The translations under genes and the position numbers were made by a program. The notes beneath the pieces were generated by a model. That model did no database searches and had not been told where the DNA came from. It saw only the letters and a program-made list of their open reading frames with translations. A DNA stretch of 64,000 bases from Leucobacter chromiireducens. Its GTDB lineage: Bacteria; Actinomycetota; Actinomycetes; Actinomycetales; Microbacteriaceae. The DNA is taken from the NCBI RefSeq assembly GCF_003917135.1, contig NZ_RPDI01000002.1, positions 1 through 64,000 on the forward strand. The letters run 5' to 3'. Below, piece after piece: positions 1 to 64,000 of this stretch (positions within the stretch are counted from its first letter, which is position 1; every line of letters begins with the position of its first letter).

Positions 1-31
1 CAGGGGCCTTTCGTCATTCTCGGGCACACAC

Positions 32-37
32 TAGATT
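32..37 (+). promoter_or_regulatory. candidate -10 hexamer for glsA
   Basis: TAGATT lies 18 nt before the glutaminase ATG at 56, which would put transcription start near 44. A small CCGG-AAAA-CCGG hairpin (42-53) follows in the short leader. No convincing Shine-Dalgarno sequence is visible before the ATG. No good -35 element was found. Confidence 0.35.
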
Positions 38-55
38 CTTGCCGGAAAACCGGAC

Positions 56-1162
56 ATGCTGATGCTCAGTACACCACACCTGACGACGCGCTTCCCTGGC
101 GCACCGCCAGCCTCACGGATGGGGGCCCGCGTGTTCGAAGCACACGTGCAAGACATTGCCCAGGAAGCGTTCACCGGCTCGCTGCCGGGAGACGCCCGCG
201 TCGACGCGCTCGTCGTCGCGGCGCACGAGCGCTATCGCGACCATGCGGACGGCGCCGTCGCCGACTACATCCCGATCCTCAGTGAGGCAGATCCCGCCTG
301 GTTCGGGATCACGCTCGCCGGTGTCGACGGCACCCTCCACAGCGTGGGGGACACCGCGGTCAGCTTCTCGATCCAGTCGATCTCGAAGGCATTCATCTTC
401 GCGCTCGCCTGCGATGCTCGGGGCCACGAGTTCGTGCACGACCGCATCGGCGTGAACAACACCGGGCTCGCCTTCAACTCGGTGGTGGCCATCGAACTCA
501 ACGACGGCAGCCCCATGAATCCGATGGTCAACGCGGGCGCCATCGCCACCACGGCGCTGCTGCCGGGCGATTCCTCCGATGCGCTTTGGGAGAGCGTGCG
601 CGGCGGCCTGTCGCGGTTCGCGGGACGCGAGCTCGACATTGACGCCGAGGTCTACGGCTCGGAGGCGGAGACGAACCACCGCAACCGCGCGATCGCCACC
701 CTGCTCCAGAGCTACGGCAGGCTCGATCGGGATCCGCTCGCGGCGGTCGACGTCTACACGCGGCAGTGCGCGATCGCCGTCAGCGCCGCCGACCTCGCCG
801 TGATGGGCGCGACGCTCGCCGACGGCGGCGTCAACCCGGTGACCGGCGAGCGCGTCGTCTCGGCGGAGGCCGCACGCGACACGCTCGCGGTCCTTGCCGG
901 TTGCGGCATGTACGAGCGTTCGGGGGAGTGGCTGTTCGAGATCGGGATCCCCGCGAAGTCCGGCGTCTCCGGCGGCATCGTCGCCATCTCGCCAGGCAAG
1001 GGGGCGCTCGGCACGTTCTCGCCCCCGCTCGACAGCGCCGGAACGAGTATTCGCGGCCAGCGCGCGTGCGCGTATCTCTCGCGTGCGCTCGGCCTCAACC
1101 TGTTTGCCTCAGCCCCCGTGCACGGACGCACCGGGGCGGCGTCGACGCCGAAGGGAAGTTGA
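56..1162 (+). CDS. glsA: glutaminase (serine-dependent beta-lactamase fold)
   Basis: Hydrolyses L-glutamine to glutamate and ammonia in the cytoplasm. The 368-residue product carries the family's SxxK catalytic pair (Ser108, Lys111, in SISK) inside a conserved GDT-V-FSIQSISKAF block. It also has the NPMVNAGAIA segment around 155-164, and a Gly-rich GVSGGIVAISPGKGALG stretch near the C-terminus. It is longer than the usual ~310 residues because of about 40 extra N-terminal residues. In-frame ATGs at 62 and at residue 22 are alternative starts; ATG 56 is kept because the first part of the frame shows no stop and no better ribosome site was seen. The MFS exporter gene follows after 2 nt, so the two are probably co-transcribed. 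Confidence 0.9.
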   Translation: MLMLSTPHLTTRFPGAPPASRMGARVFEAHVQDIAQEAFTGSLPGDARVDALVVAAHERYRDHADGAVADYIPILSEADPAWFGITLAGVDGTLHSVGDTAVSFSIQSISKAFIFALACDARGHEFVHDRIGVNNTGLAFNSVVAIELNDGSPMNPMVNAGAIATTALLPGDSSDALWESVRGGLSRFAGRELDIDAEVYGSEAETNHRNRAIATLLQSYGRLDRDPLAAVDVYTRQCAIAVSAADLAVMGATLADGGVNPVTGERVVSAEAARDTLAVLAGCGMYERSGEWLFEIGIPAKSGVSGGIVAISPGKGALGTFSPPLDSAGTSIRGQRACAYLSRALGLNLFASAPVHGRTGAASTPKGS

Positions 1163-1164
1163 CC

Positions 1165-2826
1165 ATGTCCACTGCGAATCACCGTGCCACCGCCCCCGAC
1201 ACCGTCCGCGGCATCGCCGCAGCAGACGCGGAGCGCCGATCCTGGGGGCCGATGGTGGGGCTCTTCCTCGCCCAGGTCCTCATGTCCTTCAACGTCGCCG
1301 CGCTCCCGATCTCCCTCGGGGGCATGGTGCAGGACTTCGGGGTGCCGCCGACGGTCGCGAGCTCGACGATCGTGATGTACGGCGTCGCCGTCGCCGCCCT
1401 CGTCATGACCGGCGCGAAGCTGGGGCAGCGGGTCGGCTGGGTCGCCATCTTCCGCGTGGTGGTGATCGTGTTCGCCGTCTCATCGCTCATGATGATCCTC
1501 TCGACGAGCGTGGGCTGGGCGATCGGCGGTCAGGTGCTCGCCGGCGCTGCGGCCGCGATCATCGTGCCGGCGCTCGTGGCACTGATCGCCGAGAACTATC
1601 GGGGTGAGCAGCAGGCCACCGCCGTCGGTTCGCTCGGCTCCGCCCGCGCGTTCTCCGGCATGAGCGCGTTCCTGATCGGTGGCACGCTGGGCACGCTCAT
1701 CGGCTGGCGCCCCATCTTCATGATCACCCTCGCGATCGCCGCGGCGGTGTTCATTCTGAGCTTCACGCTCCGCTCCGATCGCGGGGATCCGACCGTCAAG
1801 ATCGATCTGCTCGCGTCCGGCCTCATCGGCGCCGCGATCGTGCTCCTCACGCTCGGCTTCAACAACCTGAACGGGTGGGGGATCCTGTTCGCGAAGGACG
1901 CCGCCCCGTTCTCGCTCCTCGGCTTCTCTCCCGCCCCCGTGTTCGTGGTGGTCGGGGTGATCCTCGGCCAGCTCTTCTTCGTGCGGACCAGGCAGCGTAA
2001 GGCGCAGGGGCGCGTGCCGCTCGTCGACCTCGATGTGCTGCGTCACCCGACGGAGCGCGCCGCGGTGTACGCGATGTTCGTGATCGTCGCGATGGAAGCC
2101 GCGGTGAACTTCACGGTCCCGACCTACATTCAGGTCGTACAGGGGCGCACCCCGTTCGACACCTCGCTCGCGATGATGCCGTTCAACCTCACCGTGTTCA
2201 TCACCGCGACCCTGATCGTGCGCTTCTACCGGCGGTTCCCGCCGCGCACCATCGCGCTCTTCGCGTTCGGGCTCACCACGGCCGCGCTGCTCTGGCTCGC
2301 GCTCGTCGTGACCAACAACTGGGAGACCTTCCCGACGATCATCGGCCTCATCGCGTTCGGGATCGGCCAGGGCGCACTCGTCACGCTCGTGTTCAATGTG
2401 CTCGTGACGGCCGCGCCGAAGGAACTCGCCGGCGACGTCGGCTCGATCCGCGGCACGACCCAGAACCTCGCCTCCGCGGTGGGAACGGCGGTCATGGGCG
2501 CGCTCCTCGTCACCACGCTGAGCTTCGGCGTGACCCAGGCCGTGTCGGATCAGCCCAAGCTCCCGGAGTCGCTCACCGCCCAGGTCGACCTGGGGAACGT
2601 GAACTTCGTGAGCAACGACGATCTCCGCGCGCTCCTCGCCGAGACGACGGCCTCGCCCGCGCAGGTGGACGCGGCGGTTGCGCTCAACGAGGAGCAGCGC
2701 CTGCGCACGCTGAAGCTGGGCTTCCTGATCCTCGCGGGGGTCAGCGCGGTCGCCGCGCTTCCCGCGTCGCGGCTGCCCAGGTACCGGCCCGAGGAGATCC
2801 CGGACGGCAGCCCGGACACCCCCTAA
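1165..2826 (+). CDS. MFS transporter, DHA2-like (about 14 transmembrane helices)
   Basis: Probable proton-coupled exporter in the cytoplasmic membrane, 553 residues. The hydrophobic profile runs the whole length, with a cytoplasmic N-terminal ~25 residues and a loop after helix 12 containing a TAQVDLGNVNFVSNDDLR segment. The size and the paired central helices fit the 14-helix drug/proton antiporter branch rather than 12-helix carriers. The start is the ATG 2 nt after the glsA stop, with GAAGGGAAG as ribosome-binding site; the frame is open further upstream but only as an overlap of glsA. Co-transcription with a glutaminase could mean an acid-resistance or glutamate/amine export role, but the substrate cannot be read from the sequence. 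Confidence 0.82.
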   Translation: MSTANHRATAPDTVRGIAAADAERRSWGPMVGLFLAQVLMSFNVAALPISLGGMVQDFGVPPTVASSTIVMYGVAVAALVMTGAKLGQRVGWVAIFRVVVIVFAVSSLMMILSTSVGWAIGGQVLAGAAAAIIVPALVALIAENYRGEQQATAVGSLGSARAFSGMSAFLIGGTLGTLIGWRPIFMITLAIAAAVFILSFTLRSDRGDPTVKIDLLASGLIGAAIVLLTLGFNNLNGWGILFAKDAAPFSLLGFSPAPVFVVVGVILGQLFFVRTRQRKAQGRVPLVDLDVLRHPTERAAVYAMFVIVAMEAAVNFTVPTYIQVVQGRTPFDTSLAMMPFNLTVFITATLIVRFYRRFPPRTIALFAFGLTTAALLWLALVVTNNWETFPTIIGLIAFGIGQGALVTLVFNVLVTAAPKELAGDVGSIRGTTQNLASAVGTAVMGALLVTTLSFGVTQAVSDQPKLPESLTAQVDLGNVNFVSNDDLRALLAETTASPAQVDAAVALNEEQRLRTLKLGFLILAGVSAVAALPASRLPRYRPEEIPDGSPDTP

Positions 2827-2917
2827 CAGGCTGCGGCCCCGGCGCCGGCCGGTTTCGCGCTCCGCTGATTTTTGGGTCCCGCCGCCCGGTGTCGGGATCT
2901 CACAGTTCGGGTTCCGA

Positions 2918-2923
2918 TAGGAT
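2918..2923 (+). promoter_or_regulatory. candidate -10 hexamer of the mrp operon
   Basis: TAGGAT lies in the 145-bp gap between the MFS gene and mrpA, 49 nt before the mrpA ATG. No good -35 was recognised. The gap also holds a GC-rich CCGGCGCCGG palindrome just after the MFS stop (2839-2848) without a T-run. Confidence 0.3.
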
Positions 2924-2971
2924 ATTTCCGAACACCACACGACGACCGAACACGATGGAAGCGGGCCGCCA

Positions 2972-5863
2972 ATGGGAGCGATGACGAGTGTGCTTGTCAT
3001 CCTCGCTCTCGTAGCCGTCATTGCATACCCACTTGTTCGGCGCTTCGGGCGCAACGCCTTCTTCGGCCTTGCCGCGGTGCTCGGCGCCGCGTTCGCGGGG
3101 ATCCTCGTGCTCGCGCAGCCGGTGCTCGGCGGGAGCGTGGTCACCGAATCCGTGCCGTGGGTGCCCCAGCTGGACCTCACGCTGACGTTCCGCCTTGACA
3201 CGCTGTCGCTGCTGTTCGCGCTGCTCGTCACCGGCGCCGGGGCGCTCGTGCTCGTCTACTGCGCGCGCTACTTCGACGAGGGCGAGGCCGGCCTCCCGCG
3301 CTTCGCCTCCGTGTTCATGGGCTTCGCGACCTCAATGCTGGGGCTCGTGCTCGCCGACGACGTCTTCCTCCTCTTCGTGTTCTGGGAGGGGACGACCATC
3401 TTCTCCTTCCTGCTGATCGGCCACGTGACGAGGCTCCGCACCTCGAACGCTGCGGCGCTGCAGGCGCTCATCGTCACGACGCTCGGTGGGCTGGCCATGC
3501 TGGTCGGCTTCGTGATCCTCGCGAACGCCGCGGGGAGCTCGCTCCTCTCCGACATCGTCGCTGCAGCCCCCACCGGCCCGGCCGCGCACACCGCGGTGTT
3601 CCTCGTGCTCGCCGGCGCGCTGTCGAAATCCGCGATCTTCCCGTTCCACTTCTGGCTGCCCGGTGCAATGGCCGCGCCGACCCCGGTGAGCGCGTACCTC
3701 CACGCCGCCGCGATGGTGAAGGCCGGCGTGTACCTCATCGCGCGCATGAACCCCGGCTTCGCCGAGGTCGCGGGGTACCGCGAGACCCTCGTCATCCTCG
3801 GCGCCATCACGATGCTCAACGGCGGGATCCGCGCGCTGAAGCAGTTCGACATCAAGCTGATCGTTGCCCACGGCACCGTGAGCCAGCTCGGCCTGCTCGT
3901 CATGGTGTTTGGTGTTGGCGACCCGCGCGCCAGCTTCGCCGGTCTCGTGCTGCTTTTTGCGCACGCACTCGCGAAAGCCCCGCTCTTCCTCGCGGTTGGC
4001 GCGATCGATCACGCGGCGGGAACGCGAGACCTGCGGCGGCTGAGCGGGCTCGGGCGGCAGCTGCCCGCGCTGAGCGTGATCACGATCGTCGCTGCGGCGT
4101 CGATGGCCGGCGTGCCGCCGTTCGTCGGCTTCGTCGCGAAGGAGGCGGCGTTCACCGAGCTGCTCGAGCTCGCGCATGAGCAGCCGCTCGCGGCCGTCGC
4201 GTTTGGCGTCGCGGTCGTGGGCAGCATCCTCACCGTCGCGTACATGGCCCGGTTCCTGTGGGGCGCGTTCGCGCGGAAGCCGGACGTCGCCGACTGCGGG
4301 CTCGCGCATCGCCCCGATCTCGTGTCGCTCCTCGTCCCCGCGGTCTTTGTGTTGCTGACCGTGCTCGGCGGCGTCTTCGCCCCCGCGGCCGACGGCGTGT
4401 TCCAGGGCACGGTGACGGGCGACGACGCCCCCGAGCACCTGGCACTGTGGCACGGCTTCACGCCGGCGCTTGCGGCCTCCGCGGTGGTGCTCGTGCTCGG
4501 CCTCCTGCTCGGGAGATTCGTATCCCGCCCGGGGCTCCGCGTGCCGGCGCTCCCGGACCGCTTCTCCGCGTCACACGCGTACTGGCTGGTGACGCACCGG
4601 GTGGACAGCATCGCGGTGCGCGTCACCTCGATCACGCAGCGAGGCTCGCTGCCGTTCTACCTCGCCGTGATCCTGATCGTGCTCGTGCTCACGCTGGGTG
4701 GCGCGATCCTCACGACCGCCGAGTGGCCGGCCGAACTGACCCTCGTCACCTCGCCCGTCCAGGTGCCGATCGCGATCATCATGATCGTCGCAGCACTGTT
4801 CAGCCTGCGCGCGCGCACCCGCTTCCAATCCGTGGTGCTCGTCGGCGTGACCGGCTACGGCATGGCCGCGATCTTCGCGATGCACGGCGCGCCGGATCTC
4901 GCGCTCACCCAGGCGCTCGTCGAAACCGTGACCCTCATCGCCTTCGTGCTCGTCATCCGTCGCCTGCCGCAGCGCATCGGCTCCCCGCCAACGAAGCGCG
5001 TGCGCTGGGGCCGGGCGCTCATCGGCGTCTCGGTCGGGCTCGTGATCGGGGCGTTCGCGGTGATCGCGCTCGGCTCTCGGATCGCCGAGCCGATCTCGCT
5101 GCAGCTGCCCGAGATGGCGTACGCCGGCGGGCACGGTACGAACACCGTGAACGTGATGCTCGTCGACATCCGCGGCTGGGACACCATGGGCGAGCTCTCG
5201 GTCATCCTCGCCGCCGCAACCGGCGTCGCCTCGCTCGTGTTCCTGAACACCCGCGCCGATCTGCGCCCCAAGCTCAGCCGCCGCGACGCACGGAGCCAGG
5301 CGCAGAAGCACCTGCTGCACGTTGCCGACCCGAGCCACCCGGCAAGCCGGGTGTCCTGGCTGCTCGCCGGTCGGCAGCTGAACCCGGCGCGCCGCTCGAT
5401 CCTGCTCGAGGTGGTCGTCCGACTCATCTTCCACGCGCTGATCATCCTGTCGCTGTACCTCCTGCTCACCGGGCACAACACCCCGGGTGGCGGCTTCGCA
5501 GGCGGCCTCGTCGCCGGGCTCGCCCTCGTGGCGCGCTACCTCGCGGGTGGCCGGCACGAGCTCGGGGCCACCGTGCCCCTCGACGCCGGCCGCATCCTCG
5601 GCGTCGGTCTCGCGCTCGCCGTGTCGATGGCGATCCTCCCCATGTTCTTCGGGCAGTCCGCGCTCGCCTCGGCCTGGATCGACGTCGATCTCGGCCCGTT
5701 CGGGACGCTGCCGCTCGTCACCTCGACGCTCTTCGACATCGGCGTGTACCTCGTGGTCTTCGGCCTGATCCTTGACGTGCTGCGCAGCCTGGGCGCCGAG
5801 ATCGATGAACACGAGGAAGCGGAGGCGAACGCGTTCGTTGACGAGGAGGTGACCCGCTCATGA
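2972..5863 (+). CDS. mrpA: Mrp-type Na+/H+ antiporter subunit A fused to subunit B
   Basis: Largest membrane subunit of the multi-subunit cation/proton antiporter (Mrp/Mnh/Sha), related to complex I subunit NuoL; 963 residues. The N-terminal ~470 residues form the proton-conducting antiporter domain (KSAIFPFHFWLPGAMAAPTP and the VKAGVYLIARMNP region are visible). A DUF4040-like helical part follows. From about residue 800 there is an MrpB/MnhB domain with the hallmark TGHNTPGGGFAGGL near 834. No separate mrpB follows, so B is fused here, as is common in actinobacteria. ATG 2972 has GGAAG 10 nt upstream; ATG 2981 is an alternative. The stop overlaps mrpC by 4 nt (ATGA). Confidence 0.93.
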   Translation: MGAMTSVLVILALVAVIAYPLVRRFGRNAFFGLAAVLGAAFAGILVLAQPVLGGSVVTESVPWVPQLDLTLTFRLDTLSLLFALLVTGAGALVLVYCARYFDEGEAGLPRFASVFMGFATSMLGLVLADDVFLLFVFWEGTTIFSFLLIGHVTRLRTSNAAALQALIVTTLGGLAMLVGFVILANAAGSSLLSDIVAAAPTGPAAHTAVFLVLAGALSKSAIFPFHFWLPGAMAAPTPVSAYLHAAAMVKAGVYLIARMNPGFAEVAGYRETLVILGAITMLNGGIRALKQFDIKLIVAHGTVSQLGLLVMVFGVGDPRASFAGLVLLFAHALAKAPLFLAVGAIDHAAGTRDLRRLSGLGRQLPALSVITIVAAASMAGVPPFVGFVAKEAAFTELLELAHEQPLAAVAFGVAVVGSILTVAYMARFLWGAFARKPDVADCGLAHRPDLVSLLVPAVFVLLTVLGGVFAPAADGVFQGTVTGDDAPEHLALWHGFTPALAASAVVLVLGLLLGRFVSRPGLRVPALPDRFSASHAYWLVTHRVDSIAVRVTSITQRGSLPFYLAVILIVLVLTLGGAILTTAEWPAELTLVTSPVQVPIAIIMIVAALFSLRARTRFQSVVLVGVTGYGMAAIFAMHGAPDLALTQALVETVTLIAFVLVIRRLPQRIGSPPTKRVRWGRALIGVSVGLVIGAFAVIALGSRIAEPISLQLPEMAYAGGHGTNTVNVMLVDIRGWDTMGELSVILAAATGVASLVFLNTRADLRPKLSRRDARSQAQKHLLHVADPSHPASRVSWLLAGRQLNPARRSILLEVVVRLIFHALIILSLYLLLTGHNTPGGGFAGGLVAGLALVARYLAGGRHELGATVPLDAGRILGVGLALAVSMAILPMFFGQSALASAWIDVDLGPFGTLPLVTSTLFDIGVYLVVFGLILDVLRSLGAEIDEHEEAEANAFVDEEVTRS

Positions 5864-6426
5864 CGATGCCGCTGGTACTTGTTGCGGTCATGGTGGTGCT
5901 GTACGCCTGCGGGGTGTACCTCATGCTCGACCGCACCCTGACGCGTCTGCTGCTCGGCTTCCTGCTGGTCGGCAACGCGACGAACCTCCTGATCTTCCTC
6001 ATGTCCGGCTCCTTCGGCACCGCGCCGCTCGTCGGGGCTGGCCCGGCAGACGAGATGAGCGATCCGCTCCCGCAGGCGTTCATCCTGACGGCGATCGTGA
6101 TCACCTTCGGCGTGAGCGCGTTCCTGCTCGCGCTCATCTACCGCTCGTGGCGCCTTGCGCAGGACCGCACCGACACCGTTCGCGACGACGACAGTGATCT
6201 CGAACTCGCCGACGCCGACGAGCTGAGCTCCGACGAGGTCACCGAGGAGGACCTGGCGGATACCCCCGACTACACGGACGACGACGACCTCACCGAGGAC
6301 GGGCAGGCCGTCGCGGTCCCCGTGCCGATCCCCGGCGTCGACGTGCGCCCCGTCGACGTGCGCCCGCTCGACGAGCCGGGCGCCGGCCCGGGCGATGAGG
6401 CCACCACAGGGGAGGGCCGCCCATGA
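5860..6426 (+). CDS. mrpC: Mrp-type Na+/H+ antiporter subunit C
   Basis: Small membrane subunit related to NuoK; 188 residues. The first ~105 residues hold three transmembrane helices typical of MnhC (DRTLTRLLLGFLLVGNATNL, and QAFILTAIVITFGVSAFLLA). The remaining ~80 residues are a strongly acidic, Asp/Glu-rich and then Pro/Val-rich cytosolic tail (DDDSDLELADADE, TDDDDLTEDG, VDVRPVDVRP). Subunits without such a tail are about 110-130 residues, so the tail is an extension. Translational coupling is likely at both ends: ATGA overlaps with mrpA and with mrpD. Confidence 0.9.
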   Translation: MTMPLVLVAVMVVLYACGVYLMLDRTLTRLLLGFLLVGNATNLLIFLMSGSFGTAPLVGAGPADEMSDPLPQAFILTAIVITFGVSAFLLALIYRSWRLAQDRTDTVRDDDSDLELADADELSSDEVTEEDLADTPDYTDDDDLTEDGQAVAVPVPIPGVDVRPVDVRPLDEPGAGPGDEATTGEGRP

Positions 6427-8087
6427 CCGCGCTCGTTCCCCTTGTCGTCCTGATCCCGCTCGCGAGCGCCGCGCTCGCCCTCGCGGTGCCCGGTCACCGG
6501 CGGCTGCAGCAGGGCATCACGCTGGTCGCCCTGAGCTCCGTGCTGGTGCTGAGCGGCACGCTCATGTGGCTCGTTGACGCCAACGGCGCGCTCGTGATGG
6601 AGGTGGGCGGCTGGGCCGCGCCGTTCGGGATCGCCCTCGTGGTCGATCGCGTGTCGGCGCTCATGCTCGCGGTGTCGTCGGTGGTGCTGCTCGGCGTCTT
6701 CCTCTTCTCGATCGGGCAGGGCCTCGCCGACGGCGACGAGGACACCCCGGTGTCGATCTACTACCCGACCTACCTCGTGCTGGGCGCCGGCGTCTTCAAC
6801 GCCTTCATTGCGGGCGATCTGTTCAACCTCTACGTCGGCTTCGAGATCCTGCTCGTCGCCAGCTACGTGCTCATCACGCTCGGCGGCACCGCCCAGCGGA
6901 TCCGGGCCGGCGTCACCTACGTGGTCGTGTCCCTCGTGTCCTCGGTGCTCTTCCTCGCCGCGATCGCGCTGATCTACGGCGCGACGGGCACGGTGAACAT
7001 GGCGCAGCTGACGGTGCGCATCGCCGAGCTGCCGAGCGAGGTGCAGCTGCTGCTCAACCTCATGCTGCTCATCGCGTTCGGCATCAAGGCGGCGGTGTTC
7101 CCGCTCTCGTTCTGGCTGCCCGACTCCTACCCAACGGCGCCGGCGCCCGTGACCGCCGTGTTCGCGGGGCTCCTTACGAAGGTGGGCGTCTACGCGATCA
7201 TCCGCAGCCAGACCCTGCTGTTCCCCACGTCGAGCGTTGACACGGTGCTGCTCGTGGTCGCGGGGCTCACGCTCATCGTCGGAATCCTCGGTGCGGTGTC
7301 CCAACTCGACATCAAGCGTCTGCTCTCCTTCACGCTGATCAGCCACATCGGCTACATGATCTTCGGCATCGGCATGGCGAACGCCGCGGGCTTCGGCGCG
7401 ACCATCTTCTACATCGCGCACCACATTATTGTGCAGACCACCCTGTTCCTCGCGGTGGGGCTGATGGAGCGCCACGGCGGCTCGACCTCGCTGTCGAGCC
7501 TCGGCGGCATGCTGCGCACCGCGCCGGTGATCGCGGTCCTGTTCTTCATCCCGATGCTCAACCTCGGTGGCATTCCGCCGTTCTCCGGCTTCATCGGCAA
7601 GCTCGGGCTCTTCACCGTCGCCGCCGAGCTGGCGACGCCTGGCGCGTACTGGCTGATGGGGATCGGCGCGCTCGTGTCCCTCCTCACCCTGTACGCACTC
7701 GCGCGTGCCTGGGTGTTCGCGTTCTGGCGTCCGCGCCGCCGCGCCGAGGCCGAGACCCGCAGCACCCGGAAGCCGAGCACCGAGGCGATGATGCTCCGCG
7801 AGCGCGAGGAGGCGCTCTTCGAGCAGCTGCACGACGCGCCGGACGCGTCCCCGCAGCAGGAGCAGAAGGAGATCCCGCGCCTCATGATTGCCGCGACCGC
7901 CGGGATGGTGGTGGTGAGCGTCGGGCTGACCGTGTTCGCCGGGCCGCTCTACGCGTACGCTGATCGTGCGGGCGAGAACATGGCAGAGCCCGGCCGCATG
8001 GTCGAGCTGGTGCTGGGGGACACGCCCGGCCAGCTGGGCGGCGGCTCGGGCACCACGAGGCCGGGAGGGGAGACCACGCATGACTGA
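6423..8087 (+). CDS. mrpD: Mrp-type Na+/H+ antiporter subunit D
   Basis: Proton-translocating subunit homologous to NuoM/NuoN; 554 residues with about 14 hydrophobic helices. Visible family features are the FNLYVGFEILLVASYVLITL stretch, KAAVFPLSFWLPDSYPTAP with the conserved lysine helix, and LSQLDIKRLL-like and FTLISHIGYM segments. A charged loop at about 440-485 (RPRRRAEAETRSTRKPS, EQKEIPR) precedes the last membrane helix, and the C-terminus is Gly/Thr-rich. The gene overlaps mrpC and mrpE, consistent with one polycistronic message and stoichiometric assembly of the complex. Confidence 0.93.
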   Translation: MTALVPLVVLIPLASAALALAVPGHRRLQQGITLVALSSVLVLSGTLMWLVDANGALVMEVGGWAAPFGIALVVDRVSALMLAVSSVVLLGVFLFSIGQGLADGDEDTPVSIYYPTYLVLGAGVFNAFIAGDLFNLYVGFEILLVASYVLITLGGTAQRIRAGVTYVVVSLVSSVLFLAAIALIYGATGTVNMAQLTVRIAELPSEVQLLLNLMLLIAFGIKAAVFPLSFWLPDSYPTAPAPVTAVFAGLLTKVGVYAIIRSQTLLFPTSSVDTVLLVVAGLTLIVGILGAVSQLDIKRLLSFTLISHIGYMIFGIGMANAAGFGATIFYIAHHIIVQTTLFLAVGLMERHGGSTSLSSLGGMLRTAPVIAVLFFIPMLNLGGIPPFSGFIGKLGLFTVAAELATPGAYWLMGIGALVSLLTLYALARAWVFAFWRPRRRAEAETRSTRKPSTEAMMLREREEALFEQLHDAPDASPQQEQKEIPRLMIAATAGMVVVSVGLTVFAGPLYAYADRAGENMAEPGRMVELVLGDTPGQLGGGSGTTRPGGETTHD

Positions 8088-8640
8088 GACCGCAACTCCC
8101 CGCGCCGCGCAGAAGATCGCGCTCGGCGTGCGCCTGCACGAGCTGCCACTGCTCGTCGGCCTCGTGACGCTCTGGATGATGCTCTGGCACGAGGTGTCAC
8201 TCCTCTCCGTCGTGAGCGGGATCGTCGTCGCGATCGTCGTGATGCGCGTGTTCTACCTGCCACCCGTTGAGCTCGCCGGCCGCTTCAACCCCTGGTACGC
8301 GCTGCGCTACCTGGGATTCTTCTTCTGGAACCTCGCGCACGCGTCCTGGCAGGTCGCCTACCTCGCCGTGCGGCCGGGGCCAACGCCGCCGACCGCGATC
8401 ATCGCGGTGAAGCTCGCCACGCGCAACGACTTCATCCTCACCATGGTGGGGCTCACGATCTCGCTGATCCCCGGCTCGCTCGTCGCCGAGGTCGACCGTT
8501 TCGAGTCCACCCTGTACCTGCACGTCCTGAACACGCCAACGCAGCGCGCGATCACGAAGATGCGTCGCGACGTGCGGCACATCGAGCGCCTGCTGATCCT
8601 CACGCTCGGGTCGAAGCAGGAGATCGGAGCGCTGCGATGA
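8080..8640 (+). CDS. mrpE: Mrp-type Na+/H+ antiporter subunit E
   Basis: Subunit needed for assembly of the Mrp complex; 186 residues. Two N-terminal hydrophobic helices (LPLLVGLVTLWMMLWHEVSL, VVSGIVVAIVVMRVFYLPP) are followed by a cytosolic domain. That domain carries the MnhE pattern of a long amphipathic stretch, LTMVGLTISLIPGSLV and ESTLYLHVLNTP. The start is the ATG at 8080, with GGGAGGGGAG just upstream, overlapping the end of mrpD by 8 nt. A longer upstream reading would run through mrpD and is rejected. The stop overlaps mrpF (ATGA). Confidence 0.9.
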   Translation: MTETATPRAAQKIALGVRLHELPLLVGLVTLWMMLWHEVSLLSVVSGIVVAIVVMRVFYLPPVELAGRFNPWYALRYLGFFFWNLAHASWQVAYLAVRPGPTPPTAIIAVKLATRNDFILTMVGLTISLIPGSLVAEVDRFESTLYLHVLNTPTQRAITKMRRDVRHIERLLILTLGSKQEIGALR

Positions 8641-8951
8641 GCCTGGTGATGACGGTGTTGCTGATCGGCGCGGGAATCGGCCTGACCGCGACGGCGCTCG
8701 CGGCGATCGTGCGGATCGTGCGCGGTCCGACGATCCTCGACCGCATGGTGGCGTCCGACGTGCTGCTCACCACTCTCATGCTCGCGGTCGGCACGGACAT
8801 GGTGGTGCGTGGGCACACGGATTCGATCGCGCTGATGACGGTGATCGCTGCGACGGCGACGTTCGCCACGATCGTGGTTGCGCGCTTCGTGAAGCGGCGC
8901 TCGGAGCAGCCGCTGCCTGACGAGCCGAGGGAGGGGGCCGGCCATGTCTGA
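8637..8951 (+). CDS. mrpF: Mrp-type Na+/H+ antiporter subunit F
   Basis: Small three-helix membrane subunit; 104 residues. The family pattern IVRGPTILDRMVASDVL, following the first helix, is intact, and the helices around 40-80 match the MnhF/MrpF family length of about 90-100. A basic then acidic C-terminal tail (RFVKRRSEQPLPDEPREG) ends the protein. It overlaps mrpE by 4 nt and mrpG by 8 nt. Confidence 0.9.
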   Translation: MSLVMTVLLIGAGIGLTATALAAIVRIVRGPTILDRMVASDVLLTTLMLAVGTDMVVRGHTDSIALMTVIAATATFATIVVARFVKRRSEQPLPDEPREGAGHV

Positions 8952-9318
8952 TCTCACGTTCTGGGAGCAGCTGATGGATCTCGCCGCGGTGGTGTGCGTC
9001 TTCCTCGCGGCGGTGCTGTCGGTCGCCGCGGGGATCGGCCTGCTGCGCTTCCCCGATGTGCTGAGCCGGCTGCACGCGGCGACCAAGCCGCAGATTTTCG
9101 GGCTCCTCCTGATCATCGCGGCGATCGCGCTCGACCAGCGCTCCGTGCCAACGCTGCTCGCGCTGGTCCCCGTCTTCGTGTTCCAGTCGCTCACCGCGCC
9201 GGTCGCCGCCCACATGGTGGGCCGTGCCGCCTACCGTACGCGGCAGTTGGACGCGAACTCGCTCGTGGTCGATGAGCTCGGCCCGGCGATCGAGCGCAGC
9301 GACACGCTGTACGGCTAG
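8944..9318 (+). CDS. mrpG: Mrp-type Na+/H+ antiporter subunit G
   Basis: Last subunit of the Mrp complex; 124 residues with three hydrophobic helices. The MnhG signature is present: GIGLLRFPDVLSRLHAATKP, followed by LLLIIAAIAL and a helix ending near LTAPVAAHMVGRAAYRT. It completes the operon mrpA(B)CDEFG, which exports Na+ (and possibly K+, Li+ or bile salts) in exchange for protons and supports pH and salt homeostasis. Transcription ends into the gene-free, palindrome-bearing region that follows. Confidence 0.91.
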   Translation: MSDLTFWEQLMDLAAVVCVFLAAVLSVAAGIGLLRFPDVLSRLHAATKPQIFGLLLIIAAIALDQRSVPTLLALVPVFVFQSLTAPVAAHMVGRAAYRTRQLDANSLVVDELGPAIERSDTLYG

Positions 9319-9380
9319 CGGCCGGCCCGGCCTCGGCCATCCCGGCTCCGCCGCCTTCACACCGCGAGACTGCTGCCACT

Positions 9381-9413
9381 TTGATCCGTTGGAGCGTGCC
9401 CTAACGGGATCAA
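9381..9413. terminator. imperfect hairpin downstream of the mrp operon
   Basis: TTGATCCGTT (9381-9390) can pair with AACGGGATCAA (9403-9413), with one bulged base. It lies about 60 bp after the mrpG stop. There is no T-run, so if it terminates transcription it is not a canonical intrinsic terminator. Confidence 0.35.
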
Positions 9414-9532
9414 TCTCTCACCATTTCCGCGCTCCGTTCGCGTCCCAGAGCCCACTCGCGTTCCGGAGCCCGCCCACCGCCCCCCAAGCCCCCCCCCAGC
9501 CCCAAGCACCCCAGCCCCAAGGCCCCCATTTT

Positions 9533-9703
9533 GTTTGAGTCTGATCCGCTGAGGGAAGTCTCAACCGGCTCAAACTCCAACAAAGTTGCAGTTGTGACCG
9601 GATCAGGGCGCAGCGGGGCCTCCGACCACCCCGCCCGATTCCAGCCAGGAAACTGCCGCCAGTTTGCGCCGGTTTGGGAACCGATAGCGGATCGGACTCA
9701 AAC
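9533..9703. repeat. nested palindromic element with 18-bp terminal inverted repeats
   Basis: The left end GTTTGAGTCTGATCCGCT (9533-9550) is the reverse complement, with one mismatch, of 9686-9703. A second arm pair is nested inside: AACCGGCTCAAACT (9563-9576) against the reverse complement of 9661-9674, again with one mismatch. The element therefore resembles a 171-bp cruciform-forming or MITE-like repeat. It has no open frame for a transposase, and I cannot see a target-site duplication. Confidence 0.6.
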
Positions 9704-9737
9704 TAAGGGGGGGGCAGGGGGCCGGGGGCGAGGCCGG

Positions 9738-11687
9738 CTAGAGGTCCGCGATCACGCGGTCCGCGCGGTCGTCCTGGCCACTCGCGCGGAGCAGCTCGAT
9801 GAGCTCGCTCGCGACGGCCGCACGCGCGTCGCGGACGCGCGCGATCGTGAAGCCCTCGAACGCCGACTCGAGCGCCCACACGGCCTCGCCCGTGTCGCCG
9901 GCCTCGCGGTGGAGCTTGCCGGCCAGCCAGAAGGCGTGCGCGGCGTCAGCGACGCGACCGAGCTGCGCGAACTCCTCACCGGCGCGGGTGGCCTCCGCGA
10001 GCGCGCGCTCCGGGGTGAGGCCGGTCGGCCGGTGCTCGGGGAGCGCCGCGCCGATGGCACGCGCGAGCACATCGCGGAGCTCCGCGCGTTGGGTGCTCCA
10101 GTCCGCGCGCCTGCGCTCGGCAAGCTCCTCGCTCAGACCGGAGCCGTCGAACTCGGTGTACATGTCCAGCTCCTCGGCGGTCGCGGTGAGGTGCGCGGCA
10201 GAGTCCGCCATGCGCGCCGCGACCGGGGCCCATGCCGTGAGCACCGCGACCCGCACCTCGGGGTCAGCGTCGCCAGCGCGGAGTCGCGGCACGGCCGCCG
10301 CGAAGAGCATGTGCGCCGCTTCCTCGTCCTGGTCCAGGCTGGCGTGCTGGGCGGCCTCAGCGTACGCGACACCCGCGCGGCCCAGCCACCCCTCACCCTC
10401 AAGCTGCTCAGCCGCCGCCGCGTAGGCGCGCGCGGCAGCGCCGTGCTGGCCGCGCGCCGCGAGCGTCTCGGCGGTGGCAAGCGCTGCCGCACCGTCGGCG
10501 CGATCGGCGCGCTCGCTGCCGTGCTGATCGGTTTCCGCGACCGGGGCCGCCCGCCCGGGAGCGGACACTGGCGGCTCCGTCACCGGCTCCGACACCACCG
10601 CAGGCTCCGCCACCGCGGCCGGCAGCGGCGCAGCGACGCGACGCGCCGCGAGCGCCCGCGCGATGCGTCGCGCGTACATGTCGGTGCCGTTGCGGGCGTC
10701 GAGGGGGCCGGCGAGGCGCTCAGCGGCGGCCAGCACCCAGGCGTGCAGCTCGGCGACGGTGCGCCACTCGGGCTCGGCGAAGCCGGTCGCGAGCTCACCG
10801 CGGTCGAGGTTCGCGGAGAGTCCGGCGAGAACGCCTACGATGAAGCGGAGGTGGAGCGCCGGGCTCGCCCCGCGCCGCAGCGCGTCCGGGTAGTCGCTGC
10901 GGAGGATGCGCAACGCCTGCTCGATGCGGCCGCCGCGGGCGAGCATCTCGAAGCCCTGGCCGCGTGCCGCGGGGAAGTCGGTGGTGTCGCCGTCGTCGGC
11001 GGCAAGCGCCTGCTTGTGCACCCGCTCGGCCGCCACTGGGTCGCCCTCGAGGAGCAGCGCGAGCGCGAGCGCGTAGCGCGTGCGCGCGGGTTCGAGGTTG
11101 CAGCTGTCGCGCTGGGTGCGGCCGAGCGTCACGGCCTCGGCCATGCGGTCGGTGTCGACGAAGAAGTCGACCTGCTGACCGATGGTGCAGGCCGCGCAGT
11201 CCTCGAACTCGTCGCGGAGCCCGCTGATCCAGGCGATCCGCTGCGCCTCGGCGTCGGCGCGGCCGGCGTGCCACGCCCACCGGAACCAGCTCATGCGCAC
11301 GGAGGAGAGGCCGTGGCCGGCGAGCGTGAAGCGGCGCTCCATGTCCGCGAGGAATGCCTCGGCCTGGGCTGCGGTGATCTGCGGGTACTCGGGCAGGTCG
11401 GACGCCACCCACTTGAACTCCCAGAACAGGTTCTGCTCGTCTGCGGCGTCGAACAGCTCGGGGCTCTCGTCCCAGAGCCGCAGCGCGCGTGCGAACACCA
11501 CGAACGACTTCGCCCCGTCGTCGGCGAAGGAGTACGCCTCGACGAGGTCGAGCAGCGCCTCGGCGAGGTACGCTTTGGGGCCCTCCGCTTCGACGCGCCG
11601 GGTGAGCGCCTCGGCTGCCGCGGTGCGCGCGGTGCCGTACGGCATGCGCCGAATGCGGTCGAGTTCGCGTGCGGTTTCCTGCGTCAC
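9738..11687 (-). CDS. TPR-like alpha-helical protein, partner of the adjacent Hsp90
   Basis: A 649-residue soluble protein of unknown function. Residues ~1-350 and ~399-649 are Ala/Leu/Glu-rich helix pairs resembling tetratricopeptide repeats (for example LALLLEGDPVAAERVHKQAL and AAARAYAAAAEQLEGEGWLG), separated by a Pro/Ala-rich linker at about 351-398. A CAAC pair lies at 164-167. No signal peptide or membrane helix is seen. The GTG start overlaps the stop of the Hsp90 gene (GTGA), with AGGAGG as ribosome site inside that gene's end, so translation is coupled. Eukaryotic Hsp90s recruit TPR co-chaperones; a comparable partnership is possible here, but that is inference from gene order and fold type only. 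Confidence 0.75.
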   Translation of the reverse strand: MTQETARELDRIRRMPYGTARTAAAEALTRRVEAEGPKAYLAEALLDLVEAYSFADDGAKSFVVFARALRLWDESPELFDAADEQNLFWEFKWVASDLPEYPQITAAQAEAFLADMERRFTLAGHGLSSVRMSWFRWAWHAGRADAEAQRIAWISGLRDEFEDCAACTIGQQVDFFVDTDRMAEAVTLGRTQRDSCNLEPARTRYALALALLLEGDPVAAERVHKQALAADDGDTTDFPAARGQGFEMLARGGRIEQALRILRSDYPDALRRGASPALHLRFIVGVLAGLSANLDRGELATGFAEPEWRTVAELHAWVLAAAERLAGPLDARNGTDMYARRIARALAARRVAAPLPAAVAEPAVVSEPVTEPPVSAPGRAAPVAETDQHGSERADRADGAAALATAETLAARGQHGAAARAYAAAAEQLEGEGWLGRAGVAYAEAAQHASLDQDEEAAHMLFAAAVPRLRAGDADPEVRVAVLTAWAPVAARMADSAAHLTATAEELDMYTEFDGSGLSEELAERRRADWSTQRAELRDVLARAIGAALPEHRPTGLTPERALAEATRAGEEFAQLGRVADAAHAFWLAGKLHREAGDTGEAVWALESAFEGFTIARVRDARAAVASELIELLRASGQDDRADRVIADL

Positions 11688-13546
11688 GGTGTGTCCTCCT
11701 GTGCGGTCGCGGTCTGGCCCAGTGCGGAATCGAGGAGCACGCCGAGCGCCCCGGCGAGCGCGGCGGACTCGGCGCCGCGCAGCCCCTCGCCGGCGAGCAT
11801 CACGGCGGAGAGGTAGAGCGAGCGGAGGCCCGCCTCGAACACGTCGCCGTGCGGGGCCGCGAGGAGGCGGCGCGACACCGCCGAGTCGTCGTTCAGTACG
11901 AGCGTGCGACTGCGCGCCGGACCCTGCTCCGCGAAGGCGTCGAGCAGGCCGCCCCAGAGCTCCGGCGTCGCCGCGCGCTCGCGGTCGCGGTCGCGGCGGT
12001 GCTCGCCCTCCGCATCGCGGAGCAGGATGGCCGGCACGTCGGCCGGGGCGAAGCTGCGCACGATCACGTCGCAGTCGTCGGCGGTGAGGAGCTCGCGCGC
12101 GTGCGCCACGGCGTCGGCGACCTGCCACTCGCGCTCCAGCGACGGGACGCCGAGCGTGTGGACGAGGTCCGAGCTCTCGAGCTCGCGCACCCGCCAGTCG
12201 GATCGGCGTCCAAGCCGTGCGAGCAGGTCGGCGTCGTACACGTAGCCGGCGTTCAGCACGACGAGGCCCTGGGCGCGCGCGACTGCGGCGACGCGGCGGT
12301 ATGCCTCGGTGGTGGTGGTGTACACGATCTCGGCGCTCTCGGCCCCCTCGGCCCCCTCGGCACGGAGCTCGGCAAGCGTGCGCTGGCCGTCGGTGGTCTC
12401 GAACGGCAGGATCTGGGTGATGAGGTCGAGCATCTCGGGATCGGTGAGCGCGAGCCCGCGAAGCGCGAGGTGATGGGTGCCGATGACGGCGCGCGCGAGC
12501 GGGGACCCGCTCCCGAGCTCGGCGAGCGCCCACTGCTTCAGCTGCCCGCCGATCGCCTCGCGAACGCCGAGGAGCACCTCGTCGTCGTGCAGCTGCTCGC
12601 GCGATGCGGTGGGGGAAAGCGTGTCGGTGTCGAGCACGGCGCGCACGAAGAACGCCCACTCGGGGAGCACACGGTCGACGCGCGGGCCGAGGAGCATGCG
12701 CTTCGTGTACACCCGGTGCTGCCCGGCGCCGGGGGAGACCGCCTGCGGCAGGATGAAGGCGACGCCGCTCACCCCGGCGAGTTCGAGCTCGAGATCGATC
12801 GCGCCGAGCGGGGTGAAGCCGAACGTGCGCTCGCAGTACGCGGCGAGCGCCTGCGCTCGATCGCGGGTGCGCGCGTACTCGACCCGCCAGGGGAGCTCGG
12901 GCTCGGTGACGCGCACCCACGCGCGCTCGGAGCCGTCGATGGTCGCTCGGACCGCGATGTCGAAGGGGAGCAGCGAACCGTACTCGCGGGCGAGCGCGAG
13001 CACGGTGTCGTGGCCGAGCCAGTGCCCGGCGTCGGCGCGCGCGGTGAGCCGCACGCGAGTGCCGACGGGCACCGGCTCGCCACCCGCAGGCACCTCGGTG
13101 ACGTCGAAGGTTCCCTCCGCTCGCCCCTCCCACCGGATCGCTGGGGCGCCAGGCTCGACGGAGCGCGAGACGACCTCGATGCGATCCGCCACCATGAACG
13201 CCGCGAGCATGCCGATGCCGAACTGGCCGATGAACTCGGCCCGGCCGAGGCCGAAGTCTGCGTCGCGCTTCGACGAGCGGCCGATCGTCGCGAGCAGCTC
13301 GGTGGCCTGCGCAGCGGTCAGCCCAACGCCGGTGTCGACGACCTCGAGGGTCTCCCGCCCGGCAGCGTCAACGCCGGAGGTGATGCGGATCTGCTCGGGC
13401 GCGCCAACCTCCAGCGTGCGCCGCGCGGTCACCGCGTCGACGCCGTTCTGGATCAGCTCACGCAGGTAGACCTGCGGCCCCGAGTAGAGGTGTCTGGAGA
13501 GGAGGTCGACCATGCCGGAGAGGTCGACCTGGAACCGTTCGGTCAT
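11684..13546 (-). CDS. Hsp90-family ATPase (divergent HtpG)
   Basis: ATP-dependent chaperone-like protein of the GHKL superfamily; 620 residues, close to the ~624 of E. coli HtpG. The Bergerat fold is complete: LRELIQNGVDAV with catalytic Glu30 and Asn34, DTGVG at 71-75, and GQFGIGMLAAF from 107. In the middle domain TASREQLH retains the conserved Arg of the family's NVSRE-LQ loop. The rest is strongly diverged, and the C-terminal dimerisation region looks short and Ala/Leu-rich. It is the middle gene of a minus-strand operon, 10 nt after the YbjN-like gene and overlapping the TPR-like gene. It belongs to the actinobacterial 'HSP90 family protein' branch rather than the housekeeping HtpG set; the client is unknown. 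Confidence 0.87.
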   Translation of the reverse strand: MTERFQVDLSGMVDLLSRHLYSGPQVYLRELIQNGVDAVTARRTLEVGAPEQIRITSGVDAAGRETLEVVDTGVGLTAAQATELLATIGRSSKRDADFGLGRAEFIGQFGIGMLAAFMVADRIEVVSRSVEPGAPAIRWEGRAEGTFDVTEVPAGGEPVPVGTRVRLTARADAGHWLGHDTVLALAREYGSLLPFDIAVRATIDGSERAWVRVTEPELPWRVEYARTRDRAQALAAYCERTFGFTPLGAIDLELELAGVSGVAFILPQAVSPGAGQHRVYTKRMLLGPRVDRVLPEWAFFVRAVLDTDTLSPTASREQLHDDEVLLGVREAIGGQLKQWALAELGSGSPLARAVIGTHHLALRGLALTDPEMLDLITQILPFETTDGQRTLAELRAEGAEGAESAEIVYTTTTEAYRRVAAVARAQGLVVLNAGYVYDADLLARLGRRSDWRVRELESSDLVHTLGVPSLEREWQVADAVAHARELLTADDCDVIVRSFAPADVPAILLRDAEGEHRRDRDRERAATPELWGGLLDAFAEQGPARSRTLVLNDDSAVSRRLLAAPHGDVFEAGLRSLYLSAVMLAGEGLRGAESAALAGALGVLLDSALGQTATAQEDTP

Positions 13547-13556
13547 GTGGTGCCGC

Positions 13557-14045
13557 TCAGTCCTCTGGCTGGTACTCGGCCCAGGTCTCCGGGAAGACCT
13601 CGTTGACGTGCTCGTAGAACGACATGCCGGTGTTCACCGCGCAGAGCAGCTGCTGATCGAGCTGTCCGTCGGTGATGCCCTGCTCGTAGTCGACATTGTG
13701 CTCGGTGTGCACGCGCACGAAGCCCTCATCGTCGAGCCGGGCGTAGGTCTTGGGCCAGAGCTTCTCCGCGTTCCAGGCGTTGCACGTCTCGATCGCCTTC
13801 GCCAGCTCCGCGGCCTGCAGCTTGCCGCGCCAGTTGCCCCGGATGCAGAGCAGCTCCTCCTCCTTGCCGCTCAGGAAGAAGAAGAACGACGCGTACTCCC
13901 AGCCGCCCCCGATGTCGCCGTCGGAGTCAACGCTGTACGACCACCCCGCGCGCTCGAGGCCCGCCTTGATGCGATCCTTGGAGATGGGGGACAGTGCGTC
14001 CCCGCCGCCGACCGCCGGGGTGCTGTCTTTCGTGAAGAATCCCAT
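13557..14045 (-). CDS. YbjN-domain (CesT/type III chaperone fold) protein
   Basis: A 162-residue cytosolic protein with a YbjN-like pattern: an N-terminal helix with GWSYSVDSDGDIGG, then a beta-sheet region (WEYASFFFFLSG, EEELLCIRGNWRG) and two C-terminal helices (AIETCNAWNAEKLWPKTYAR, QLDQQLLCAVNTGMSFYEHV). YbjN folds resemble type III secretion chaperones, and the molecular function is unknown. The ATG at 14045 is preferred, with GAGAGGA upstream on the minus strand; the frame is open further but without a ribosome site. It is the first gene of the operon leading into the Hsp90 and TPR-like genes. Confidence 0.75.
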   Translation of the reverse strand: MGFFTKDSTPAVGGGDALSPISKDRIKAGLERAGWSYSVDSDGDIGGGWEYASFFFFLSGKEEELLCIRGNWRGKLQAAELAKAIETCNAWNAEKLWPKTYARLDDEGFVRVHTEHNVDYEQGITDGQLDQQLLCAVNTGMSFYEHVNEVFPETWAEYQPED

Positions 14046-14112
14046 GTTCGTGCTGTCCTCTCGTCGGGATCGTGTGATTCGAGGATGGCACATGCCACCG
14101 ACACACGAAAAT

Positions 14113-14154
14113 GCGCGGTGCCCTGCGGACCCGAAGATCCGTAGGGCACCGCGC
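14113..14154 (-). terminator. strong hairpin terminator after aceB
   Basis: GCGCGGTGCCCT (14113-14124) pairs with AGGGCACCGCGC (14143-14154). The stem is extended inward by GCGGA/TCCGT with one wobble, and the loop is 8 nt. On the minus strand it begins 14 nt after the malate synthase stop and is followed by ATTTT. Confidence 0.75.
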
Positions 14155-14168
14155 ACCCGGATGTGCGG

Positions 14169-15821
14169 TTACGCGTCAACCAGGTAGCGGCTGTACGCCG
14201 GCACCGTCAGGAAGGTCGGGAAGTCGTCCCCGAGGGCCACGTCGGCGAACAGCTCGGCAGCGTCGTCGAAGCGATCCCCCGCGAAGCGCTCGAAGCCCGC
14301 CACCGTCTCGCGCAGGATCCCCGACACCCACTCGCGGGTGATGCGGGTGCCCTCGGCGGTCGACTGATCCTGGTGGATCCACTGCCAGATCTGCGAGCGG
14401 CTGATCTCGGCGGTCGCCGCGTCCTCCATCAGGTTGTCGATCGCGACCGCGCCGTTGCCGCGCAGCCACGCCTCGATGTAGCGGAGGCCGATCGACACGT
14501 TCTCGCGCACCCCAGCCTCGGTGATGTCGCGGCCGATGTGCACGTCGAGCAGCTGCGCCGCGGTCACGCGCACGTCGTCGCGCTGTCGCTCCACCTGGTT
14601 GGGGCGGTCGCCGAGCACCGCGTCGAACTCGGCCTGCGCCACCGGGATCAGGTCGGGGTGCGCCACCCAGGTGCCGTCGAAGCCGTCGCCGGCCTCGCGC
14701 TGCTTGTCCGCGCGCACCTTCTCCTCGGCCCGCGCCGTGACCTCGGCGTCGCGGCGGTTCGGGATGAAGGCGCTCATGCCGCCGATCGCGTGCGCCCCGC
14801 GCTTGTGGCACGTCTGCACGAGCAGTTCGGTGTACGCGCGCATGAATGGCACCGTCATCGTGACCTCGCTGCGGTCCGGGAGCACGAAGCGCGCCCCGCG
14901 GCCGCGGTAGTTCTTGATGATCGAGAAGATGTAGTCCCAGCGCCCGGCGTTCAGCCCGGCGATGTGATCGCGCATTACGTAGAGGATCTCCTCCATCTCG
15001 AAGGCCGCGGGCAGCGTCTCGATGAGCACCGTCGCGCGGATCGTGCCGTGCGCGAGCCCCAGCTGCTGCTCGGTGAAGGTGAAGATGTCGTCCCACAGCT
15101 TCGCCTCCTCGCTCGACTCGAGCTTGGCGATGTAGAAGTAGGGGCCGTGGCCGCGCGCCACGAGCTCCTGCGCGTTGTGGAAGGCGTAGAGCCCGAAGTC
15201 GACGAGGCTGCCGGACGCGGCGCCCGACTGGCCCTGCGCGTCGGTGAACCGCATGTGCTTCTCCACGAGGTGCCAGCCGCGCGGACGCATCACGATGGTC
15301 GGCGTCGTCTCCGCGGTGATGCGGTACTCCTTGCCCTCGGGGCTCGTGTACTCGAGCTGGCCGCGGATCGCGTCGAACAGGGACAGCTGGCCGCCGATGA
15401 CGTTCTTCCAGGTGGGGCTCGTTGCGTCCTCCTGGTCGGCGAGCCACACCTTCGCCCCGGAGTTCATCGCGTTGATGGTCATCTTCGGGTCGGTCGGGCC
15501 GGTGATCTCCACGCGACGGTCCTCAAGCCCGGGACCCGCCCCAGCGACGCGCCAGCTCGCATCCTCGCGAATCTGGCGGGTGTCCTCGCGGAACTTCGGA
15601 TCGCGCCCGTTGCCGATCTCGTAGCGCCGACGCTGGCGATCCGCGAGCCGCTCGTGGCGGGTGCTCGCGAAGCGGTGATGCAGCTCGGTGAGGAACGCGA
15701 GCGCGTCTGGCGTGAGGATCTCTTCGCTGCGTGCGAAGGCGGTGCCGGTGATCTCGATGCGAGGGCCGAAGGAGGGGGTGGCGGTCTGCGACTGCTGCTG
15801 AGCCGCCTGCGTGGTGGTCAT
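14169..15821 (-). CDS. aceB: malate synthase A
   Basis: Condenses glyoxylate with acetyl-CoA to malate in the glyoxylate shunt; 550 residues, as expected for isoform A. The family signature RDHIAGLNAGRWDYIF spans 284-299, and the catalytic Arg lies in IVMRPRGWHL (Arg179). A C-terminal DNLMEDAATAEISRSQIWQW block carries the catalytic Asp region. ATG 15821 is chosen because AAAGGACGC sits just upstream; the frame is open further upstream but runs into the promoter region and the divergent gene. It is transcribed away from a RamB-like regulator, a layout that suggests local control by that protein. Isocitrate lyase is not in the window. Confidence 0.95.
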   Translation of the reverse strand: MTTTQAAQQQSQTATPSFGPRIEITGTAFARSEEILTPDALAFLTELHHRFASTRHERLADRQRRRYEIGNGRDPKFREDTRQIREDASWRVAGAGPGLEDRRVEITGPTDPKMTINAMNSGAKVWLADQEDATSPTWKNVIGGQLSLFDAIRGQLEYTSPEGKEYRITAETTPTIVMRPRGWHLVEKHMRFTDAQGQSGAASGSLVDFGLYAFHNAQELVARGHGPYFYIAKLESSEEAKLWDDIFTFTEQQLGLAHGTIRATVLIETLPAAFEMEEILYVMRDHIAGLNAGRWDYIFSIIKNYRGRGARFVLPDRSEVTMTVPFMRAYTELLVQTCHKRGAHAIGGMSAFIPNRRDAEVTARAEEKVRADKQREAGDGFDGTWVAHPDLIPVAQAEFDAVLGDRPNQVERQRDDVRVTAAQLLDVHIGRDITEAGVRENVSIGLRYIEAWLRGNGAVAIDNLMEDAATAEISRSQIWQWIHQDQSTAEGTRITREWVSGILRETVAGFERFAGDRFDDAAELFADVALGDDFPTFLTVPAYSRYLVDA

Positions 15822-15972
15822 GATGCGTCCTTTGCGGTGAAGTGGCTCCGACGGTGGAGCTCGGGTACTTCCATCTTTGGGGCTGTCGGGGGTACCACAC
15901 CGCACGTTCCGGGGGAGAAGATTCGCAGTATTTCTGCTTGCTGAAAGAATGCGGAGGTGAGAGGCTGGGCGC
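15822..15972. promoter_or_regulatory. divergent aceB/ramB promoter region
   Basis: A 151-bp region shared by the two divergent genes. It contains an inverted repeat GCAG-TATTT-CTGC at 15925-15937 inside an A/T-richer patch, followed by AAAGAATGCGG. GGAGG (15953-15957) provides the ribosome site for the regulator. I could not assign -10/-35 elements with confidence. Confidence 0.45.
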
Positions 15973-17463
15973 ATGACCTCACTCGCCACCCCGCTCGCGC
16001 CCACAGCCGGCCTCGACGCCGAGCCCGAGGACGGGGGAGACGCGCTCACGCTCGGCCGCCGCGTGCGCGAGCGCCGCACCGAGCGCGGCATGACGCTCGA
16101 GCAGCTCGCCGCGGCGGTCGACCGTGCGCCCTCGCAGCTCTCCGCGATCGAGAACGGCAAGCGCGAGCCCCGGCTGCCGCTGCTCCGCGCGCTCGCCGCA
16201 GCGCTCGGGGTGACCGTTGATGAGCTGCTCATCGACGAGGCGCCGAGCGAGCGCGCGGCGCTCGAGATCGCGGTGGAGCGCGCGCAGCGCGGCACTGTGT
16301 TCGGGTCGCTCGGGATCCAGCCGATCCGCGTGTCGAAGGCCACGAGCGACGAGACGCTGAAGGCGATTCTGGGGCTGCACCAGGAGGTCGAGCGGCTGCA
16401 CCGTGAGCGAGCTGCGACCCCCGAGGAAGCGCGCCGCGCGAACACCGAGCTCCGCGCCGAGATGCGCGTCGCGGGCAACTACTACCCCGAGCTGGAGCGC
16501 GCGGCGTCCCAGTTGCTCGACAGCGTCGGCTACACGGGCGGCCCCGTGTCCCAGCAGACGACCTCGAGCGTCGCGGAGAAGCTCGGCTTCAGCCTGCACT
16601 ACGTCTCGAACATGCCGCACTCGACGCGCTCGGTGATCGACCGTCGGAACGGGCGTATCTACCTGAGTAGCAACCTCCCGTCGCGTGACGCGCGTGCGCC
16701 GATCCTGCGCGCGCTCGCGAGCCTCGTGTGCGGGCACGAGGAGCCGCGGAGCTACGGCGATTTCCTGCGGCAGCGCGTCGAGGCGAACTACCTGGCCGGC
16801 GCGGTGCTGCTGCCGGAGGAGGCGGCCGTCGAGCACCTCGCCGCCGCGAAGAAGCAGCGCCAGATCTCGATGGAGGATCTGCGCGATGCGTTCGGGGTGT
16901 CCTACGAGATGGCGGCGCACCGCTTCACGAACCTCGCGACCGAGCGGCTCGGCCTGCAGGTGCACTTCATGAAGGCGCACGAGTCCGGCACGTTGATCAA
17001 GGCCTACGAGAACGACGGCGTGCGGTTCCCGTCCGACGCGCTCGGCAACTTCGAGGGCGCGATGGTGTGCCGCAACTGGACGGCGCGCACGATCTTCAGC
17101 CAGCCGGATCGCTTCAACCCCTGGTACCAGTACACGGATATGGCTGCGGGGGGCACGTACTGGTGCACTTCGCGCGTCGAGAAGGCGAAGGAGGGCCTGT
17201 ACTCGGTGAGCGTCGGGGTGCGCTTCGAGGACGTGAAGTGGTTCCGTGGCCGCGAGACGCCGCATCGCTCACAGTCGTTCTGCCCGGACGATCGGTGCTG
17301 CCGGCAGGCGTCGACCGAGCTCACCGCGAAGTGGGAGGCTGCCGCGTGGCCGGAGGCCGCGACGCCGACGAGCCTGCTCGCCGCGCTCCCGACCGGCACG
17401 TTCCCCGGCGTCGATTCGAACGAGGTCTACGCATTCCTTGAGCAGAATGAGCGCAACTCATAG
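15973..17463 (+). CDS. ramB: RamB-like transcriptional regulator of acetate/glyoxylate metabolism
   Basis: A 496-residue DNA-binding regulator of the RamB/ScfR type. An XRE-family helix-turn-helix occupies about 28-80 (MTLEQLAAAVDRAPSQLSAI, NGKREPRLPLLRALA). An IrrE/ImmA-like middle domain lacks the HEXXH metalloprotease motif; the LASLVCGHEE and EANYLAGAVLLPEEA segments stand there instead. A conserved cysteine-rich CPDDRCCR lies at 437-444. In corynebacteria and mycobacteria RamB controls glyoxylate-shunt genes in response to acetate. Divergent placement from aceB supports the same role here, but the effector is not evident from the sequence. Confidence 0.82.
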   Translation: MTSLATPLAPTAGLDAEPEDGGDALTLGRRVRERRTERGMTLEQLAAAVDRAPSQLSAIENGKREPRLPLLRALAAALGVTVDELLIDEAPSERAALEIAVERAQRGTVFGSLGIQPIRVSKATSDETLKAILGLHQEVERLHRERAATPEEARRANTELRAEMRVAGNYYPELERAASQLLDSVGYTGGPVSQQTTSSVAEKLGFSLHYVSNMPHSTRSVIDRRNGRIYLSSNLPSRDARAPILRALASLVCGHEEPRSYGDFLRQRVEANYLAGAVLLPEEAAVEHLAAAKKQRQISMEDLRDAFGVSYEMAAHRFTNLATERLGLQVHFMKAHESGTLIKAYENDGVRFPSDALGNFEGAMVCRNWTARTIFSQPDRFNPWYQYTDMAAGGTYWCTSRVEKAKEGLYSVSVGVRFEDVKWFRGRETPHRSQSFCPDDRCCRQASTELTAKWEAAAWPEAATPTSLLAALPTGTFPGVDSNEVYAFLEQNERNS

Positions 17464-17526
17464 CACGCCTCACGGAACGCTGCCGTGAATTCGCTCGGCG
17501 AGGTGCGCCGCGCCCACTCGCTGCGA

Positions 17527-17532
17527 TAGCGT
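17527..17532 (+). promoter_or_regulatory. candidate -10 hexamer for the GarA-like gene
   Basis: TAGCGT lies 57 nt before the preferred GTG start. The same hexamer recurs before the second merR gene, ftsZ and divIVA. A weak hairpin CACGG-N7-CCGTG (17471-17487) just upstream may end the ramB transcript. Confidence 0.35.
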
Positions 17533-17589
17533 AGAGGGACTGAGCCGCCCGGCTCACCGAAGCCCCGAGCAGTAGGAGTGGGTGAGCAC

Positions 17590-18054
17590 GTGAACACCGA
17601 GAATCACGCCCGTCGCGCCGACAACACCGAGGTGCGCGCAACGCAGCAGTTCCGTGAGGATTTGGGGGCGATGATTCGCTCACGGGCGACGGACCTGACC
17701 ATTGACGAGCGCGAAGCGGTCGAGGCGCTTCCCTCGGGCGCCGCACTGCTCGTGGTGCGTCGCGGGCCGGATCTCGGGGCGCGCTTCCTGCTGGATCAGG
17801 AGGTCACGGTTGCCGGCCGTCACCCGGCCGTCGATATCTTCCTCGACGACGTCACGGTCTCGCGCCGTCACGCGGAGTTCCGCCGCTCCGGCACCACGTT
17901 CTCGGTTGCCGACAAGGGCTCACTGAACGGGACCTTCTGCGACGGGGATCGCATCACGGGAGAAGTGGTGCTCGAGGACGGCGTCGAGGTGCAGGTGGGC
18001 AAGTTCCGCTTCACGTTCTTCGCCTCGCGGTTCGACCTCGCAGAAGGCGCGTGA
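17590..18054 (+). CDS. garA: FHA-domain phosphoswitch protein, GarA/OdhI family
   Basis: In actinobacteria this protein inhibits 2-oxoglutarate dehydrogenase when its N-terminal tail is unphosphorylated and is released by Ser/Thr kinases. The 154-residue product has an FHA domain from about 50 to 150 with Gly76-Arg77-His78, the phosphothreonine-binding SRRH at 91-94 and NGT at 113-115. The tail RATQQFRED keeps one Thr (Thr18) where GarA and OdhI have the ETTSVFR motif with two. GTG 17590 is preferred: TAGGAG (17573-17578) is 11 nt upstream, whereas the earlier GTG at 17578 overlaps that site. Next to ftsR and a second merR gene, the order matches Rv1827-Rv1828-Rv1830. Confidence 0.88.
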   Translation: MNTENHARRADNTEVRATQQFREDLGAMIRSRATDLTIDEREAVEALPSGAALLVVRRGPDLGARFLLDQEVTVAGRHPAVDIFLDDVTVSRRHAEFRRSGTTFSVADKGSLNGTFCDGDRITGEVVLEDGVEVQVGKFRFTFFASRFDLAEGA

Positions 18055-18055
18055 G

Positions 18056-18733
18056 ATGACGGGCGCGGCAGCACGCCAGCCCGTTTCCGGCCTCCTCAGC
18101 ATCGGCCAGGTGCTGTCGTACCTGGCCGTCGACTTCGCTGATCTGTCGCCGTCGAAGCTCCGCTTCCTTGAGGAGCAGGGGCTCGTGACGCCCGAGCGAA
18201 CGAAGTCGGGGTATCGGAAGTTCTCGCAGGCGCACATCGAGCGGCTGCGACTCATCCTCACGCTGCAGCGGGATCACTACCTGCCCCTGAAGGTCATCGC
18301 CGAGGTGCTGGACGAGATGGATCAGGGCCGCGACCCGATCATCCCCGGCGCCGCGCGGCGCAGCGCGTCGAGCATCCTCTCGCCGAAGCGTGTCCTGAGC
18401 AGCGACGAGCTGTGCCGCTCGACCGGTGCGAGCACGCGGTTTCTTGGCGAGGCGATCGCGGCCGGGCTGCTCCCGGCGGCCGAGGTCTTCCCGCACGACG
18501 CAGTGGCGCAGCTGACCGCGCTGCTTCGGCTCGCCGAGCGGGGGATCACCCCGCGCCACCTCCGCTCCGTCCGCGTTGCGGTGGAGCGCGAGGCCGAGCT
18601 GATCTCGCGCGCGGCGTCCACCCGGGGCGTGAAGCGTGGCACCCCGGCGGGCGACGAGGAAGCCCTCGAGTTTGCCGGCTATCTCGACACGGTGCGATCC
18701 GGCGTGTTGCGGCGGGCAATTTCCGGGGCCTGA
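18056..18733 (+). CDS. ftsR: MerR-family regulator, FtsR/Rv1828-like
   Basis: A 225-residue DNA-binding protein with an N-terminal MerR-type winged helix (GLLSIGQVLSYL, PSKLRFLEEQGLVTPERTKS, GYRKFSQAHIERLRLI) and a long C-terminal helical effector/dimer domain. Unlike metal-responsive MerR proteins it has no paired regulatory cysteines. Its position directly after the GarA/OdhI-like gene (1-nt gap) is that of C. glutamicum FtsR, a regulator of ftsZ, and of M. tuberculosis Rv1828. A putative inverted-repeat operator occurs just downstream before the second merR gene and again before ftsZ at 52.4 kb, which fits that role. Confidence 0.82.
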   Translation: MTGAAARQPVSGLLSIGQVLSYLAVDFADLSPSKLRFLEEQGLVTPERTKSGYRKFSQAHIERLRLILTLQRDHYLPLKVIAEVLDEMDQGRDPIIPGAARRSASSILSPKRVLSSDELCRSTGASTRFLGEAIAAGLLPAAEVFPHDAVAQLTALLRLAERGITPRHLRSVRVAVEREAELISRAASTRGVKRGTPAGDEEALEFAGYLDTVRSGVLRRAISGA

Positions 18734-18757
18734 GCTGGGCCAGATCCGCGTCGTTTC

Positions 18758-18779
18758 AACCTTCAAGTTCAGCATGAAG
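18758..18779. promoter_or_regulatory. putative MerR-type operator before the second merR gene
   Basis: AACCTTCAA, seven bases, then ATGAAG: an inverted repeat CTTCA-N9-TGAAG. The same nonamer with the same spacing occurs, in reverse orientation, immediately upstream of ftsZ (52388-52409). The dyad is about 30 bp upstream of the -35 element of the following promoter. Confidence 0.55.
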
Positions 18780-18810
18780 GCGACACGGGGAAAATGACGC
18801 TCCACGGTCG

Positions 18811-18839
18811 TTGCACGGGGCTGTGCGTGTGGGTAGCGT
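18811..18839 (+). promoter_or_regulatory. promoter of the second merR gene
   Basis: TTGCAC (18811-18816), 17 bp, TAGCGT (18834-18839): the best-spaced sigma-70-type promoter in the window. The ATG follows at 18882, with GAAAGGAA as ribosome site, giving a leader of about 35 nt. Confidence 0.6.
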
Positions 18840-18881
18840 TGGGGGAGTTGGGCGCGCTCGCGTCCCCGAGAAAGGAACTCA

Positions 18882-19463
18882 ATGAAGGACACGCAGCACC
18901 CGGTGGGGGAAGACGGTTCTTCGCAGACTCTCGGGGAGTCCATCGCGGACGATCTGCTGTTCGACGACGGCCTGCCGCGGCCCAATCAGGACGGCGGCTT
19001 CAAGGGCGCAACCGCGGCCCGCGCGGCCGGCATCAGCTACCGCCAGCTCGACTACTGGGCGCGCACCGGGCTCGTTGAGCCGACCGTGCGCGGTGCGGCT
19101 GGCTCGGGTTCGCAGCGCCTCTACGGCTTCCGCGACATCCTCGTGCTCAAGCTCGTGAAGCGCCTCCTCGACACCGGCATCTCGCTGCAGCAGATCCGCA
19201 CCGCCGTCGCGCAGCTGCACGAGGCCGGTGTTCACGACCTCTCGCAGACCACGCTCATGAGCGACGGCGCCGGCGTCTACCTGTGCACCTCGAGCGACGA
19301 GGTCATCGACCTCGTGAGCCGCGGCCAGGGCGTGTTCGGGATCGCGGTCGGCAAGGTGCTCCGCGAGGTCGAGACCTCGCTCGTCGACATGGACGAGCAT
19401 CGCGAGCAGGCGGCGTCCGTCGACGAGCTCGCTGCGCGCCGCGGCACCCGCAAGATCTCCTAG
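18882..19463 (+). CDS. MerR-family regulator, Rv1830-like
   Basis: A 193-residue regulator with a helix-turn-helix from about 40 (GFKGATAARAAGISYRQLDY, WARTGLVEPTVRGAAGSGS, QRLYGFRDILVLKLVKRLLD) and a C-terminal domain with a VYLCTSSDEVIDLVSRGQ segment. Mycobacterial Rv1830 stands at the same position relative to garA and Rv1828 and has been linked to cell-division control. The 148-bp upstream gap carries its own promoter and a putative FtsR operator, so it need not be co-transcribed with ftsR. It is followed by a strong terminator. Confidence 0.85.
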   Translation: MKDTQHPVGEDGSSQTLGESIADDLLFDDGLPRPNQDGGFKGATAARAAGISYRQLDYWARTGLVEPTVRGAAGSGSQRLYGFRDILVLKLVKRLLDTGISLQQIRTAVAQLHEAGVHDLSQTTLMSDGAGVYLCTSSDEVIDLVSRGQGVFGIAVGKVLREVETSLVDMDEHREQAASVDELAARRGTRKIS

Positions 19464-19500
19464 CGTTCACCGGTCCATCGCCGGGCGGTGGTGCCGAGAA

Positions 19501-19540
19501 ACGCGTGAAGCCCCCTGCCTCGGCAGGGGGCTTCACGCGT
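19501..19540. terminator. perfect bidirectional hairpin terminator
   Basis: ACGCGTGAAGCCCCCTGCC pairs perfectly with its reverse complement across a 2-nt centre (effectively a CTCG loop). It lies between the convergent merR and parA genes and can serve both. No T-run follows on either side, as is usual in high-GC actinobacteria. Confidence 0.85.
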
Positions 19541-19556
19541 GTGCGAGTGTGTGCGC

Positions 19557-20396
19557 CTAGTCGGTCACGGTGGTGGCCTGTGCCGGCGCCTTGCCCGAGC
19601 GGGCGGCGTCCATGCCGGCGCTGCGCAGCACGCGGTCGAGGATCAGGTCGAAGTTGCCCGCCATCTCCTGCGACTGCTCGCCCGGCCACATGTGCACGGG
19701 CTTCGCGGCGCCCTGCGCCTGCTGCAGGGAGGGCCGCTCGGGCAGCTGCGGGGTGAGCACGAGCGGGCCGAACATCTCGCGGAGCTCGCGGATGCGGAAC
19801 TGGTGCTCCATCGACTGCGGCTGCGTGCGGTTGATCAGGATCCCGAGCGGCTGGAGGCGCGGGCTCACGCCGCGGCGGATCTCCTCGATCGCGCGGAGCG
19901 CGCGGTCGGTCGCCGCGACGGCGAACAGGCTCGGCTCAGCGACGACGAGCACGCGGTCGCTCGCAGCCCACGCGGTGCGCGTGAGCGCGTTGAGCGAGGG
20001 CGCGCAGTCGATGAGCACGAGATCGTACTCGGACTCGACGATGGCGAGCGCCTCCTCGAGCTTCCAGATGTCGCGCGCCGACGGGTGCGGGCCGTCGAAG
20101 TTGATGGAGGAGGGGCTGCCGACCATCAGGTCGATCGTGCCGCCCTCGTGGTAGTCGTTCCACCCGCTGTGCGCGATGGCCGCGCGCACGGTCTTCTCCT
20201 TCGGGCTCTCGAGCACGTCGGCGACGTTGAGGAACCCCTCGGGGTTCACCGCGAGGCCGGTGGAGACGTCGGACTGGGGGTCGAAATCGACGACGAGGGT
20301 GCGCAGACCGCGCGAAAACGCTGCCGACGCAAGACCGAGGGTCACCGTGGTCTTTCCGACGCCACCCTTGAGGGAACTCACACTCAATACATGCAC
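19557..20396 (-). CDS. ParA/MinD-type ATPase (orphan)
   Basis: A 279-residue deviant Walker ATPase. The Walker A motif KGGVGKTT is at residues 10-17, followed by DFDPQSDVSTGL (switch I) and the LVLIDCAPSL Walker B region. No parB-like gene or parS-like 14-16 bp palindrome was seen nearby, so this is not the chromosomal parAB locus. Similar orphan ParA proteins in actinobacteria act in division-site or protein positioning, but the role here is open. The GTG start has no ribosome site and lies exactly 6 nt after a TAAACT hexamer, indicating a leaderless message. A C-terminal Gln/Ala-rich tail is likely disordered. Confidence 0.82.
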   Translation of the reverse strand: MHVLSVSSLKGGVGKTTVTLGLASAAFSRGLRTLVVDFDPQSDVSTGLAVNPEGFLNVADVLESPKEKTVRAAIAHSGWNDYHEGGTIDLMVGSPSSINFDGPHPSARDIWKLEEALAIVESEYDLVLIDCAPSLNALTRTAWAASDRVLVVAEPSLFAVAATDRALRAIEEIRRGVSPRLQPLGILINRTQPQSMEHQFRIRELREMFGPLVLTPQLPERPSLQQAQGAAKPVHMWPGEQSQEMAGNFDLILDRVLRSAGMDAARSGKAPAQATTVTD

Positions 20397-20402
20397 AGGA
20401 CG

Positions 20403-20408
20403 AGTTTA
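20403..20408 (-). promoter_or_regulatory. -10 hexamer of leaderless parA
   Basis: On the minus strand TAAACT is separated by 6 nt from the GTG start at 20396. That spacing places transcription start on the first base of the start codon. Confidence 0.5.
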
Positions 20409-20490
20409 GTCGATCTGCCCTGGACGCGAGCTAGTGCGAGTATTTCGTGCTCGCGCAGAGCGGAATTCCGGGGCCCATGCGGACACCCGT

Positions 20491-20534
20491 GCGGGCCGCG
20501 GGATCAGGCAGCACGCCACGATCCCACGGCCCGC
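20491..20534 (-). terminator. hairpin after the M1 peptidase gene
   Basis: GCGGGCC-GC-GGGATC (20491-20505) pairs with GATCCC-AC-GGCCCGC (20520-20534), with one 2-nt internal loop. It starts 10 nt after the peptidase stop codon on the minus strand. No T-run follows. Confidence 0.6.
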
Positions 20535-20544
20535 CAGTGAGGCG

Positions 20545-23223
20545 CTAGTTGCGCTCAGCCGCGTCGTCCCGTCGCCGCAGCCGCGTAGCGAGCAACACGC
20601 CGCCAGCGAGGAGCAGCACCGCGCCGACCGCCGTGGCCGCGAGCGGCAGCGTGCCACCGGTCGTCGCGAGTCCCGGTTGCTCGATCAGGATCGGCCCCCA
20701 GCCGATCACGGTCCCGTCGGCGCGCGCGATGGCGAGGCGGTGCGCGCCGAGCTCGGCGTTCGCCGGGATCGTGAGCCGCAGCTCGCCCTGCGCATCGACG
20801 CGGAGCGATCCGAGGTGTGCCGGCGAGGAGAAGAGCCAGCCCTCGACGGTGCTGCCCGCGAGCGACGCGCCGACGCCGACGGTGATCTGCTCGCCGGGGC
20901 GCACGGTGCCGGGGAACGTGATCAGGCCCTCCAGCGCGGCGGTGAGCGCGGCCGCGTCCGGCGCGACGGGCGCTGCGGTGCCGGGATCCGTGCCCGGATC
21001 CGTGCCCGGATCAGTTCCGGGATCCGTGCCGGGGTCCGGCGCCGCGACGACCTGCGCGGTCGCTTCGCTCACGCGGGTGACCGGGAGGAAGTGCTCCTTC
21101 GTGCCGGTGACCGCGACGGTGATGGTCTTGCCGAGCGCCGATGCGTCCACGGCGAACGTCGCGCCGCTCGCATCGGCCACATCCGCGCCGCCGATGGCCC
21201 ACTGGTAGCTGAACGCCGTGCCCGCTGGCCAGCCAGCGGTCTTCGCGGTGAGGGTCTCGCCGACGCGCGCGGTCCCCGCGATTGTCGGCACGGGTGCCGG
21301 GGAGATCTCGTATTCAGCGACCGCGAGTTCGGTGCTGCACTCGGCGCAGGTGCCGCCGAGGGTGGCGACCTCGGCCGTCGCGCCGATGGTGCCGCCCGAT
21401 GCGGTGTCCGCGACCGTCGCGGCGAACGTGATCGTCGCGTCCGCGCCGGTCGCGGTGGCTGGCACCTGCCAGCTGAGGGTCGTGCCGTCGCGGCTCAGAC
21501 CAGCGGGGAGATCCGCGAGCGTCGCACGCTCGAGCAGCGAGCCTGCGTCGACGGTCACGACGGACGTCGCGAGGGGCACGAACCCGGTGTTCTTCGCGGT
21601 GAGGGTGTACTCGACCTGCTCGCCGCGCGACAGCGCCGCCGAACGCTCCGGCGTGGTGAGGCTCACCGTGAGCTTCTCCGGCCACGCCGGCTTGCCCGGT
21701 TTCATCACCCAGTCGTGCCAGAAGGCGTCGAGGTCGCGGCCGGAGCGTTCCTCGGCGAGCGCCAGCAGTTCGGCGCCCGAGACGCTCTGTCCGCCGTAGC
21801 GAGCCTGCCACTCGGCGACGACGTCGAAGAACGCCTCGTCGCCGATGCTGATCTTCAGCGCCTCCCAGAACTGCGCGCTGCGCGTGTACGTCTGGTAGCC
21901 GTAGAGGAACTTGGAGTCGTTCTGTGCGCCGGGCGGGATCTGCCAGTTCGTGGAGCTCGCTGCGGTCCCATTCCAGGACTCGAAGTAGCTCTGCTCGGTC
22001 GACTTGCCCGAGCCGAAGCCGGCTGGGCTGTTGTAGTGCGTCGGACCCCAGGTCGCCATCCCCTCCGCGATCCAGATGTCGGTCCACGTGGTGGGGGAGA
22101 CGTTGTTGCCGTACCACTGGTGCACGAGCTCGTGGATGAGCGTGTTCCCTGCGACCGATCGCGCGGTGGGGAAGAACGAGCGGTCCTGCGTTTCGAGCGC
22201 GTAGTTGATCTCCGGCGGCACGGTGTCGACCACGACGCCGGTGCTGTTGCCAGGGTACGGACCGTAGACCCGCTCGAGATTCTGCGTGATCTCCTGGAGC
22301 TGGGCGATCCGCGCGCGCACGGTCGCCTTGTTCGAGTCCGAGAGCGTTGCATCGATGAACGACCAGCTCGGGATCGTCCGGCCGTCGCGCAGCTGCACGT
22401 TGCCCTCAACAATCTCGTAGCGCCCGATGCCGATGATCACGAGCTCCGAAGCCATCTGCTTTTGCTGCACCCACTTCCAGGTGGTGCGGGTGCCGTCCGC
22501 GGACGGCGTGCGTGAGGCGAGCTCGCCGTTACTCACCGCGGCCGCGGGCATCGGATCGGAGCCGTCGGCCGCAGCGAGCGTCGAGGGGATGTCGAGCGTG
22601 AAGGTGTACGTCGCCTTGTCCGCCGGGGTGTTGTTGTGCGGGAAGCCGGCCATCATGCCGATCGGCTGGCCGAGCAGCATCGCGCCGTCGCTCGTCGCGC
22701 TCCAGCCCTCAGCCGCGCCGTCCTTGTCGATGTGCGTCACGGGGACGCCGTGGTAGGTGACGGTCGTGGTGAACTCGCCGGACACGGCCACCGCGGGGGT
22801 GACGATCAGCTTGAATGTGATCGCGCCGGGGTCGACCTCACGCCGCCACTCGGCCGGCTGGCCGTTGACCGTCACGGAGTCGACCTCCATGCCCTCGAAA
22901 TCGAGCGAGAACGAGCGCAGCGGTTGCTCGGCGCGGGCGGTCATCGTGGTGGTCGCGGAATCGATGCGGCCGGCAACGAGCGGGCCGGTCTGCACCTCGT
23001 CGGGCGTCCAGGCGAGCGAGACGTCGTAGTTCAGCGCGTCGTAGCCGCCGTTGCCGACGTTCGGGACGACGGGGTCGCCCGAGGTGCGCGGGCCGTCGAT
23101 CGCCGTGTCGGCGAAGGCGGCTGGCGCGGGGAGCGCGAACAGGCCGGCGGCGAGCGCGAGCACTGCGGCGAGTGCAATGGGGCGGCGTGCGCGCACGCCA
23201 CCTCCCGGTGTGATGAGTGTCAT
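20545..23223 (-). CDS. secreted M1-family metallopeptidase with sortase-type anchor
   Basis: An exported 892-residue protein. The signal peptide spans residues ~10-39 (RARRPIALAAVLALAAGLFA, cleavage probably after AFA). The M1 zinc site is complete: His364-Glu365-X2-His368, with Glu387 exactly 18 residues further on. An ALETQ stretch at 342-346 stands where aminopeptidases have GAMEN-like exopeptidase motifs. The C-terminal third has repeat-type beta domains, a TDPG repeat linker, then LATTGG, a hydrophobic helix and an RLRRR tail, the layout of a class E sortase (LAxTG) substrate. It therefore probably acts on peptides at the cell surface. GAAGGAA precedes the ATG at 23223. Confidence 0.87.
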   Translation of the reverse strand: MTLITPGGGVRARRPIALAAVLALAAGLFALPAPAAFADTAIDGPRTSGDPVVPNVGNGGYDALNYDVSLAWTPDEVQTGPLVAGRIDSATTTMTARAEQPLRSFSLDFEGMEVDSVTVNGQPAEWRREVDPGAITFKLIVTPAVAVSGEFTTTVTYHGVPVTHIDKDGAAEGWSATSDGAMLLGQPIGMMAGFPHNNTPADKATYTFTLDIPSTLAAADGSDPMPAAAVSNGELASRTPSADGTRTTWKWVQQKQMASELVIIGIGRYEIVEGNVQLRDGRTIPSWSFIDATLSDSNKATVRARIAQLQEITQNLERVYGPYPGNSTGVVVDTVPPEINYALETQDRSFFPTARSVAGNTLIHELVHQWYGNNVSPTTWTDIWIAEGMATWGPTHYNSPAGFGSGKSTEQSYFESWNGTAASSTNWQIPPGAQNDSKFLYGYQTYTRSAQFWEALKISIGDEAFFDVVAEWQARYGGQSVSGAELLALAEERSGRDLDAFWHDWVMKPGKPAWPEKLTVSLTTPERSAALSRGEQVEYTLTAKNTGFVPLATSVVTVDAGSLLERATLADLPAGLSRDGTTLSWQVPATATGADATITFAATVADTASGGTIGATAEVATLGGTCAECSTELAVAEYEISPAPVPTIAGTARVGETLTAKTAGWPAGTAFSYQWAIGGADVADASGATFAVDASALGKTITVAVTGTKEHFLPVTRVSEATAQVVAAPDPGTDPGTDPGTDPGTDPGTAAPVAPDAAALTAALEGLITFPGTVRPGEQITVGVGASLAGSTVEGWLFSSPAHLGSLRVDAQGELRLTIPANAELGAHRLAIARADGTVIGWGPILIEQPGLATTGGTLPLAATAVGAVLLLAGGVLLATRLRRRDDAAERN
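20980..21037. repeat. 12-bp tandem repeat encoding TDPG units
   Basis: About five imperfect copies of a 12-bp unit (GGATCCGTGCCC and variants, read on the plus strand) encode the (TDPG)n linker of the M1 peptidase. Such a tract is prone to unit-number change between strains. Confidence 0.8.
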
Positions 23224-23529
23224 GTGTTCCTTCGACGGTGGAGGGACAGAGAGCAGCTGCGGGATCGGCGATGATCGCGGCGCAGCTCCCGACCCAGCGT
23301 AGTTCGGTCGGAACGGCACCGCACCGGGCTGCCTGGGCGGAGCCTCTGCACCCCTCCAGGCTGCATCTGGAGCCCCGTGTGCGCGAACGGAGCTGCCGTC
23401 TCGCGGGACGTGCGTCGCAGATCCTGCGGTATTCCGCGCGGGAACCGCTCGAACATGTATCTTGATATCGAACGAATCGCGCGGTCTGGGCAACCGGCGA
23501 CGAGCCGATAGACAGAGAGGTACATCTGC
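23224..23529. other. divergent intergenic region between the M1 peptidase and pyc genes
   Basis: A 306-bp region with no credible gene. It must hold both promoters. The pyc-proximal part is A/T-richer around 23450-23480, with two direct CGAAC copies flanking ATGTATCTTGATAT. GAGAGG at 23514-23519 is the pyc ribosome site. I could not place -10/-35 elements with confidence. Confidence 0.6.
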
Positions 23530-26500
23530 ATGTTTAGGAAAGTTCTGGTTGCCAATCGCGGTGAGATCGCGATCCGCGCGTTTCGCGCAGCGCACGAGCT
23601 CGGGGCCTCGACGGTCGCCGTGTTCCCGTACGAGGATCGCAACTCGCTGCACCGGCTAAAGGCCGACGAGGCCTACCTGATCGGCGAGGTGGGGCACCCG
23701 GTGCGCGCCTACCTCGACGTCGCCGAGATCGTGCGCGTGGCGCGCGAGTCCGGCGCTGACGCGATCTACCCGGGCTACGGCTTCCTCTCCGAGAACCCCG
23801 AGCTTGCGGCCGCCGCGGAGGCCGCGGGCATCCGCTTCATCGGGCCGGGCCGGATCGCGCTCGAGATGGCGGGCAACAAGGTTGCGGCGAAGGAGCACGC
23901 CATCGCCGCGGGCGTTCCCGTGCTCCGCTCGACCCCGCCGTCGCAGGATATCGACGCGCTCATCGCCGGCGCGACCGAGATCGGCTTCCCGGTCTTCGCG
24001 AAGGCGGTCGCCGGCGGCGGCGGGCGCGGCATGCGCCGCGTCGAGCGCGCCGAGGACCTGCGCGACGCGCTCGAGTCGGCCATGCGCGAGGCGGAGTCCG
24101 CCTTCGGCGATGCGACGATGTTCATCGAGCAGGCCGTGCTGCGCCCGCGCCACATCGAGGTGCAGGTGCTCGCCGACGCGACCGGCGAGGCGGTGCACCT
24201 GTTCGAGCGCGACTGCTCGGTGCAGCGCCGCCACCAGAAGGTCGTCGAGATCGCGCCGGCTCCGAACCTCTCCGAGGAGAAGCGGGCGGAGCTCACCCGC
24301 GACGCCATCGCCTTCGCGAAGTCGATCGGCTACGAGAACGCCGGCACCGTGGAGTTCCTGCTCGACACCGAGGGCGAGCGCGCGGGCGAGCACGTGTTCA
24401 TCGAGATGAACCCGCGCATCCAGGTGGAGCACACCGTCACCGAAGAGGTGACCGACATCGACCTCGTGCGCGCGCAGATGCGCATCGCGGCCGGCGCAAC
24501 GCTCGCGGAGCTCGAGCTCACGCAGGATCGCATTCAGCTGCGTGGCGCCGCCCTGCAGTGCCGCATCACCACCGAGGATCCCGCGAACGGCTTCCGCCCC
24601 GATCTCGGCCGCATCACCGCGTACCGCTCGCCGGGCGGCGGCGGCGTGCGCCTCGACGGCGGCACGATCAACGCCGGCGCGCAGATCAGCCCCCACTTCG
24701 ACTCGATGCTCGCGAAGCTCACGTGCCGCGGCCGCACCTTCGAGGACGCCGTGGTGCGCGCACGCCGCGCGCTCGCCGAGTTCCGCATCCGCGGGGTGGC
24801 GACGAACATCCCCTTCCTGCAGGCGGTGCTCGCCGATCCCGATTTCCAGGCCGGCGACGTTGCGACCTCGTTCATTGAGGAGCGGCCGGAGCTGCTCGAG
24901 ATGAACAAGCCGAAGGACCGCGCGACGCGCCTGCTGCAGCACGTCGCGAACGTCACGGTGAACCAGCCGAACGGGCAGCGCCCCGGCCAGCTCGATCCCG
25001 CGGCGAAGCTGCCAGCGCTGGACCTGTCCCAGCCGGCCCCGGCCGGCGCGCGCTCGCGCCTCCGTGAGCTCGGACCCGAGCGGTACGCGCGGAGCCTGCG
25101 CGAGCAGACCGCGCTCGCGGTCACCGAGACCACGTTCCGCGACGCCCACCAGTCGCTGCTCGCGACGCGCGTGCGCACCAAGGACCTCACGCGCATCGCC
25201 CCGTACGTCGCGCGAATGACCCCGCAGCTCTGGTCGGTGGAGGCCTGGGGCGGGGCGACCTACGACGTTGCGCTGCGCTTCCTCGGCGAGGACCCGTGGG
25301 AGCGGCTCGCCGCGCTGCGGGAGACGCTCGGCGACGTGCCCATCCAGATGCTGCTCCGCGGCCAGAACACGGTCGGCTACACCCCGTACCCTGCGAGTGT
25401 CGCGCGCGCGTTCGTCAGTGAGGCGGCGGCCACCGGCGTCGACGTCTTCCGCATCTTCGACGCGCTCAACGACGTGTCCCAAATGCGGGTCGCCATCGAC
25501 GCGGTGCGCGAGACCGGCACCGCGGTCGCCGAGGTGGCGATGGCGTACACCGGCAACCTGCTCTCGCCCGCCGAGGACAAGTACACGCTCGACTACTACC
25601 TCGGCCTCGCCGAGCAGATCGTGGACGCCGGCGCGCACGTGCTCGCCGTCAAGGACATGGCCGGGCTGCTCCGCCCGGCCGCGGCCGCGAAGCTGGTCAC
25701 CGCGCTGCGCGACCGCTTCGAGCTCCCCGTGCACCTCCACACGCACGACACCCCGGGCGGCCAGCTCGCGACGCTGCTCGCGGCGGCGCAGGCCGGCGTC
25801 GACGCCGTTGACGTCGCCTCGGCGCCCATGTCGGGCACGACGAGCCAGCCCTCGCTGTCCGCGCTCGTCGCCGGCCTCGCGAACACGGAGCGGGACACCG
25901 GGCTCGATCCCGACGCGGTGTTCGCGCTCGAGCCCTACTGGGACGCCGTGCGCGCGCTCTACCGGCCGTTCGAGTCGGGCCTGCCGGCACCAACGGGCCG
26001 CGTCTACACGCACGAGATCCCCGGCGGGCAGCTCTCGAACCTGCGCCAGCAGGCGATCGCGCTCGGCCTGGCCGACGACTTCGAGAAGATCGAGGACATG
26101 TACGCGGCGGCAGACCGGATCCTCGGCAGGATCCCGAAGGTGACGCCCTCCTCGAAGGTGGTGGGCGACCTGGCGCTGCACCTCGCGGCGGTCGACGCCG
26201 ATCCCGCCGACTTCGAGGCGAACCCCGAGCAGTACGATGTGCCGGACTCGGTGGTGGGCTTCCTCGCCGGCGAGCTGGGGGAGATCCCCGGCGGCTGGCC
26301 GGAGCCATTCCGATCCAAGGTGCTCGCAGGCCGCGCGGTCGACACCGCGGTCACGCCGGTGAGCGACGCGGACGCCGCGCTCCTCGCGGAGGCCGGGGCG
26401 ACCCGCCGCGACACGCTGAACCGCCTGCTCTTCCCGCAGCCGACGCAGCAGTTCGAGCGCGACCGCGCGCAGTTCGGCGACCTCTCGGTGCTCGACACCC

Positions 26501-26928
26501 CGGACTACCTGTACGGGCTCGTGCCAGGCGCCGAGCACGCGATCGACCTCGCGAAGGGCGTGCGCCTCTACGTCGGACTCGAGGCGATCGGCGAGGCCGA
26601 CGACAAGGGCGTGCGCACCGTCATGGTGCGCGTCAACGGGCAGCTGCGCCAGGTGTTCGTGAAGGACGAGCGCGTTGCGGTCTCGGCGCCGGTGGCGGAG
26701 AAGGCCGACCGCACGGTCGCCGGCCAGGTCGCTGCGCCGTTCTCCGGCACGGTCACGGTGAAGGTGGCCGCGGGCGATCACGTCGAGGTCGGCCAGCCCG
26801 TCGCCACGATCGAGGCCATGAAGATGGAGGCGGCGATCACCGCACCGGTCTCCGGTGTCGTTGAGCGCGTGGTGTTCGACGGGACGCGCGCGCTCGAGTC
26901 GGGCGACCTCATCGTGGTCATCGCCTAA
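23530..26928 (+). CDS. pyc: pyruvate carboxylase
   Basis: Anaplerotic biotin enzyme making oxaloacetate from pyruvate, bicarbonate and ATP; 1132 residues, close to the usual ~1140. The biotin carboxylase part is at 1-~450 (KVLVANRGEIAIR, the AVAGGGGRGMR glycine loop, EMNPRIQVEHTVTEE). The carboxyltransferase domain starts near 530 (TETTFRDAHQSLLATRVRT) and continues through HTHDTPGGQ. The biotinyl domain ends the protein, with EAMKME and the biotinylated Lys1098. Together with aceB it covers two routes for replenishing C4 acids in this window. Peptide deformylase follows 10 nt later. Confidence 0.96.
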   Translation: MFRKVLVANRGEIAIRAFRAAHELGASTVAVFPYEDRNSLHRLKADEAYLIGEVGHPVRAYLDVAEIVRVARESGADAIYPGYGFLSENPELAAAAEAAGIRFIGPGRIALEMAGNKVAAKEHAIAAGVPVLRSTPPSQDIDALIAGATEIGFPVFAKAVAGGGGRGMRRVERAEDLRDALESAMREAESAFGDATMFIEQAVLRPRHIEVQVLADATGEAVHLFERDCSVQRRHQKVVEIAPAPNLSEEKRAELTRDAIAFAKSIGYENAGTVEFLLDTEGERAGEHVFIEMNPRIQVEHTVTEEVTDIDLVRAQMRIAAGATLAELELTQDRIQLRGAALQCRITTEDPANGFRPDLGRITAYRSPGGGGVRLDGGTINAGAQISPHFDSMLAKLTCRGRTFEDAVVRARRALAEFRIRGVATNIPFLQAVLADPDFQAGDVATSFIEERPELLEMNKPKDRATRLLQHVANVTVNQPNGQRPGQLDPAAKLPALDLSQPAPAGARSRLRELGPERYARSLREQTALAVTETTFRDAHQSLLATRVRTKDLTRIAPYVARMTPQLWSVEAWGGATYDVALRFLGEDPWERLAALRETLGDVPIQMLLRGQNTVGYTPYPASVARAFVSEAAATGVDVFRIFDALNDVSQMRVAIDAVRETGTAVAEVAMAYTGNLLSPAEDKYTLDYYLGLAEQIVDAGAHVLAVKDMAGLLRPAAAAKLVTALRDRFELPVHLHTHDTPGGQLATLLAAAQAGVDAVDVASAPMSGTTSQPSLSALVAGLANTERDTGLDPDAVFALEPYWDAVRALYRPFESGLPAPTGRVYTHEIPGGQLSNLRQQAIALGLADDFEKIEDMYAAADRILGRIPKVTPSSKVVGDLALHLAAVDADPADFEANPEQYDVPDSVVGFLAGELGEIPGGWPEPFRSKVLAGRAVDTAVTPVSDADAALLAEAGATRRDTLNRLLFPQPTQQFERDRAQFGDLSVLDTPDYLYGLVPGAEHAIDLAKGVRLYVGLEAIGEADDKGVRTVMVRVNGQLRQVFVKDERVAVSAPVAEKADRTVAGQVAAPFSGTVTVKVAAGDHVEVGQPVATIEAMKMEAAITAPVSGVVERVVFDGTRALESGDLIVVIA

Positions 26929-26931
26929 GAT
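26926..26931 (+). promoter_or_regulatory. possible -10 hexamer of def overlapping the pyc stop codon
   Basis: TAAGAT includes the pyc TAA stop and ends 7 nt before the def GTG. No Shine-Dalgarno sequence precedes that GTG, so a leaderless def transcript from within the end of pyc is plausible. Confidence 0.4.
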
Positions 26932-26938
26932 ACCGAGC

Positions 26939-27430
26939 GTGGCAGTTCGAGACATCCGCCTGTTTGGCGACCCGGTCCTCCGTACGGTGTGCGATCCGAT
27001 CGAGGAGGTGGACGAGGGCGTACGCGCCCTCGTCCAGGACCTCCTCGACACGGTCGCCTTCGACGGGCGGGCCGGGCTCGCCTCGACGCAGATCGGGCAC
27101 CAGCTGCGTGCCTTCTCGCTGCACATCGACGGTGAGATCAGCTACGTCCTGAACCCGGAGATCGTCGCGCTCGAGGGGGAGCCGGTGCCCACCGGGGAGG
27201 GGTGCCTCTCGGTGCCCGATCTCTGGTTCGAGGTCATGCGCTACCCGCGGGCGACGGTGCGCGGCATGGACCTCGACGGCGCTGAGATCGTGATCTCGGG
27301 GGAGGGCCTGCTCGCGCAGGCGCTGCAGCACGAGTGCGATCACCTCGACGGCAAGCTGTACATTCAGCGGCTCGACCGAGAGCCGCGCGGCGAGGCGATG
27401 CGGCAGATCCGCACCTCAAGCTGGTTCTAG
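26939..27430 (+). CDS. def: peptide deformylase
   Basis: Metalloenzyme removing the formyl group from nascent N-terminal methionine; 163 residues. The three family motifs are present with small variations: GLASTQ (46-51, usually G-GLAA-Q), EGCLS (87-91, metal ligand Cys89) and HECDH (131-135, ligands His131 and His135, catalytic Glu132). GTG 26939 is the start; the frame is open upstream only inside pyc. There is no ribosome-binding site before it, but there is a -10-like hexamer 7 nt upstream. A shared hairpin follows the gene. Confidence 0.93.
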   Translation: MAVRDIRLFGDPVLRTVCDPIEEVDEGVRALVQDLLDTVAFDGRAGLASTQIGHQLRAFSLHIDGEISYVLNPEIVALEGEPVPTGEGCLSVPDLWFEVMRYPRATVRGMDLDGAEIVISGEGLLAQALQHECDHLDGKLYIQRLDREPRGEAMRQIRTSSWF

Positions 27431-27445
27431 CGCGCCACTCCGGAA

Positions 27446-27488
27446 CGACCGTGGGCCGGGGAGAATCACTCTCCTCGGCCCACAGTCG
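27446..27488. terminator. bidirectional hairpin terminator between def and the acyl-CoA ligase gene
   Basis: CGAC-C-GTGGGCCGGGGAG pairs with CTCCTCGGCCCAC-A-GTCG, with an 8-9 nt loop and two mismatches. It lies in the 79-bp gap between two convergent genes. Confidence 0.75.
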
Positions 27489-27509
27489 TGTGTGCAGCAG
27501 CGCGCGGTG

Positions 27510-29336
27510 CTACTGCTTCGTCTCGACCGCGGCCGTCTGCGGGTTGTCGCCGTAGAGCTTCGAGATCTCGCCGGCGAAGTCGCGCAGGATCGCCTCGCGG
27601 CGGATGCTCATCTTCGGGGTGAGGTGCCCATTCGCCTCGAGGAACTCCGTCGGGAGGATCACGAACTTGCGGATCGACTCGGCGCGCGACACGTACTTGT
27701 TGCCCTCGTCGATGGCGCTCTGCACCTCGGCGAGCACCTTCGGGTGGCGCGCCGCCTCGGTGCGGGTCATCGTCGGATCCTCGCCCTGGTTGTTCAGCCA
27801 GGCCGGCAGCATCTCCATGTCGAGTGTGACGAGCGCGGAGATGAAGGGCTTCTGGTCACCCACCACGACCACCTGGCTGATGATCGTGTTCGCGCGGATC
27901 GGATCCTCGAGCGCGGCAGGCGAGACGTTCTTGCCGCCAGCGGTGACGATGATCTCCTTCTTTCGCCCGGTGATGGTGAGGTACCCGTCACTGTCGAGCG
28001 AGCCGATGTCGCCCGTGCGGAAGAACCCGTCGTCGGTGAAGGCTGCACGTGTGGCCGCCGGGTTGTTCCAGTACTCCTTGAAGACATCGATGCCCTTGAT
28101 CTCGACCTCGCCGTCGTCGGCGATGCGGATGGTGTGGCCGGGGAGTGCCGGGCCGACCGTGCCGATCTTGAACTTGTCGGGGAGGTTCACCGACACCGGC
28201 GCGGTGGACTCGGTGAGGCCGTAGCCCTCGAGGATCTTGACGCCGAGGCTCCGGTAGAAGTGCCCGAGGTAGTGGCTGAGCGGCGCGGACCCCGAGACGG
28301 CGTACCTCACGTTGCCGCCGAGCTTCTCGCGCAGCTTCGCGAAGACGAGCTTGTCGAACACCTTGAACTTGAGCCCGAGCATGAAGGGGACGTGCCCGGC
28401 GTCGAGCGCCTCCGAGTGCTGCACCCCCACCTTGGCCGCCGCGCGGAAGATCTTGCCCTTCCCCTCGGCCTCGGTGCTCTGCTCGGCCGAGTTGTACACC
28501 TTCTCGAAGACGCGCGGGACGGCGAGCAGGAAGGTCGGCTTGAACGAGCCGAGCGCCGGCAGCAGCTGCGAGGTATCCGGCTCGTGGCCGACGCGCACTC
28601 CAGCGTGCACGGCGAGCACGGAGATGAAGCGCGCGAACACGTGCGCGAGCGTGACGAACAGCAGGGTCGAAGCGCCCGGCTGCACGACGTCGTCGAGCGC
28701 GGCGCCGGCATTGCGGGCCAGGTCGACGAAGTTCGAGTGGGTGAGCACGCAGCCACGGGGGCGCCCGGTGGACCCCGAGGTATAGATCAGCGTCGCCATG
28801 TCGCTGCCGACCGCGATGCCCCGCCGGCGCTCGATCTCGTCGTCGCTGATCTCGGCGCCCGCGGCGACGAGCGCATCGAGCGCGCCCTCGTCCATGCGCC
28901 AGTCGAGCGTGAGCTCGGGGAGATCGCTGCGCACCTCGGCGACGCGCGACGCGTGCTCGGCGGTCTCGGTGAGGATGGCGCGCGCGCCGGAGTCCTCGAG
29001 AATCCAGTGGATCTGGAGGGGGGAGGAGGTCTCGTAGACCGGCACCATGACCGCGCCGGCGTAGTGCAGCGCAAAGTCGATAAGCGACCACGAGTAGCTC
29101 GTCTTGCAGATGAGCGCGACGCGATCGCCCGGTTCGACGCCGGAGGCGGCGAACCCCTTCGCGAGCGCGACCACCTGCGCGCGGAATTCGCGCGCGGTGA
29201 TGTCGCGCCACGAGCCGCCCTCGGGGACGGCAAAAATCACGCGCTCGGGCGTGGCGATCACTCGCTGCTCCAGCAGATCCGAGACATTGTCCTCGGGAAC
29301 CGGGGGGATCAGGATGGGCGTTTCAGTCTGTTTCAC
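27510..29336 (-). CDS. long-chain fatty acid-CoA ligase (FadD15-like)
   Basis: Activates fatty acids to acyl-CoA through an acyl-adenylate; 608 residues of the AMP-forming synthetase superfamily. The P-loop-like motif LIYTSGSTGRPRGCVLTH lies near 205-222. YGLTEST and FRTGDIGSLDSDGYLTITGR mark the adenylation core, and the catalytic-Lys region is at the C-terminus (NGHLTPKMSIRR). The start is the GTG at 29336, with AAGGGAG 7 nt upstream. In mycobacteria fadD15 is part of the same conserved block with the plsC-like gene, aroG and pknL, so a housekeeping lipid role is likely. Confidence 0.9.
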   Translation of the reverse strand: MKQTETPILIPPVPEDNVSDLLEQRVIATPERVIFAVPEGGSWRDITAREFRAQVVALAKGFAASGVEPGDRVALICKTSYSWSLIDFALHYAGAVMVPVYETSSPLQIHWILEDSGARAILTETAEHASRVAEVRSDLPELTLDWRMDEGALDALVAAGAEISDDEIERRRGIAVGSDMATLIYTSGSTGRPRGCVLTHSNFVDLARNAGAALDDVVQPGASTLLFVTLAHVFARFISVLAVHAGVRVGHEPDTSQLLPALGSFKPTFLLAVPRVFEKVYNSAEQSTEAEGKGKIFRAAAKVGVQHSEALDAGHVPFMLGLKFKVFDKLVFAKLREKLGGNVRYAVSGSAPLSHYLGHFYRSLGVKILEGYGLTESTAPVSVNLPDKFKIGTVGPALPGHTIRIADDGEVEIKGIDVFKEYWNNPAATRAAFTDDGFFRTGDIGSLDSDGYLTITGRKKEIIVTAGGKNVSPAALEDPIRANTIISQVVVVGDQKPFISALVTLDMEMLPAWLNNQGEDPTMTRTEAARHPKVLAEVQSAIDEGNKYVSRAESIRKFVILPTEFLEANGHLTPKMSIRREAILRDFAGEISKLYGDNPQTAAVETKQ

Positions 29337-29442
29337 GGCAGCTCCCTTGATACCTCGTACAGGCCTTCACGGTGTGCGGCACGACGCCGCGGCTTCATCA
29401 CATCAGCCTATACGCATACCGATGAGCGGCCCTGGGGTCAGC

Positions 29443-29448
29443 TACAGT
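29443..29448 (+). promoter_or_regulatory. candidate -10 hexamer for the acyltransferase gene
   Basis: TACAGT, with transcription start expected near 29455. This argues that the GTG at 29447, which lies inside the hexamer, is not the start codon. Confidence 0.4.
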
Positions 29449-29476
29449 GGACTCCGTCGAGAGGAAATCACCGACT

Positions 29477-30157
29477 GTGCTCTACTGGTTCTTTAAACAC
29501 CTGATCATCGGGCCGTTCTTGAAAACGCTCTACCGCCCGTGGGTGGAGGGTGCCGAGAACATTCCCGAGACTGGGCCTGTAATTATTGTGGGAAATCACC
29601 TTTCTGTGATCGATTCCTTCTTCATGCCGCTCATGGTCGATCGGCGTGTCTACTTTCTCGCGAAGAGCGACTACTTCACCGGCAAGGGGCTCAAGGGCTG
29701 GCTGGTGAAGACGTTCATGACCGCCGTCGGGCAGCTGCCCATTGACCGCTCGGGCGGGAAGGCTTCTGAGGCCTCGCTGAACACCGGGCTCAGCGTGCTC
29801 GATCGCGGGGAGGTGCTCGGTATCTACCCCGAGGGGACCCGCAGCCCGGATGCCCGGCTCTACCGCGGCCGCACCGGCGTCGCGCGGCTCGTCCTCGAGT
29901 CCGGCGCGACGGTGGTGCCGATCGTGATGATCGACACCGAGAAGGCGATGCCGATCGGCGCGAAGGTGCCGAAGATCCGGCGCATCGGCACCGTCATCGG
30001 CAAGCCGCTCGACTTCTCCCGCTTCGCCGGGATGAGCGCCGACCGCTTCGTGCTGCGCAGCGTGACCGACGAGATCATGCTGGAAATCCAGAAGCTCAGC
30101 GGCCAGGAGTACGTCGACGTGTACGCGTCGAGCGTGCGCGCGCGGGCGGCGGCGTAG
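29477..30157 (+). CDS. PlsC-type 1-acyl-glycerol-3-phosphate acyltransferase
   Basis: Transfers an acyl chain to lysophosphatidate or a related acceptor at the membrane; 226 residues from the preferred start. The NHLSVID motif (HX4D) and YPEGTRS carry the catalytic and glycerol-phosphate-binding residues. The N-terminal VLYWFFKHLIIGPFLKTLYR is a membrane anchor or interfacial helix. GTG 29477 is chosen because GAGAGGAAA lies about 10 nt before it; GTG 29447 overlaps the probable -10 element. It corresponds by position to Rv2182c. The neighbouring acyl-CoA ligase could supply its donor. Confidence 0.88.
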   Translation: MLYWFFKHLIIGPFLKTLYRPWVEGAENIPETGPVIIVGNHLSVIDSFFMPLMVDRRVYFLAKSDYFTGKGLKGWLVKTFMTAVGQLPIDRSGGKASEASLNTGLSVLDRGEVLGIYPEGTRSPDARLYRGRTGVARLVLESGATVVPIVMIDTEKAMPIGAKVPKIRRIGTVIGKPLDFSRFAGMSADRFVLRSVTDEIMLEIQKLSGQEYVDVYASSVRARAAA

Positions 30158-30233
30158 CCGCACGCTCCACGCTGGCCCCACTGCGCCCGTTCGCCCTGCG
30201 CGTGACCGCGCCGTTTCCCCGGCCACTCAGTAG

Positions 30234-30239
30234 TAGGCT
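30234..30239 (+). promoter_or_regulatory. candidate -10 hexamer for aroG
   Basis: TAGGCT lies 63 nt before the DAHP synthase ATG. No terminator or attenuator structure was recognised in the 145-bp gap after the acyltransferase gene. Confidence 0.35.
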
Positions 30240-30302
30240 GGGGCAGAGTGGCACCCGCCGCAGCCGGGGCTGAACCCGCCCACCCAACACAAGGGATCAC
30301 AG

Positions 30303-31673
30303 ATGACACGCCAGACCGTCGAGACTGCAGAATCGCGAGCGTTTGCTGGGCTGGATGCCTATCGCGCGCTCGAGGCGAAGCAGCAGCCGGTGTGGCCCGA
30401 TCCCGCGGCGGCCGAGCGCGCCTCAGCCAACCTCGCGACGCAGCCGCCGCTCGTGTTCGCCGGCGAGGCCGACCAGCTGAAGACACGCCTCGCCGCAGCC
30501 GCGCGCGGCGAAGCCTTCCTGCTGCAGGGCGGCGACTGCGCCGAGACCTTCGCGGCGGCCACCGCCGACAAGATCCGCGACCGTGTGAAGACGCTCCTGC
30601 AGATGGCGGTCGTGCTCACCTACGGTGCGTCGATGCCCGTGATCAAGGTGGGCCGCATGGCCGGCCAGTTCGCGAAGCCGCGCTCGAGCGACACGGAGAC
30701 CCGCGAGGGCGTCACGCTGCCGGCGTACCGCGGCGACATCGTCAACGGCTACGACTTCACGACCGAGTCGCGCACCGCCGATCCCGAGCGGCTCGTGCGC
30801 GGGTACCACGTGTCGGCGTCCACGCTGAACCTCATCCGCGCGTTCACGCAGGGCGGCTTCGCCGATCTGCGCCAGGTGCACGAGTGGAACAAGGGCTTCG
30901 TGTCGAACCCGGCGAACCAGCGCTACGAGTCGCTCGCCGCGGAGATCGATCGCGCGCTCAAGTTCATGGACGCGTGCGGCGTCGACCACACCGCGCTCAC
31001 GCAGACCGAGTTCTACGTCAGCCACGAGGCGCTGCTGCTCGACTACGAGCGGCCGCTCACGCGCGTCGACTCGCGCACCGGTGAGCTCTACGACACGTCG
31101 AGCCACATGCTCTGGATCGGCGAGCGCACCCGCGACCTCGACGGTGCACACGTCGAGTTCCTCTCGCACGTGCGCAACCCGATCGGCGTGAAGCTCGGCC
31201 CCACCGCAACGGTCGACGATGCGCTCCGGCTCATCGACAAGCTCGACCCCGAGCGCGAGCCGGGCCGCCTGACGTTCATCACGCGCATGGGCGCCGGCAA
31301 GATCCGCGACGTGCTGCCCGGCCTCCTCGCCGGAGTGCGCGACGCCGGCGCGACCCCGCTCTGGGTCACCGACCCGATGCACGGCAACGGGATCACCACG
31401 GCGACCGGGTACAAGACGCGCCGCTTCGACGACGTCATGGACGAGCTGCGCGGCTTCTTCGAGGCGCACCGCGAGGTCGGCACCGTGCCGGGCGGCATCC
31501 ACATCGAGCTCACCGGCGACGACGTCACCGAGTGCCTCGGCGGCTCGGAGAACATCGACGAGGCGACGCTCGCGACCCGCTACGAGTCGCTCTGCGACCC
31601 GCGGCTCAACCACATGCAGTCGCTCGAGCTCGCGTTCCTCGTGGCAGAGGAGCTGAAGCAGACCGTGCGCTAG
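30303..31673 (+). CDS. aroG: class II 3-deoxy-7-phosphoheptulonate synthase
   Basis: First enzyme of the shikimate pathway: phosphoenolpyruvate plus erythrose-4-phosphate to DAHP. The 456-residue length and motifs (FLLQGGDCAETF, VIKVGRMAGQFAKPRS, GYHVSASTLNLIRAFTQGG, WVTDPMHGNG) identify the plant-like class II type found in actinobacteria. A ~40-residue N-terminal extension may serve allosteric or chorismate-mutase interactions, as in the mycobacterial enzyme. The product is cytosolic. It converges on the kinase gene with only 25 bp between stop codons. Confidence 0.95.
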   Translation: MTRQTVETAESRAFAGLDAYRALEAKQQPVWPDPAAAERASANLATQPPLVFAGEADQLKTRLAAAARGEAFLLQGGDCAETFAAATADKIRDRVKTLLQMAVVLTYGASMPVIKVGRMAGQFAKPRSSDTETREGVTLPAYRGDIVNGYDFTTESRTADPERLVRGYHVSASTLNLIRAFTQGGFADLRQVHEWNKGFVSNPANQRYESLAAEIDRALKFMDACGVDHTALTQTEFYVSHEALLLDYERPLTRVDSRTGELYDTSSHMLWIGERTRDLDGAHVEFLSHVRNPIGVKLGPTATVDDALRLIDKLDPEREPGRLTFITRMGAGKIRDVLPGLLAGVRDAGATPLWVTDPMHGNGITTATGYKTRRFDDVMDELRGFFEAHREVGTVPGGIHIELTGDDVTECLGGSENIDEATLATRYESLCDPRLNHMQSLELAFLVAEELKQTVR

Positions 31674-31674
31674 G

Positions 31675-31699
31675 GCGCCTCAGCTGTGCGCCGAGGCGC
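31675..31699. terminator. compact bidirectional hairpin overlapping the kinase stop codon
   Basis: GCGCCTC (31675-31681) pairs with GAGGCGC (31693-31699) across an 11-nt loop. It fills the 25-bp gap between aroG and the convergent kinase gene and reaches the kinase stop codon (31699-31701). Confidence 0.55.
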
Positions 31700-33681
31700 T
31701 ACAGCGAGATGGTGCTCTTCACGCGGATCTCGGTGCCGGCCTCGACGCGCTCGCCGGCTGCCGGATCGGTCGAGGTCGCCTTCGCGAGGTCTCGGAGCGG
31801 TCCGCTCGGCACGAGCGTGGTGGGGGAGAAGCCGGCGTCGGTGAGGAGATCCATCGCCTCCTGCAGCGGCTTGCCGCTCACGTCGGGGATCTCGAACAGC
31901 TCCGGGCCGAGCGAGACCTGCAGGCCGACGGCGTCGCCTGGGCGCACGGGATCGGTGTTCGTGATGAGCGCGAGCACGTCGCCGCTCGGCATCTCGGGAT
32001 CGTGCGCCTCCGAGCCGAGCCCCGCGTCGAGCGTGAGCCCGGCCTGATCGAGCGCGGCGGTCGCGTCCTCGACGCTCATGCCGACCACGCCGGGCAGCTG
32101 GCCGGCCGAGACCACGAGGTCGACGGTCGCGCGCTCCGGGTACTGCTCGCCGAGCGCGTCGCCGTCGGCGTTGAGCGCGGCGAGCACCACGTCGGCGTCG
32201 GCGTCCGAGAAGCGCGTGTCGACGACTTCGCCGACGGTGAAGCCGGCCTCCTCGATGACGGTGCGCGCGTCCGAGATCGTGAGCCCGACGATCGTGGGGA
32301 CGGGCTTCAGTTCGGGGCCGGTCGAGGTGCAGAGCCGCACGGTGGCGCCGCGGTCCAGGCGGGAACCGGCCTTCGGCTCGGTTCGCGCCGCTTGGCCAGC
32401 GGGAACCTCGAGACTCGAGCACTCGAACGGTTCGACGGTGAGCTGCTGCTCGACGAGCGCCGCTTCTGCAGCTGCGATGTCCGCGCCGGCGACGTCGGGG
32501 ACGGTGACCTGGGAACCCGGGCCCTGCCCGAACCACCACCCGATCCCGCCGGCGAGCGCGATCACGCCGACGAGGATCGCGGCGAGCACGCGTCCACGCT
32601 TCGTGCGGCGCGTGGTGGCCGCTGCGGCGCGATCGAGGGCGCTCGCCGGTGGCAGCTCGCCGGGCTCGCCGGCGTCGCCGCCGGCCGCGGCGAGGATCGA
32701 CGTGCCGTCGTGCAGCACGGTGGTGCCGTCGGTCGGTGCGCCGGCCTGCTGCAGCACGACCGCCTCGTCGAGCACCGTCGTGGCCGGGGCCCCGGCGCCA
32801 GCGCCGAAGTCGAGCACCCGCGTCGCGCCAGGGGGGAGCGGCTGGCCGATCCGCAGCTGCGTGAGCGCGGCGAGCGCCTCGTCGGCGTCCCTCGGGCGAT
32901 GCTCCGGCTCGCGCTGCGTGGTCCAGCGCACGAAGTCGTCGATCTCCTGGGTCGCTTCCGCGCACTTCGCCGAGGGCGCTGGCACCTCGGAGTGCGCGTG
33001 CTGGTAGGCGATCTGCATGGGCTGCTCGCCGGTGAACGGCTGCGTTCCGGTGAGCATCTCGTAGAACATGATCCCGAACGCGTAGAGATCGCTCCGCGCG
33101 TCGGCGATGCCGCGCGTGACGAGCTCGGGGGAGAGATACGCGATCGTGCCGAGGAGCGCCTGGCCCGTCGTGGTGTTCGCCGACACCGCACGGGCGAGGC
33201 CGAAGTCGCCGAGCTTGATGCGTCCGTCGTCGGCGAGCATCACGTTCTCCGGCTTGATGTCCCGGTGCACGATGCCCGCGCGGTGCGCCGCGGCGAGCCC
33301 GGAGAGCACCGCCTCGCCGATCTCCATGGTCTGCTCGGCGGTGAGGCGCTTCTGCTGCTTCAGGAGGTCGCGGAGCGTGATGCTCGGCAGGTACTCCATG
33401 ACGAGGTACGTGCGGCCGGCGTCCTGGCCCTGATCGAAGACGTTGACGAGGTTCGGGTGCGACAGCCGCGCAGCGCTGCGCGCCTCCTGCTCGAAGCGGC
33501 GCGTGAAGTTCTCGTCTTCCGCGAGGTGCTCGTGCATCACCTTGACGGCGACTCGCCGCTCCAGGCGCAGATCGTTCGCGAGGTACACCATCGCCATCCC
33601 GCCGCGCGCGATTCGGGAACGAATCGCGTAGCGCTCATCGAGCGTGTGCCCGATCAACGGGTCGGAAGGCGCAGAGGTCAC
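31699..33681 (-). CDS. pknL: PASTA-domain Ser/Thr protein kinase (PknL-like position)
   Basis: Membrane kinase of 660 residues. The Hanks-type kinase domain occupies ~15-280: GGMAMVY loop, Lys47, catalytic HRDIKPEN with Asp141, DFG at 159-161, and an activation loop SANTTTGQALLGT with several Thr residues. One transmembrane helix lies near 366-385. About four extracellular PASTA repeats reach the end, suited to sensing peptidoglycan precursors. The mycobacterial PknL lacks PASTA repeats; corynebacterial PknL has them. GTG 33681 lies 6 nt after TAGACT on the minus strand, so the message is probably leaderless. The divergent Rv2175c-like gene encodes a likely substrate. Confidence 0.93.
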   Translation of the reverse strand: MTSAPSDPLIGHTLDERYAIRSRIARGGMAMVYLANDLRLERRVAVKVMHEHLAEDENFTRRFEQEARSAARLSHPNLVNVFDQGQDAGRTYLVMEYLPSITLRDLLKQQKRLTAEQTMEIGEAVLSGLAAAHRAGIVHRDIKPENVMLADDGRIKLGDFGLARAVSANTTTGQALLGTIAYLSPELVTRGIADARSDLYAFGIMFYEMLTGTQPFTGEQPMQIAYQHAHSEVPAPSAKCAEATQEIDDFVRWTTQREPEHRPRDADEALAALTQLRIGQPLPPGATRVLDFGAGAGAPATTVLDEAVVLQQAGAPTDGTTVLHDGTSILAAAGGDAGEPGELPPASALDRAAAATTRRTKRGRVLAAILVGVIALAGGIGWWFGQGPGSQVTVPDVAGADIAAAEAALVEQQLTVEPFECSSLEVPAGQAARTEPKAGSRLDRGATVRLCTSTGPELKPVPTIVGLTISDARTVIEEAGFTVGEVVDTRFSDADADVVLAALNADGDALGEQYPERATVDLVVSAGQLPGVVGMSVEDATAALDQAGLTLDAGLGSEAHDPEMPSGDVLALITNTDPVRPGDAVGLQVSLGPELFEIPDVSGKPLQEAMDLLTDAGFSPTTLVPSGPLRDLAKATSTDPAAGERVEAGTEIRVKSTISL

Positions 33682-33687
33682 AGCGGA

Positions 33688-33693
33688 AGTCTA
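33688..33693 (-). promoter_or_regulatory. -10 hexamer of the leaderless kinase gene
   Basis: TAGACT on the minus strand is separated from the GTG start at 33681 by exactly 6 nt, and there is no Shine-Dalgarno sequence. Confidence 0.5.
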
Positions 33694-33763
33694 CGGAAGA
33701 TTTGATGCCCGAATCTCGACGCGCGCCGGGTTCGCGCGGATTGCGCTTCGTGGATCGCGCTGG

Positions 33764-33769
33764 CACAGT
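33764..33769 (+). promoter_or_regulatory. weak -10-like hexamer before the Rv2175c-like gene
   Basis: CACAGT lies 6 nt before the GTG at 33776. It is a weaker match than the other leaderless candidates, and GAGG immediately before the GTG is too close to act as a ribosome site. Confidence 0.25.
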
Positions 33770-33775
33770 TGAGGT

Positions 33776-34123
33776 GTGGCCGAGAACATCGCACCTGACA
33801 GGTCCTACTTCACGATCCCCGAGTTGGTGGAGCGCTTCGCGCTGACCCCGGGCAAGCTGCGTCGCCTGATTGAGGACCACCAGCTCGCCGCCGTGCGCAT
33901 CGACGGCGTCCTCATGGTGCCCGTCGAGTTCGTGCAGGGGGATCACCCGCTGCCCGCGCTGCGCGGCACGCTGCTCGCGCTGCTCGACGCCGGCTTCTCC
34001 GACGACGAGGCGCTCGACTGGCTCTTCGAGGTCAACGATGAGCTCGGCGAGCGCCCGATTGATTCCCTCGTGGCGGGGAAGAAGAGCGCGGTGCGCCGCG
34101 CTACCCAGTCGCTCGCGTTCTAG
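33776..34123 (+). CDS. Rv2175c-like DNA-binding protein
   Basis: A 115-residue protein with an N-terminal winged helix-turn-helix (YFTIPELVERFALTPGKLRR, LIEDHQLAAVRIDG) and a C-terminal helical domain (LLALLDAGFSDDEALDWLFE). In M. tuberculosis Rv2175c is a DNA-binding protein phosphorylated by the neighbouring kinase PknL. Here too it is divergent from the PASTA kinase, so the same relation is likely. The mycobacterial protein is longer at the N-terminus, where its phosphorylation site lies; that extension is missing here. Its last ~25 bp resemble the start of the repeat region downstream. Confidence 0.82.
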   Translation: MAENIAPDRSYFTIPELVERFALTPGKLRRLIEDHQLAAVRIDGVLMVPVEFVQGDHPLPALRGTLLALLDAGFSDDEALDWLFEVNDELGERPIDSLVAGKKSAVRRATQSLAF

Positions 34124-34130
34124 CGCCCGC

Positions 34131-34264
34131 CAGCACCCCCGCTCGCTGGCCAGGGCCGCTGCCCGCAATTTCGGCATCTTTGTTGGGGTCCGATCCGGGT
34201 GGGGCCGCCCATTCCGGATCAGGCTCGCTGCAATTCGTGGGCTCGGGTGGGAGCGCGGCGCGCC
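34131..34264. repeat. 134-bp direct repeat, copy A
   Basis: By hand alignment it matches copy B at 123 of 134 positions without gaps, offset by 181 bp. It has internal dyad symmetry: GATCCGG (34192-34198) with CCGGATC (34214-34220), and outer arms GCCCGCAATT (34161-34170) with AATTCGTGGGC (34232-34242). Confidence 0.85.
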
Positions 34265-34311
34265 GCGCCACCCAGCAGCCCCGCTCGCCGGTGCTCGCGT
34301 TCTCGCGCCGA

Positions 34312-34445
34312 CAGCAGCCCCGCTCGCTGGCCAGGGCTCCTGCCCGCAACTTCGGCATCTTTGTTGGGGTCCGATCCGGGTGGGGGAGCTCATTCCGGAT
34401 CAGCCTCGCTGCAATTTGTGGGCTTGGGTGGGAGCCCGGCGCGCC
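34312..34445. repeat. 134-bp direct repeat, copy B
   Basis: Second copy of the element at 34131-34264, abutting the stop codon of the polyprenyl synthase gene. The inner GATCCGG/CCGGATC hairpin arms are fully conserved, and substitutions fall mostly outside them. Confidence 0.85.
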
Positions 34446-34448
34446 CGC

Positions 34449-35549
34449 TCAGCTCGCGCGGCGCGCCGCGCGCTCCGCGAGCACCATGAGCTGCGCCGCG
34501 GCGTCCGGGTGCACCGGAGCCGCGCGCAGGGACTCCGTCGCGCGCTCGACGTTGCGCGAAATCATGTCCTCGACGCGATCGACCGCGCCGCTCTCCTGGA
34601 TCGTGCGCTGCAGCATCATCACCTGCTCAGCGTCGAGCTCGGTGCCGAGCAGCCCGTCGAAGATGTTGCGCTGCGTGGTGGGCAGGTGCTCCCGCGCGAG
34701 CGTCACGAGCACCGTGCGCTTGCCCTCGATCAGGTCGTCGCCGATCGGCTTCCCCGTGAGCTCCTCGTCGCCGAATACGCCGAGCTGGTCGTCGCGGAGC
34801 TGGAACGCCACGCCGATGGGCAGGCCGAACTCGCTGAGCGCGTCCTCGACCTCGGGCGACGCCCCCGCGAGCGCTGCGCCGATGAGGAGCGGTGCCTCCA
34901 CGCTGTACTTCGCCGACTTGTACACGAGTACGCGGGTTGAGCGCTCGAGCTGCTCCTCGTGCGGCGCGAAGCCCGGCTGCTGCTCCTCGCGCACGTCGAG
35001 GTACTGGCCGACGGCCACCTCGCTGCGCATCCGGTTGAAGTGCTCGCGAGCCTGCCGCGCCGCGGCGCGGTCCGCGGTGGCGTCGCACGCGCGGTGCATG
35101 AGCTCGTCGGCCCACGACTGCAGCAGATCGCCGAGCAGGAGCGCGCCGGCGAGGCCGAAGTGATCGGACGCGCCCACCCAGTTCCGCTGCTCGTGCATGG
35201 TGGCGAACAGCCGGTGCACGGCCGGCCGGCCGCGCCGCGTGTCGGAGCGATCGATGATGTCGTCGTGGATCAGCGCCGCGGCGTGAAAGAGCTCGAGCGC
35301 GCACGCGGCGTCGAGGACGCGATCCAGCTCGGGGGAGAGCTCGCCGATGAGATCGAGCGGCTGCACTGCGCGGAAGCCGAGCACCGCAAACTGCGCGCGA
35401 AAGCGCTTGCCGCCGGTGAGGAAGCCGAAGGCCTCGTCGAGCAGCGGATGTGCGTCGGGCCCGAGCGGCGCGAGTGCCGCACGGTGGTGGGACAGCGTAT
35501 CGTTGATTCGCTCCTGAATAAGCCCTGCGAGTCGCGTCGTTTCTTGCAC
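34449..35549 (-). CDS. idsA: polyprenyl (geranylgeranyl-type) diphosphate synthase
   Basis: Chain-elongating prenyltransferase of 366 residues making C15-C20 or longer isoprenoid diphosphates for quinones or cell-wall lipid carriers. The first aspartate motif DDIID is at 96-100, GGKRFR at 47-52 and FQLRDDQLGVFGD around 249-261. In the second motif the last Asp is replaced (DDQLG), as is usual in actinobacterial IdsA proteins. The product chain length cannot be read reliably. GTG 35549 sits exactly 6 nt after TAGGCT on the minus strand: a leaderless message. By position it matches mycobacterial idsA2. Confidence 0.9.
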   Translation of the reverse strand: MQETTRLAGLIQERINDTLSHHRAALAPLGPDAHPLLDEAFGFLTGGKRFRAQFAVLGFRAVQPLDLIGELSPELDRVLDAACALELFHAAALIHDDIIDRSDTRRGRPAVHRLFATMHEQRNWVGASDHFGLAGALLLGDLLQSWADELMHRACDATADRAAARQAREHFNRMRSEVAVGQYLDVREEQQPGFAPHEEQLERSTRVLVYKSAKYSVEAPLLIGAALAGASPEVEDALSEFGLPIGVAFQLRDDQLGVFGDEELTGKPIGDDLIEGKRTVLVTLAREHLPTTQRNIFDGLLGTELDAEQVMMLQRTIQESGAVDRVEDMISRNVERATESLRAAPVHPDAAAQLMVLAERAARRAS

Positions 35550-35555
35550 ACGACT

Positions 35556-35561
35556 AGCCTA
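35556..35561 (-). promoter_or_regulatory. -10 hexamer of leaderless idsA
   Basis: TAGGCT on the minus strand lies 6 nt from the GTG start. No ribosome-binding site is present. Confidence 0.5.
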
Positions 35562-35585
35562 CTCTCGGCTGAGCGCCGTACACTG

Positions 35586-35591
35586 TAGGGT
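35586..35591 (+). promoter_or_regulatory. candidate -10 hexamer for the DUF3040 gene
   Basis: TAGGGT, with transcription start expected near 35598. The ATG at 35622 is preceded by GGGAGG. Confidence 0.4.
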
Positions 35592-35621
35592 ACAGATCGT
35601 TTGAGTGTCGGGAGGATCGTC

Positions 35622-36005
35622 ATGGCGCTGTCAGAACACGAGCAGCGGCTGCTTGACGAGATGGAACGCGGTTTCTATCAGAGCGAGGCCGACGTAATGC
35701 AGACCGGTTCGGTCAGCCAGCGTCGCCTGAACTATCGCTCCCTCGTCTTGGGGATCGTCGTCCTCCTTGTTGGGGTCGGCGCGCTCATCGGCGGGGTCGC
35801 CGCACAGCAGCTGTGGTTGGGGCTCATCGGCTTCGCGGTCATGGTCGGAGGCGTGACGCTCATGATGTCGCGCGGTTCCGAAACGGTGACCGTGGAGGAT
35901 GTGCTGAACGGCGGTGGATCGAGCGCGAAGAGCTCGGCACCGCGAGAGTCGCTCAGCGAGCGGATGGAGCGCCGCTGGGATGAACGGATGGAGGGGGAGC
36001 GCTAA
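35622..36005 (+). CDS. DUF3040 membrane protein
   Basis: A 127-residue protein of unknown function found near dcw clusters of actinobacteria. The N-terminal motif MALSEHEQRLLDEMERGFY defines the family. Two adjacent membrane helices follow (about 45-65 and 72-90), then a Ser/Arg/Glu-rich cytosolic tail (SLSERMERRWDERMEGER). ATG 35622, with GGGAGG upstream, is preferred over an upstream GTG in the same frame. A textbook terminator follows, separating it from mraZ. Confidence 0.85.
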   Translation: MALSEHEQRLLDEMERGFYQSEADVMQTGSVSQRRLNYRSLVLGIVVLLVGVGALIGGVAAQQLWLGLIGFAVMVGGVTLMMSRGSETVTVEDVLNGGGSSAKSSAPRESLSERMERRWDERMEGER

Positions 36006-36024
36006 GCGCTCGCCTGCAGGCTTC

Positions 36025-36060
36025 GGGCCGCGGATCGGAAACGATCCGCGGCCCTTTTTT
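36025..36060 (+). terminator. intrinsic terminator after the DUF3040 gene
   Basis: The 13-bp perfect stem GGGCCGCGGATCG/CGATCCGCGGCCC with a GAAA tetraloop is followed by six T residues. It is the only canonical T-tailed terminator seen in the window. Confidence 0.95.
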
Positions 36061-36121
36061 GTGTCTCCGCGCGGCCGGTGAGATCGCGGCGCGCTCACGC
36101 TGCGCTGCGCGCCCCCGGCAG

Positions 36122-36137
36122 CTCCACTTTCCTCCAC
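36122..36137 (-). promoter_or_regulatory. inverted MraZ-box pair
   Basis: The reverse strand reads GTGGAGGAAAGTGGAG, identical over 16 bases to 36298-36313 in front of mraZ. It abuts a perfect 6-bp dyad (36137-36152). Confidence 0.5.
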
Positions 36138-36243
36138 GAATCCGCAGATTCGGGCGATCGGGCCCGATGACGCGCCAGATCGCGCCTCGCTCGGCCCCGT
36201 CGTGCAAGGTGACGGCGCGGCTCGGCGCGCTCACAACCCCCGG

Positions 36244-36258
36244 GATTCCGCGGGAATC
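36244..36258. promoter_or_regulatory. GATTCC-GCG-GGAATC dyad upstream of mraZ
   Basis: An inverted repeat with 6-bp arms and a 3-bp spacer; its right half GGGAATCGCG recurs twice upstream of murC (49617 and 49637). This may be an operator shared by the two transcription entry points of the dcw cluster. Confidence 0.4.
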
Positions 36259-36276
36259 GCGTGTTCCTGGAAGAAA

Positions 36277-36319
36277 GTGGAGGGGAAAACCCCTGGGGTG
36301 GAGGAAAGTGGAGTAGTCT
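36277..36319 (+). promoter_or_regulatory. mraZ promoter with MraZ-type boxes
   Basis: GTGGAG occurs at 36277, 36298 and 36308, spaced by 21 and 10 bp and so on the same DNA face. It runs directly into the -10 hexamer TAGTCT (36314-36319). MraZ binds short G-rich direct repeats with 10-bp period in its own promoter, so autoregulation of the cluster is likely. Confidence 0.65.
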
Positions 36320-36353
36320 GGGGTCCAAGTCGGCCAGGCGGAGGGAGGAACCC

Positions 36354-36785
36354 ATGTTCTTGGGAACCTTCACGCCCAAACTCGACGACAAGGGGCGGCT
36401 GATCCTTCCCGCGAAATTTCGTGCCGAGCTCTCCGATGGGCTCGTCATCACGCGCGGCCAGGAGCACTGCCTCTACGTATTCAGCGAGCAGGAGTTCACC
36501 GCAATGCACGAGCGCATCAGCCAAGCGCCGATGACCTCGAAGCACGCGCGCGACTACCTGCGCGTGTTCCTGTCCGGCGCGCACCCTGAGACGCCGGACA
36601 AGCAGCACCGCGTCACGATCCCGCCCGGCCTCCGCGACTACGCGGGGCTCGACCGCGATCTGGCCGTGATCGGTGCGGGATCGCGCGCCGAGATCTGGGA
36701 CGCCACCGCGTGGGAGACCTACCTGCGCGAGCAAGAAGCAGCATTTTCCGAAACTGACGGGGAGGTGATCCCGGGCATGTTCTAG
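36354..36785 (+). CDS. mraZ: MraZ, transcriptional regulator of the dcw cluster
   Basis: A 143-residue protein with two SpoVT/AbrB-like swapped-hairpin domains: [20 protein letters not shown] at the start and [19 protein letters not shown] in the second half. It forms a ring oligomer that binds repeats before its own gene. ATG 36354 follows GGAGGGAGGAA; a longer in-frame upstream reading would start inside the operator. It is the first gene of the division and cell-wall operon. Confidence 0.95.
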
Positions 36786-36795
36786 CCCGGACATC

Positions 36796-37764
36796 ATGAC
36801 GACTGACACCCGCGACCCCAGCGAGCTGCACGTCCCCGTGCTGCTCGACCGCTGCCTCGAGCTGCTCGCCCCCGCGGCGAGCCGCGACGGCGCCGTGGTC
36901 GTCGACGCGACCCTCGGCATGGGCGGTCACAGCGCCGCGCTCCTCGCCGCGCACCCCGGCCTCACCCTCATCGGCCTCGACCGCGACACCGAGGCGCTCG
37001 CGCTCGCCGGCAAGCGGCTCGCGCCGTTCGGCGACCGCGCGATCCGCGTGCACGCGGTCTACGACGAGATCGCCGACGCCGTGCGCGGCGCGGGCTTCGA
37101 CCGGATCGACGGCGTGCTCTTCGACCTCGGCGTGTCCTCGCTGCAGCTCGACGAGGCCGACCGCGGCTTCGCGTACGCGCAGGACGCCCCGCTCGACATG
37201 CGGATGGACCAGAGCCGCGGCGAGACGGCGGCCGAGGTCCTGCGCACCGCGCCGGAGGGGCGCCTGCGCGCGATCTTCGAGCGCTACGGCGAGGAGCCGC
37301 TGGCCGGCCGCTACGCGCGCGCGATCGTCGCGGCGCGGGCGGAGACCCCGATCGAGCGCAGCGGGCAGCTCGTCGACGTGCTCCAGCAGGCGACGCCCGC
37401 GGCGGTGCGGGATCAGCGGCACCCGGCGAAGCGCGTCTTCCAGGCACTGCGCATCGAGGTGAACGGCGAGCTCTCCGTCCTGGAGCGCGCGATCCCCGCG
37501 GCGCTCGATCTGCTGAACACGGGCGGCCGGGCCGTCATCATGTCCTACCAGTCGCTCGAGGATCGCCTGGTGAAGCGTGAGCTGACGAAGCGCAGCCGCT
37601 CGACCGCGCCGGCCGGGCTGCCGGTCGAGCTCCCTGAGCACCGCCCCGAGTTCCGCCTCCTCACCCGCGGCGCCAAACTCGCTGACGATGCCGAGCGCGC
37701 CCGCAACCCGCGGGCGATCCCCGTGCGGCTCCGCGCCGCCGAACGAGCGAGGGACGTGCGATGA
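36796..37764 (+). CDS. rsmH: 16S rRNA (cytosine-1402-N4)-methyltransferase
   Basis: SAM-dependent methylase of ribosomal RNA (also called mraW); 322 residues. [13 protein letters not shown], the SAM-binding [10 protein letters not shown] and [10 protein letters not shown], and [19 protein letters not shown] are diagnostic. [15 protein letters not shown] and [11 protein letters not shown] follow in the C-terminal half. It lies in the usual place between mraZ and ftsL, 10 nt after mraZ, and overlaps ftsL by 4 nt. Confidence 0.95.
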
Positions 37765-38378
37765 ACAACACGGTGCCGATCGAGTTTGATCGCGACAGCG
37801 CGCACGGCTTCGGCGTCGCGCCGACCACCGCGCCCACCGCGCCCACCGCGCCGAGCGAGCGCCACCTCAGGCTCGCCCCGGCGACGGCGCCGCAGGGCCG
37901 CCGCCGCGCGGGTCTCAGCCCGCTCGTAGGCTCGCTCGTTGCGGTCGGCGTGATCCTCGTGATCCTCGCGACCCAGCTCGGCCTCAGCGTCGCGATCTCG
38001 CAGGGCGCGTACGAGGCGCGGGCGCTCGAGCTCGAGAAGCGCGATCTCGCCCGTGTGGAGCGTGTGCTCTCGCAGAACGTCGACAAGCTGGCCTCGCCGC
38101 AGAACCTCGCGGAGAACGCCGCGGCGCTCGGCATGGTGCAGAACTCGCGCCCCGCGACGCTGCGCATGAGCGACGGCGCGGTGCTCGGCGCGCTCGAGTC
38201 CGAGACCACCGAAGCGCGCGGCAACCTGATCCCCAACGCGACGCTGGACACGATGCCGGTCGTTGATGCCGCCGGCCTCCTCGTGCCGCGCGACGGTGCC
38301 GGCGCGGCCGCTCAGGCTGATCCGAGCGCGCCGGCGGTACGGTGGCAGGGCAAGCTGCCCGCCCCCGAGACCCACTAG
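37761..38378 (+). CDS. ftsL: FtsL-like septal membrane protein
   Basis: Small bitopic division protein linking FtsQ/FtsB to FtsW-FtsI; 205 residues. A Pro/Thr/Ala-rich cytosolic N-terminus contains a short APT repeat. One membrane helix lies at about 54-76 ([20 protein letters not shown]). An extracytoplasmic coiled-coil segment follows ([36 protein letters not shown]). Sequence identity in this family is low, so the call rests on position, topology and coiled coil. The start overlaps rsmH (ATGA). Confidence 0.78.
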
Positions 38379-38405
38379 CCAGGCAGCCCGGACGGGAGAA
38401 TCGGA

Positions 38406-40202
38406 ATGCGGAGTCTGCGCGGCGGAGCGGTGCGGCGGCTGATCGCGATCGTGATCGTCGTCATCACCGCGGTCGTGTTTCTCGTTCGGCTCGTCGACGT
38501 GCAGGTGATCTCGGCCCCGCAGCTGAACGAGGACGCGAAGGGCAAGCGCGCGGTCTCGCAGGACGTGCTGAGCCTCCGCGGCGACATCGTCGACCGGAAC
38601 GGCGAGGTGCTCGCCACCACCGACGAGCGCTACGACGTGCAGATGTCGCCGAAGAACGCGGCGCTGAAGGGCGGGCGGTTCTGGCGGCAGGACCCGGAGC
38701 GCGGCGGGATCGCGACGGTGCAGGTCACCGCGAAGCAGGCGTTCGGCGAGATCGGCGAGATCACCGGGCAGAGCGCCGCTGAACTGCAGAAGATCGTCGA
38801 CGACGCGCTCGAGGTCGACGAGAAGTCGGACTTCGCGTACGTGAAGCGCGGCGTCGACCTCGAACAGCTGAACGCGCTGAAGGCGCTGCAGATCCCGTGG
38901 GTGACGTTCGAGAGCCACCACACGCGCACGTACCCGAACGGCGCGGTGGCGGGCAACCTCGTTGGCTTCGCCGGCTTCGAGGACGTCCCGCAGGCGGGCA
39001 TCGAGCTCTCGCAGGACGAGTGCCTCACCGGCGTGTCCGGCGCGGAGGTCTACGAGCGCGGGGCCGACGGCGTGCCGCTGCCCGGCAGCGTCGTGGTGAC
39101 GCGCAAAGCCGAGAACGGCGGCGAGGTGACGCTCAGCATCGACCGCGATCTCCAGTGGGAGGCGCAGCAGACCATCAACGCCCAGGTGCAGGAGGTCGGC
39201 GCCGAATACGGCTACCTCGTGATCATGGACGCGAAGACCGGCGAGCTCGTCGCGGTCGCCGAGGACGGCTCGGTCGACCCGAACGACGTGGACGCCTCGG
39301 ACCCGCTGAAGCGCGAGGCGCGCTCCTTCGTGTCGCCGTACGAGCCGGGCTCCACCTTCAAACCGCTCACCGCGGCGACGCTCCTCGAGGAGGGTGCGGC
39401 GACGCCGCTCACGCAGAACCTCACGCCCGACTACCTGGAGCCCGTGCCTGACGCGCGATTCGGGGACTCCTTCTCCCACGAGCCGATGCCCTGGACGCTC
39501 ACCGGGATCCTCACGCAGTCGTCGAACGTCGGCATCGCGACGCTGGGCAGCGCGGTGAGCCCGGAGAAGCGGTACGAGTACCTGCAGAAGTTCGGCGTCG
39601 GCGTGTCGACCGAGGCCGGGATGCCGCTCGAGGACTCCGGCCAGCTGCCGGACGTCGCGAACTGGGATCCCCAGACCTCGTACAACACGATGTTCGGCCA
39701 GGGTCTCTCGACCACGATCGTGCAGACCGCCGGCGTCTACCAGACCTTCGCGAACGGCGGTGTGCGCATTCCGCCGACGCTCGTGACGAGCTGCACGAAA
39801 CCCGACGGCACGAGCACGAAGCCGGATCACGGCGAGGAGGTGCGCGCCATCTCGGAGGACACCGCAGCCGACGTGATGGCGATGCTCGAGACCGTGGTGA
39901 CCGAGGGCTGGTACAAGGACCTGATCAAGATTCCCGGCTACCGAATCGCCGGAAAGACCGGCACCGCGGAGCAGTCGGACAACCAGGGCGGGTACCGCGA
40001 GGATTACGTTCATTCGTTCGCCGGCATCTTCCCGGCCGACGACCCGCAGTACGTCGCGGTAGCATCGATTGCGTTCCCGTCGGCGGGGGACGGCGGCGTC
40101 GCGGCGATTACCAGTTTCCGTGAGGCGGCCGAAGCGACCATCCGCACCTTCCACATCCCGCCCTCCAGCGGGGAGTTCACACCGCTCCCCACGGAGTACT
40201 AG
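38406..40202 (+). CDS. ftsI: penicillin-binding protein FtsI (division transpeptidase)
   Basis: Septal class B PBP of 598 residues that cross-links peptidoglycan at the division site. A short cytosolic N-terminus and membrane helix (about 11-29) precede the dimerisation domain. The transpeptidase domain has all three active-site motifs: STFK with nucleophile Ser316 (316-319), SSN (372-374) and KTGT (517-520). ATG 38406 lies 27 nt after ftsL. Nothing unusual was seen in the catalytic motifs. Confidence 0.95.
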   Translation: MRSLRGGAVRRLIAIVIVVITAVVFLVRLVDVQVISAPQLNEDAKGKRAVSQDVLSLRGDIVDRNGEVLATTDERYDVQMSPKNAALKGGRFWRQDPERGGIATVQVTAKQAFGEIGEITGQSAAELQKIVDDALEVDEKSDFAYVKRGVDLEQLNALKALQIPWVTFESHHTRTYPNGAVAGNLVGFAGFEDVPQAGIELSQDECLTGVSGAEVYERGADGVPLPGSVVVTRKAENGGEVTLSIDRDLQWEAQQTINAQVQEVGAEYGYLVIMDAKTGELVAVAEDGSVDPNDVDASDPLKREARSFVSPYEPGSTFKPLTAATLLEEGAATPLTQNLTPDYLEPVPDARFGDSFSHEPMPWTLTGILTQSSNVGIATLGSAVSPEKRYEYLQKFGVGVSTEAGMPLEDSGQLPDVANWDPQTSYNTMFGQGLSTTIVQTAGVYQTFANGGVRIPPTLVTSCTKPDGTSTKPDHGEEVRAISEDTAADVMAMLETVVTEGWYKDLIKIPGYRIAGKTGTAEQSDNQGGYREDYVHSFAGIFPADDPQYVAVASIAFPSAGDGGVAAITSFREAAEATIRTFHIPPSSGEFTPLPTEY

Positions 40203-40228
40203 ACATCGCCCGCAGGAGGCACACACAC

Positions 40229-41785
40229 GTGAGTACCGGAGATGCGCTGAGCATTCGCCCGCAGACCCCCACCCCGTTCCCGCTCGCCGAGCTCGCGGCC
40301 CGCTTCGGGCTCGCAGCGGGCGGCGCGCACGACGACGTTTCAGTGACCGGCGTCTCACTCGACTCGCGCGACGTGCGCGCGGGCGACCTCTACATCGGCA
40401 TGCCGGGAGCGAAGCGCCACGGCGCTGACTTCGCGCCGCAGGCGGCGTCGCTCGGCGCGCATGCGATGCTCACCGACGCGGCCGGCGCCGAGCTGGCCGT
40501 CGCCGCCGGCGTCACGCTCCCGATCCTGGTGGCCGACACGCACCCGCGCGCACTGCTCGGCGCGGTCTCGGCCGCGGTGTACCGCACCGACGACTTCGCG
40601 CCGAAGATGCTCGGCGTCACCGGCACGAACGGCAAGACCAGCGTCGTGTACCTCCTCGCCGAGCTGATGCACGCCGCCGGCCTCACGCCGGGGCTGAGCT
40701 CAACGGCCGAGCGCCGCGTCGGCGACGAGGTGATCCCCGCGAATCTCACGAGCCCGGAAGCCTCCGAGCTGCACGGCCTCCTCGCGCGCATGCGCGAGCG
40801 GGACGTCGACGCCGTCGCGATCGAGGTCTCCGCGCAGGCGGTGGTGCGCCACCGGCTCGACGGGGTGCACTTCGACGTGGTCGCCTTCAACAACTTCTCG
40901 CAGGACCACCTCGACGAGTTCGGCGACCTCGAGTCGTACTTCCAGGCGAAGCTCGCGCTCTTCACCCCGGAGCGGGCGAGCCGCGGCGTCGTTGTGGTGG
41001 ACTCCGCGTACGGCCAGCGCATCGCGCGCGAGTCGCAGATCCCGGTCACGCGCCTCGCCACCGAGTACGGGCAGCAGGCGGACTGGCACCTCGCGATCAC
41101 CGCGCAGACGCTCGACGGCGTGTCGTTCGTGCTGCAGGGCCCCGAGGGTGCGCACTTCCGCGGCAGCGTGCCCGTGTTCGGCCGCTTCATGGCGGAGAAC
41201 GCCGCGCTCGCGCTCATCATGCTGCACGAGGCAGGCGTACCGCTCGATCAGGTCGCGGCTGGCCTCACCGGCGGCACGATCCCGGTCTACATCCCCGGCC
41301 GGCTCGAGGAGATCACCGAGCGGGGCTCGCGCGGCCCGCGCTTCTTCGTCGACTACGGGCACACCCCAGGCGCGTTCGAGGCGATGCTCGACGCGCTCGG
41401 CGAGGTCGCGCCAGGAAAGATCATCTTCATGTTCGGCGCCGACGGCGACCGCGACACGACGAAGCGCGAGGAGATGGGCCGCATCGCGGCCGCAGGCGCC
41501 GACACGGTGATCATCTGCGACTACCACCCGCGATCGGAGCCGCCCGAGGCGATCCGCGCTCAGCTGCTCGCCGGCGCGCGCTCCGCGCAGCACGCCGAGG
41601 TGATCGAGGAGGGCGACCCGCGCCGTGCCGTGCGGCTCGCCATTTCGCTCGCCGAAGCCGGGGACGTTATCCTGTATGCCGGTCCAGGACACGAGGATCA
41701 TCAGGAAATCGCCGGGCAGTTTCTTCCCTACTCGGCGCGGGATGAAGTACGCGGGGCGCTCCGCGAGGCAGGATTGCTCCAGTGA
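40229..41785 (+). CDS. murE: UDP-MurNAc-tripeptide ligase, unusual substrate motif
   Basis: Adds the third amino acid to UDP-MurNAc-dipeptide; 518 residues. The ATP loop TGTNGKTS is at 131-138, YFQAK carries the carbamylated lysine, and YAGPGHED replaces the usual AGKGHE. The substrate motif, DDNPR in diaminopimelate-adding enzymes, reads DYHPR at 431-435. That predicts a different third residue. Microbacteriaceae commonly have B-type peptidoglycan with diaminobutyrate, lysine, ornithine or homoserine there; which one applies here is not readable. GTG 40229 has AGGAGG upstream; the stop overlaps the murF GTG. Confidence 0.93.
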   Translation: MSTGDALSIRPQTPTPFPLAELAARFGLAAGGAHDDVSVTGVSLDSRDVRAGDLYIGMPGAKRHGADFAPQAASLGAHAMLTDAAGAELAVAAGVTLPILVADTHPRALLGAVSAAVYRTDDFAPKMLGVTGTNGKTSVVYLLAELMHAAGLTPGLSSTAERRVGDEVIPANLTSPEASELHGLLARMRERDVDAVAIEVSAQAVVRHRLDGVHFDVVAFNNFSQDHLDEFGDLESYFQAKLALFTPERASRGVVVVDSAYGQRIARESQIPVTRLATEYGQQADWHLAITAQTLDGVSFVLQGPEGAHFRGSVPVFGRFMAENAALALIMLHEAGVPLDQVAAGLTGGTIPVYIPGRLEEITERGSRGPRFFVDYGHTPGAFEAMLDALGEVAPGKIIFMFGADGDRDTTKREEMGRIAAAGADTVIICDYHPRSEPPEAIRAQLLAGARSAQHAEVIEEGDPRRAVRLAISLAEAGDVILYAGPGHEDHQEIAGQFLPYSARDEVRGALREAGLLQ

Positions 41786-43191
41786 TTGAACTGACGCTCG
41801 CTGAGATTGCCGCCGCAACCGGCGGACGCCTGGTGCCCGGCGCATCCGGCGCTGGGCCGGAGACCGTCGTCCGCGGCGAGTCGCAGACCGACTCGCGCGA
41901 GGTGGCCCCCGGCCAGATCTTCTTCGCCCGCCGCGGCGAGGAGACCGACGGCCACCGCTTCGTGCCGCAGGCGATCGACGCGGGCGCCGCGCTGATCGTC
42001 GGCGAGCACGAGACCGACGACCGGGTGCCGCAGATCCTCGTTGCCGACACGACCGACGCGCTCGGCGCGCTCGCCACGGAGGTGGTGCGCCGCGTGCGCG
42101 CCGCAGGCGGCCTCACGATCGTCGGCATCACCGGCTCGAACGGCAAGACCACGACGAAGAACCTCGTCGCGGCCATGGCCGAGCGCGTCGGCACGTTCGT
42201 CGCCTCGGAGAAGTCCTTCAACAACGAGGTGGGCGGCCCGCTCACGATGCTGCGCGTCGAGGACGACACGAAGACGCTCGTCGCCGAGATGGGGGCGAGC
42301 GCCGAGGGCGAGATCGCGCGGCTCACCGGCATGGCGCCGCCCCACATCGGCGTGGTGCTGACGGTGGGTCTCGCGCACGCCGGCGAGTTCGGCGGCATCG
42401 AGACCACGTTCCGCACGAAGAGCGAGATGGTGCGCGAGCTGCCGGAGACCGCGGTCGCCGTGCTGAACCGCGACGACGGCTACGTCGCGCGCATGGGAGA
42501 GCTGACCCGGGCACGCGTGCGCTGGTTCGGCCGGCACCCGGAGGCCGACGTGCGCGCGAGCGACGTCGACTCCGACGCGAGCGGCACCCGCTTCACGATC
42601 CACGCCGACGGCGCGTCGCACCCGGTGGTGTTCCGGGTGCTCGGCGAGCACCACGTCACCAACGCGCTGGCTGCTGCCGCGGTCGGCCTCGAACTCGGCC
42701 TCTCGCTCGCCGACGTGGTGGCCGCGCTGGAGGGCGCGACGCGCGCGGCGCGCTGGCGCATGGAAGTGATGGGCGGCCGCGACGGCGTGACCATCATCAA
42801 CGACGCGTACAACGCGAGCCCGGACTCCATGAGCGCGGGACTGCGCACGCTCGCCCAGATCGCGAAGCCCGAGGGGCGCACCGTCGCCGTGCTCGGCGCG
42901 ATGAGCGAGCTCGGCGAGTACTCCATCGAGGAGCACATCCGGATCGGGCTGCAGGCCGTGCGCCTGCGCATCTCCGAGCTCGTCGTGGTCGGCAGCGAAG
43001 CGCGCAACCTGCACATCAGCGCCATCAACGAGGGATCCTGGGACGGCGAGAGCGTGTTCTTCGAGGATCAGGACGCGGCCTTCGCGTACCTCGAGCGCAC
43101 GCTGCAGCCGAACGACACCGTACTCGTGAAGTCATCGAACGCCGCGGGCCTCCGCTTCCTCGGCGACCGCCTGGGGGAGGCCTTCGCATGA
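41782..43191 (+). CDS. murF: UDP-MurNAc-tripeptide:D-Ala-D-Ala ligase
   Basis: Completes the UDP-MurNAc-pentapeptide by adding D-alanyl-D-alanine; 469 residues. Visible features are [20 protein letters not shown] in the N-terminal domain, the ATP loop [13 protein letters not shown] near 114-126, and [12 protein letters not shown] with the ligase C-terminal fold after it. The start GTG overlaps the murE stop (GTGA), and its own stop overlaps mraY (ATGA), so the three genes are translated in a coupled way. Confidence 0.95.
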
Positions 43192-44273
43192 TCGCCCTGT
43201 TGATCGCCGGCGGCTTCTCGCTGCTCTACTCACTGCTGCTCACGCCCGTGTTCGTGCGCATCTTCAACCGCCTGAAATGGGGCCAGCCCATCCGCGTCGA
43301 CGGGCCGAAGGAACACGAGGTGAAGCGCGGCACGCCGACGATGGGCGGCATCATCTTCCTCTCGGGGTCCGTGCTCGCGTACTTCGTCGGCAAGCTCGTC
43401 ATGGGGGAGACCCCGACGCCGTCGGCGCTGCTCGTGATCCTCATGGCCGTCGGCGCCGGCCTCGTCGGCTTCATCGACGACTTCATGAAGACGCGGCAGC
43501 AGCAGTCGGCCGGGCTGGGCGGCTGGGCGAAGATCGCGGGCCAGGTGATCATCGCCGTCTCGTTCGCCCTGCTCGGCCTGCAGTTCGCGAACGATGCCGG
43601 GCTCACGCCCGTGTCGACGCACATCTCGCTCTTCCGAGACCTCCCGTTCGACTTCATGTCGCTCGGCGTGGTGCTCGGCGTCATCCTCGTGATCGTGTGG
43701 GTGATGGTCATCGTCACCGCGACCACGAACGCGGTGAACGTCACCGACGGGCTCGACGGGCTCGCCGCCGGCTCCGCGATCTTCGCGTTCGGCGCGTACC
43801 TCATCATCGGCTTCTGGCAGTCCTCGCAGAACTGCGCCACCACCGCGTTCGAGGCCGGCTGCTACGAGACCCGCGACCCCATGGACCTCGCGGTCATCGC
43901 CGCGGCGTTCCTCGGCGGCGTCGCCGGCTTCCTGTGGTGGAACACGAACCCGGCACAGATCTTCATGGGCGACACCGGCTCGATGGGGATCGGCGGTGCG
44001 ATCGCCGCACTCGCGATCCTCAGCCGCACGGAACTGCTGCTCGTGCTGATCGGCGGCCTCTTCATCATCGAGACCGGCTCCGTCATCGTGCAGCGGCTGT
44101 ACTTCAAGGTCACGAAGGGCAAGCGCATCTTCCTGATGAGCCCCATCCACCACCACTTCGAGCTCAAGGGCTGGGCCGAGGTGACCGTGGTCGTGCGGTT
44201 CTGGATCATCGCCGGGCTCTTCGTCGTGGCTGGCGTGGGTGCCTTCTACGGCGAATGGCTGCTGCAGCAGTAG
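43188..44273 (+). CDS. mraY: phospho-N-acetylmuramoyl-pentapeptide transferase
   Basis: Membrane enzyme making lipid I from UDP-MurNAc-pentapeptide and undecaprenyl phosphate; 361 residues with about ten membrane helices. Diagnostic segments are [15 protein letters not shown], the Asp-containing [40 protein letters not shown] and the [13 protein letters not shown] histidine motif. It overlaps murF by 4 nt; murD follows after a 27-nt gap. Confidence 0.96.
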
Positions 44274-44300
44274 TTGGGATCAGAGGGGACAGGACACGAG

Positions 44301-45785
44301 ATGACCGAGGACAACACGCAGGCTGAGTCGGTTGCGACGCGGGTGGCGGCCCTCACGAGCTGGCACCACGACTGGTCGCGGCTGCGCGTCGCCGTGCTCG
44401 GGCTCGGCGTGACCGGCTTCTCCGTCGCCGACACGCTCGTGGAACTCGGCGCGCAGGTGCGCGTGGTCTACGGCGCCCCCGATCCCGATCGAGAGCGCCT
44501 GCTCGACGTGATCGGCGCGGAGCGATTCGCCGCGAGCGCCGACGACGCGCAGCTCGCGGACCTCGTCGAGTTCGATCCCGAGCTGGTGGTCGTGTCGCCT
44601 GGCTACCGGCCCGACCACCCGCTCACCACCTGGGCGAGCGAGCGCGGCGTGACGGTGTGGGGCGACATCGAGCTCGGCTGGCGCCTGCGCGACAAGACCA
44701 CCCGGATCGCCGACTGGATCTGCATCACCGGAACGAACGGCAAGACCACCACCACGCAGCTCACCGCGCACATGCTCGCGGCTGGCGGCCTGCGCGTCAC
44801 CCCGGCTGGCAACATCGGCACGCCGATCCTCGACGCGCTCCGCGATCCGCAGGGCTACGACGCGCTCGTGGTGGAGCTCTCCAGCTTCCAGCTCGAGCGC
44901 CTGGGCGAGATCTCGCCGTACGCGAGCGCGTGCCTGAACTTCGCCGACGACCACCTCGACTGGCACGGCAGCGCGGACGCGTACTGGGCGGCAAAGGCGA
45001 AGGTGTACACGGGATCGCAGGTGGCGTGCGTGTACAACCGCGCCGACCTGGCGACCGAGCGCATGGTCGAGGACGCCGACGTCGTCGAGGGTGCGCGCGC
45101 GATCAGCTTCGGGCTCGACACGCCGCCGCCGAGCGGTTTCGGCATCGTCGAGGGCATCCTCGTTGACCGTGGCTTCCACGCCGAGCGCCGCGACGAGGCG
45201 TTCGAGCTCGTCACGGTTGCAGAGCTCGCCGAGCGCGACCTCGCAGCGCCGCACATGGTGCAGAACGTGCTCGCCGCGGCAGCGCTCGCGCGCTCACGCG
45301 GGGTCGAGCCGGCGGAGATCGCGAGCGCGATCCTGAGCTTCGTGCCCGATCCGCACCGCACCCAGCGGCTCGGCGAGCACGCCGGCGCGCACTGGATCGA
45401 CGACTCGAAGGCCACCAACGCGCACGCCGCGGACGCGTCCCTCCGCGCGCTCACGGACGTCGTGTGGATCGTCGGCGGGCTCCTCAAGGGCGTCGACATC
45501 GCGCAGCTCGTCGCGACGCACGCGCACCGCCTCCGCGGCGCCGTGGTGATCGGCGTCGACCGCGCGCCCGTGCTCGCCGCCCTCCGCGCGCACCTCGGGG
45601 ACCGGCCCATCGCCGAGATCGACGCGAGCGAGGCGGTCATGTCCGCAGCGGTTGCCGCAGCGGCCGACATCGCCCAGCCGGGGGACACCGTGCTGCTGTC
45701 GCCGGCCGCCGCCTCCATGGACCAGTTTGCGAGCTACTCGGATCGCGGCAGGCAGTTCCAGGCCGCCGTGTCCGAGCTCGGGTGA
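44301..45785 (+). CDS. murD: UDP-N-acetylmuramoyl-L-alanine:D-glutamate ligase
   Basis: Adds D-glutamate to the muramyl peptide; 494 residues. An N-terminal Rossmann-like domain (VAVLGLGVTGFSVADTLVEL), the ATP loop ITGTNGKTTTTQ, and the DHLDWHGSADAYWAAKAKVY segment with the carbamylated lysine place it in the Mur ligase family. DDSKATNAHAADASL lies in the C-terminal domain. ATG 44301 is preferred over an in-frame TTG right at the mraY stop. The ftsW start overlaps or nearly overlaps its end. Confidence 0.95.
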   Translation: MTEDNTQAESVATRVAALTSWHHDWSRLRVAVLGLGVTGFSVADTLVELGAQVRVVYGAPDPDRERLLDVIGAERFAASADDAQLADLVEFDPELVVVSPGYRPDHPLTTWASERGVTVWGDIELGWRLRDKTTRIADWICITGTNGKTTTTQLTAHMLAAGGLRVTPAGNIGTPILDALRDPQGYDALVVELSSFQLERLGEISPYASACLNFADDHLDWHGSADAYWAAKAKVYTGSQVACVYNRADLATERMVEDADVVEGARAISFGLDTPPPSGFGIVEGILVDRGFHAERRDEAFELVTVAELAERDLAAPHMVQNVLAAAALARSRGVEPAEIASAILSFVPDPHRTQRLGEHAGAHWIDDSKATNAHAADASLRALTDVVWIVGGLLKGVDIAQLVATHAHRLRGAVVIGVDRAPVLAALRAHLGDRPIAEIDASEAVMSAAVAAAADIAQPGDTVLLSPAAASMDQFASYSDRGRQFQAAVSELG

Positions 45786-45790
45786 GCCGC

Positions 45791-47023
45791 ATGAGCACGG
45801 GGCAGACGGACGGCACGCGACGCGGCTCGGGCGTCGCCCGTATCAGCTTGGGATCCGCGCTGCGCACGGGTACCGACCGCACCGTCATTGCCCTCTACGC
45901 GATCACGCTGCTGCTCGTCGGCTTCGGGCTCATCATGGTGCTGTCGTCGTCGTCCATCACCTCGTACTTGAATGATCAGGGGTTCTTCGGGGGGTTCTGG
46001 AAGCAGGCCACGTTCGCCCTGATCGGGCTGCCGCTCATGCTCATCGCGGCCGCCATGCCGATCGACGTCTGGAAGAAGTGGGCGTGGTGGCTGCTCGGCC
46101 TCGGCCTGCTCCTGCAGCTGCTCGTGTTCACGCCGCTCGGCGTCGAAGTGTACGGCAACCGCAACTGGATCCAGATCGGCAGTTTCGGTGCCCAGCCGTC
46201 TGAGGCGCTGAAACTCGCGCTCGTCGTCTGGGTCGGCACCGTGCTGCTGCGCAAGGAACCGCTGCTCGGCGAGATGAAGCACGAGCTGATCCCCGTCGTC
46301 ATTCCCGGCGCGCTGCTCGCGCTCGGCGTCGTGCTGCTCGGCAAGGACCTCGGCACCGTGCTCATCATGGCCGGCATGGTGTTCGGTGCGATGTACTTCG
46401 GCGGGGTGAGCTGGAAGAGCCTCACCGTGACCGCGGTGGGCGGCCTGCTCGCCGTCGTGTTCTTCGTCGTCACGAGCCAGAACCGACTTGACCGCCTGTT
46501 CGGCCACGCCGAAGGCAACACTGACTACTCCGGCCTCGGCTGGCAGCCGCTTCACGGGCGCTGGGCGCTCGCCGGCGGCGGCCTCTTCGGCGTCGGGCTC
46601 GGCGGCTCGAAGGCGAAGTGGTCCTGGCTGCCCGCGGCAGACAACGACTACATCTTCGCGATCATCGGCGAGGAGTTGGGACTCATCGGCGCGCTGCTCG
46701 TGATCGCCATGTTCGTCGCCCTCGCGGTCGTGATGCTCCGCGTCATCACCCGCGCGCGCGACCGCTTCGGCAAGGCAGTGGTCGGCGGGATCCTCGTCTG
46801 GATCGTCGGCCAGGCCCTCGTGAACATCGGCGTGGTGCTTGAGGTGCTGCCCGTGCTCGGCGTACCGCTGCCGCTCATCAGCTCGGGCGGCACCGCCCTC
46901 ATTGCGTGTCTCGCGGCGATGGGCGTGGTGATATCGATCGCGCGCGACGGCGCGCTGTACCAGGAAGAATTGGCCGCGGCAGGCGCCTCGCGGCCGCAGG
47001 AAAGGACCCGGAACCCACGATGA
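45791..47023 (+). CDS. ftsW: FtsW, septal SEDS glycosyltransferase
   Basis: Peptidoglycan polymerase of the SEDS family working with FtsI at the septum; 410 residues, about ten membrane helices. Family marks are GVEVYGNRNWIQIGSFGAQP, LGKDLGTVLI, and PLHGRWALAGGGLFGVGLGG, then AADNDYIFAIIGEELG and LPLISSGGTAL. ATG 45791 is used; a GTG at 45782 in the same frame overlaps the murD stop as GTGA and is an equally fair choice (three more residues). The stop overlaps the murG ATG. Confidence 0.93.
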   Translation: MSTGQTDGTRRGSGVARISLGSALRTGTDRTVIALYAITLLLVGFGLIMVLSSSSITSYLNDQGFFGGFWKQATFALIGLPLMLIAAAMPIDVWKKWAWWLLGLGLLLQLLVFTPLGVEVYGNRNWIQIGSFGAQPSEALKLALVVWVGTVLLRKEPLLGEMKHELIPVVIPGALLALGVVLLGKDLGTVLIMAGMVFGAMYFGGVSWKSLTVTAVGGLLAVVFFVVTSQNRLDRLFGHAEGNTDYSGLGWQPLHGRWALAGGGLFGVGLGGSKAKWSWLPAADNDYIFAIIGEELGLIGALLVIAMFVALAVVMLRVITRARDRFGKAVVGGILVWIVGQALVNIGVVLEVLPVLGVPLPLISSGGTALIACLAAMGVVISIARDGALYQEELAAAGASRPQERTRNPR

Positions 47024-48114
47024 CTCGCTACCTGCTCGCCGGCGGCGGAACGGCCGGCCACGTGAACCCGCTGCTCGCGCTCGCCGACCTCATCCGCGGC
47101 ACCGAACCCGACGCGGAGATCGTCGTGCTCGGCACCCGCGAGGGGCTCGAAGCGCGCCTCGTCCCCGAGCGGGGCTACGAGCTCGCGACGATCGCGCGCC
47201 TGCCGTTTCCGCGCCGCCCGAACCTCGCCGCGCTGCAGTTCCCCGCGCGCTTCGCGCGCGCCGTGCGCGAGGTGCGCGAGCTCATTCGCGCGCGCAACAT
47301 CGACGTGATCGTCGGCTTCGGCGGGTACGCTGCCGCCCCCGCCTACCGCGCAGGGGCGAAGGAAGGCGTGCCCGTCGTGATCCATGAGGCGAACGCCAGG
47401 CCAGGCATGGCCAACAAGATGGGGGCGCGCCGCACCCCGTACGTCGGCGTCACCTTCGCCGGCACCCCGATCCCGAACGCACGGGTCACCGGGATGCCGC
47501 TGCGGCCCGAGATCGCCGGGCTCGACCGTGCCGCGCTCCGCGCCTCGGCGCGCGAGCACTTCGGCCTCGAGCCCGAGCGACGCACCCTGCTCGTGACGGG
47601 CGGCTCGCTCGGCGCGCGCGCCATCAACCGCGGCATCTCGGGCTCGGCCGCGGAAATCGTCGCGGCCGGCGTGCAGGTGCTCCACGTGTGGGGCGGACTC
47701 ACCGAGGTCGAGGATCCTGGGGTGCCCGGCTACCACGTCATCGAATACTGCGACCGCATGGACCTCGCGTTCGCGGCGTGCGACCTCGCCGTGTCCCGCG
47801 CGGGCTCCACGACCGTGAGCGAGCTCGCTGGGCTCGGGATCCCGGCCGTGTTCGTGCCGTACGCCGTCGGCAACGGCGAGCAGCGCTTCAACGCGGCGGG
47901 CGTCGTCGAGGCCGGTGGGGCGCTCCTCGTCGAGGACGCGGAACTCACGCCGGCGTGGGTGACCGGCACGCTCCTGCCGCTCCTCACCGACGACGAACGG
48001 CTCACCGCGATGGCTGAGCGCTCGCGCAGCGCCGGCAGCCTCGACGGCACCGATCGGCTGCTCGCGCTCGTGCACGAGGCGAGCGGCGCTAGCGGTGCCG
48101 GTGGGAGCCGGTAG
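47020..48114 (+). CDS. murG: UDP-GlcNAc:lipid I N-acetylglucosaminyltransferase
   Basis: Peripheral membrane glycosyltransferase converting lipid I to lipid II; 364 residues of GT family 28. The glycine loop LLAGGGTAGHVNPLLALAD opens the protein. IVGFGGYAAAPAYRAG, VIHEANARPGMANK and VTGGSLGARAINRG follow, and the nucleotide-sugar site SRAGSTTVSELAGLGIP closes the catalytic part. ATG 47020 overlaps the ftsW stop. Its TAG stop forms the first three bases of a probable -10 hexamer for the following leader gene. Confidence 0.95.
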   Translation: MTRYLLAGGGTAGHVNPLLALADLIRGTEPDAEIVVLGTREGLEARLVPERGYELATIARLPFPRRPNLAALQFPARFARAVREVRELIRARNIDVIVGFGGYAAAPAYRAGAKEGVPVVIHEANARPGMANKMGARRTPYVGVTFAGTPIPNARVTGMPLRPEIAGLDRAALRASAREHFGLEPERRTLLVTGGSLGARAINRGISGSAAEIVAAGVQVLHVWGGLTEVEDPGVPGYHVIEYCDRMDLAFAACDLAVSRAGSTTVSELAGLGIPAVFVPYAVGNGEQRFNAAGVVEAGGALLVEDAELTPAWVTGTLLPLLTDDERLTAMAERSRSAGSLDGTDRLLALVHEASGASGAGGSR

Positions 48115-48117
48115 GAT
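48112..48117 (+). promoter_or_regulatory. -10 hexamer overlapping the murG stop
   Basis: TAGGAT contains the murG stop codon and ends 7 nt before the ATG of a 13-codon open frame. That gives a leaderless or near-leaderless transcript starting around 48124-48125. Confidence 0.45.
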
Positions 48118-48124
48118 CATCCCT

Positions 48125-48166
48125 ATGCACGTGCGGCTGCTCCTTCGGAGCCGCGGCGGGGCCTGA
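48125..48166 (+). CDS. putative leader peptide (13 residues)
   Basis: A 13-residue frame reading MHVRLLLRSRGGA. It has three consecutive leucine codons (CTG, CTC, CTT) flanked by arginine codons (CGG, CGG, CGC), and it ends inside the hairpin region that precedes an MFS gene. It has no ribosome-binding site but sits right behind a -10 hexamer. The layout (leaderless short frame, competing stems, transporter gene) is that of ribosome-mediated attenuation, with the sensed amino acid or drug unknown. Translation of this frame is inference. Confidence 0.45.
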   Translation: MHVRLLLRSRGGA

Positions 48167-48189
48167 GCCGACCGGCTCCCCGTCCGCGG
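48147..48189 (+). promoter_or_regulatory. candidate attenuator with mutually exclusive stems
   Basis: CGGCTCC (48173-48179) can pair either with GGAGCCG inside the leader frame (48147-48153) or, through CGGCTC, with GAGCCG at its stop codon (48165-48170). The second pairing can be extended outward by CCGCGG (48151-48156) with CCGCGG (48184-48189). There is no T-run, so control would be Rho-dependent or translational. Confidence 0.45.
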
Positions 48190-48233
48190 CGGCTTCGTCG
48201 TGCCGGTCTCCGCTCATTCTTTGGAGTTTCCGC

Positions 48234-49478
48234 ATGCACGTTCCCGTCCGACTCTGGGCGATGCTCGCCGTCATGGTGCTGGCGCAGGCCGCCACCACGA
48301 TCGTCGCTGCCGCGCCGGCATTCCTCATCCCGCACCTCCACGCCGGGGGCCTCAGCCTCGCGGAGGCCGGGCTGCTCGCCGGTGCCCCGAACCTCGGGCT
48401 CGTCGCGGCGCTCGTGCTGTGGGGCGCCGCGACCGACCGCTTCGGTGAGCGCCGGGTGCTCATCGTTGGCCTCGCGGCGACCGCGCTGACGGTCGCGCTG
48501 GCGATGATCGCCGCGGCGCCGATCGGGGAAGGCGCGGGATCCGGCTCCGGCGCCGGCTCCGGCATCGGCGGGCTCCTGCCGCTCGCGGTCGCGCTGGTGG
48601 CCTGCGGCGCGGCCTCCGCGTGCACGAACAGCGCGAGCGGGCGGCTGATCACCGGCTGGTTCCCCGCCGAGCGGCGCGGGTTCGCGATGGGCATCAGGCA
48701 GACCTGCCAGCCGCTCGGCATGGCGATCGCAGCCCTCGGTGTGCCGCCGCTCGCCGCTGGGCTGGGCGTTGCCGCGGCGCTCGCGCTCGGCGGCGTCCTC
48801 GTGCTCGTGAGCCTAGCCGCGGTGTTCGCGGTCGTGCACGATCCCGAACGGGCGCCGCGCCGGGGGAGCGCCACCGCGCAGCTGCCGGCCGCCGCGGCGA
48901 ACCCGTACCGCTCGGGGTGGACGCTCACGCGCATCCACGCGGCCTCCGTGCTGCTCGTGGTCCCGCAGTTCGCGCTGTCCACGTTCGGGCTCGTGTGGTT
49001 CACGGTCGGCTTCGGGTGGAGCGCACTCGCGGCTGGCGCGCTCGTCGCCGGTGCGCAGTTCGCCGGGGCGGCGGGGCGGATCCTGGTGGGCGTGTGGAGC
49101 GACCGGGCCGGCTCGCGCCTGCGGCCGCTCCGTCTCGTTGCGTTCGCCGGAATCGCGACGCTGCTCCTCGCCGCCGCGTGCGGCTGGTTCGAGTGGGGCG
49201 TGCCCGCGGCGGTGGCGTACGTGATCGCGTGCTGCGTGAGCGTCGCCGACAACGGCCTCGCGTTCACCGCGGTCGCCGAGCTCGCAGGCCCGTCCTGGGC
49301 GGGCCGCGCGCTCGGCATCCAGAACACCGGCCAGTTCCTCGCGGCGGCGGCGGTCGGGCCCGTGGTGGGCGGCGTGATCGGCCTCTTCGGTGTCCCCGCG
49401 ACCCTCGCGCTGATCGCGCTGACCCCGGCGCTCGCCGTCCCGCTGGTCCCGCCGCCCGCGGCGGAGCGCCCGGCATAG
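48234..49478 (+). CDS. MFS transporter inserted in the dcw cluster
   Basis: A 414-residue, about 12-helix major facilitator. The DRFGERR loop between helices 2 and 3 matches the family's D-R-x-GRR motif, and [14 protein letters not shown] marks the equivalent loop in the second half. A Gly/Ser-rich loop ([16 protein letters not shown]) lies near 100-115. TTGGAG stands 8 nt before the ATG. It separates murG from murC, which are adjacent in most actinobacteria. Base composition and codon use look like the neighbours, and no mobile-element remnant was seen. The leader-peptide and hairpin module before it suggests inducible expression; the substrate is unknown. Confidence 0.85.
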
Positions 49479-49536
49479 CGTCCGCCCAGCCCCGCTCACC
49501 CCACCCCCCACTCCACCCCGCCCCCGAATCCAGGCG

Positions 49537-49594
49537 GAGAAATCTGATATCTCGGAGCCTTTCGCGCTCACGCGCCCGAGATTTCAGATTTCTC
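49537..49594. terminator. 19-bp hairpin between the MFS gene and murC
   Basis: GAGAAATCTGATATCTCGG (49537-49555) is the reverse complement of 49576-49594 except for one base, with a 20-nt GC-rich loop. Its A/T-rich stem is out of character for the region. It lies 58 nt after the MFS stop and may end that transcript. Confidence 0.55.
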
Positions 49595-49597
49595 AGT

Positions 49598-49660
49598 GGG
49601 AATTGGTGTGTCCCGTGGGAATCGCGCGGTTTCCCAGGGAATCGCGCGTTCTCCGGGAAA
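49598..49660. promoter_or_regulatory. four phased GGGAA dyads upstream of murC
   Basis: GGGAA occurs at 49598, 49617, 49637 and 49655, with 18-20 bp spacing. The last three are preceded by complementary bases (TCCC-GT-GGGA, TTCCC-A-GGGAA, TTCTCCGGGAA). Two copies extend to GGGAATCGCGCG. A possible -10 TACGCT (49710-49715) lies downstream, so the dyads sit in upstream-activator or operator position. Confidence 0.45.
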
Positions 49661-49741
49661 TGCTCGGGCCGCGCCGCGCGCGACCGCGCGCCACGCAGGC
49701 GCCACACGGTACGCTTGACTGTCGACCTGCTAGGAGGATCC

Positions 49742-51166
49742 ATGATCTACCCCGATCTCGAACTGACCATCCCCGACGAGCTGGGGAAGGTGCACTTCGT
49801 TGGCATCGGTGGTTCCGGGATGAGCGGGATCGCGCGCATGATGCACCAGGCCGGCGTGACCGTAACCGGGTCCGACCGCAGTGCGAACTACTCGACGGCC
49901 GCGCTCGAAGAGATCGGGATCCCCGTCGCCATCGGCCACGACGCCGCGAACGTCGGCGAGGCGGACACGCTCGTCGTCACCGGCGCGCTGTGGCAGGACA
50001 ACCCCGAGTACCAGCGCGCGCTCGCCACGGGGATGCCCGTGCTGCACCGCTCGCAGGCCCTCGCCTGGCTGGCGCGCGGCAAGCGCGTCGTCTCGGTCGC
50101 CGGCGCGCACGGCAAGACGACCTCCACCGGGATGATCGTCACCGGCCTGCTCGGCGCCGGCGCCGACCCGTCGTTCGTGAACGGCGGCATCATCGAGTCG
50201 CTCGGCGTGAGCTCCGGTCCCGGCAGCGACGACCTCTTCGTGATCGAGGCCGACGAGTCCGACAAGTCGTTCCTGCTGTACGACACGGCGATCGCGCTCA
50301 TCACGAACGTCGATCCCGAGCACCTGGACTTCTACGGTTCGCGCGAGGCGTTCATGCAGGCGTTCGTTGACTTCGCCCGCGGCGCGCGCGAGCAGATTGT
50401 CATCTCGGCCGACGATCCCGGTGCGCTCGAGGTGCTCGCCGCGCTCCGCGCCGACGGCGCCCAGGCGCACGCCCCGATCCGCACCTTCGGCGAGGCCGAG
50501 GACGCCGATGTGCGCATCCTCTCGGTTGATGACTCCGGCCCGGTACGCTTCACCGTCGCACTCGACGGCGCCGAGTACAGTGCGCAGCTCGCGGTGTACG
50601 GGCGCCACAACGCGGTCAACGCGGTGGGCGCGCTCGCCGTGCTGACGGGGCTCGGCTTCGAGCCGGCGGCGGCGCTCGCGGCGATTGCGGAGTTCGGCGG
50701 CACGAAGCGCCGCTTCGAGTTCCATGCCGAGGTCGGCGGCGTCCGCGTCTACGACGACTACGCGCATCACCCCACCGAGGTTGCGGCGCTGCTCGACTCG
50801 GCGCGCGCGGTGGTTGGGGACGGTCGCCTCGTCGCGATCCACCAGCCGCACCTGTTCAGCCGCACGAGCCTGTTCCACCGCGAGTTCGCAGAGGTGCTCG
50901 AGGCCGGCGCGGATCACACGGTTGTGCTCGCGGTCGACGGAGCACGCGAGGATCCCGTCGACGGGGTGACCGGCGCGCTCGTGTCGGGCGACTTCAGTGA
51001 CGCGAGCAAGGTCTCCTACATTGACGATTGGGCGCGCGCGGCCGAGTACCTCGCCGAGTTCGCGCAGCCTGGCGACGTCATGGTCACCATGAGTTGCGGC
51101 ACGGTCTACCAGATCATCCCGCAGGTCGTCGCCGCCCTGCGCGGGCGGTTTGAGGTCGCCGAGTAG
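49742..51166 (+). CDS. murC: UDP-N-acetylmuramate:amino acid ligase
   Basis: Adds the first amino acid of the stem peptide to UDP-MurNAc; 474 residues. [20 protein letters not shown] begins the N-terminal domain, the ATP loop is [13 protein letters not shown], and [16 protein letters not shown] is the MurC hallmark. In B-type peptidoglycan of Microbacteriaceae the first residue is often glycine rather than L-alanine; the sequence alone does not decide this. ATG 49742 follows TAGGAGG. It has its own upstream region because the MFS gene separates it from murG. Confidence 0.95.
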
Positions 51167-52272
51167 TGAAGCGGCCGGGCGGATTCGATCGGGCGCCTGA
51201 GCGCCCGGAGTCGAGCGAGCCCGCGCCCCAGGACGGTGACGTTTCTGAGACCGCTGCGTGGGATCCGGAGCCCCCGGCTGCGGATCCGGCGACGCAGCGT
51301 CGGAGCGTGCTCGACCGGTTGCGCTCGGGGGTCGCGCCGCGGACGGCCCGCGAGTCGGGGGACCCCGCGCCAGCTGACCCCGCGCCAGCCGAGGCGCTGA
51401 CCGTCGATCTCTCCGCGGAGCTCGATCACTCCGCGGAGCTCGATGTCCCCCCGCGCGCGGGATCCGCGCTGACGCGGTGGCGCGCGGCGCGTGCCGAGGA
51501 CCCGGTGCGTGCCGCGGAGCGCCGCGTGCGCGCGGCTGAGCGGCAGCGCAAGTCGCAGCTGCGCCGCGAGCAGCAGCGCTTCACGGTCGCCGCGCGGCGC
51601 CGTCGACGCGTCTGGCTGATCGTGCTCGGCGCGGTCGTCGGCCTCATACTGTTCGTCGCCGCCGGGGTGTTCACGCCGCTGATGGGGGTGCGCTCGATCG
51701 AGATCGTCGGCGCGTCGAACGTGCCGGAGGATGAGGTGCGCGAGGCGCTCGCCGAGTTCACCGGGGTGCCGCTCGCGCTCGTTGACGACGGTGACGTGCA
51801 CCGAGCGCTCGAACCGTTCCCCCTGATCCAGCGCTACGCCGTTGAGCGGATTCCGCCGCACACGCTGACCGTGCGGATCGAGGAGCGCGTCGCGGTGGTG
51901 TCGCTCGCCGAGGACGGCGGGGTCGGGCTCTACGACGCGGCTGGCGTGAAGCTCGGCACCGCGGAGGCCGCACCGGCTGGCGTGCCGCTCGGCGGCGGGG
52001 CGATAAAGGATCGCGCCTCGCAGGCGTTTGGCTCGGCCACCCGCGCGCTCCGCGACATGCCGGAGTCGCTGCGCACCAGGATTACCGAGGTGTCGGCGTC
52101 GAGCGGGCAGGACGTGACGTTCACGCTGGACAACGGCATCGAGGTGATGTGGGGGGACAGCGAGTCGTCGCGGCGCAAGTCGGCGGTGCTCGCGACGATG
52201 CTGAAGTCGCTCGAGGGGCGCGAGGTGAGCTACATCGACGTGTCGTCCTCGGAGGCCCCGGTCTTCCGGTAG
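51166..52272 (+). CDS. ftsQ: FtsQ, division protein with POTRA domain
   Basis: Bitopic septal protein of 368 residues. The long cytosolic N-terminus (~145 residues) is rich in Pro, Ala, Glu and Arg and contains a duplicated SAELD unit (15-bp DNA copies at 51412 and 51430). One membrane helix follows at about 147-170 (VWLIVLGAVVGLILFVAAGV), then a POTRA domain (MGVRSIEIVGASNVPEDEVR) and the FtsQ domain (IQRYAVERIPPHTLTVRIEE). The GTG start shares one base with the murC stop. Confidence 0.9.
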   Translation: MKRPGGFDRAPERPESSEPAPQDGDVSETAAWDPEPPAADPATQRRSVLDRLRSGVAPRTARESGDPAPADPAPAEALTVDLSAELDHSAELDVPPRAGSALTRWRAARAEDPVRAAERRVRAAERQRKSQLRREQQRFTVAARRRRRVWLIVLGAVVGLILFVAAGVFTPLMGVRSIEIVGASNVPEDEVREALAEFTGVPLALVDDGDVHRALEPFPLIQRYAVERIPPHTLTVRIEERVAVVSLAEDGGVGLYDAAGVKLGTAEAAPAGVPLGGGAIKDRASQAFGSATRALRDMPESLRTRITEVSASSGQDVTFTLDNGIEVMWGDSESSRRKSAVLATMLKSLEGREVSYIDVSSSEAPVFR

Positions 52273-52345
52273 GCGGCGTCGCCGAAGTTTCGCGATTCTG
52301 CGTGCGGTCGCGGCGTGTCTGCCGCGGCGGGCTGGGCCGTGGCCC

Positions 52346-52351
52346 TAGCGT
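52346..52351 (+). promoter_or_regulatory. candidate -10 hexamer for ftsZ
   Basis: TAGCGT lies 75 nt before the ftsZ GTG in the 154-bp ftsQ-ftsZ gap. The same hexamer precedes the second merR, GarA-like and divIVA genes. No good -35 was found. Confidence 0.35.
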
Positions 52352-52387
52352 GGACGCAGAAACGTATTCAGCAATACTAACTCTAAA

Positions 52388-52409
52388 CTTCAAGTAGAAG
52401 TTGAAGGTT
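52388..52409. promoter_or_regulatory. putative FtsR (MerR-type) operator before ftsZ
   Basis: CTTCAA-GTAGAAG-TTGAAG is a perfect inverted repeat with 6-bp arms and a 7-bp spacer. Read on the other strand it begins AACCTTCAA, like the site at 18758-18779. It ends only 3 nt before the ftsZ ribosome site, so binding here could affect RNA polymerase passage or a downstream promoter. Confidence 0.55.
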
Positions 52410-52426
52410 AGGGGCGGAGGATCCAG

Positions 52427-53659
52427 GTGTCAGGGAACCAGAACTACCTCGCGGTAATCAAGGTCGTCGGTGTCGGCGGTGGCGGCGTCAACGCGGTCAA
52501 CCGCATGATCGAACTCGGCCTGCGCGGCGTCGAGTTCATCGCCGTGAACACCGACGCGCAGGCGCTGCTGCTCAGCGACGCCGACGTGAAGCTCGACGTG
52601 GGTCGCGAGCTCACCCGCGGGCTCGGCGCCGGCGCCGATCCCGAGGTGGGTCGCCGCGCCGCTGAGGATCACGCCGAGGAGATCGAGGAGGCGCTCACGG
52701 GCGCGGACATGGTCTTCGTCACCGCGGGCGAGGGCGGCGGCACCGGAACCGGCGCGGCTCCCGTCGTCGCGCGCATCGCGAAGTCGATCGGCGCGCTCAC
52801 GATCGGCGTGGTCACCCGTCCCTTCAGCTTCGAGGGGAAGCGCCGCGCGGCGCAGGCCGACGCCGGCGTGAACACGCTGCGCGAGGCGGTCGATACCCTC
52901 ATCGTGGTCCCGAACGACCGTCTGCTCGACATCAGCGAGCCCGGCATCAGCATGATCGAGGCGTTCGCCGCAGCTGACCAGGTGCTGCTCGCCGGGGTCT
53001 CCGGGATCACGGACCTCATCACCACGCCCGGCCTCATCAACCTGGACTTCGCCGACGTGAAGTCCGTGATGCAGGGCGCGGGCGCTGCGCTCATGGGGAT
53101 CGGCTCGGCGCGCGGCGCCGACCGTGCCATCAAGGCCGCCGAGCTGGCTGTCGCATCGCCGCTGCTCGAGGCGTCGGTCGAGGGCGCGCACGGCGTGCTG
53201 CTCTCGATCCAGGGCTCCTCGAACCTCGCGCTGAGCGAGATCTACGAGGCGTCCACGCTCGTGCAGGACGTGGTGCACCCCGAGGCGAACATCATCTTCG
53301 GTACCGTCATCGACGACACGCTCGGCGACGAGGTGCGCGTCACCGTGATCGCGGCTGGCTTCGACGCCGACCAGGCAGCAGCCCAGGTGGCATCGCCCGA
53401 GCGCGGACGCCGCGGCAGCCACGTCGAGAGCCTCGACGAGGTGCCCGGCGCGCGCGTCACCGCGAGCGGTGCGGCCGGCGAGGCCACCGGGCTCGGCTTC
53501 CCGGGTTTCAACGCCAACGGTGACCGCGGCGTCGAGGCGCCCGTGACGGGCCAGTTCGGCGAGGTGCTCTCGAACCCGCCGGTCGAGGCGCAGATGAAGG
53601 ATCCGGCCTTCGACGGAGACGACGACGGCGATCTCGACATCCCCGAGTTTCTGAAGTAG
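52427..53659 (+). CDS. ftsZ: cell division GTPase FtsZ
   Basis: Tubulin homologue forming the cytokinetic ring; 410 residues. [14 protein letters not shown] opens the GTPase domain, the tubulin signature GGGTGTG is at 103-109, and [11 protein letters not shown] carries the catalytic T7 loop. A linker of about 80 residues ends in the conserved tail DIPEFLK (404-410) that binds SepF and other partners. The GTG start is preceded by GGCGGAGG. Its upstream region carries a putative FtsR site. Confidence 0.97.
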
Positions 53660-53664
53660 GACGC

Positions 53665-54360
53665 ATGAGCGAGCTCGCTACCCCTGAGTACCCCGGCCTT
53701 GCGGATCGCCTCGCGGCGGTGCAGGCCGGGGTCACTGAGGCCTGCCGGGCGGCGGGCCGCGACGCCGCGGACGTGACCACAATCGTGGTCACGAAGTTCC
53801 ACCCGGCCTCGCTCGTGCGCGCGCTCGCCGCGCTCGGCGTTCGCGACGTGGGGGAGAACCGGCACCAGGAGGCGCAGGAGAAGGCCGCGGAGCTCGCGGA
53901 GTTGGATCTCCGCTGGCACTTCGTTGGTCAGCTGCAGACGAAGAAGGCGCGGCAGGCCGCGCGGTACGCGCAGGCGATCCACTCCGTTGACCGCGCGCGC
54001 CTCATCGACGCGCTGACCGAGCTGGAGCGCCCGCTTGACGCGTTCCTCCAGATCAATCTCACCGACGACCCGGGTCGTGGTGGCGCAGCGCCGGCAGAGC
54101 TCGAACAGCTCGCCGAACACGCGCTGCAGAATCCGTCGCTGCGCCTGCGCGGCGTGATGGCCGTCGCCCCGCTCGACGAGGAGCCCGCGCGTGCGTTCGC
54201 GCGTCTCGCTGAGTACTCCGAGCGCGTGCGCGCCGTCGCACCAGCGGCGAGCGCCATCTCCGCTGGGATGACGCACGACTACGCCGAGGCGATCGCTGCC
54301 GGGGCGACACACCTGCGAATCGGCAGCGCAATCACCGGGAATCGACCAGAGCCCCGATAG
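53665..54360 (+). CDS. YggS-family pyridoxal-phosphate homeostasis protein
   Basis: Single-domain alanine-racemase-fold protein that binds PLP and buffers its level; 231 residues. The PLP lysine lies in IVVTKFHPASLVRAL, where most family members have K-x-hydrophobic-P. VRDVGENRHQEAQEK, RWHFVGQLQTKKAR, SAGMTHDYAEAIAAGATHLR and IGSAITGNR are typical. The gene sits between ftsZ and sepF, as in most Gram-positive bacteria, and begins 5 nt after ftsZ. Confidence 0.93.
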   Translation: MSELATPEYPGLADRLAAVQAGVTEACRAAGRDAADVTTIVVTKFHPASLVRALAALGVRDVGENRHQEAQEKAAELAELDLRWHFVGQLQTKKARQAARYAQAIHSVDRARLIDALTELERPLDAFLQINLTDDPGRGGAAPAELEQLAEHALQNPSLRLRGVMAVAPLDEEPARAFARLAEYSERVRAVAPAASAISAGMTHDYAEAIAAGATHLRIGSAITGNRPEPR

Positions 54361-54390
54361 TCTCGGAGCACCGCACCGTTGGGAGAGAAT

Positions 54391-54888
54391 ATGAGCAACC
54401 CGCTGAAGAAGACGATGGTGTTCCTCGGCCTCGCCGAGGAAGAGCTCGAGGATCAGTCGGCAGCCGAGGAGACCGCCGCGGCTCCGCGCGCATCGCAGAC
54501 GCAGGCCGCAAAGCCTGAGCCCGTGCGCGCCGCGCCGGCGCCGCGCGCCGCCGTGACCCCGCTGCGCCGCGTCACCCCCACGTCGCAGCCGGCCGCGCAG
54601 CCGCTGAACGAGATCCTCACGGTCCACCCGACCGAGTACCGCGACGCGAAGGTCGTGGCCGAGAGCTTCCGTGCCGGCGTGCCGGTGATCATCAACCTCT
54701 CGCGCATGAACGAGGGCGACGCGAAGCGACTCATCGACTTTGCGAGCGGCCTCACGATGGGGCTCAACGGTCGCATCGAGCGCGTCACGAGCAAGGTGTT
54801 CCTCCTCTCGCCCGAGCACATCGAGATCGCAGGCGAGGAGTCGCGGCAGAACGACAGCGGTTCGTTCTTCGTTTCGCCCGCGGAATAA
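54391..54888 (+). CDS. sepF: SepF, FtsZ membrane anchor and ring organiser
   Basis: A 165-residue protein. The N-terminal amphipathic helix ([20 protein letters not shown]) can bind the membrane. An Ala/Pro-rich linker follows, and the DUF552 domain from about 70 ([56 protein letters not shown]) forms the FtsZ-binding polymer. ATG 54391 is used, with GGGAGAG upstream; a TTG four codons earlier is rejected. Actinobacteria lack FtsA, so SepF is the main FtsZ anchor. Confidence 0.93.
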
Positions 54889-54891
54889 CCA

Positions 54892-55188
54892 GTGGGAGTA
54901 TTTGTCGTCCTGTTCCTGGTGCTGCGTATCGCGCTGCGGATCTACACGCTCGTGCTCTGGGCGCGATTCATCCTTGACTGGGTGACCGTGCTCAACCGAA
55001 ACTTCCGCCCGCGCGGGATCTGGGCGGTGCTCGTCGAGTTCGTGTACACCATCACCGACCCGCCGATTCGGATGTTCCGACGGTTGCTTCCCCCGATCCG
55101 GCTCGGGCAGGTGTCGATCGATCTCGGCTGGATGCTCACCATGCTCGTCTGCATCATTCTCCTCGCGATCCTGCCCGTCCGCCTATAA
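54892..55188 (+). CDS. YggT-family membrane protein
   Basis: A 98-residue protein with two hydrophobic segments (VFVVLFLVLRIALRIYTLVL and GWMLTMLVCIILLAILPV) joined by the conserved cytosolic stretch YTITDPPIRMFRRLLPPIRL. The YggT family has been associated with osmotic or membrane stress and usually lies between sepF and divIVA. GTG 54892 starts 3 nt after the sepF stop. Confidence 0.88.
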   Translation: MGVFVVLFLVLRIALRIYTLVLWARFILDWVTVLNRNFRPRGIWAVLVEFVYTITDPPIRMFRRLLPPIRLGQVSIDLGWMLTMLVCIILLAILPVRL

Positions 55189-55219
55189 ACGGATTCTGCG
55201 CGAACGAAGCTTTCTTTGC

Positions 55220-55267
55220 TAGCGTGGTCACAGACCGCGTGTATTCGAGCGTTGTCACAGACCACGT
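55220..55267 (+). promoter_or_regulatory. divIVA promoter region with 14-bp direct repeats
   Basis: A TAGCGT hexamer at 55220-55225 is followed by GTCACAGACCGCGT (55227-55240) and GTCACAGACCACGT (55254-55267). These are direct repeats with one mismatch, spaced 27 bp. The first copy contains the dyad GGTC-ACA-GACC. They fall in the predicted 5' leader of divIVA. Confidence 0.4.
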
Positions 55268-55297
55268 CAGTGGTCCCGAATCGAAAGAGACGAAACG

Positions 55298-55975
55298 ATG
55301 GCCCTGACTCCCGAAGATGTCGTGAACCAGAAGTTCACGATCACCAAGTTCCGCGATGGCTACGACCTGGACCAGGTCGACGACTTCCTCGACACCATCG
55401 TCGAGGAGCTGCGCCAGCACGAGCAGGAGAAGGACGAGCTGCGCTCGAAGATCGACGAGCTCACCGCGAAGCTTGCTGAGTGCGAGGCAGGGGCGGGCCA
55501 CGACGGCTCGGCCGATTCGGCACCGTCTGAGCAGACCATCGTCGTCGACGCTCCGGCCCCCACCCCGGCTCCGGTCGCCGCGCCGGCCCCCGTCGCCGCA
55601 GCGGCGGAAGGCGCCGCGCCCGACGCCGTGAAGTCGAGCGCGATGCTGCAGCTCGCACTCGAGCTGCACGACAAGCACGTGCGCGAGGGCGAGTCCACCC
55701 GCGACGAGCTCATCTCGCAGGCCGAGGCGAAGCGCGATCAGATGATCCTCGACGCTGAGCGCACCGCGAAGCAGCTCGTTGAGGACGCGCAGCAGCAGCG
55801 CGCTGAGGAGCTCCGCCTCCTCGGTGATGAGCGCGGCGACCTCCAGTTCAAGATCAAGGACCTGCGTCAGTTCGAGAGCGAGTACCGCTCGACGCTGCGC
55901 TCCTACATCCAGTCGCAGCTGCGCGGCCTCGACGGCTCGCCCGAGCCCGCTGGCGCTCCCGACGGCCTCCAGTAG
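55298..55975 (+). CDS. divIVA: DivIVA/Wag31 polar growth protein
   Basis: Curvature-sensing coiled-coil protein that marks poles and septa and guides wall synthesis; 225 residues. The N-terminal membrane-binding domain reads LTPEDVVNQKFTITKFRDGY, then DLDQVDDFLDTIVEELRQ. A first coiled coil follows, then an Ala/Pro-rich linker (about 68-108) and a long second coiled coil from about 115 to 208. Mycobacterial Wag31 is phosphorylated near its linker by PASTA kinases, so the kinase in this window could act on it; that is inference. Confidence 0.93.
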   Translation: MALTPEDVVNQKFTITKFRDGYDLDQVDDFLDTIVEELRQHEQEKDELRSKIDELTAKLAECEAGAGHDGSADSAPSEQTIVVDAPAPTPAPVAAPAPVAAAAEGAAPDAVKSSAMLQLALELHDKHVREGESTRDELISQAEAKRDQMILDAERTAKQLVEDAQQQRAEELRLLGDERGDLQFKIKDLRQFESEYRSTLRSYIQSQLRGLDGSPEPAGAPDGLQ

Positions 55976-55984
55976 TCGTCACGC

Positions 55985-56647
55985 GTGAACATCGTCGCTG
56001 ATGCGGCACCCGGCGCCACGGCCTCTCGGCCGTGGCGCCGCTTGGTGCCGGTGGTGTTGTGTGTGGTCGCGCTCGCGGTGTTCACCGCCGACCAGCTCGT
56101 CAAGAACTGGGTTGTCGCGACGCTGCCGGAGGGCGTGACCGTTCCCGTGCTCGGGGATGTGCTGCGCTGGCACTTCGTTCGGAACCCCGGCGCGGCGTTC
56201 TCGCTCGCGACGGGGCAGACCTGGATCTTCACGATCCTCGCCGCCGCCGTGGTGATCGTCATCCTGTGGCAGATCCGCCGCCTCCGGTCGCTGCCCTGGG
56301 CGATCTTCCTCGGCCTCCTGCTCGGCGGCGTGCTCGGCAATCTCACCGATCGCCTCACGCGCGAGCCCGGGTTCCCCGAGGGCCACGTGATCGACTTCAT
56401 TTCTACGCCGTGGATGTGGCTGGGCTTCAACGAAGCGATCTACAACATCGCGGACATCGGGATTGTGTCTGGCATGATCCTGTTCATCGTGATCACGCTG
56501 CTCGGCCTGCCGATCGACGGGCGCACGCGCGCCCAGGCGCGCGCGGACGACGCGGCGGCCGATGCCGCGAAGCGCGCCGAAGCCACGCCTGATGACGAAG
56601 CCACGCCTGACGAGTCCCCGGAAGGTCGCGGCGATGCAGCACCGTAG
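55985..56647 (+). CDS. lspA: prolipoprotein signal peptidase
   Basis: Membrane aspartyl protease removing lipoprotein signal peptides; 220 residues with four membrane helices. The two catalytic aspartates are Asp122 in GNLTDRL and Asp157 in YNIADIGI. The C-terminal ~40 residues are charged and repetitive ([12 protein letters not shown]), beyond the usual family end. The GTG start lies 9 nt after divIVA. The lipoprotein encoded at 63.6 kb would be a substrate. It overlaps rluD by 14 nt. Confidence 0.93.
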
Positions 56648-57566
56648 TCTCCCTGTCCCTGACGGCCTCGCCGGCGAGCGCGTCGACGCTGCGCTCGCGA
56701 AGATGCTCGGCTTCTCGCGGAGTTTCGCGGCGGAGATCGCGCAGGGCGGAGGCGTCTCGCTGGACGGCCAGACGCTCGGCAAATCGGATCGGCTCGCCGC
56801 TGGCGGCTGGCTCGAGGTCGCCTGGGAGGAGAAGCGCGGCCCGGAGGTCATTCCCGTGCACCTGCCCGAGCTCGGCATCGTCCACGACGACGACGACATC
56901 GTGGTGATTGACAAGCCGGCTGGCGTCGCGGCGCACCCCTCGCTCGGCTGGGAGGGGCCCACCGTGCTCGGCGCCCTCGCCGGTGCCGGCTACCGGATCG
57001 CGACCTCCGGTCCGCCCGAGCGGCAGGGCATCGTGCACCGCCTCGACGCTGGCACGAGCGGCCTCATGGTGGTCGCGAAGAGCGAGCGCGCCTACAGCGA
57101 GCTGAAGCGGGCGTTCAAGGAGCGCGAGGTCGCGAAGATCTATCACGCGGTCGTCCAGGGACACCCCGACCCGTTCTCCGGCACGATCGAGGGGCCCATC
57201 GGGCGCCACCCCGGCCACGAGTGGAAGTTCGCGGTGACCCGCGACGGCAAGCCCTCGGTGACCCACTACGAGACGCTCGAGGCGTTCCCGTACGCGACGC
57301 TGCTCGAGATCGAACTCGAGACCGGCCGCACACACCAGATTCGCGTGCACATGTCCGCGCAGCGGCACCCGTGCGTCGGCGACGGCATGTACGGTGCTGA
57401 CCCGACCCTGTCAGCGCGGCTCGGGCTCGGCCGGCAGTGGCTGCACGCGATGCGCCTCGGCTTCCGCCACCCGGGCACCGGCGAGCCGGTCGAGTACAGC
57501 TCGCGCTACCCGGCCGATCTGCAGCACGCGCTCGACGTGCTGTCCGGGGCCACGCCGGAGGGCTGA
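56634..57566 (+). CDS. rluD: RluA/RluD-family 23S rRNA pseudouridine synthase
   Basis: Isomerises uridines of large-subunit rRNA; 310 residues. An N-terminal S4-like RNA-binding part ([20 protein letters not shown]) is followed by the catalytic domain, with [15 protein letters not shown] and the signature [16 protein letters not shown] containing catalytic Asp138. [20 protein letters not shown] lies near the end. ATG 56634 follows GGAAGG. The position after lspA is conserved widely, so the two are likely co-translated. The exact target uridines are not readable. Confidence 0.92.
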
Positions 57567-57708
57567 TCCCGCACACCCGTTCGCCGCTGTTCCGATTCGA
57601 TCGAATACGCGCCGCCGCCGCGCAATCCAGGCGGAAAGCTGCTTCACTCTATCCCACGGCGGGCCCGCATCTCGTGCGCCCGCACCGGGGTCAGAGGAGG
57701 GATGCGCG

Positions 57709-57849
57709 GTGAAAACTCAGGCATCGAAGGTAGCGGTCGGCCGGTGGAACCTGCGTGCCATGTGCGAGCGCTGGCACACCTCGTTCAAGCGCGTGAGCAG
57801 CCCGGACGCCGAGTACGCGTGCCCGTGGTGCGCCGCTGACGTGCGGTAG
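57709..57849 (+). CDS. 46-residue Cys/His-rich protein, putative zinc ribbon
   Basis: A short gene with a clear AGGAGG ribosome site (57695-57700) 8 nt before GTG 57709. The 46-residue product is basic and has Cys19-X3-His23 and Cys38-X2-Cys41 (CPWC). This spacing could bind one zinc ion. It has four tryptophans and a basic KRVSS segment between the metal pairs. I do not recognise the family. It sits between rluD and dnaE on the same strand, and a 142-bp gap before it may hold its promoter. Confidence 0.6.
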   Translation: MKTQASKVAVGRWNLRAMCERWHTSFKRVSSPDAEYACPWCAADVR

Positions 57850-57863
57850 GGGGAGCGCCGCGG

Positions 57864-57869
57864 TACCCT
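57864..57869 (+). promoter_or_regulatory. candidate -10 hexamer for dnaE
   Basis: TACCCT lies 28 nt before the dnaE GTG. AAAGGGG just upstream of that GTG is the ribosome site. Confidence 0.35.
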
Positions 57870-57897
57870 GGATGGGTCGGCGAAAGGGGCCCATTCG

Positions 57898-60800
57898 GTG
57901 TCAGAAAAAGACGGTTTCGTTCACCTCCACGTGCACAGCGAGTACTCGATGCTCGACGGCGCGGCCCGGGTGAAACCGCTCATTCAAGCAACCGCTGAGC
58001 AGGGGATGCCCGCGATCGCGGTCACTGACCACGGCAACACCTTCGGCGCGTTCGACTTCTGGAAGACCGCGCGCGACAACGGCGTGAACCCCATCATCGG
58101 CATCGAGGCGTACGTGACGCCCGGCACGCACCGGAGCGATCGCACCCGTGTGCGCTGGGGCGACGGCGGCGGCGACGACGTGTCCGGTGCCGGCGCGTAC
58201 ACGCACATGACGCTGCTCTCGGAGACGACCGAGGGCATGCACAACCTCTTCCGGCTGTCGAGCTACGCCTCCATCGAGGGGTACTACTTCAAGCCGCGCA
58301 TGGACCGGGAGCTGCTGCAGCAGTACTCGAAGGGGCTCATCGCCACGACCGGCTGCCCCTCGGGGGAGATCCAGACGAGGCTGCGCCTCGGCCAGTACAA
58401 GGAGGCGCGCGAGGCGGCCGCGGAGTTCCAGGCCATCTTCGGCAAGGAGAACTACTTCTGCGAGATCATGGATCACGGCCTCGACATCGAGCGCCGGGTG
58501 CAGAAGGACCTCGTCGCGATCTCGAAGGATCTCGGCATTCCGCTCGTCGCGACGAACGACCTGCACTACGTTCACGAGGCGGACGCCGAGTCGCACTCGG
58601 CGCTGCTCTGCGTGCAGTCGGGATCGCGACTCGATGATCCCAATCGATTCCAGTTCAGCGGATCGGGCTACTACCTGAAGTCAGCCGCGGAGATGCGGCA
58701 CATCTTCCGCGAGATGCCCGAGGCCTGCGACACCACGCTGCTCATCGCCGAGCGGTGTAAGTCGGAGTTCAACACCTCGGCGAACTACATGCCGCGCTAC
58801 CCGGTGCCCGAGGGCGAGAACGAGGAGAGCTGGTTCATCAAGGAGGTCGAGAAGGGCCTCCACTACCGCTACCCGAACGGGATCCCGGACGCCGTGCGCA
58901 AGCAGGCGGAGTACGAGACCGGCGTCATCACGCAGATGGGCTTCCCCGGCTACTTCCTCGTCGTCGCCGACTTCATCAACTGGTCGAAGGACAACGGGAT
59001 CCGCGTCGGCCCCGGCCGTGGCTCGGGCGCCGGTTCCATGGCCGCGTACGCGATGCGTATCACCGACCTCGACCCGCTGCAGCACGGGCTCATCTTCGAG
59101 CGTTTCCTCAACCCCGACCGCGTCTCCATGCCCGACTTCGATGTCGACTTCGATGATCGTCGCCGCGGCGAGGTCATCAAGTACGTCACCGAGAAGTACG
59201 GCGACGAGCGCGTGGCGCAGATCGTCACCTACGGCACGATCAAGTCGAAGCAGGCGCTCAAGGACTCCTCGCGCGTGCTCGGCTTCCCGTTCGGCATGGG
59301 GGAGAAGCTCACGAAGGCGATGCCGCCCGCCGTCATGGCGAAGGACATCCCGCTCTCGGGCATCACCGATCCCAATCACCCTCGCTACAAGGAGGCCGCC
59401 GAGTTCCGCACGGTGCTCCAGGAGGATCCCGACGCGAAGCGGGTGTACGAGACCGCGCTCGGCCTCGAGGGTCTGAAGCGGCAGTGGGGCGTGCACGCGG
59501 CCGGCGTGATCATGTCGAGCGATCCGCTGATCGACATCATCCCGATCATGAAGCGCGAGCAGGACGGCCAGATCGTCACGCAGTTCGACTATCCAACGTG
59601 TGAGGGCCTCGGCCTGATCAAGATGGACTTCCTCGGGCTCCGCAACCTGACCATCATCTCCGACGCGCTCGAGAACATCCGGCTGAACCGCGGGGTCGAG
59701 CTCGACCTTGAGCGGCTCGAGCTCGACGACACGGCGTCGTACGAGCTGCTCGCGCGCGGCGACACGCTCGGCGTGTTCCAGCTCGACGGCGGCCCCATGC
59801 GTGGCCTGCTGCGGCTCATGAAGCCGGACAACTTCGAGGACATCTCGGCGGTGCTCGCGCTGTACCGGCCCGGGCCCATGGGTGCGGACTCGCACACGAA
59901 CTACGCGCTGCGCAAGAACGGCCTGCAGCCGATCACGCCGATCCACCCGGAGCTTGAGGAGCCGCTCAAGGAGATCCTCGACACGACCTTCGGCCTCATC
60001 ATCTACCAGGAGCAGGTGATGTCGATCGCGCAGAAGGTGGCGGGCTTCTCGCTCGGTGAGGCAGATATTCTGCGCCGCGCGATGGGCAAGAAGAAGAAGG
60101 AAGAGCTCGACAAGCAGTACGCGGGCTTCTCCGGCGGCATGAAGGAGCGAGGGTTCTCGGAGGCCGCGATCAAGGCGCTGTGGGACATCCTGCTCCCATT
60201 CTCGGACTACGCGTTCAACAAGGCGCACTCCGCGGCATATGGCGTGGTCTCGTACTGGACCGCGTATCTCAAGGCGCACTACCCCGGCGAGTACATGGCG
60301 GCGCTGCTCACGAGCGTCGGCGACTCGAAGGACAAGCTCGCGATCTACCTGAACGAGTGCCGGCGGATGGGGATCAAGGTACTCCCGCCCGCCGTCAACG
60401 ACTCGTTCGCGAACTTCTCCGCGGTGGGTGACGACATCCGCTTCGGCCTCGGGGCGATCCGCAACGTCGGTACGAACGTGGTCGAGGCGATCCGCGAGGC
60501 CCGCGAGGCGAAAGGCTCCTTCGAGACCTACCACGACTTCCTCAAGAAGGTGCCGCTCGTCGTGCTGAACAAGCGCACCATCGAGTCGCTCATCAAGGCC
60601 GGCGCGTTCGACGGGCTCGGCGGCACGCGCCGCGCGCTCGTGGAGCTCCACGAGCAGACCATCGAGAGCGCGGTGAAGGAGAAGCGCGACGCGGAGAACG
60701 GCAACGTCGGCTTCGACTTCGACAGCCTGTTCGCCGAGGCGGCTGAGGCGGCGGGCGAGCACTCCGAGACAGCCTCGCAGGTGCCGGATCGACCGGAGTG

Positions 60801-61458
60801 GACGAAGAAGGACAAGCTCTCGTTCGAGCGGGAGATGCTCGGCCTGTACGTGTCGGATCATCCGCTCCGCGGGCTGGACTCGGCGCTGGCGAAGGAGGCG
60901 AGCGCGACGGTGCAGCAGGTGACGAACCCCGACGCCTCGCCAGGCTTTGACGGCGAGATCGTCACGATTGCCGGGCTGCTCACGAGCGTGCAGCACCGCA
61001 CGGCGAAGTCGGGCAACCTCTACGGCATGGTGTCCATCGAGGACTTCACCGGTGAGATCCAGGCGCTGTTCATGGGGAAGTCGTATCAGGAGTTCGGAGC
61101 GCTCCTGCAGCCGGACTCGATTGTCGCGATCCGCGGCAAGATGAACGCGCGCGACGATGGGATGTCGATGCACGCGTACGGGGTGCGACCGATTGACGCG
61201 GCGGTGCAGGAGGACGCGGAAACGCTGATGCTGACGATCTCGGACACGCGAGCGACCGAGGACCTCATGGATGAGCTGAAGCGCACACTGCTGCGCCATC
61301 GCGGTGAGAGCGAGGTGCGGCTGAACCTCATGACGTCGACCGCGATCCGCGTGTTCGAGCTGCCGCTGCAGGTTCGAGTCTCCGCCGACCTCTTCGGCGA
61401 GCTGAAGGGGCTTCTCGGCCCGCGCTGCCTGATGCCGCTCGATGAGGCGGTCGCGTAG
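57898..61458 (+). CDS. dnaE: DNA polymerase III alpha subunit
   Basis: Replicative polymerase of 1186 residues, of the DnaE1 type. The PHP domain starts with FVHLHVHSEYSMLDGAARVK. The palm carries PDFDVDF at 412-418, with catalytic Asp415 and Asp417. The fingers and tandem HhH regions follow, with KAHSAAYGVVSYWTAYLKA. A C-terminal OB domain at about 1020-1080 (IVTIAGLLTSVQHRTAKSGN) and a short tail domain end the protein. Many PHP metal ligands are retained, so proofreading by this domain, as in mycobacterial DnaE1, is plausible. Confidence 0.96.
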   Translation: MSEKDGFVHLHVHSEYSMLDGAARVKPLIQATAEQGMPAIAVTDHGNTFGAFDFWKTARDNGVNPIIGIEAYVTPGTHRSDRTRVRWGDGGGDDVSGAGAYTHMTLLSETTEGMHNLFRLSSYASIEGYYFKPRMDRELLQQYSKGLIATTGCPSGEIQTRLRLGQYKEAREAAAEFQAIFGKENYFCEIMDHGLDIERRVQKDLVAISKDLGIPLVATNDLHYVHEADAESHSALLCVQSGSRLDDPNRFQFSGSGYYLKSAAEMRHIFREMPEACDTTLLIAERCKSEFNTSANYMPRYPVPEGENEESWFIKEVEKGLHYRYPNGIPDAVRKQAEYETGVITQMGFPGYFLVVADFINWSKDNGIRVGPGRGSGAGSMAAYAMRITDLDPLQHGLIFERFLNPDRVSMPDFDVDFDDRRRGEVIKYVTEKYGDERVAQIVTYGTIKSKQALKDSSRVLGFPFGMGEKLTKAMPPAVMAKDIPLSGITDPNHPRYKEAAEFRTVLQEDPDAKRVYETALGLEGLKRQWGVHAAGVIMSSDPLIDIIPIMKREQDGQIVTQFDYPTCEGLGLIKMDFLGLRNLTIISDALENIRLNRGVELDLERLELDDTASYELLARGDTLGVFQLDGGPMRGLLRLMKPDNFEDISAVLALYRPGPMGADSHTNYALRKNGLQPITPIHPELEEPLKEILDTTFGLIIYQEQVMSIAQKVAGFSLGEADILRRAMGKKKKEELDKQYAGFSGGMKERGFSEAAIKALWDILLPFSDYAFNKAHSAAYGVVSYWTAYLKAHYPGEYMAALLTSVGDSKDKLAIYLNECRRMGIKVLPPAVNDSFANFSAVGDDIRFGLGAIRNVGTNVVEAIREAREAKGSFETYHDFLKKVPLVVLNKRTIESLIKAGAFDGLGGTRRALVELHEQTIESAVKEKRDAENGNVGFDFDSLFAEAAEAAGEHSETASQVPDRPEWTKKDKLSFEREMLGLYVSDHPLRGLDSALAKEASATVQQVTNPDASPGFDGEIVTIAGLLTSVQHRTAKSGNLYGMVSIEDFTGEIQALFMGKSYQEFGALLQPDSIVAIRGKMNARDDGMSMHAYGVRPIDAAVQEDAETLMLTISDTRATEDLMDELKRTLLRHRGESEVRLNLMTSTAIRVFELPLQVRVSADLFGELKGLLGPRCLMPLDEAVA

Positions 61459-61478
61459 CCGTCCGCGGCCCCCGAGAG

Positions 61479-61484
61479 TAGAGT
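61479..61484 (+). promoter_or_regulatory. candidate -10 hexamer for nadE
   Basis: TAGAGT lies 16 nt before the preferred ATG at 61501, so the leader would be only about 10 nt. The GTG at 61483 lies within the hexamer and is unlikely to be the start. Confidence 0.4.
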
Positions 61485-61500
61485 GTGGAGGGTGAGCGAT

Positions 61501-62361
61501 ATGCAGCAGGAGATCATTCGCCGGCTCGGTTCGGTGCCCGATATTGACCCGGCGGCCGAGGTCGCGCGCCGCGTGGACTTCCTCGTGGAGTACGTCCGCT
61601 CGATCCCCGGGGTGCGCGGCTTTGTGCTGGGGATCTCGGGTGGTCAGGACTCGTCCCTCGCCGGGCGCCTCGCGCAGCTCGCGGTGGAGCGGCTGCGCGC
61701 CGAGGGCGCCGAGGCCGAGTTTGTGGCGGTTCGCCTGCCCTATGCGGTTCAGCGAGACGAGGACGATGCGCAGCTCGCGCTCTCCTTCATTCAGCCGGAC
61801 CGCGCGGTGACCGTCGACATCGCGGCGGGGACTGATGGCCTGGTCGCCCAGGTGGCGGACGCGATGGGGGAGCCGGTCAGCGACTTCAACCGCGGCAACG
61901 TGAAGGCGCGCATGCGGATGGTGGCGCAGTACGCCATCGCCGGCGACCGCGGGCTGCTCGTCATCGGCACGGACCACGCCGCGGAGGCGATCACCGGGTT
62001 CTTCACGAAGTTCGGTGACGGCGCCGCCGACGTCCTGCCGCTCTCCGGGCTCACGAAGGGCCAGGGCGCCGCCATGCTGCGCGAGCTCGGCGCTCCGTCC
62101 CGCCTCTGGGAGAAGACGCCCACCGCCGATCTGCTCGATGATCAGCCCGGGCAGTCCGACGAGTCGAGCCTTGGCGTCAGCTACCAGGAGATCGACGCGT
62201 ACCTCCGCGGAGAGTCGGTCTCGGCTGCGGCAGCGGAGAATCTGGAGCGTCGCTACCGCGGCACCGAGCACAAGCGGCAGCTGCCCGTTGGCCCGGCCGA
62301 CACCTGGTGGCGCGGCGGCGAGTCGCAGGCCGAGTCAGCATCCGAGTCGACGGGAGCATAG
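61501..62361 (+). CDS. nadE: ammonia-dependent NAD synthetase
   Basis: Amidates deamido-NAD to NAD using ammonia and ATP; 286 residues, similar to E. coli NadE (275). The ATP pyrophosphatase loop SGGQDSS is at 46-52. [54 protein letters not shown] and [12 protein letters not shown] match the family. No glutaminase domain is present, unlike the large mycobacterial enzyme. ATG 61501, with GGAGG 9 nt upstream, is chosen. It ends 3 nt before msrA. Confidence 0.95.
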
Positions 62362-62364
62362 CCC

Positions 62365-62892
62365 ATGACCACCACCACCTTCGTGCTCGCGGGCGGCTGC
62401 TTCTGGTGCCTCGACGCGGCCTACCGTCAGCTCCGCGGGGTCTCCGAGGTGCTGTCCTGCTACACCGGCGGACACACCTCGAACCCGAGCTATGAGCAGG
62501 TCTGCACCGGTGCAACCGGGCACGCTGAGGCCGTCGCTGTGACGTTCGACCCCGACGAGATCCCCGCCGACGTGATTCTCGATGCGTTCTTCACGATGCA
62601 CGACCCCACTCAGCTGAACCGACAGGGCGCCGATGTCGGAACCCAGTACCGCTCGGCGATGTTCCCCGCGGACGATGCCCAGGCCGAGCTGTTCGCGGCC
62701 GCACGCGAGCGCGCAGTCGAGTGGTGGCCGGGGGAGATCGTGACGACGCTCGAGCCGCTCGGCCAGGTGTTCGCTGCGGAAGACTCCCACCAGAACTTCT
62801 TCGCGAAGAACCCCACACAGGGCTACTGCCTCGCGGTCGCAGTGCCGAAGGTGAACAAGGTGCGCGCGGCCTTCTCGGCCTACCTGCGCTGA
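62365..62892 (+). CDS. msrA: peptide methionine sulfoxide reductase A
   Basis: Reduces the S-epimer of methionine sulfoxide in proteins; 175 residues. The active-site motif GCFWC is at residues 11-15, with nucleophile Cys12. YTGGHTSNPSYEQVCTGATGHAEAV and QNFFAKNPTQGYCLAV are typical, and a C-terminal Cys in QGYC can serve as recycling cysteine. It begins 3 nt after nadE. The next gene converges, with only 15 bp between stop codons. Confidence 0.95.
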   Translation: MTTTTFVLAGGCFWCLDAAYRQLRGVSEVLSCYTGGHTSNPSYEQVCTGATGHAEAVAVTFDPDEIPADVILDAFFTMHDPTQLNRQGADVGTQYRSAMFPADDAQAELFAAARERAVEWWPGEIVTTLEPLGQVFAAEDSHQNFFAKNPTQGYCLAVAVPKVNKVRAAFSAYLR

Positions 62893-62907
62893 GCGCCGGC
62901 GCCTCGG

Positions 62908-63384
62908 TCACGCCGCGGCCTCGGCGTCGGCCGCAGCCGGGACTCCGAGCCGCGACGCTCCCGGTGCACCATCGCCGAGCGGCGAGACGGGCGCTGTCGC
63001 ACTCGGCGGCGCGCTGCGTGGCTCTGGCTGCTCGGCCGGGGTGAAGCGCGTGGTGCCCCACCGGAGGTCTGGGCCGACGGCGTCCGCTTCGATCTCCGCG
63101 GTGATCCCGCTCCGCTCCTCGCTCTGCCAGGACCGCATGCGGAGCCGGCCGGCAACGAGCACGCGGTGCCCCTTCGTGAGCGACGCCGCGGCGTGCTCGC
63201 CGAGGCTGCGAAACGCGTGCACGGTGTACCAACTCGTCTCGCCGTCGGTCCAGACGTTCTTTTCGCGGTCGTAGCGCCGGACGGTGTGCGCGAGGCGAAA
63301 CGTGCAGAGCGGGATGTCCGCCGCGGTGCGGATGAGCCGCGGGTCGGTGCCGATCGTGCCGACGATGCTGACGTGTGTGGTCAT
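62908..63384 (-). CDS. single-stranded DNA-binding protein paralogue (short, no acidic tip)
   Basis: OB-fold SSB-family protein of 158 residues: HVSIVGTIGTDPRLIRTA, then TWYTVHAF-like beta strands (WYTVHAFRSLGEHAAASLTKG) and HRVLVAGRLRMRSWQSEE. The C-terminus is Pro/Ala-rich and ends in ADAEAAA instead of the DDDIPF-type tip that recruits replication and repair partners. It is therefore probably an accessory SSB (SsbB-like), not the essential one next to rpsF. ATG 63384 is chosen at the start of the conserved fold, with only a weak ribosome site. Confidence 0.85.
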   Translation of the reverse strand: MTTHVSIVGTIGTDPRLIRTAADIPLCTFRLAHTVRRYDREKNVWTDGETSWYTVHAFRSLGEHAAASLTKGHRVLVAGRLRMRSWQSEERSGITAEIEADAVGPDLRWGTTRFTPAEQPEPRSAPPSATAPVSPLGDGAPGASRLGVPAAADAEAAA

Positions 63385-63601
63385 GGGGGAGCTCGCTTTC
63401 GTCGTGGCGCCTGAGCGCGAATGGGGGTGTGCGGCGGACGGCCCGTGCCGTGCGGGTGCCGGACCGTCCACCCACATCCAGCATCGCCGCTGACGGCGTC
63501 CCGGTGTCGAGTGGGGGTCGAACTGTGGAGAATGGGCCGGCCGAACCGCGCGGCCGCGTGCCTGTGAGCGAACCACCAGCGTGCTGCCGGGGTGAAGTGC
63601 G

Positions 63602-63607
63602 TAGACT
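63602..63607 (+). promoter_or_regulatory. -10 hexamer of a leaderless lipoprotein gene
   Basis: TAGACT is followed by exactly 6 nt and then GTG at 63614, with no Shine-Dalgarno sequence. Confidence 0.5.
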
Positions 63608-63613
63608 GTCCAC

Positions 63614-64000
63614 GTGAATCCCCGAGCCCAGCACCGTCGTCGCGTCACTGCCATCGCCGCGCTCGCGGTCGTGCTGCCCCTCCTTGCGGGCTGCTCGCTG
63701 CTCGAGGGCCCCACGCCCGAGACCCCGCCGCGGGAGACCGTGGCGGCGCCCGAGGTGCCCCCGGAGTTCGTGCCGGGCGGCACCGCAGAGGAGAACCTGC
63801 CGTACTTCACCGAGGTGCTCCGCAGCTACGCGGCTGGCGAGAGCCCCATCCAGGGAGCGCCGATCGTGCAGGCGGTGACCGAGGCCGGCTTTGATCCCGC
63901 GCTGATGCAGGTGAGCTTCGACCAGACGAAGACGAACCTCGTCGCCGACAACATCTTCGTGTCCGTGCGTGCGGGCGCGGAGTGCTTGATCGGCCAGCTC
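63614..64000 (+). CDS. lipoprotein, DUF6993-like (truncated by window end)
   Basis: Exported lipoprotein; 129 residues are visible and the frame is open at the end of the window. The signal peptide has a basic start (AQHRRRV), a hydrophobic core and the lipobox LLAGC with lipidated Cys27. A Pro/Thr/Glu-rich linker follows (about 33-55). The globular part (GTAEENLPYFTEVLRSYAAG, IVQAVTEAGFDPALMQVSFD, VSVRAGAECLIGQ) resembles a domain of unknown function seen in Microbacteriaceae lipoproteins, probably DUF6993; that name is from memory. It would be processed by LspA. The GTG start is leaderless. Confidence 0.75.
   Translation, partial: MNPRAQHRRRVTAIAALAVVLPLLAGCSLLEGPTPETPPRETVAAPEVPPEFVPGGTAEENLPYFTEVLRSYAAGESPIQGAPIVQAVTEAGFDPALMQVSFDQTKTNLVADNIFVSVRAGAECLIGQL

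Follow-up and report, generated by a model that had tools for sequence, protein, structure and literature searches.

A gene for an MFS transporter lies between murG and murC in the dcw cluster of Leucobacter chromiireducens, preceded by a very short reading frame with three leucine codons in a row. The question raised by this locus is what such a frame does in front of a transporter gene, and what it may tell about the transporter itself. The stretch of DNA analysed here, hereafter the window, comprises 64,000 nucleotides (contig NZ_RPDI01000002.1, positions 1 to 64,000). A sequence-only reading of it had proposed a previously undescribed module of ribosome-mediated attenuation, in which stalling on the Leu codons, or by a ribosome-targeting drug, would free one of two competing stems and switch on an exporter. 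The reading that we favour, with a probability of about 0.7, is that a LEU element precedes the MFS gene and that leucine starvation induces the transporter, which most likely imports leucine or a source of it.

The visible parts of that first proposal are all in place: a -10 hexamer on the murG stop codon, a leaderless frame of 13 codons with three consecutive Leu codons, and an MFS gene with its own ribosome site (Table 1), with murG ending at 48114 and murC starting at 49742. A consensus scan of positions 47900-48400 returned no -35/-10 promoter pair, the -10 box standing there without a recognisable -35, and no intrinsic terminator consisting of a hairpin and a T run; as no terminator is seen, control is probably exerted at translation initiation. 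The fold of the 112-nt leader has an energy of -57.4 kcal/mol, compared with -47.1 +/- 3.8 for shuffled sequences (z -2.67; 2 of 200 shuffles as low), and in its lowest-energy fold the Shine-Dalgarno (SD) segment GGAGU is paired with GCUCC of the Leu codons. No Rfam model, including the T-box, matched the window at its gathering score, and none of relevance appeared at E up to 10 in 47950-48400. A separate feature lies in the gap between the MFS gene and murC, where positions 49535-49600 form a strong palindrome (-32.7 kcal/mol, z -5.6); a genome search with the segment 49525-49620 gave 49 matches, many of which pair up as both strands of a single site, and the segment is a dispersed REP-like repeat.

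Table 1. Features of the region between murG and murC, in window coordinates.
Feature	Position	Strand	Basis and remarks
-10 box TAGGAT	48112-48117	+	Sequence; begins with the murG stop codon TAG; leaderless start predicted at 48125
Leader peptide frame MHVRLLLRSRGGA, followed by stop	48125-48166	+	ATG 48125, 7 nt past the -10 box; 13 codons
Three Leu codons CTG CTC CTT	48137-48145	+	Inside the leader frame
LEU element core	48137-48208	+	Model R2: 61.3 bits, E 3e-11
P1 5' arm	48150-48161	+	Covariation
P2 (pseudoknot helix) 5' arm GACCGGC	48170-48176	+	Covariation
CGGCTCC, shared stem segment of the sequence-only reading	48173-48179	+	Sequence
P1 3' arm, one bulged base	48178-48190	+	Covariation
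P2 3' arm GCCGGTC	48202-48208	+	Covariation
SD GGAG of the MFS gene	48223-48226	+	Sequence; ahead of the MFS ATG 48234
MFS transporter gene, 414 aa	48234-49478	+	PF07690, E 4.2e-37

Judged by its sequence, the module is a LEU element, the leader peptide with pseudoknot described in front of actinobacterial leuA by Seliverstov et al. in 2005, and the novelty first claimed for it falls away. The Leu-run leader, the pseudoknot and the likeness to leuA and leuC elements are all present. As in the leuA elements (PMC1262725), the CU-rich Leu codons may pair with the SD and there is no obvious terminator; the difference lies in the target, which here is an MFS transporter. The same genome carries such elements before both of its leuA genes and its leuC gene, with the leaders MLFGSLLLSCRDES, MRKRSLLLRRHDGA and MRLRRLLLHSRDGF. 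The first of these, the leuA1 leader, resembles the leuL1 peptide MRFGLLLLSCRGEGL of Streptomyces lividans, which precedes leuA rather than a transporter gene and is likewise transcribed leaderless, with no typical terminator in the account available of it (PMC8079986). Leader peptides of leu genes have also been annotated in Corynebacterium glutamicum and C. diphtheriae, no start site being assignable in the latter.

Two covariance models were used to recognise the element. R1 was trained on alignment A2 (15 rows, 14 distinct), which holds 13 of the 16 MFS copies and two leuA elements; R2 was built from 36 leuA and leuC elements only, with no MFS copy, in order to avoid the circularity of R1. 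The next match of R2 in the window after the element itself reaches 22.6 bits. This model recovers all 16 MFS copies, a copy before another MFS gene in genome G006 and a relic in genome G033, and its scores for the MFS copies resemble those for the leuA and leuC copies. R1 has matches in all 54 Leucobacter genomes, in a list that extends to E of about 0.001 for the genus, and its 14 matches at or above 73 bits are the 14 MFS copies of the genus, as expected from a training set made up mainly of these. The fifth R1 match of the window's genome (16794-16857, minus strand, 28.4 bits) lies inside an opposite-strand frame of 496 aa (15973-17463) and was set aside as a chance match.

Among 54 elements of all kinds, themselves R1 matches and thus invariant partly through selection, 53 have a TAnnnT box 6-7 nt ahead of the leader start, the exception being L006 with TAGGAT at 10 nt; as background, 2 of 540 ATGs in the window have such a box 5-9 nt upstream. 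At three loci (L009, L012 and L018) the element, the MFS gene and murC are present with no murG in the upstream flank, so that the promoter is independent of the murG stop codon. The leaders of the MFS copies in relatives have 13 codons, and the Leu run is kept in them with some losses, L012, L052 and L091 retaining two Leu codons. Four target genes supplied 52 leaders (again R1 matches, their invariance being partly due to selection), and all 52 have CTT as third Leu codon; of the 524 Leu codons in 11 ORFs of the window, CTT accounts for 0.8%. The two helices P1 and P2 interlock to form the pseudoknot, 95.4% of their cells being paired in A2. None of 500 shuffles reached their joint covariation score, while 4 attained the number of pairs changed on both sides and 170 the count of pair types. 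P2 has all seven pairs in 14 of the 15 sequences (three of seven in L031, as aligned). For P1 alone, in a model-fitted alignment of the 54 elements, 88.7% of the cells are paired, and shuffles reached the covariation score in 0, the changes on both sides in 67 and the pair types in 441 of 500 cases.

One of the two competing stems named by the sequence-only reading did not share in this conservation: GGAGCCG:CGGCTCC is complete in 3 of the 15 A2 sequences, the other 12 forming 3 to 6 of the 7 pairs, and was rejected as a general switch. What survives of the proposed attenuation is a Leu-codon leader followed by a conserved structured RNA, the leader, P1 and P2 being kept in relatives; in front of a transporter gene, this combination makes leucine-responsive control through the leader likely.

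The 54 elements precede this MFS gene (16), leuA2 (16), leuA1 (12), leuC (8) and another MFS gene (1), the remaining one being a relic. Those before leuC within the genus are at L071, L073, L074, L077, L079, L081, L083 and L086. The other MFS gene, in G006 (L088, 1300-2688), encodes a different protein of 418 aa, and in that genome the dcw MFS gene has lost its own element. Across the family of the window's genome, R2 matches turn up in 115 of 120 genomes, covering 83 of 85 genera, and the 28 loci examined have leuA (19) or leuC (9) downstream. Named genomes were also scanned with a pattern that was derived from the MFS copies and kept CTT invariant; it hit at least 119 stretches. Among these, the 80 loci listed comprise 71 before leuA (in Amycolatopsis, Nocardia, Frankia and others among those listed), several of these assignments resting on short loci and weak matches (the weakest, L191, at 42 bits), together with 7 before this MFS gene and 2 too short to tell. 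The seven listed MFS loci belong to five Leucobacter, one Microbacteriaceae MAG and Micrococcales bacterium 73-13. The accessible part of the original description (PMC1262725) gives leuA as the site of the element, together with a transposase gene of Bifidobacterium longum that contains a copy. Our literature search, mostly without full texts, found no LEU element before a transporter or leuC and no leucine attenuation in Leucobacter; as far as the literature searched shows, the transporter is a new target.

The protein is a member of the MFS, and its family and fold tell little about what it carries. Its structure model has a mean pLDDT of 80.5, no NCBIfam family, for efflux or otherwise, matches it at the cut-off, and a sequence search of the PDB gave eight weak partial matches, to SV2A/SV2B. 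Foldseek and VIA-align matches mix importers (FLVCR, DgoT, OxlT, MCT1) and exporters (NorA, SotB, MdfA) at similar scores, so that neither substrate nor direction is given by the fold and family searches (PF07690, NCBIfam, PDB, Foldseek). The switch that it has in common with leuA and leuC points instead to a role in leucine supply, and the import of leucine or of a source of it, such as a keto acid or a peptide, is most likely. The T-box-controlled transporters are a precedent for such a deduction of the substrate from an RNA regulator, since the amino acid specificity of the RNA predicts what is transported, and their elements likewise move semi-independently of genes (PMC2494555); T-boxes differ in that they read tRNA directly and occur mainly in Firmicutes, and the window element has no Rfam match. 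A leaderless leader peptide ahead of an import system is also known from metL of metNIQ in S. lividans, which concerns methionine and has another leader, the available part of that report making no mention of a LEU pseudoknot (PMC8079986).

A common switch with leuA and leuC would suit either direction of transport, and exporters are among the fold matches. The transporter might thus expel a product made at leucine shortage, such as an intermediate of the pathway or a branched-chain compound present in excess. We regard this as unlikely, since genes induced by amino acid shortage usually serve synthesis or uptake, as the T-box-controlled amino acid transporters illustrate (PMC2494555), and importers match the fold at similar scores.

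The regulation of a leucine-responsive importer could proceed as follows. The promoter on the murG stop codon would give a leaderless transcript starting at the leader AUG, and ribosomes would translate the 13-codon peptide with its Leu run. The RNA behind the leader would fold into stem P1 and the pseudoknot helix P2, and as long as it is free it would conceal the SD of the MFS gene. A shortage of charged Leu-tRNA would keep ribosomes longer on the Leu codons and change the fold, and the transporter would be made in step with leuA and leuC. In this scheme the response would be to leucine, and control probably acts on translation and not on transcription, with room left for a Rho-dependent stop.

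Nested folds, computed without the pseudoknot for 15 of 16 MFS, 15 of 16 leuA2, 8 of 12 leuA1 and 8 of 8 leuC copies, fit this scheme in part. In the free RNA, mean SD accessibility is 0.16 for MFS copies, 0.22 for leuA2, 0.19 for leuA1 and 0.21 for leuC. A ribosome placed at the first Leu codon raises it to 0.49, 0.62 and 0.67 for leuA2, leuA1 and leuC, respectively, so that the modelled folding fits an opening of the SD for the leu genes. The MFS copies rise little, from a mean of 0.16 to 0.25 (n=15), and in the window copy the SD stays shut (0.00 to 0.01). The SD opens to a similar degree (0.24 to 0.59; MFS copies 0.24) when the ribosome is at the stop codon; the nested folds therefore show neither an SD opening in the window copy nor a difference between fed and starved states. 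Pairing between the Leu run and the SD is weakly preferred in the 48 of 54 elements for which an SD was found (-8.08 with the element's own partner vs -7.57 with shuffled partners; 30/2000). An alternative pairing of the P2 3' arm with a GACCGG that overlaps the SD can be seen in L006, L009, L010 and L012 and, with a G-U pair, in L016-L018. It was rejected as a general mechanism: only 1 of 15 MFS copies reaches a level found in at most 5% of shuffles, the mean z is -0.34, and the pairing is missing from the window copy (z +1.47).

The SD release in the window that these folds leave unexplained would be no obstacle if the pseudoknot were the binding site of a regulatory protein, the translation of the leader being incidental. 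This is the proposal of Seliverstov et al., who cite S. coelicolor mutants against classical attenuation, favour a protein on the strength of these mutants and of phyletic patterns, and name the co-occurrence of LEU elements with orthologs of ML1624, the proposed regulator (PMC1262725). The conservation of P1 and P2 agrees with it. However, nearly all copies also keep the Leu-run frame and the leaderless -10 spacing, features that a site for protein binding alone could do without, and we consider this account quite improbable compared with control by ribosomes on the leader.

The history of the gene and its element can be followed within the genus and beyond it. A protein search found matches to the MFS at E 0.001 or better in 33 of 54 Leucobacter genomes; 30 loci were taken, 24 of which have murG and/or murC in their 1.5-kb flanks (both in 19). 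The element stands in front of 13 of these 24 dcw-located genes and is absent from 11. In all, it precedes the MFS gene in 14 of the 54 Leucobacter genomes, as well as in two that belong to a second genus. In the fourteenth Leucobacter genome, G047, an internal TAA breaks the MFS frame (L052, G047 C4:39992-41260), which follows a leader with two Leu codons. In a tree of 59 MFS proteins, the 24 dcw genes and the two of the second genus are grouped with 100/100 support. Both second-genus genes carry the element among other neighbours: the one at L091 is flanked by proB and proA, obg adjoining proB (family models), and L092 looks alike on the proB-obg side (by eye). Orthologs at L093, L095 and L103 were also seen beside proB-, obg- or proA-like frames, as judged from their start residues. 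The dcw position, which the sequence-only reading took as part of the module's meaning, is thus incidental, in line with the loci that have no murG upstream. Since both branches of the deepest split in this group contain the element, the simplest account is that it was gained once, before the move to the dcw cluster, and lost about five times (counted by eye: L005, L008, L013, L015, and L014 with L019-L024).

In G033, a relic of the element with a GTG start and a decayed P2 lies directly ahead of murC, with no MFS gene (L063 1501-1573; C3:217503-217575). This relic, the broken copy of G047 and the 11 bare dcw orthologs would be expected if the element before the MFS gene were a decaying remnant without function. 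That account is very doubtful, given that P1 and P2 are intact in the window and its relatives, that the model score is on par with the leuA and leuC copies, and that the element travelled with the gene to another locus. A drug exporter induced by ribosome-targeting drugs that stall ribosomes on the leader, for which the leader-controlled macrolide efflux gene mef offers a parallel (PMC4335068), is barely credible for a protein below every NCBIfam cut-off, encoded behind an element common to leuA and leuC, the other known targets of the elements examined being leucine biosynthesis genes except for the one MFS gene of G006.

Outside the group that carries the element, distant orthologs of the transporter often have a TGGTATACCA-like palindrome upstream, recognised by eye at L095, L097-L099, L102-L105, L107, L109-L114 and L116-L119. 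GntR/FCD regulators are neighbours of the two such orthologs tested, L105 and L117, and the palindromes look like the operator of a GntR-type regulator. It is an even bet that an MFS gene with a GntR-like operator elsewhere was rewired in Leucobacter and the second genus, being drawn into the LEU-element regulon as an importer dedicated to leucine or a source of it, and that gene and switch moved together between proBA and the dcw cluster.

The LEU element, described before leuA, is found here also ahead of leuC and of a transporter gene. Its natural gains and losses, the relic and the relocation provide material for settling how it works. Relatives of the transporter at E 1e-60 or better occur in 36 of 85 genera and in 89 of the 299 genomes searched in the family and, if the reading of a leucine-responsive importer is true, the LEU element would name a testable substrate for this uncharacterised orphan MFS family.
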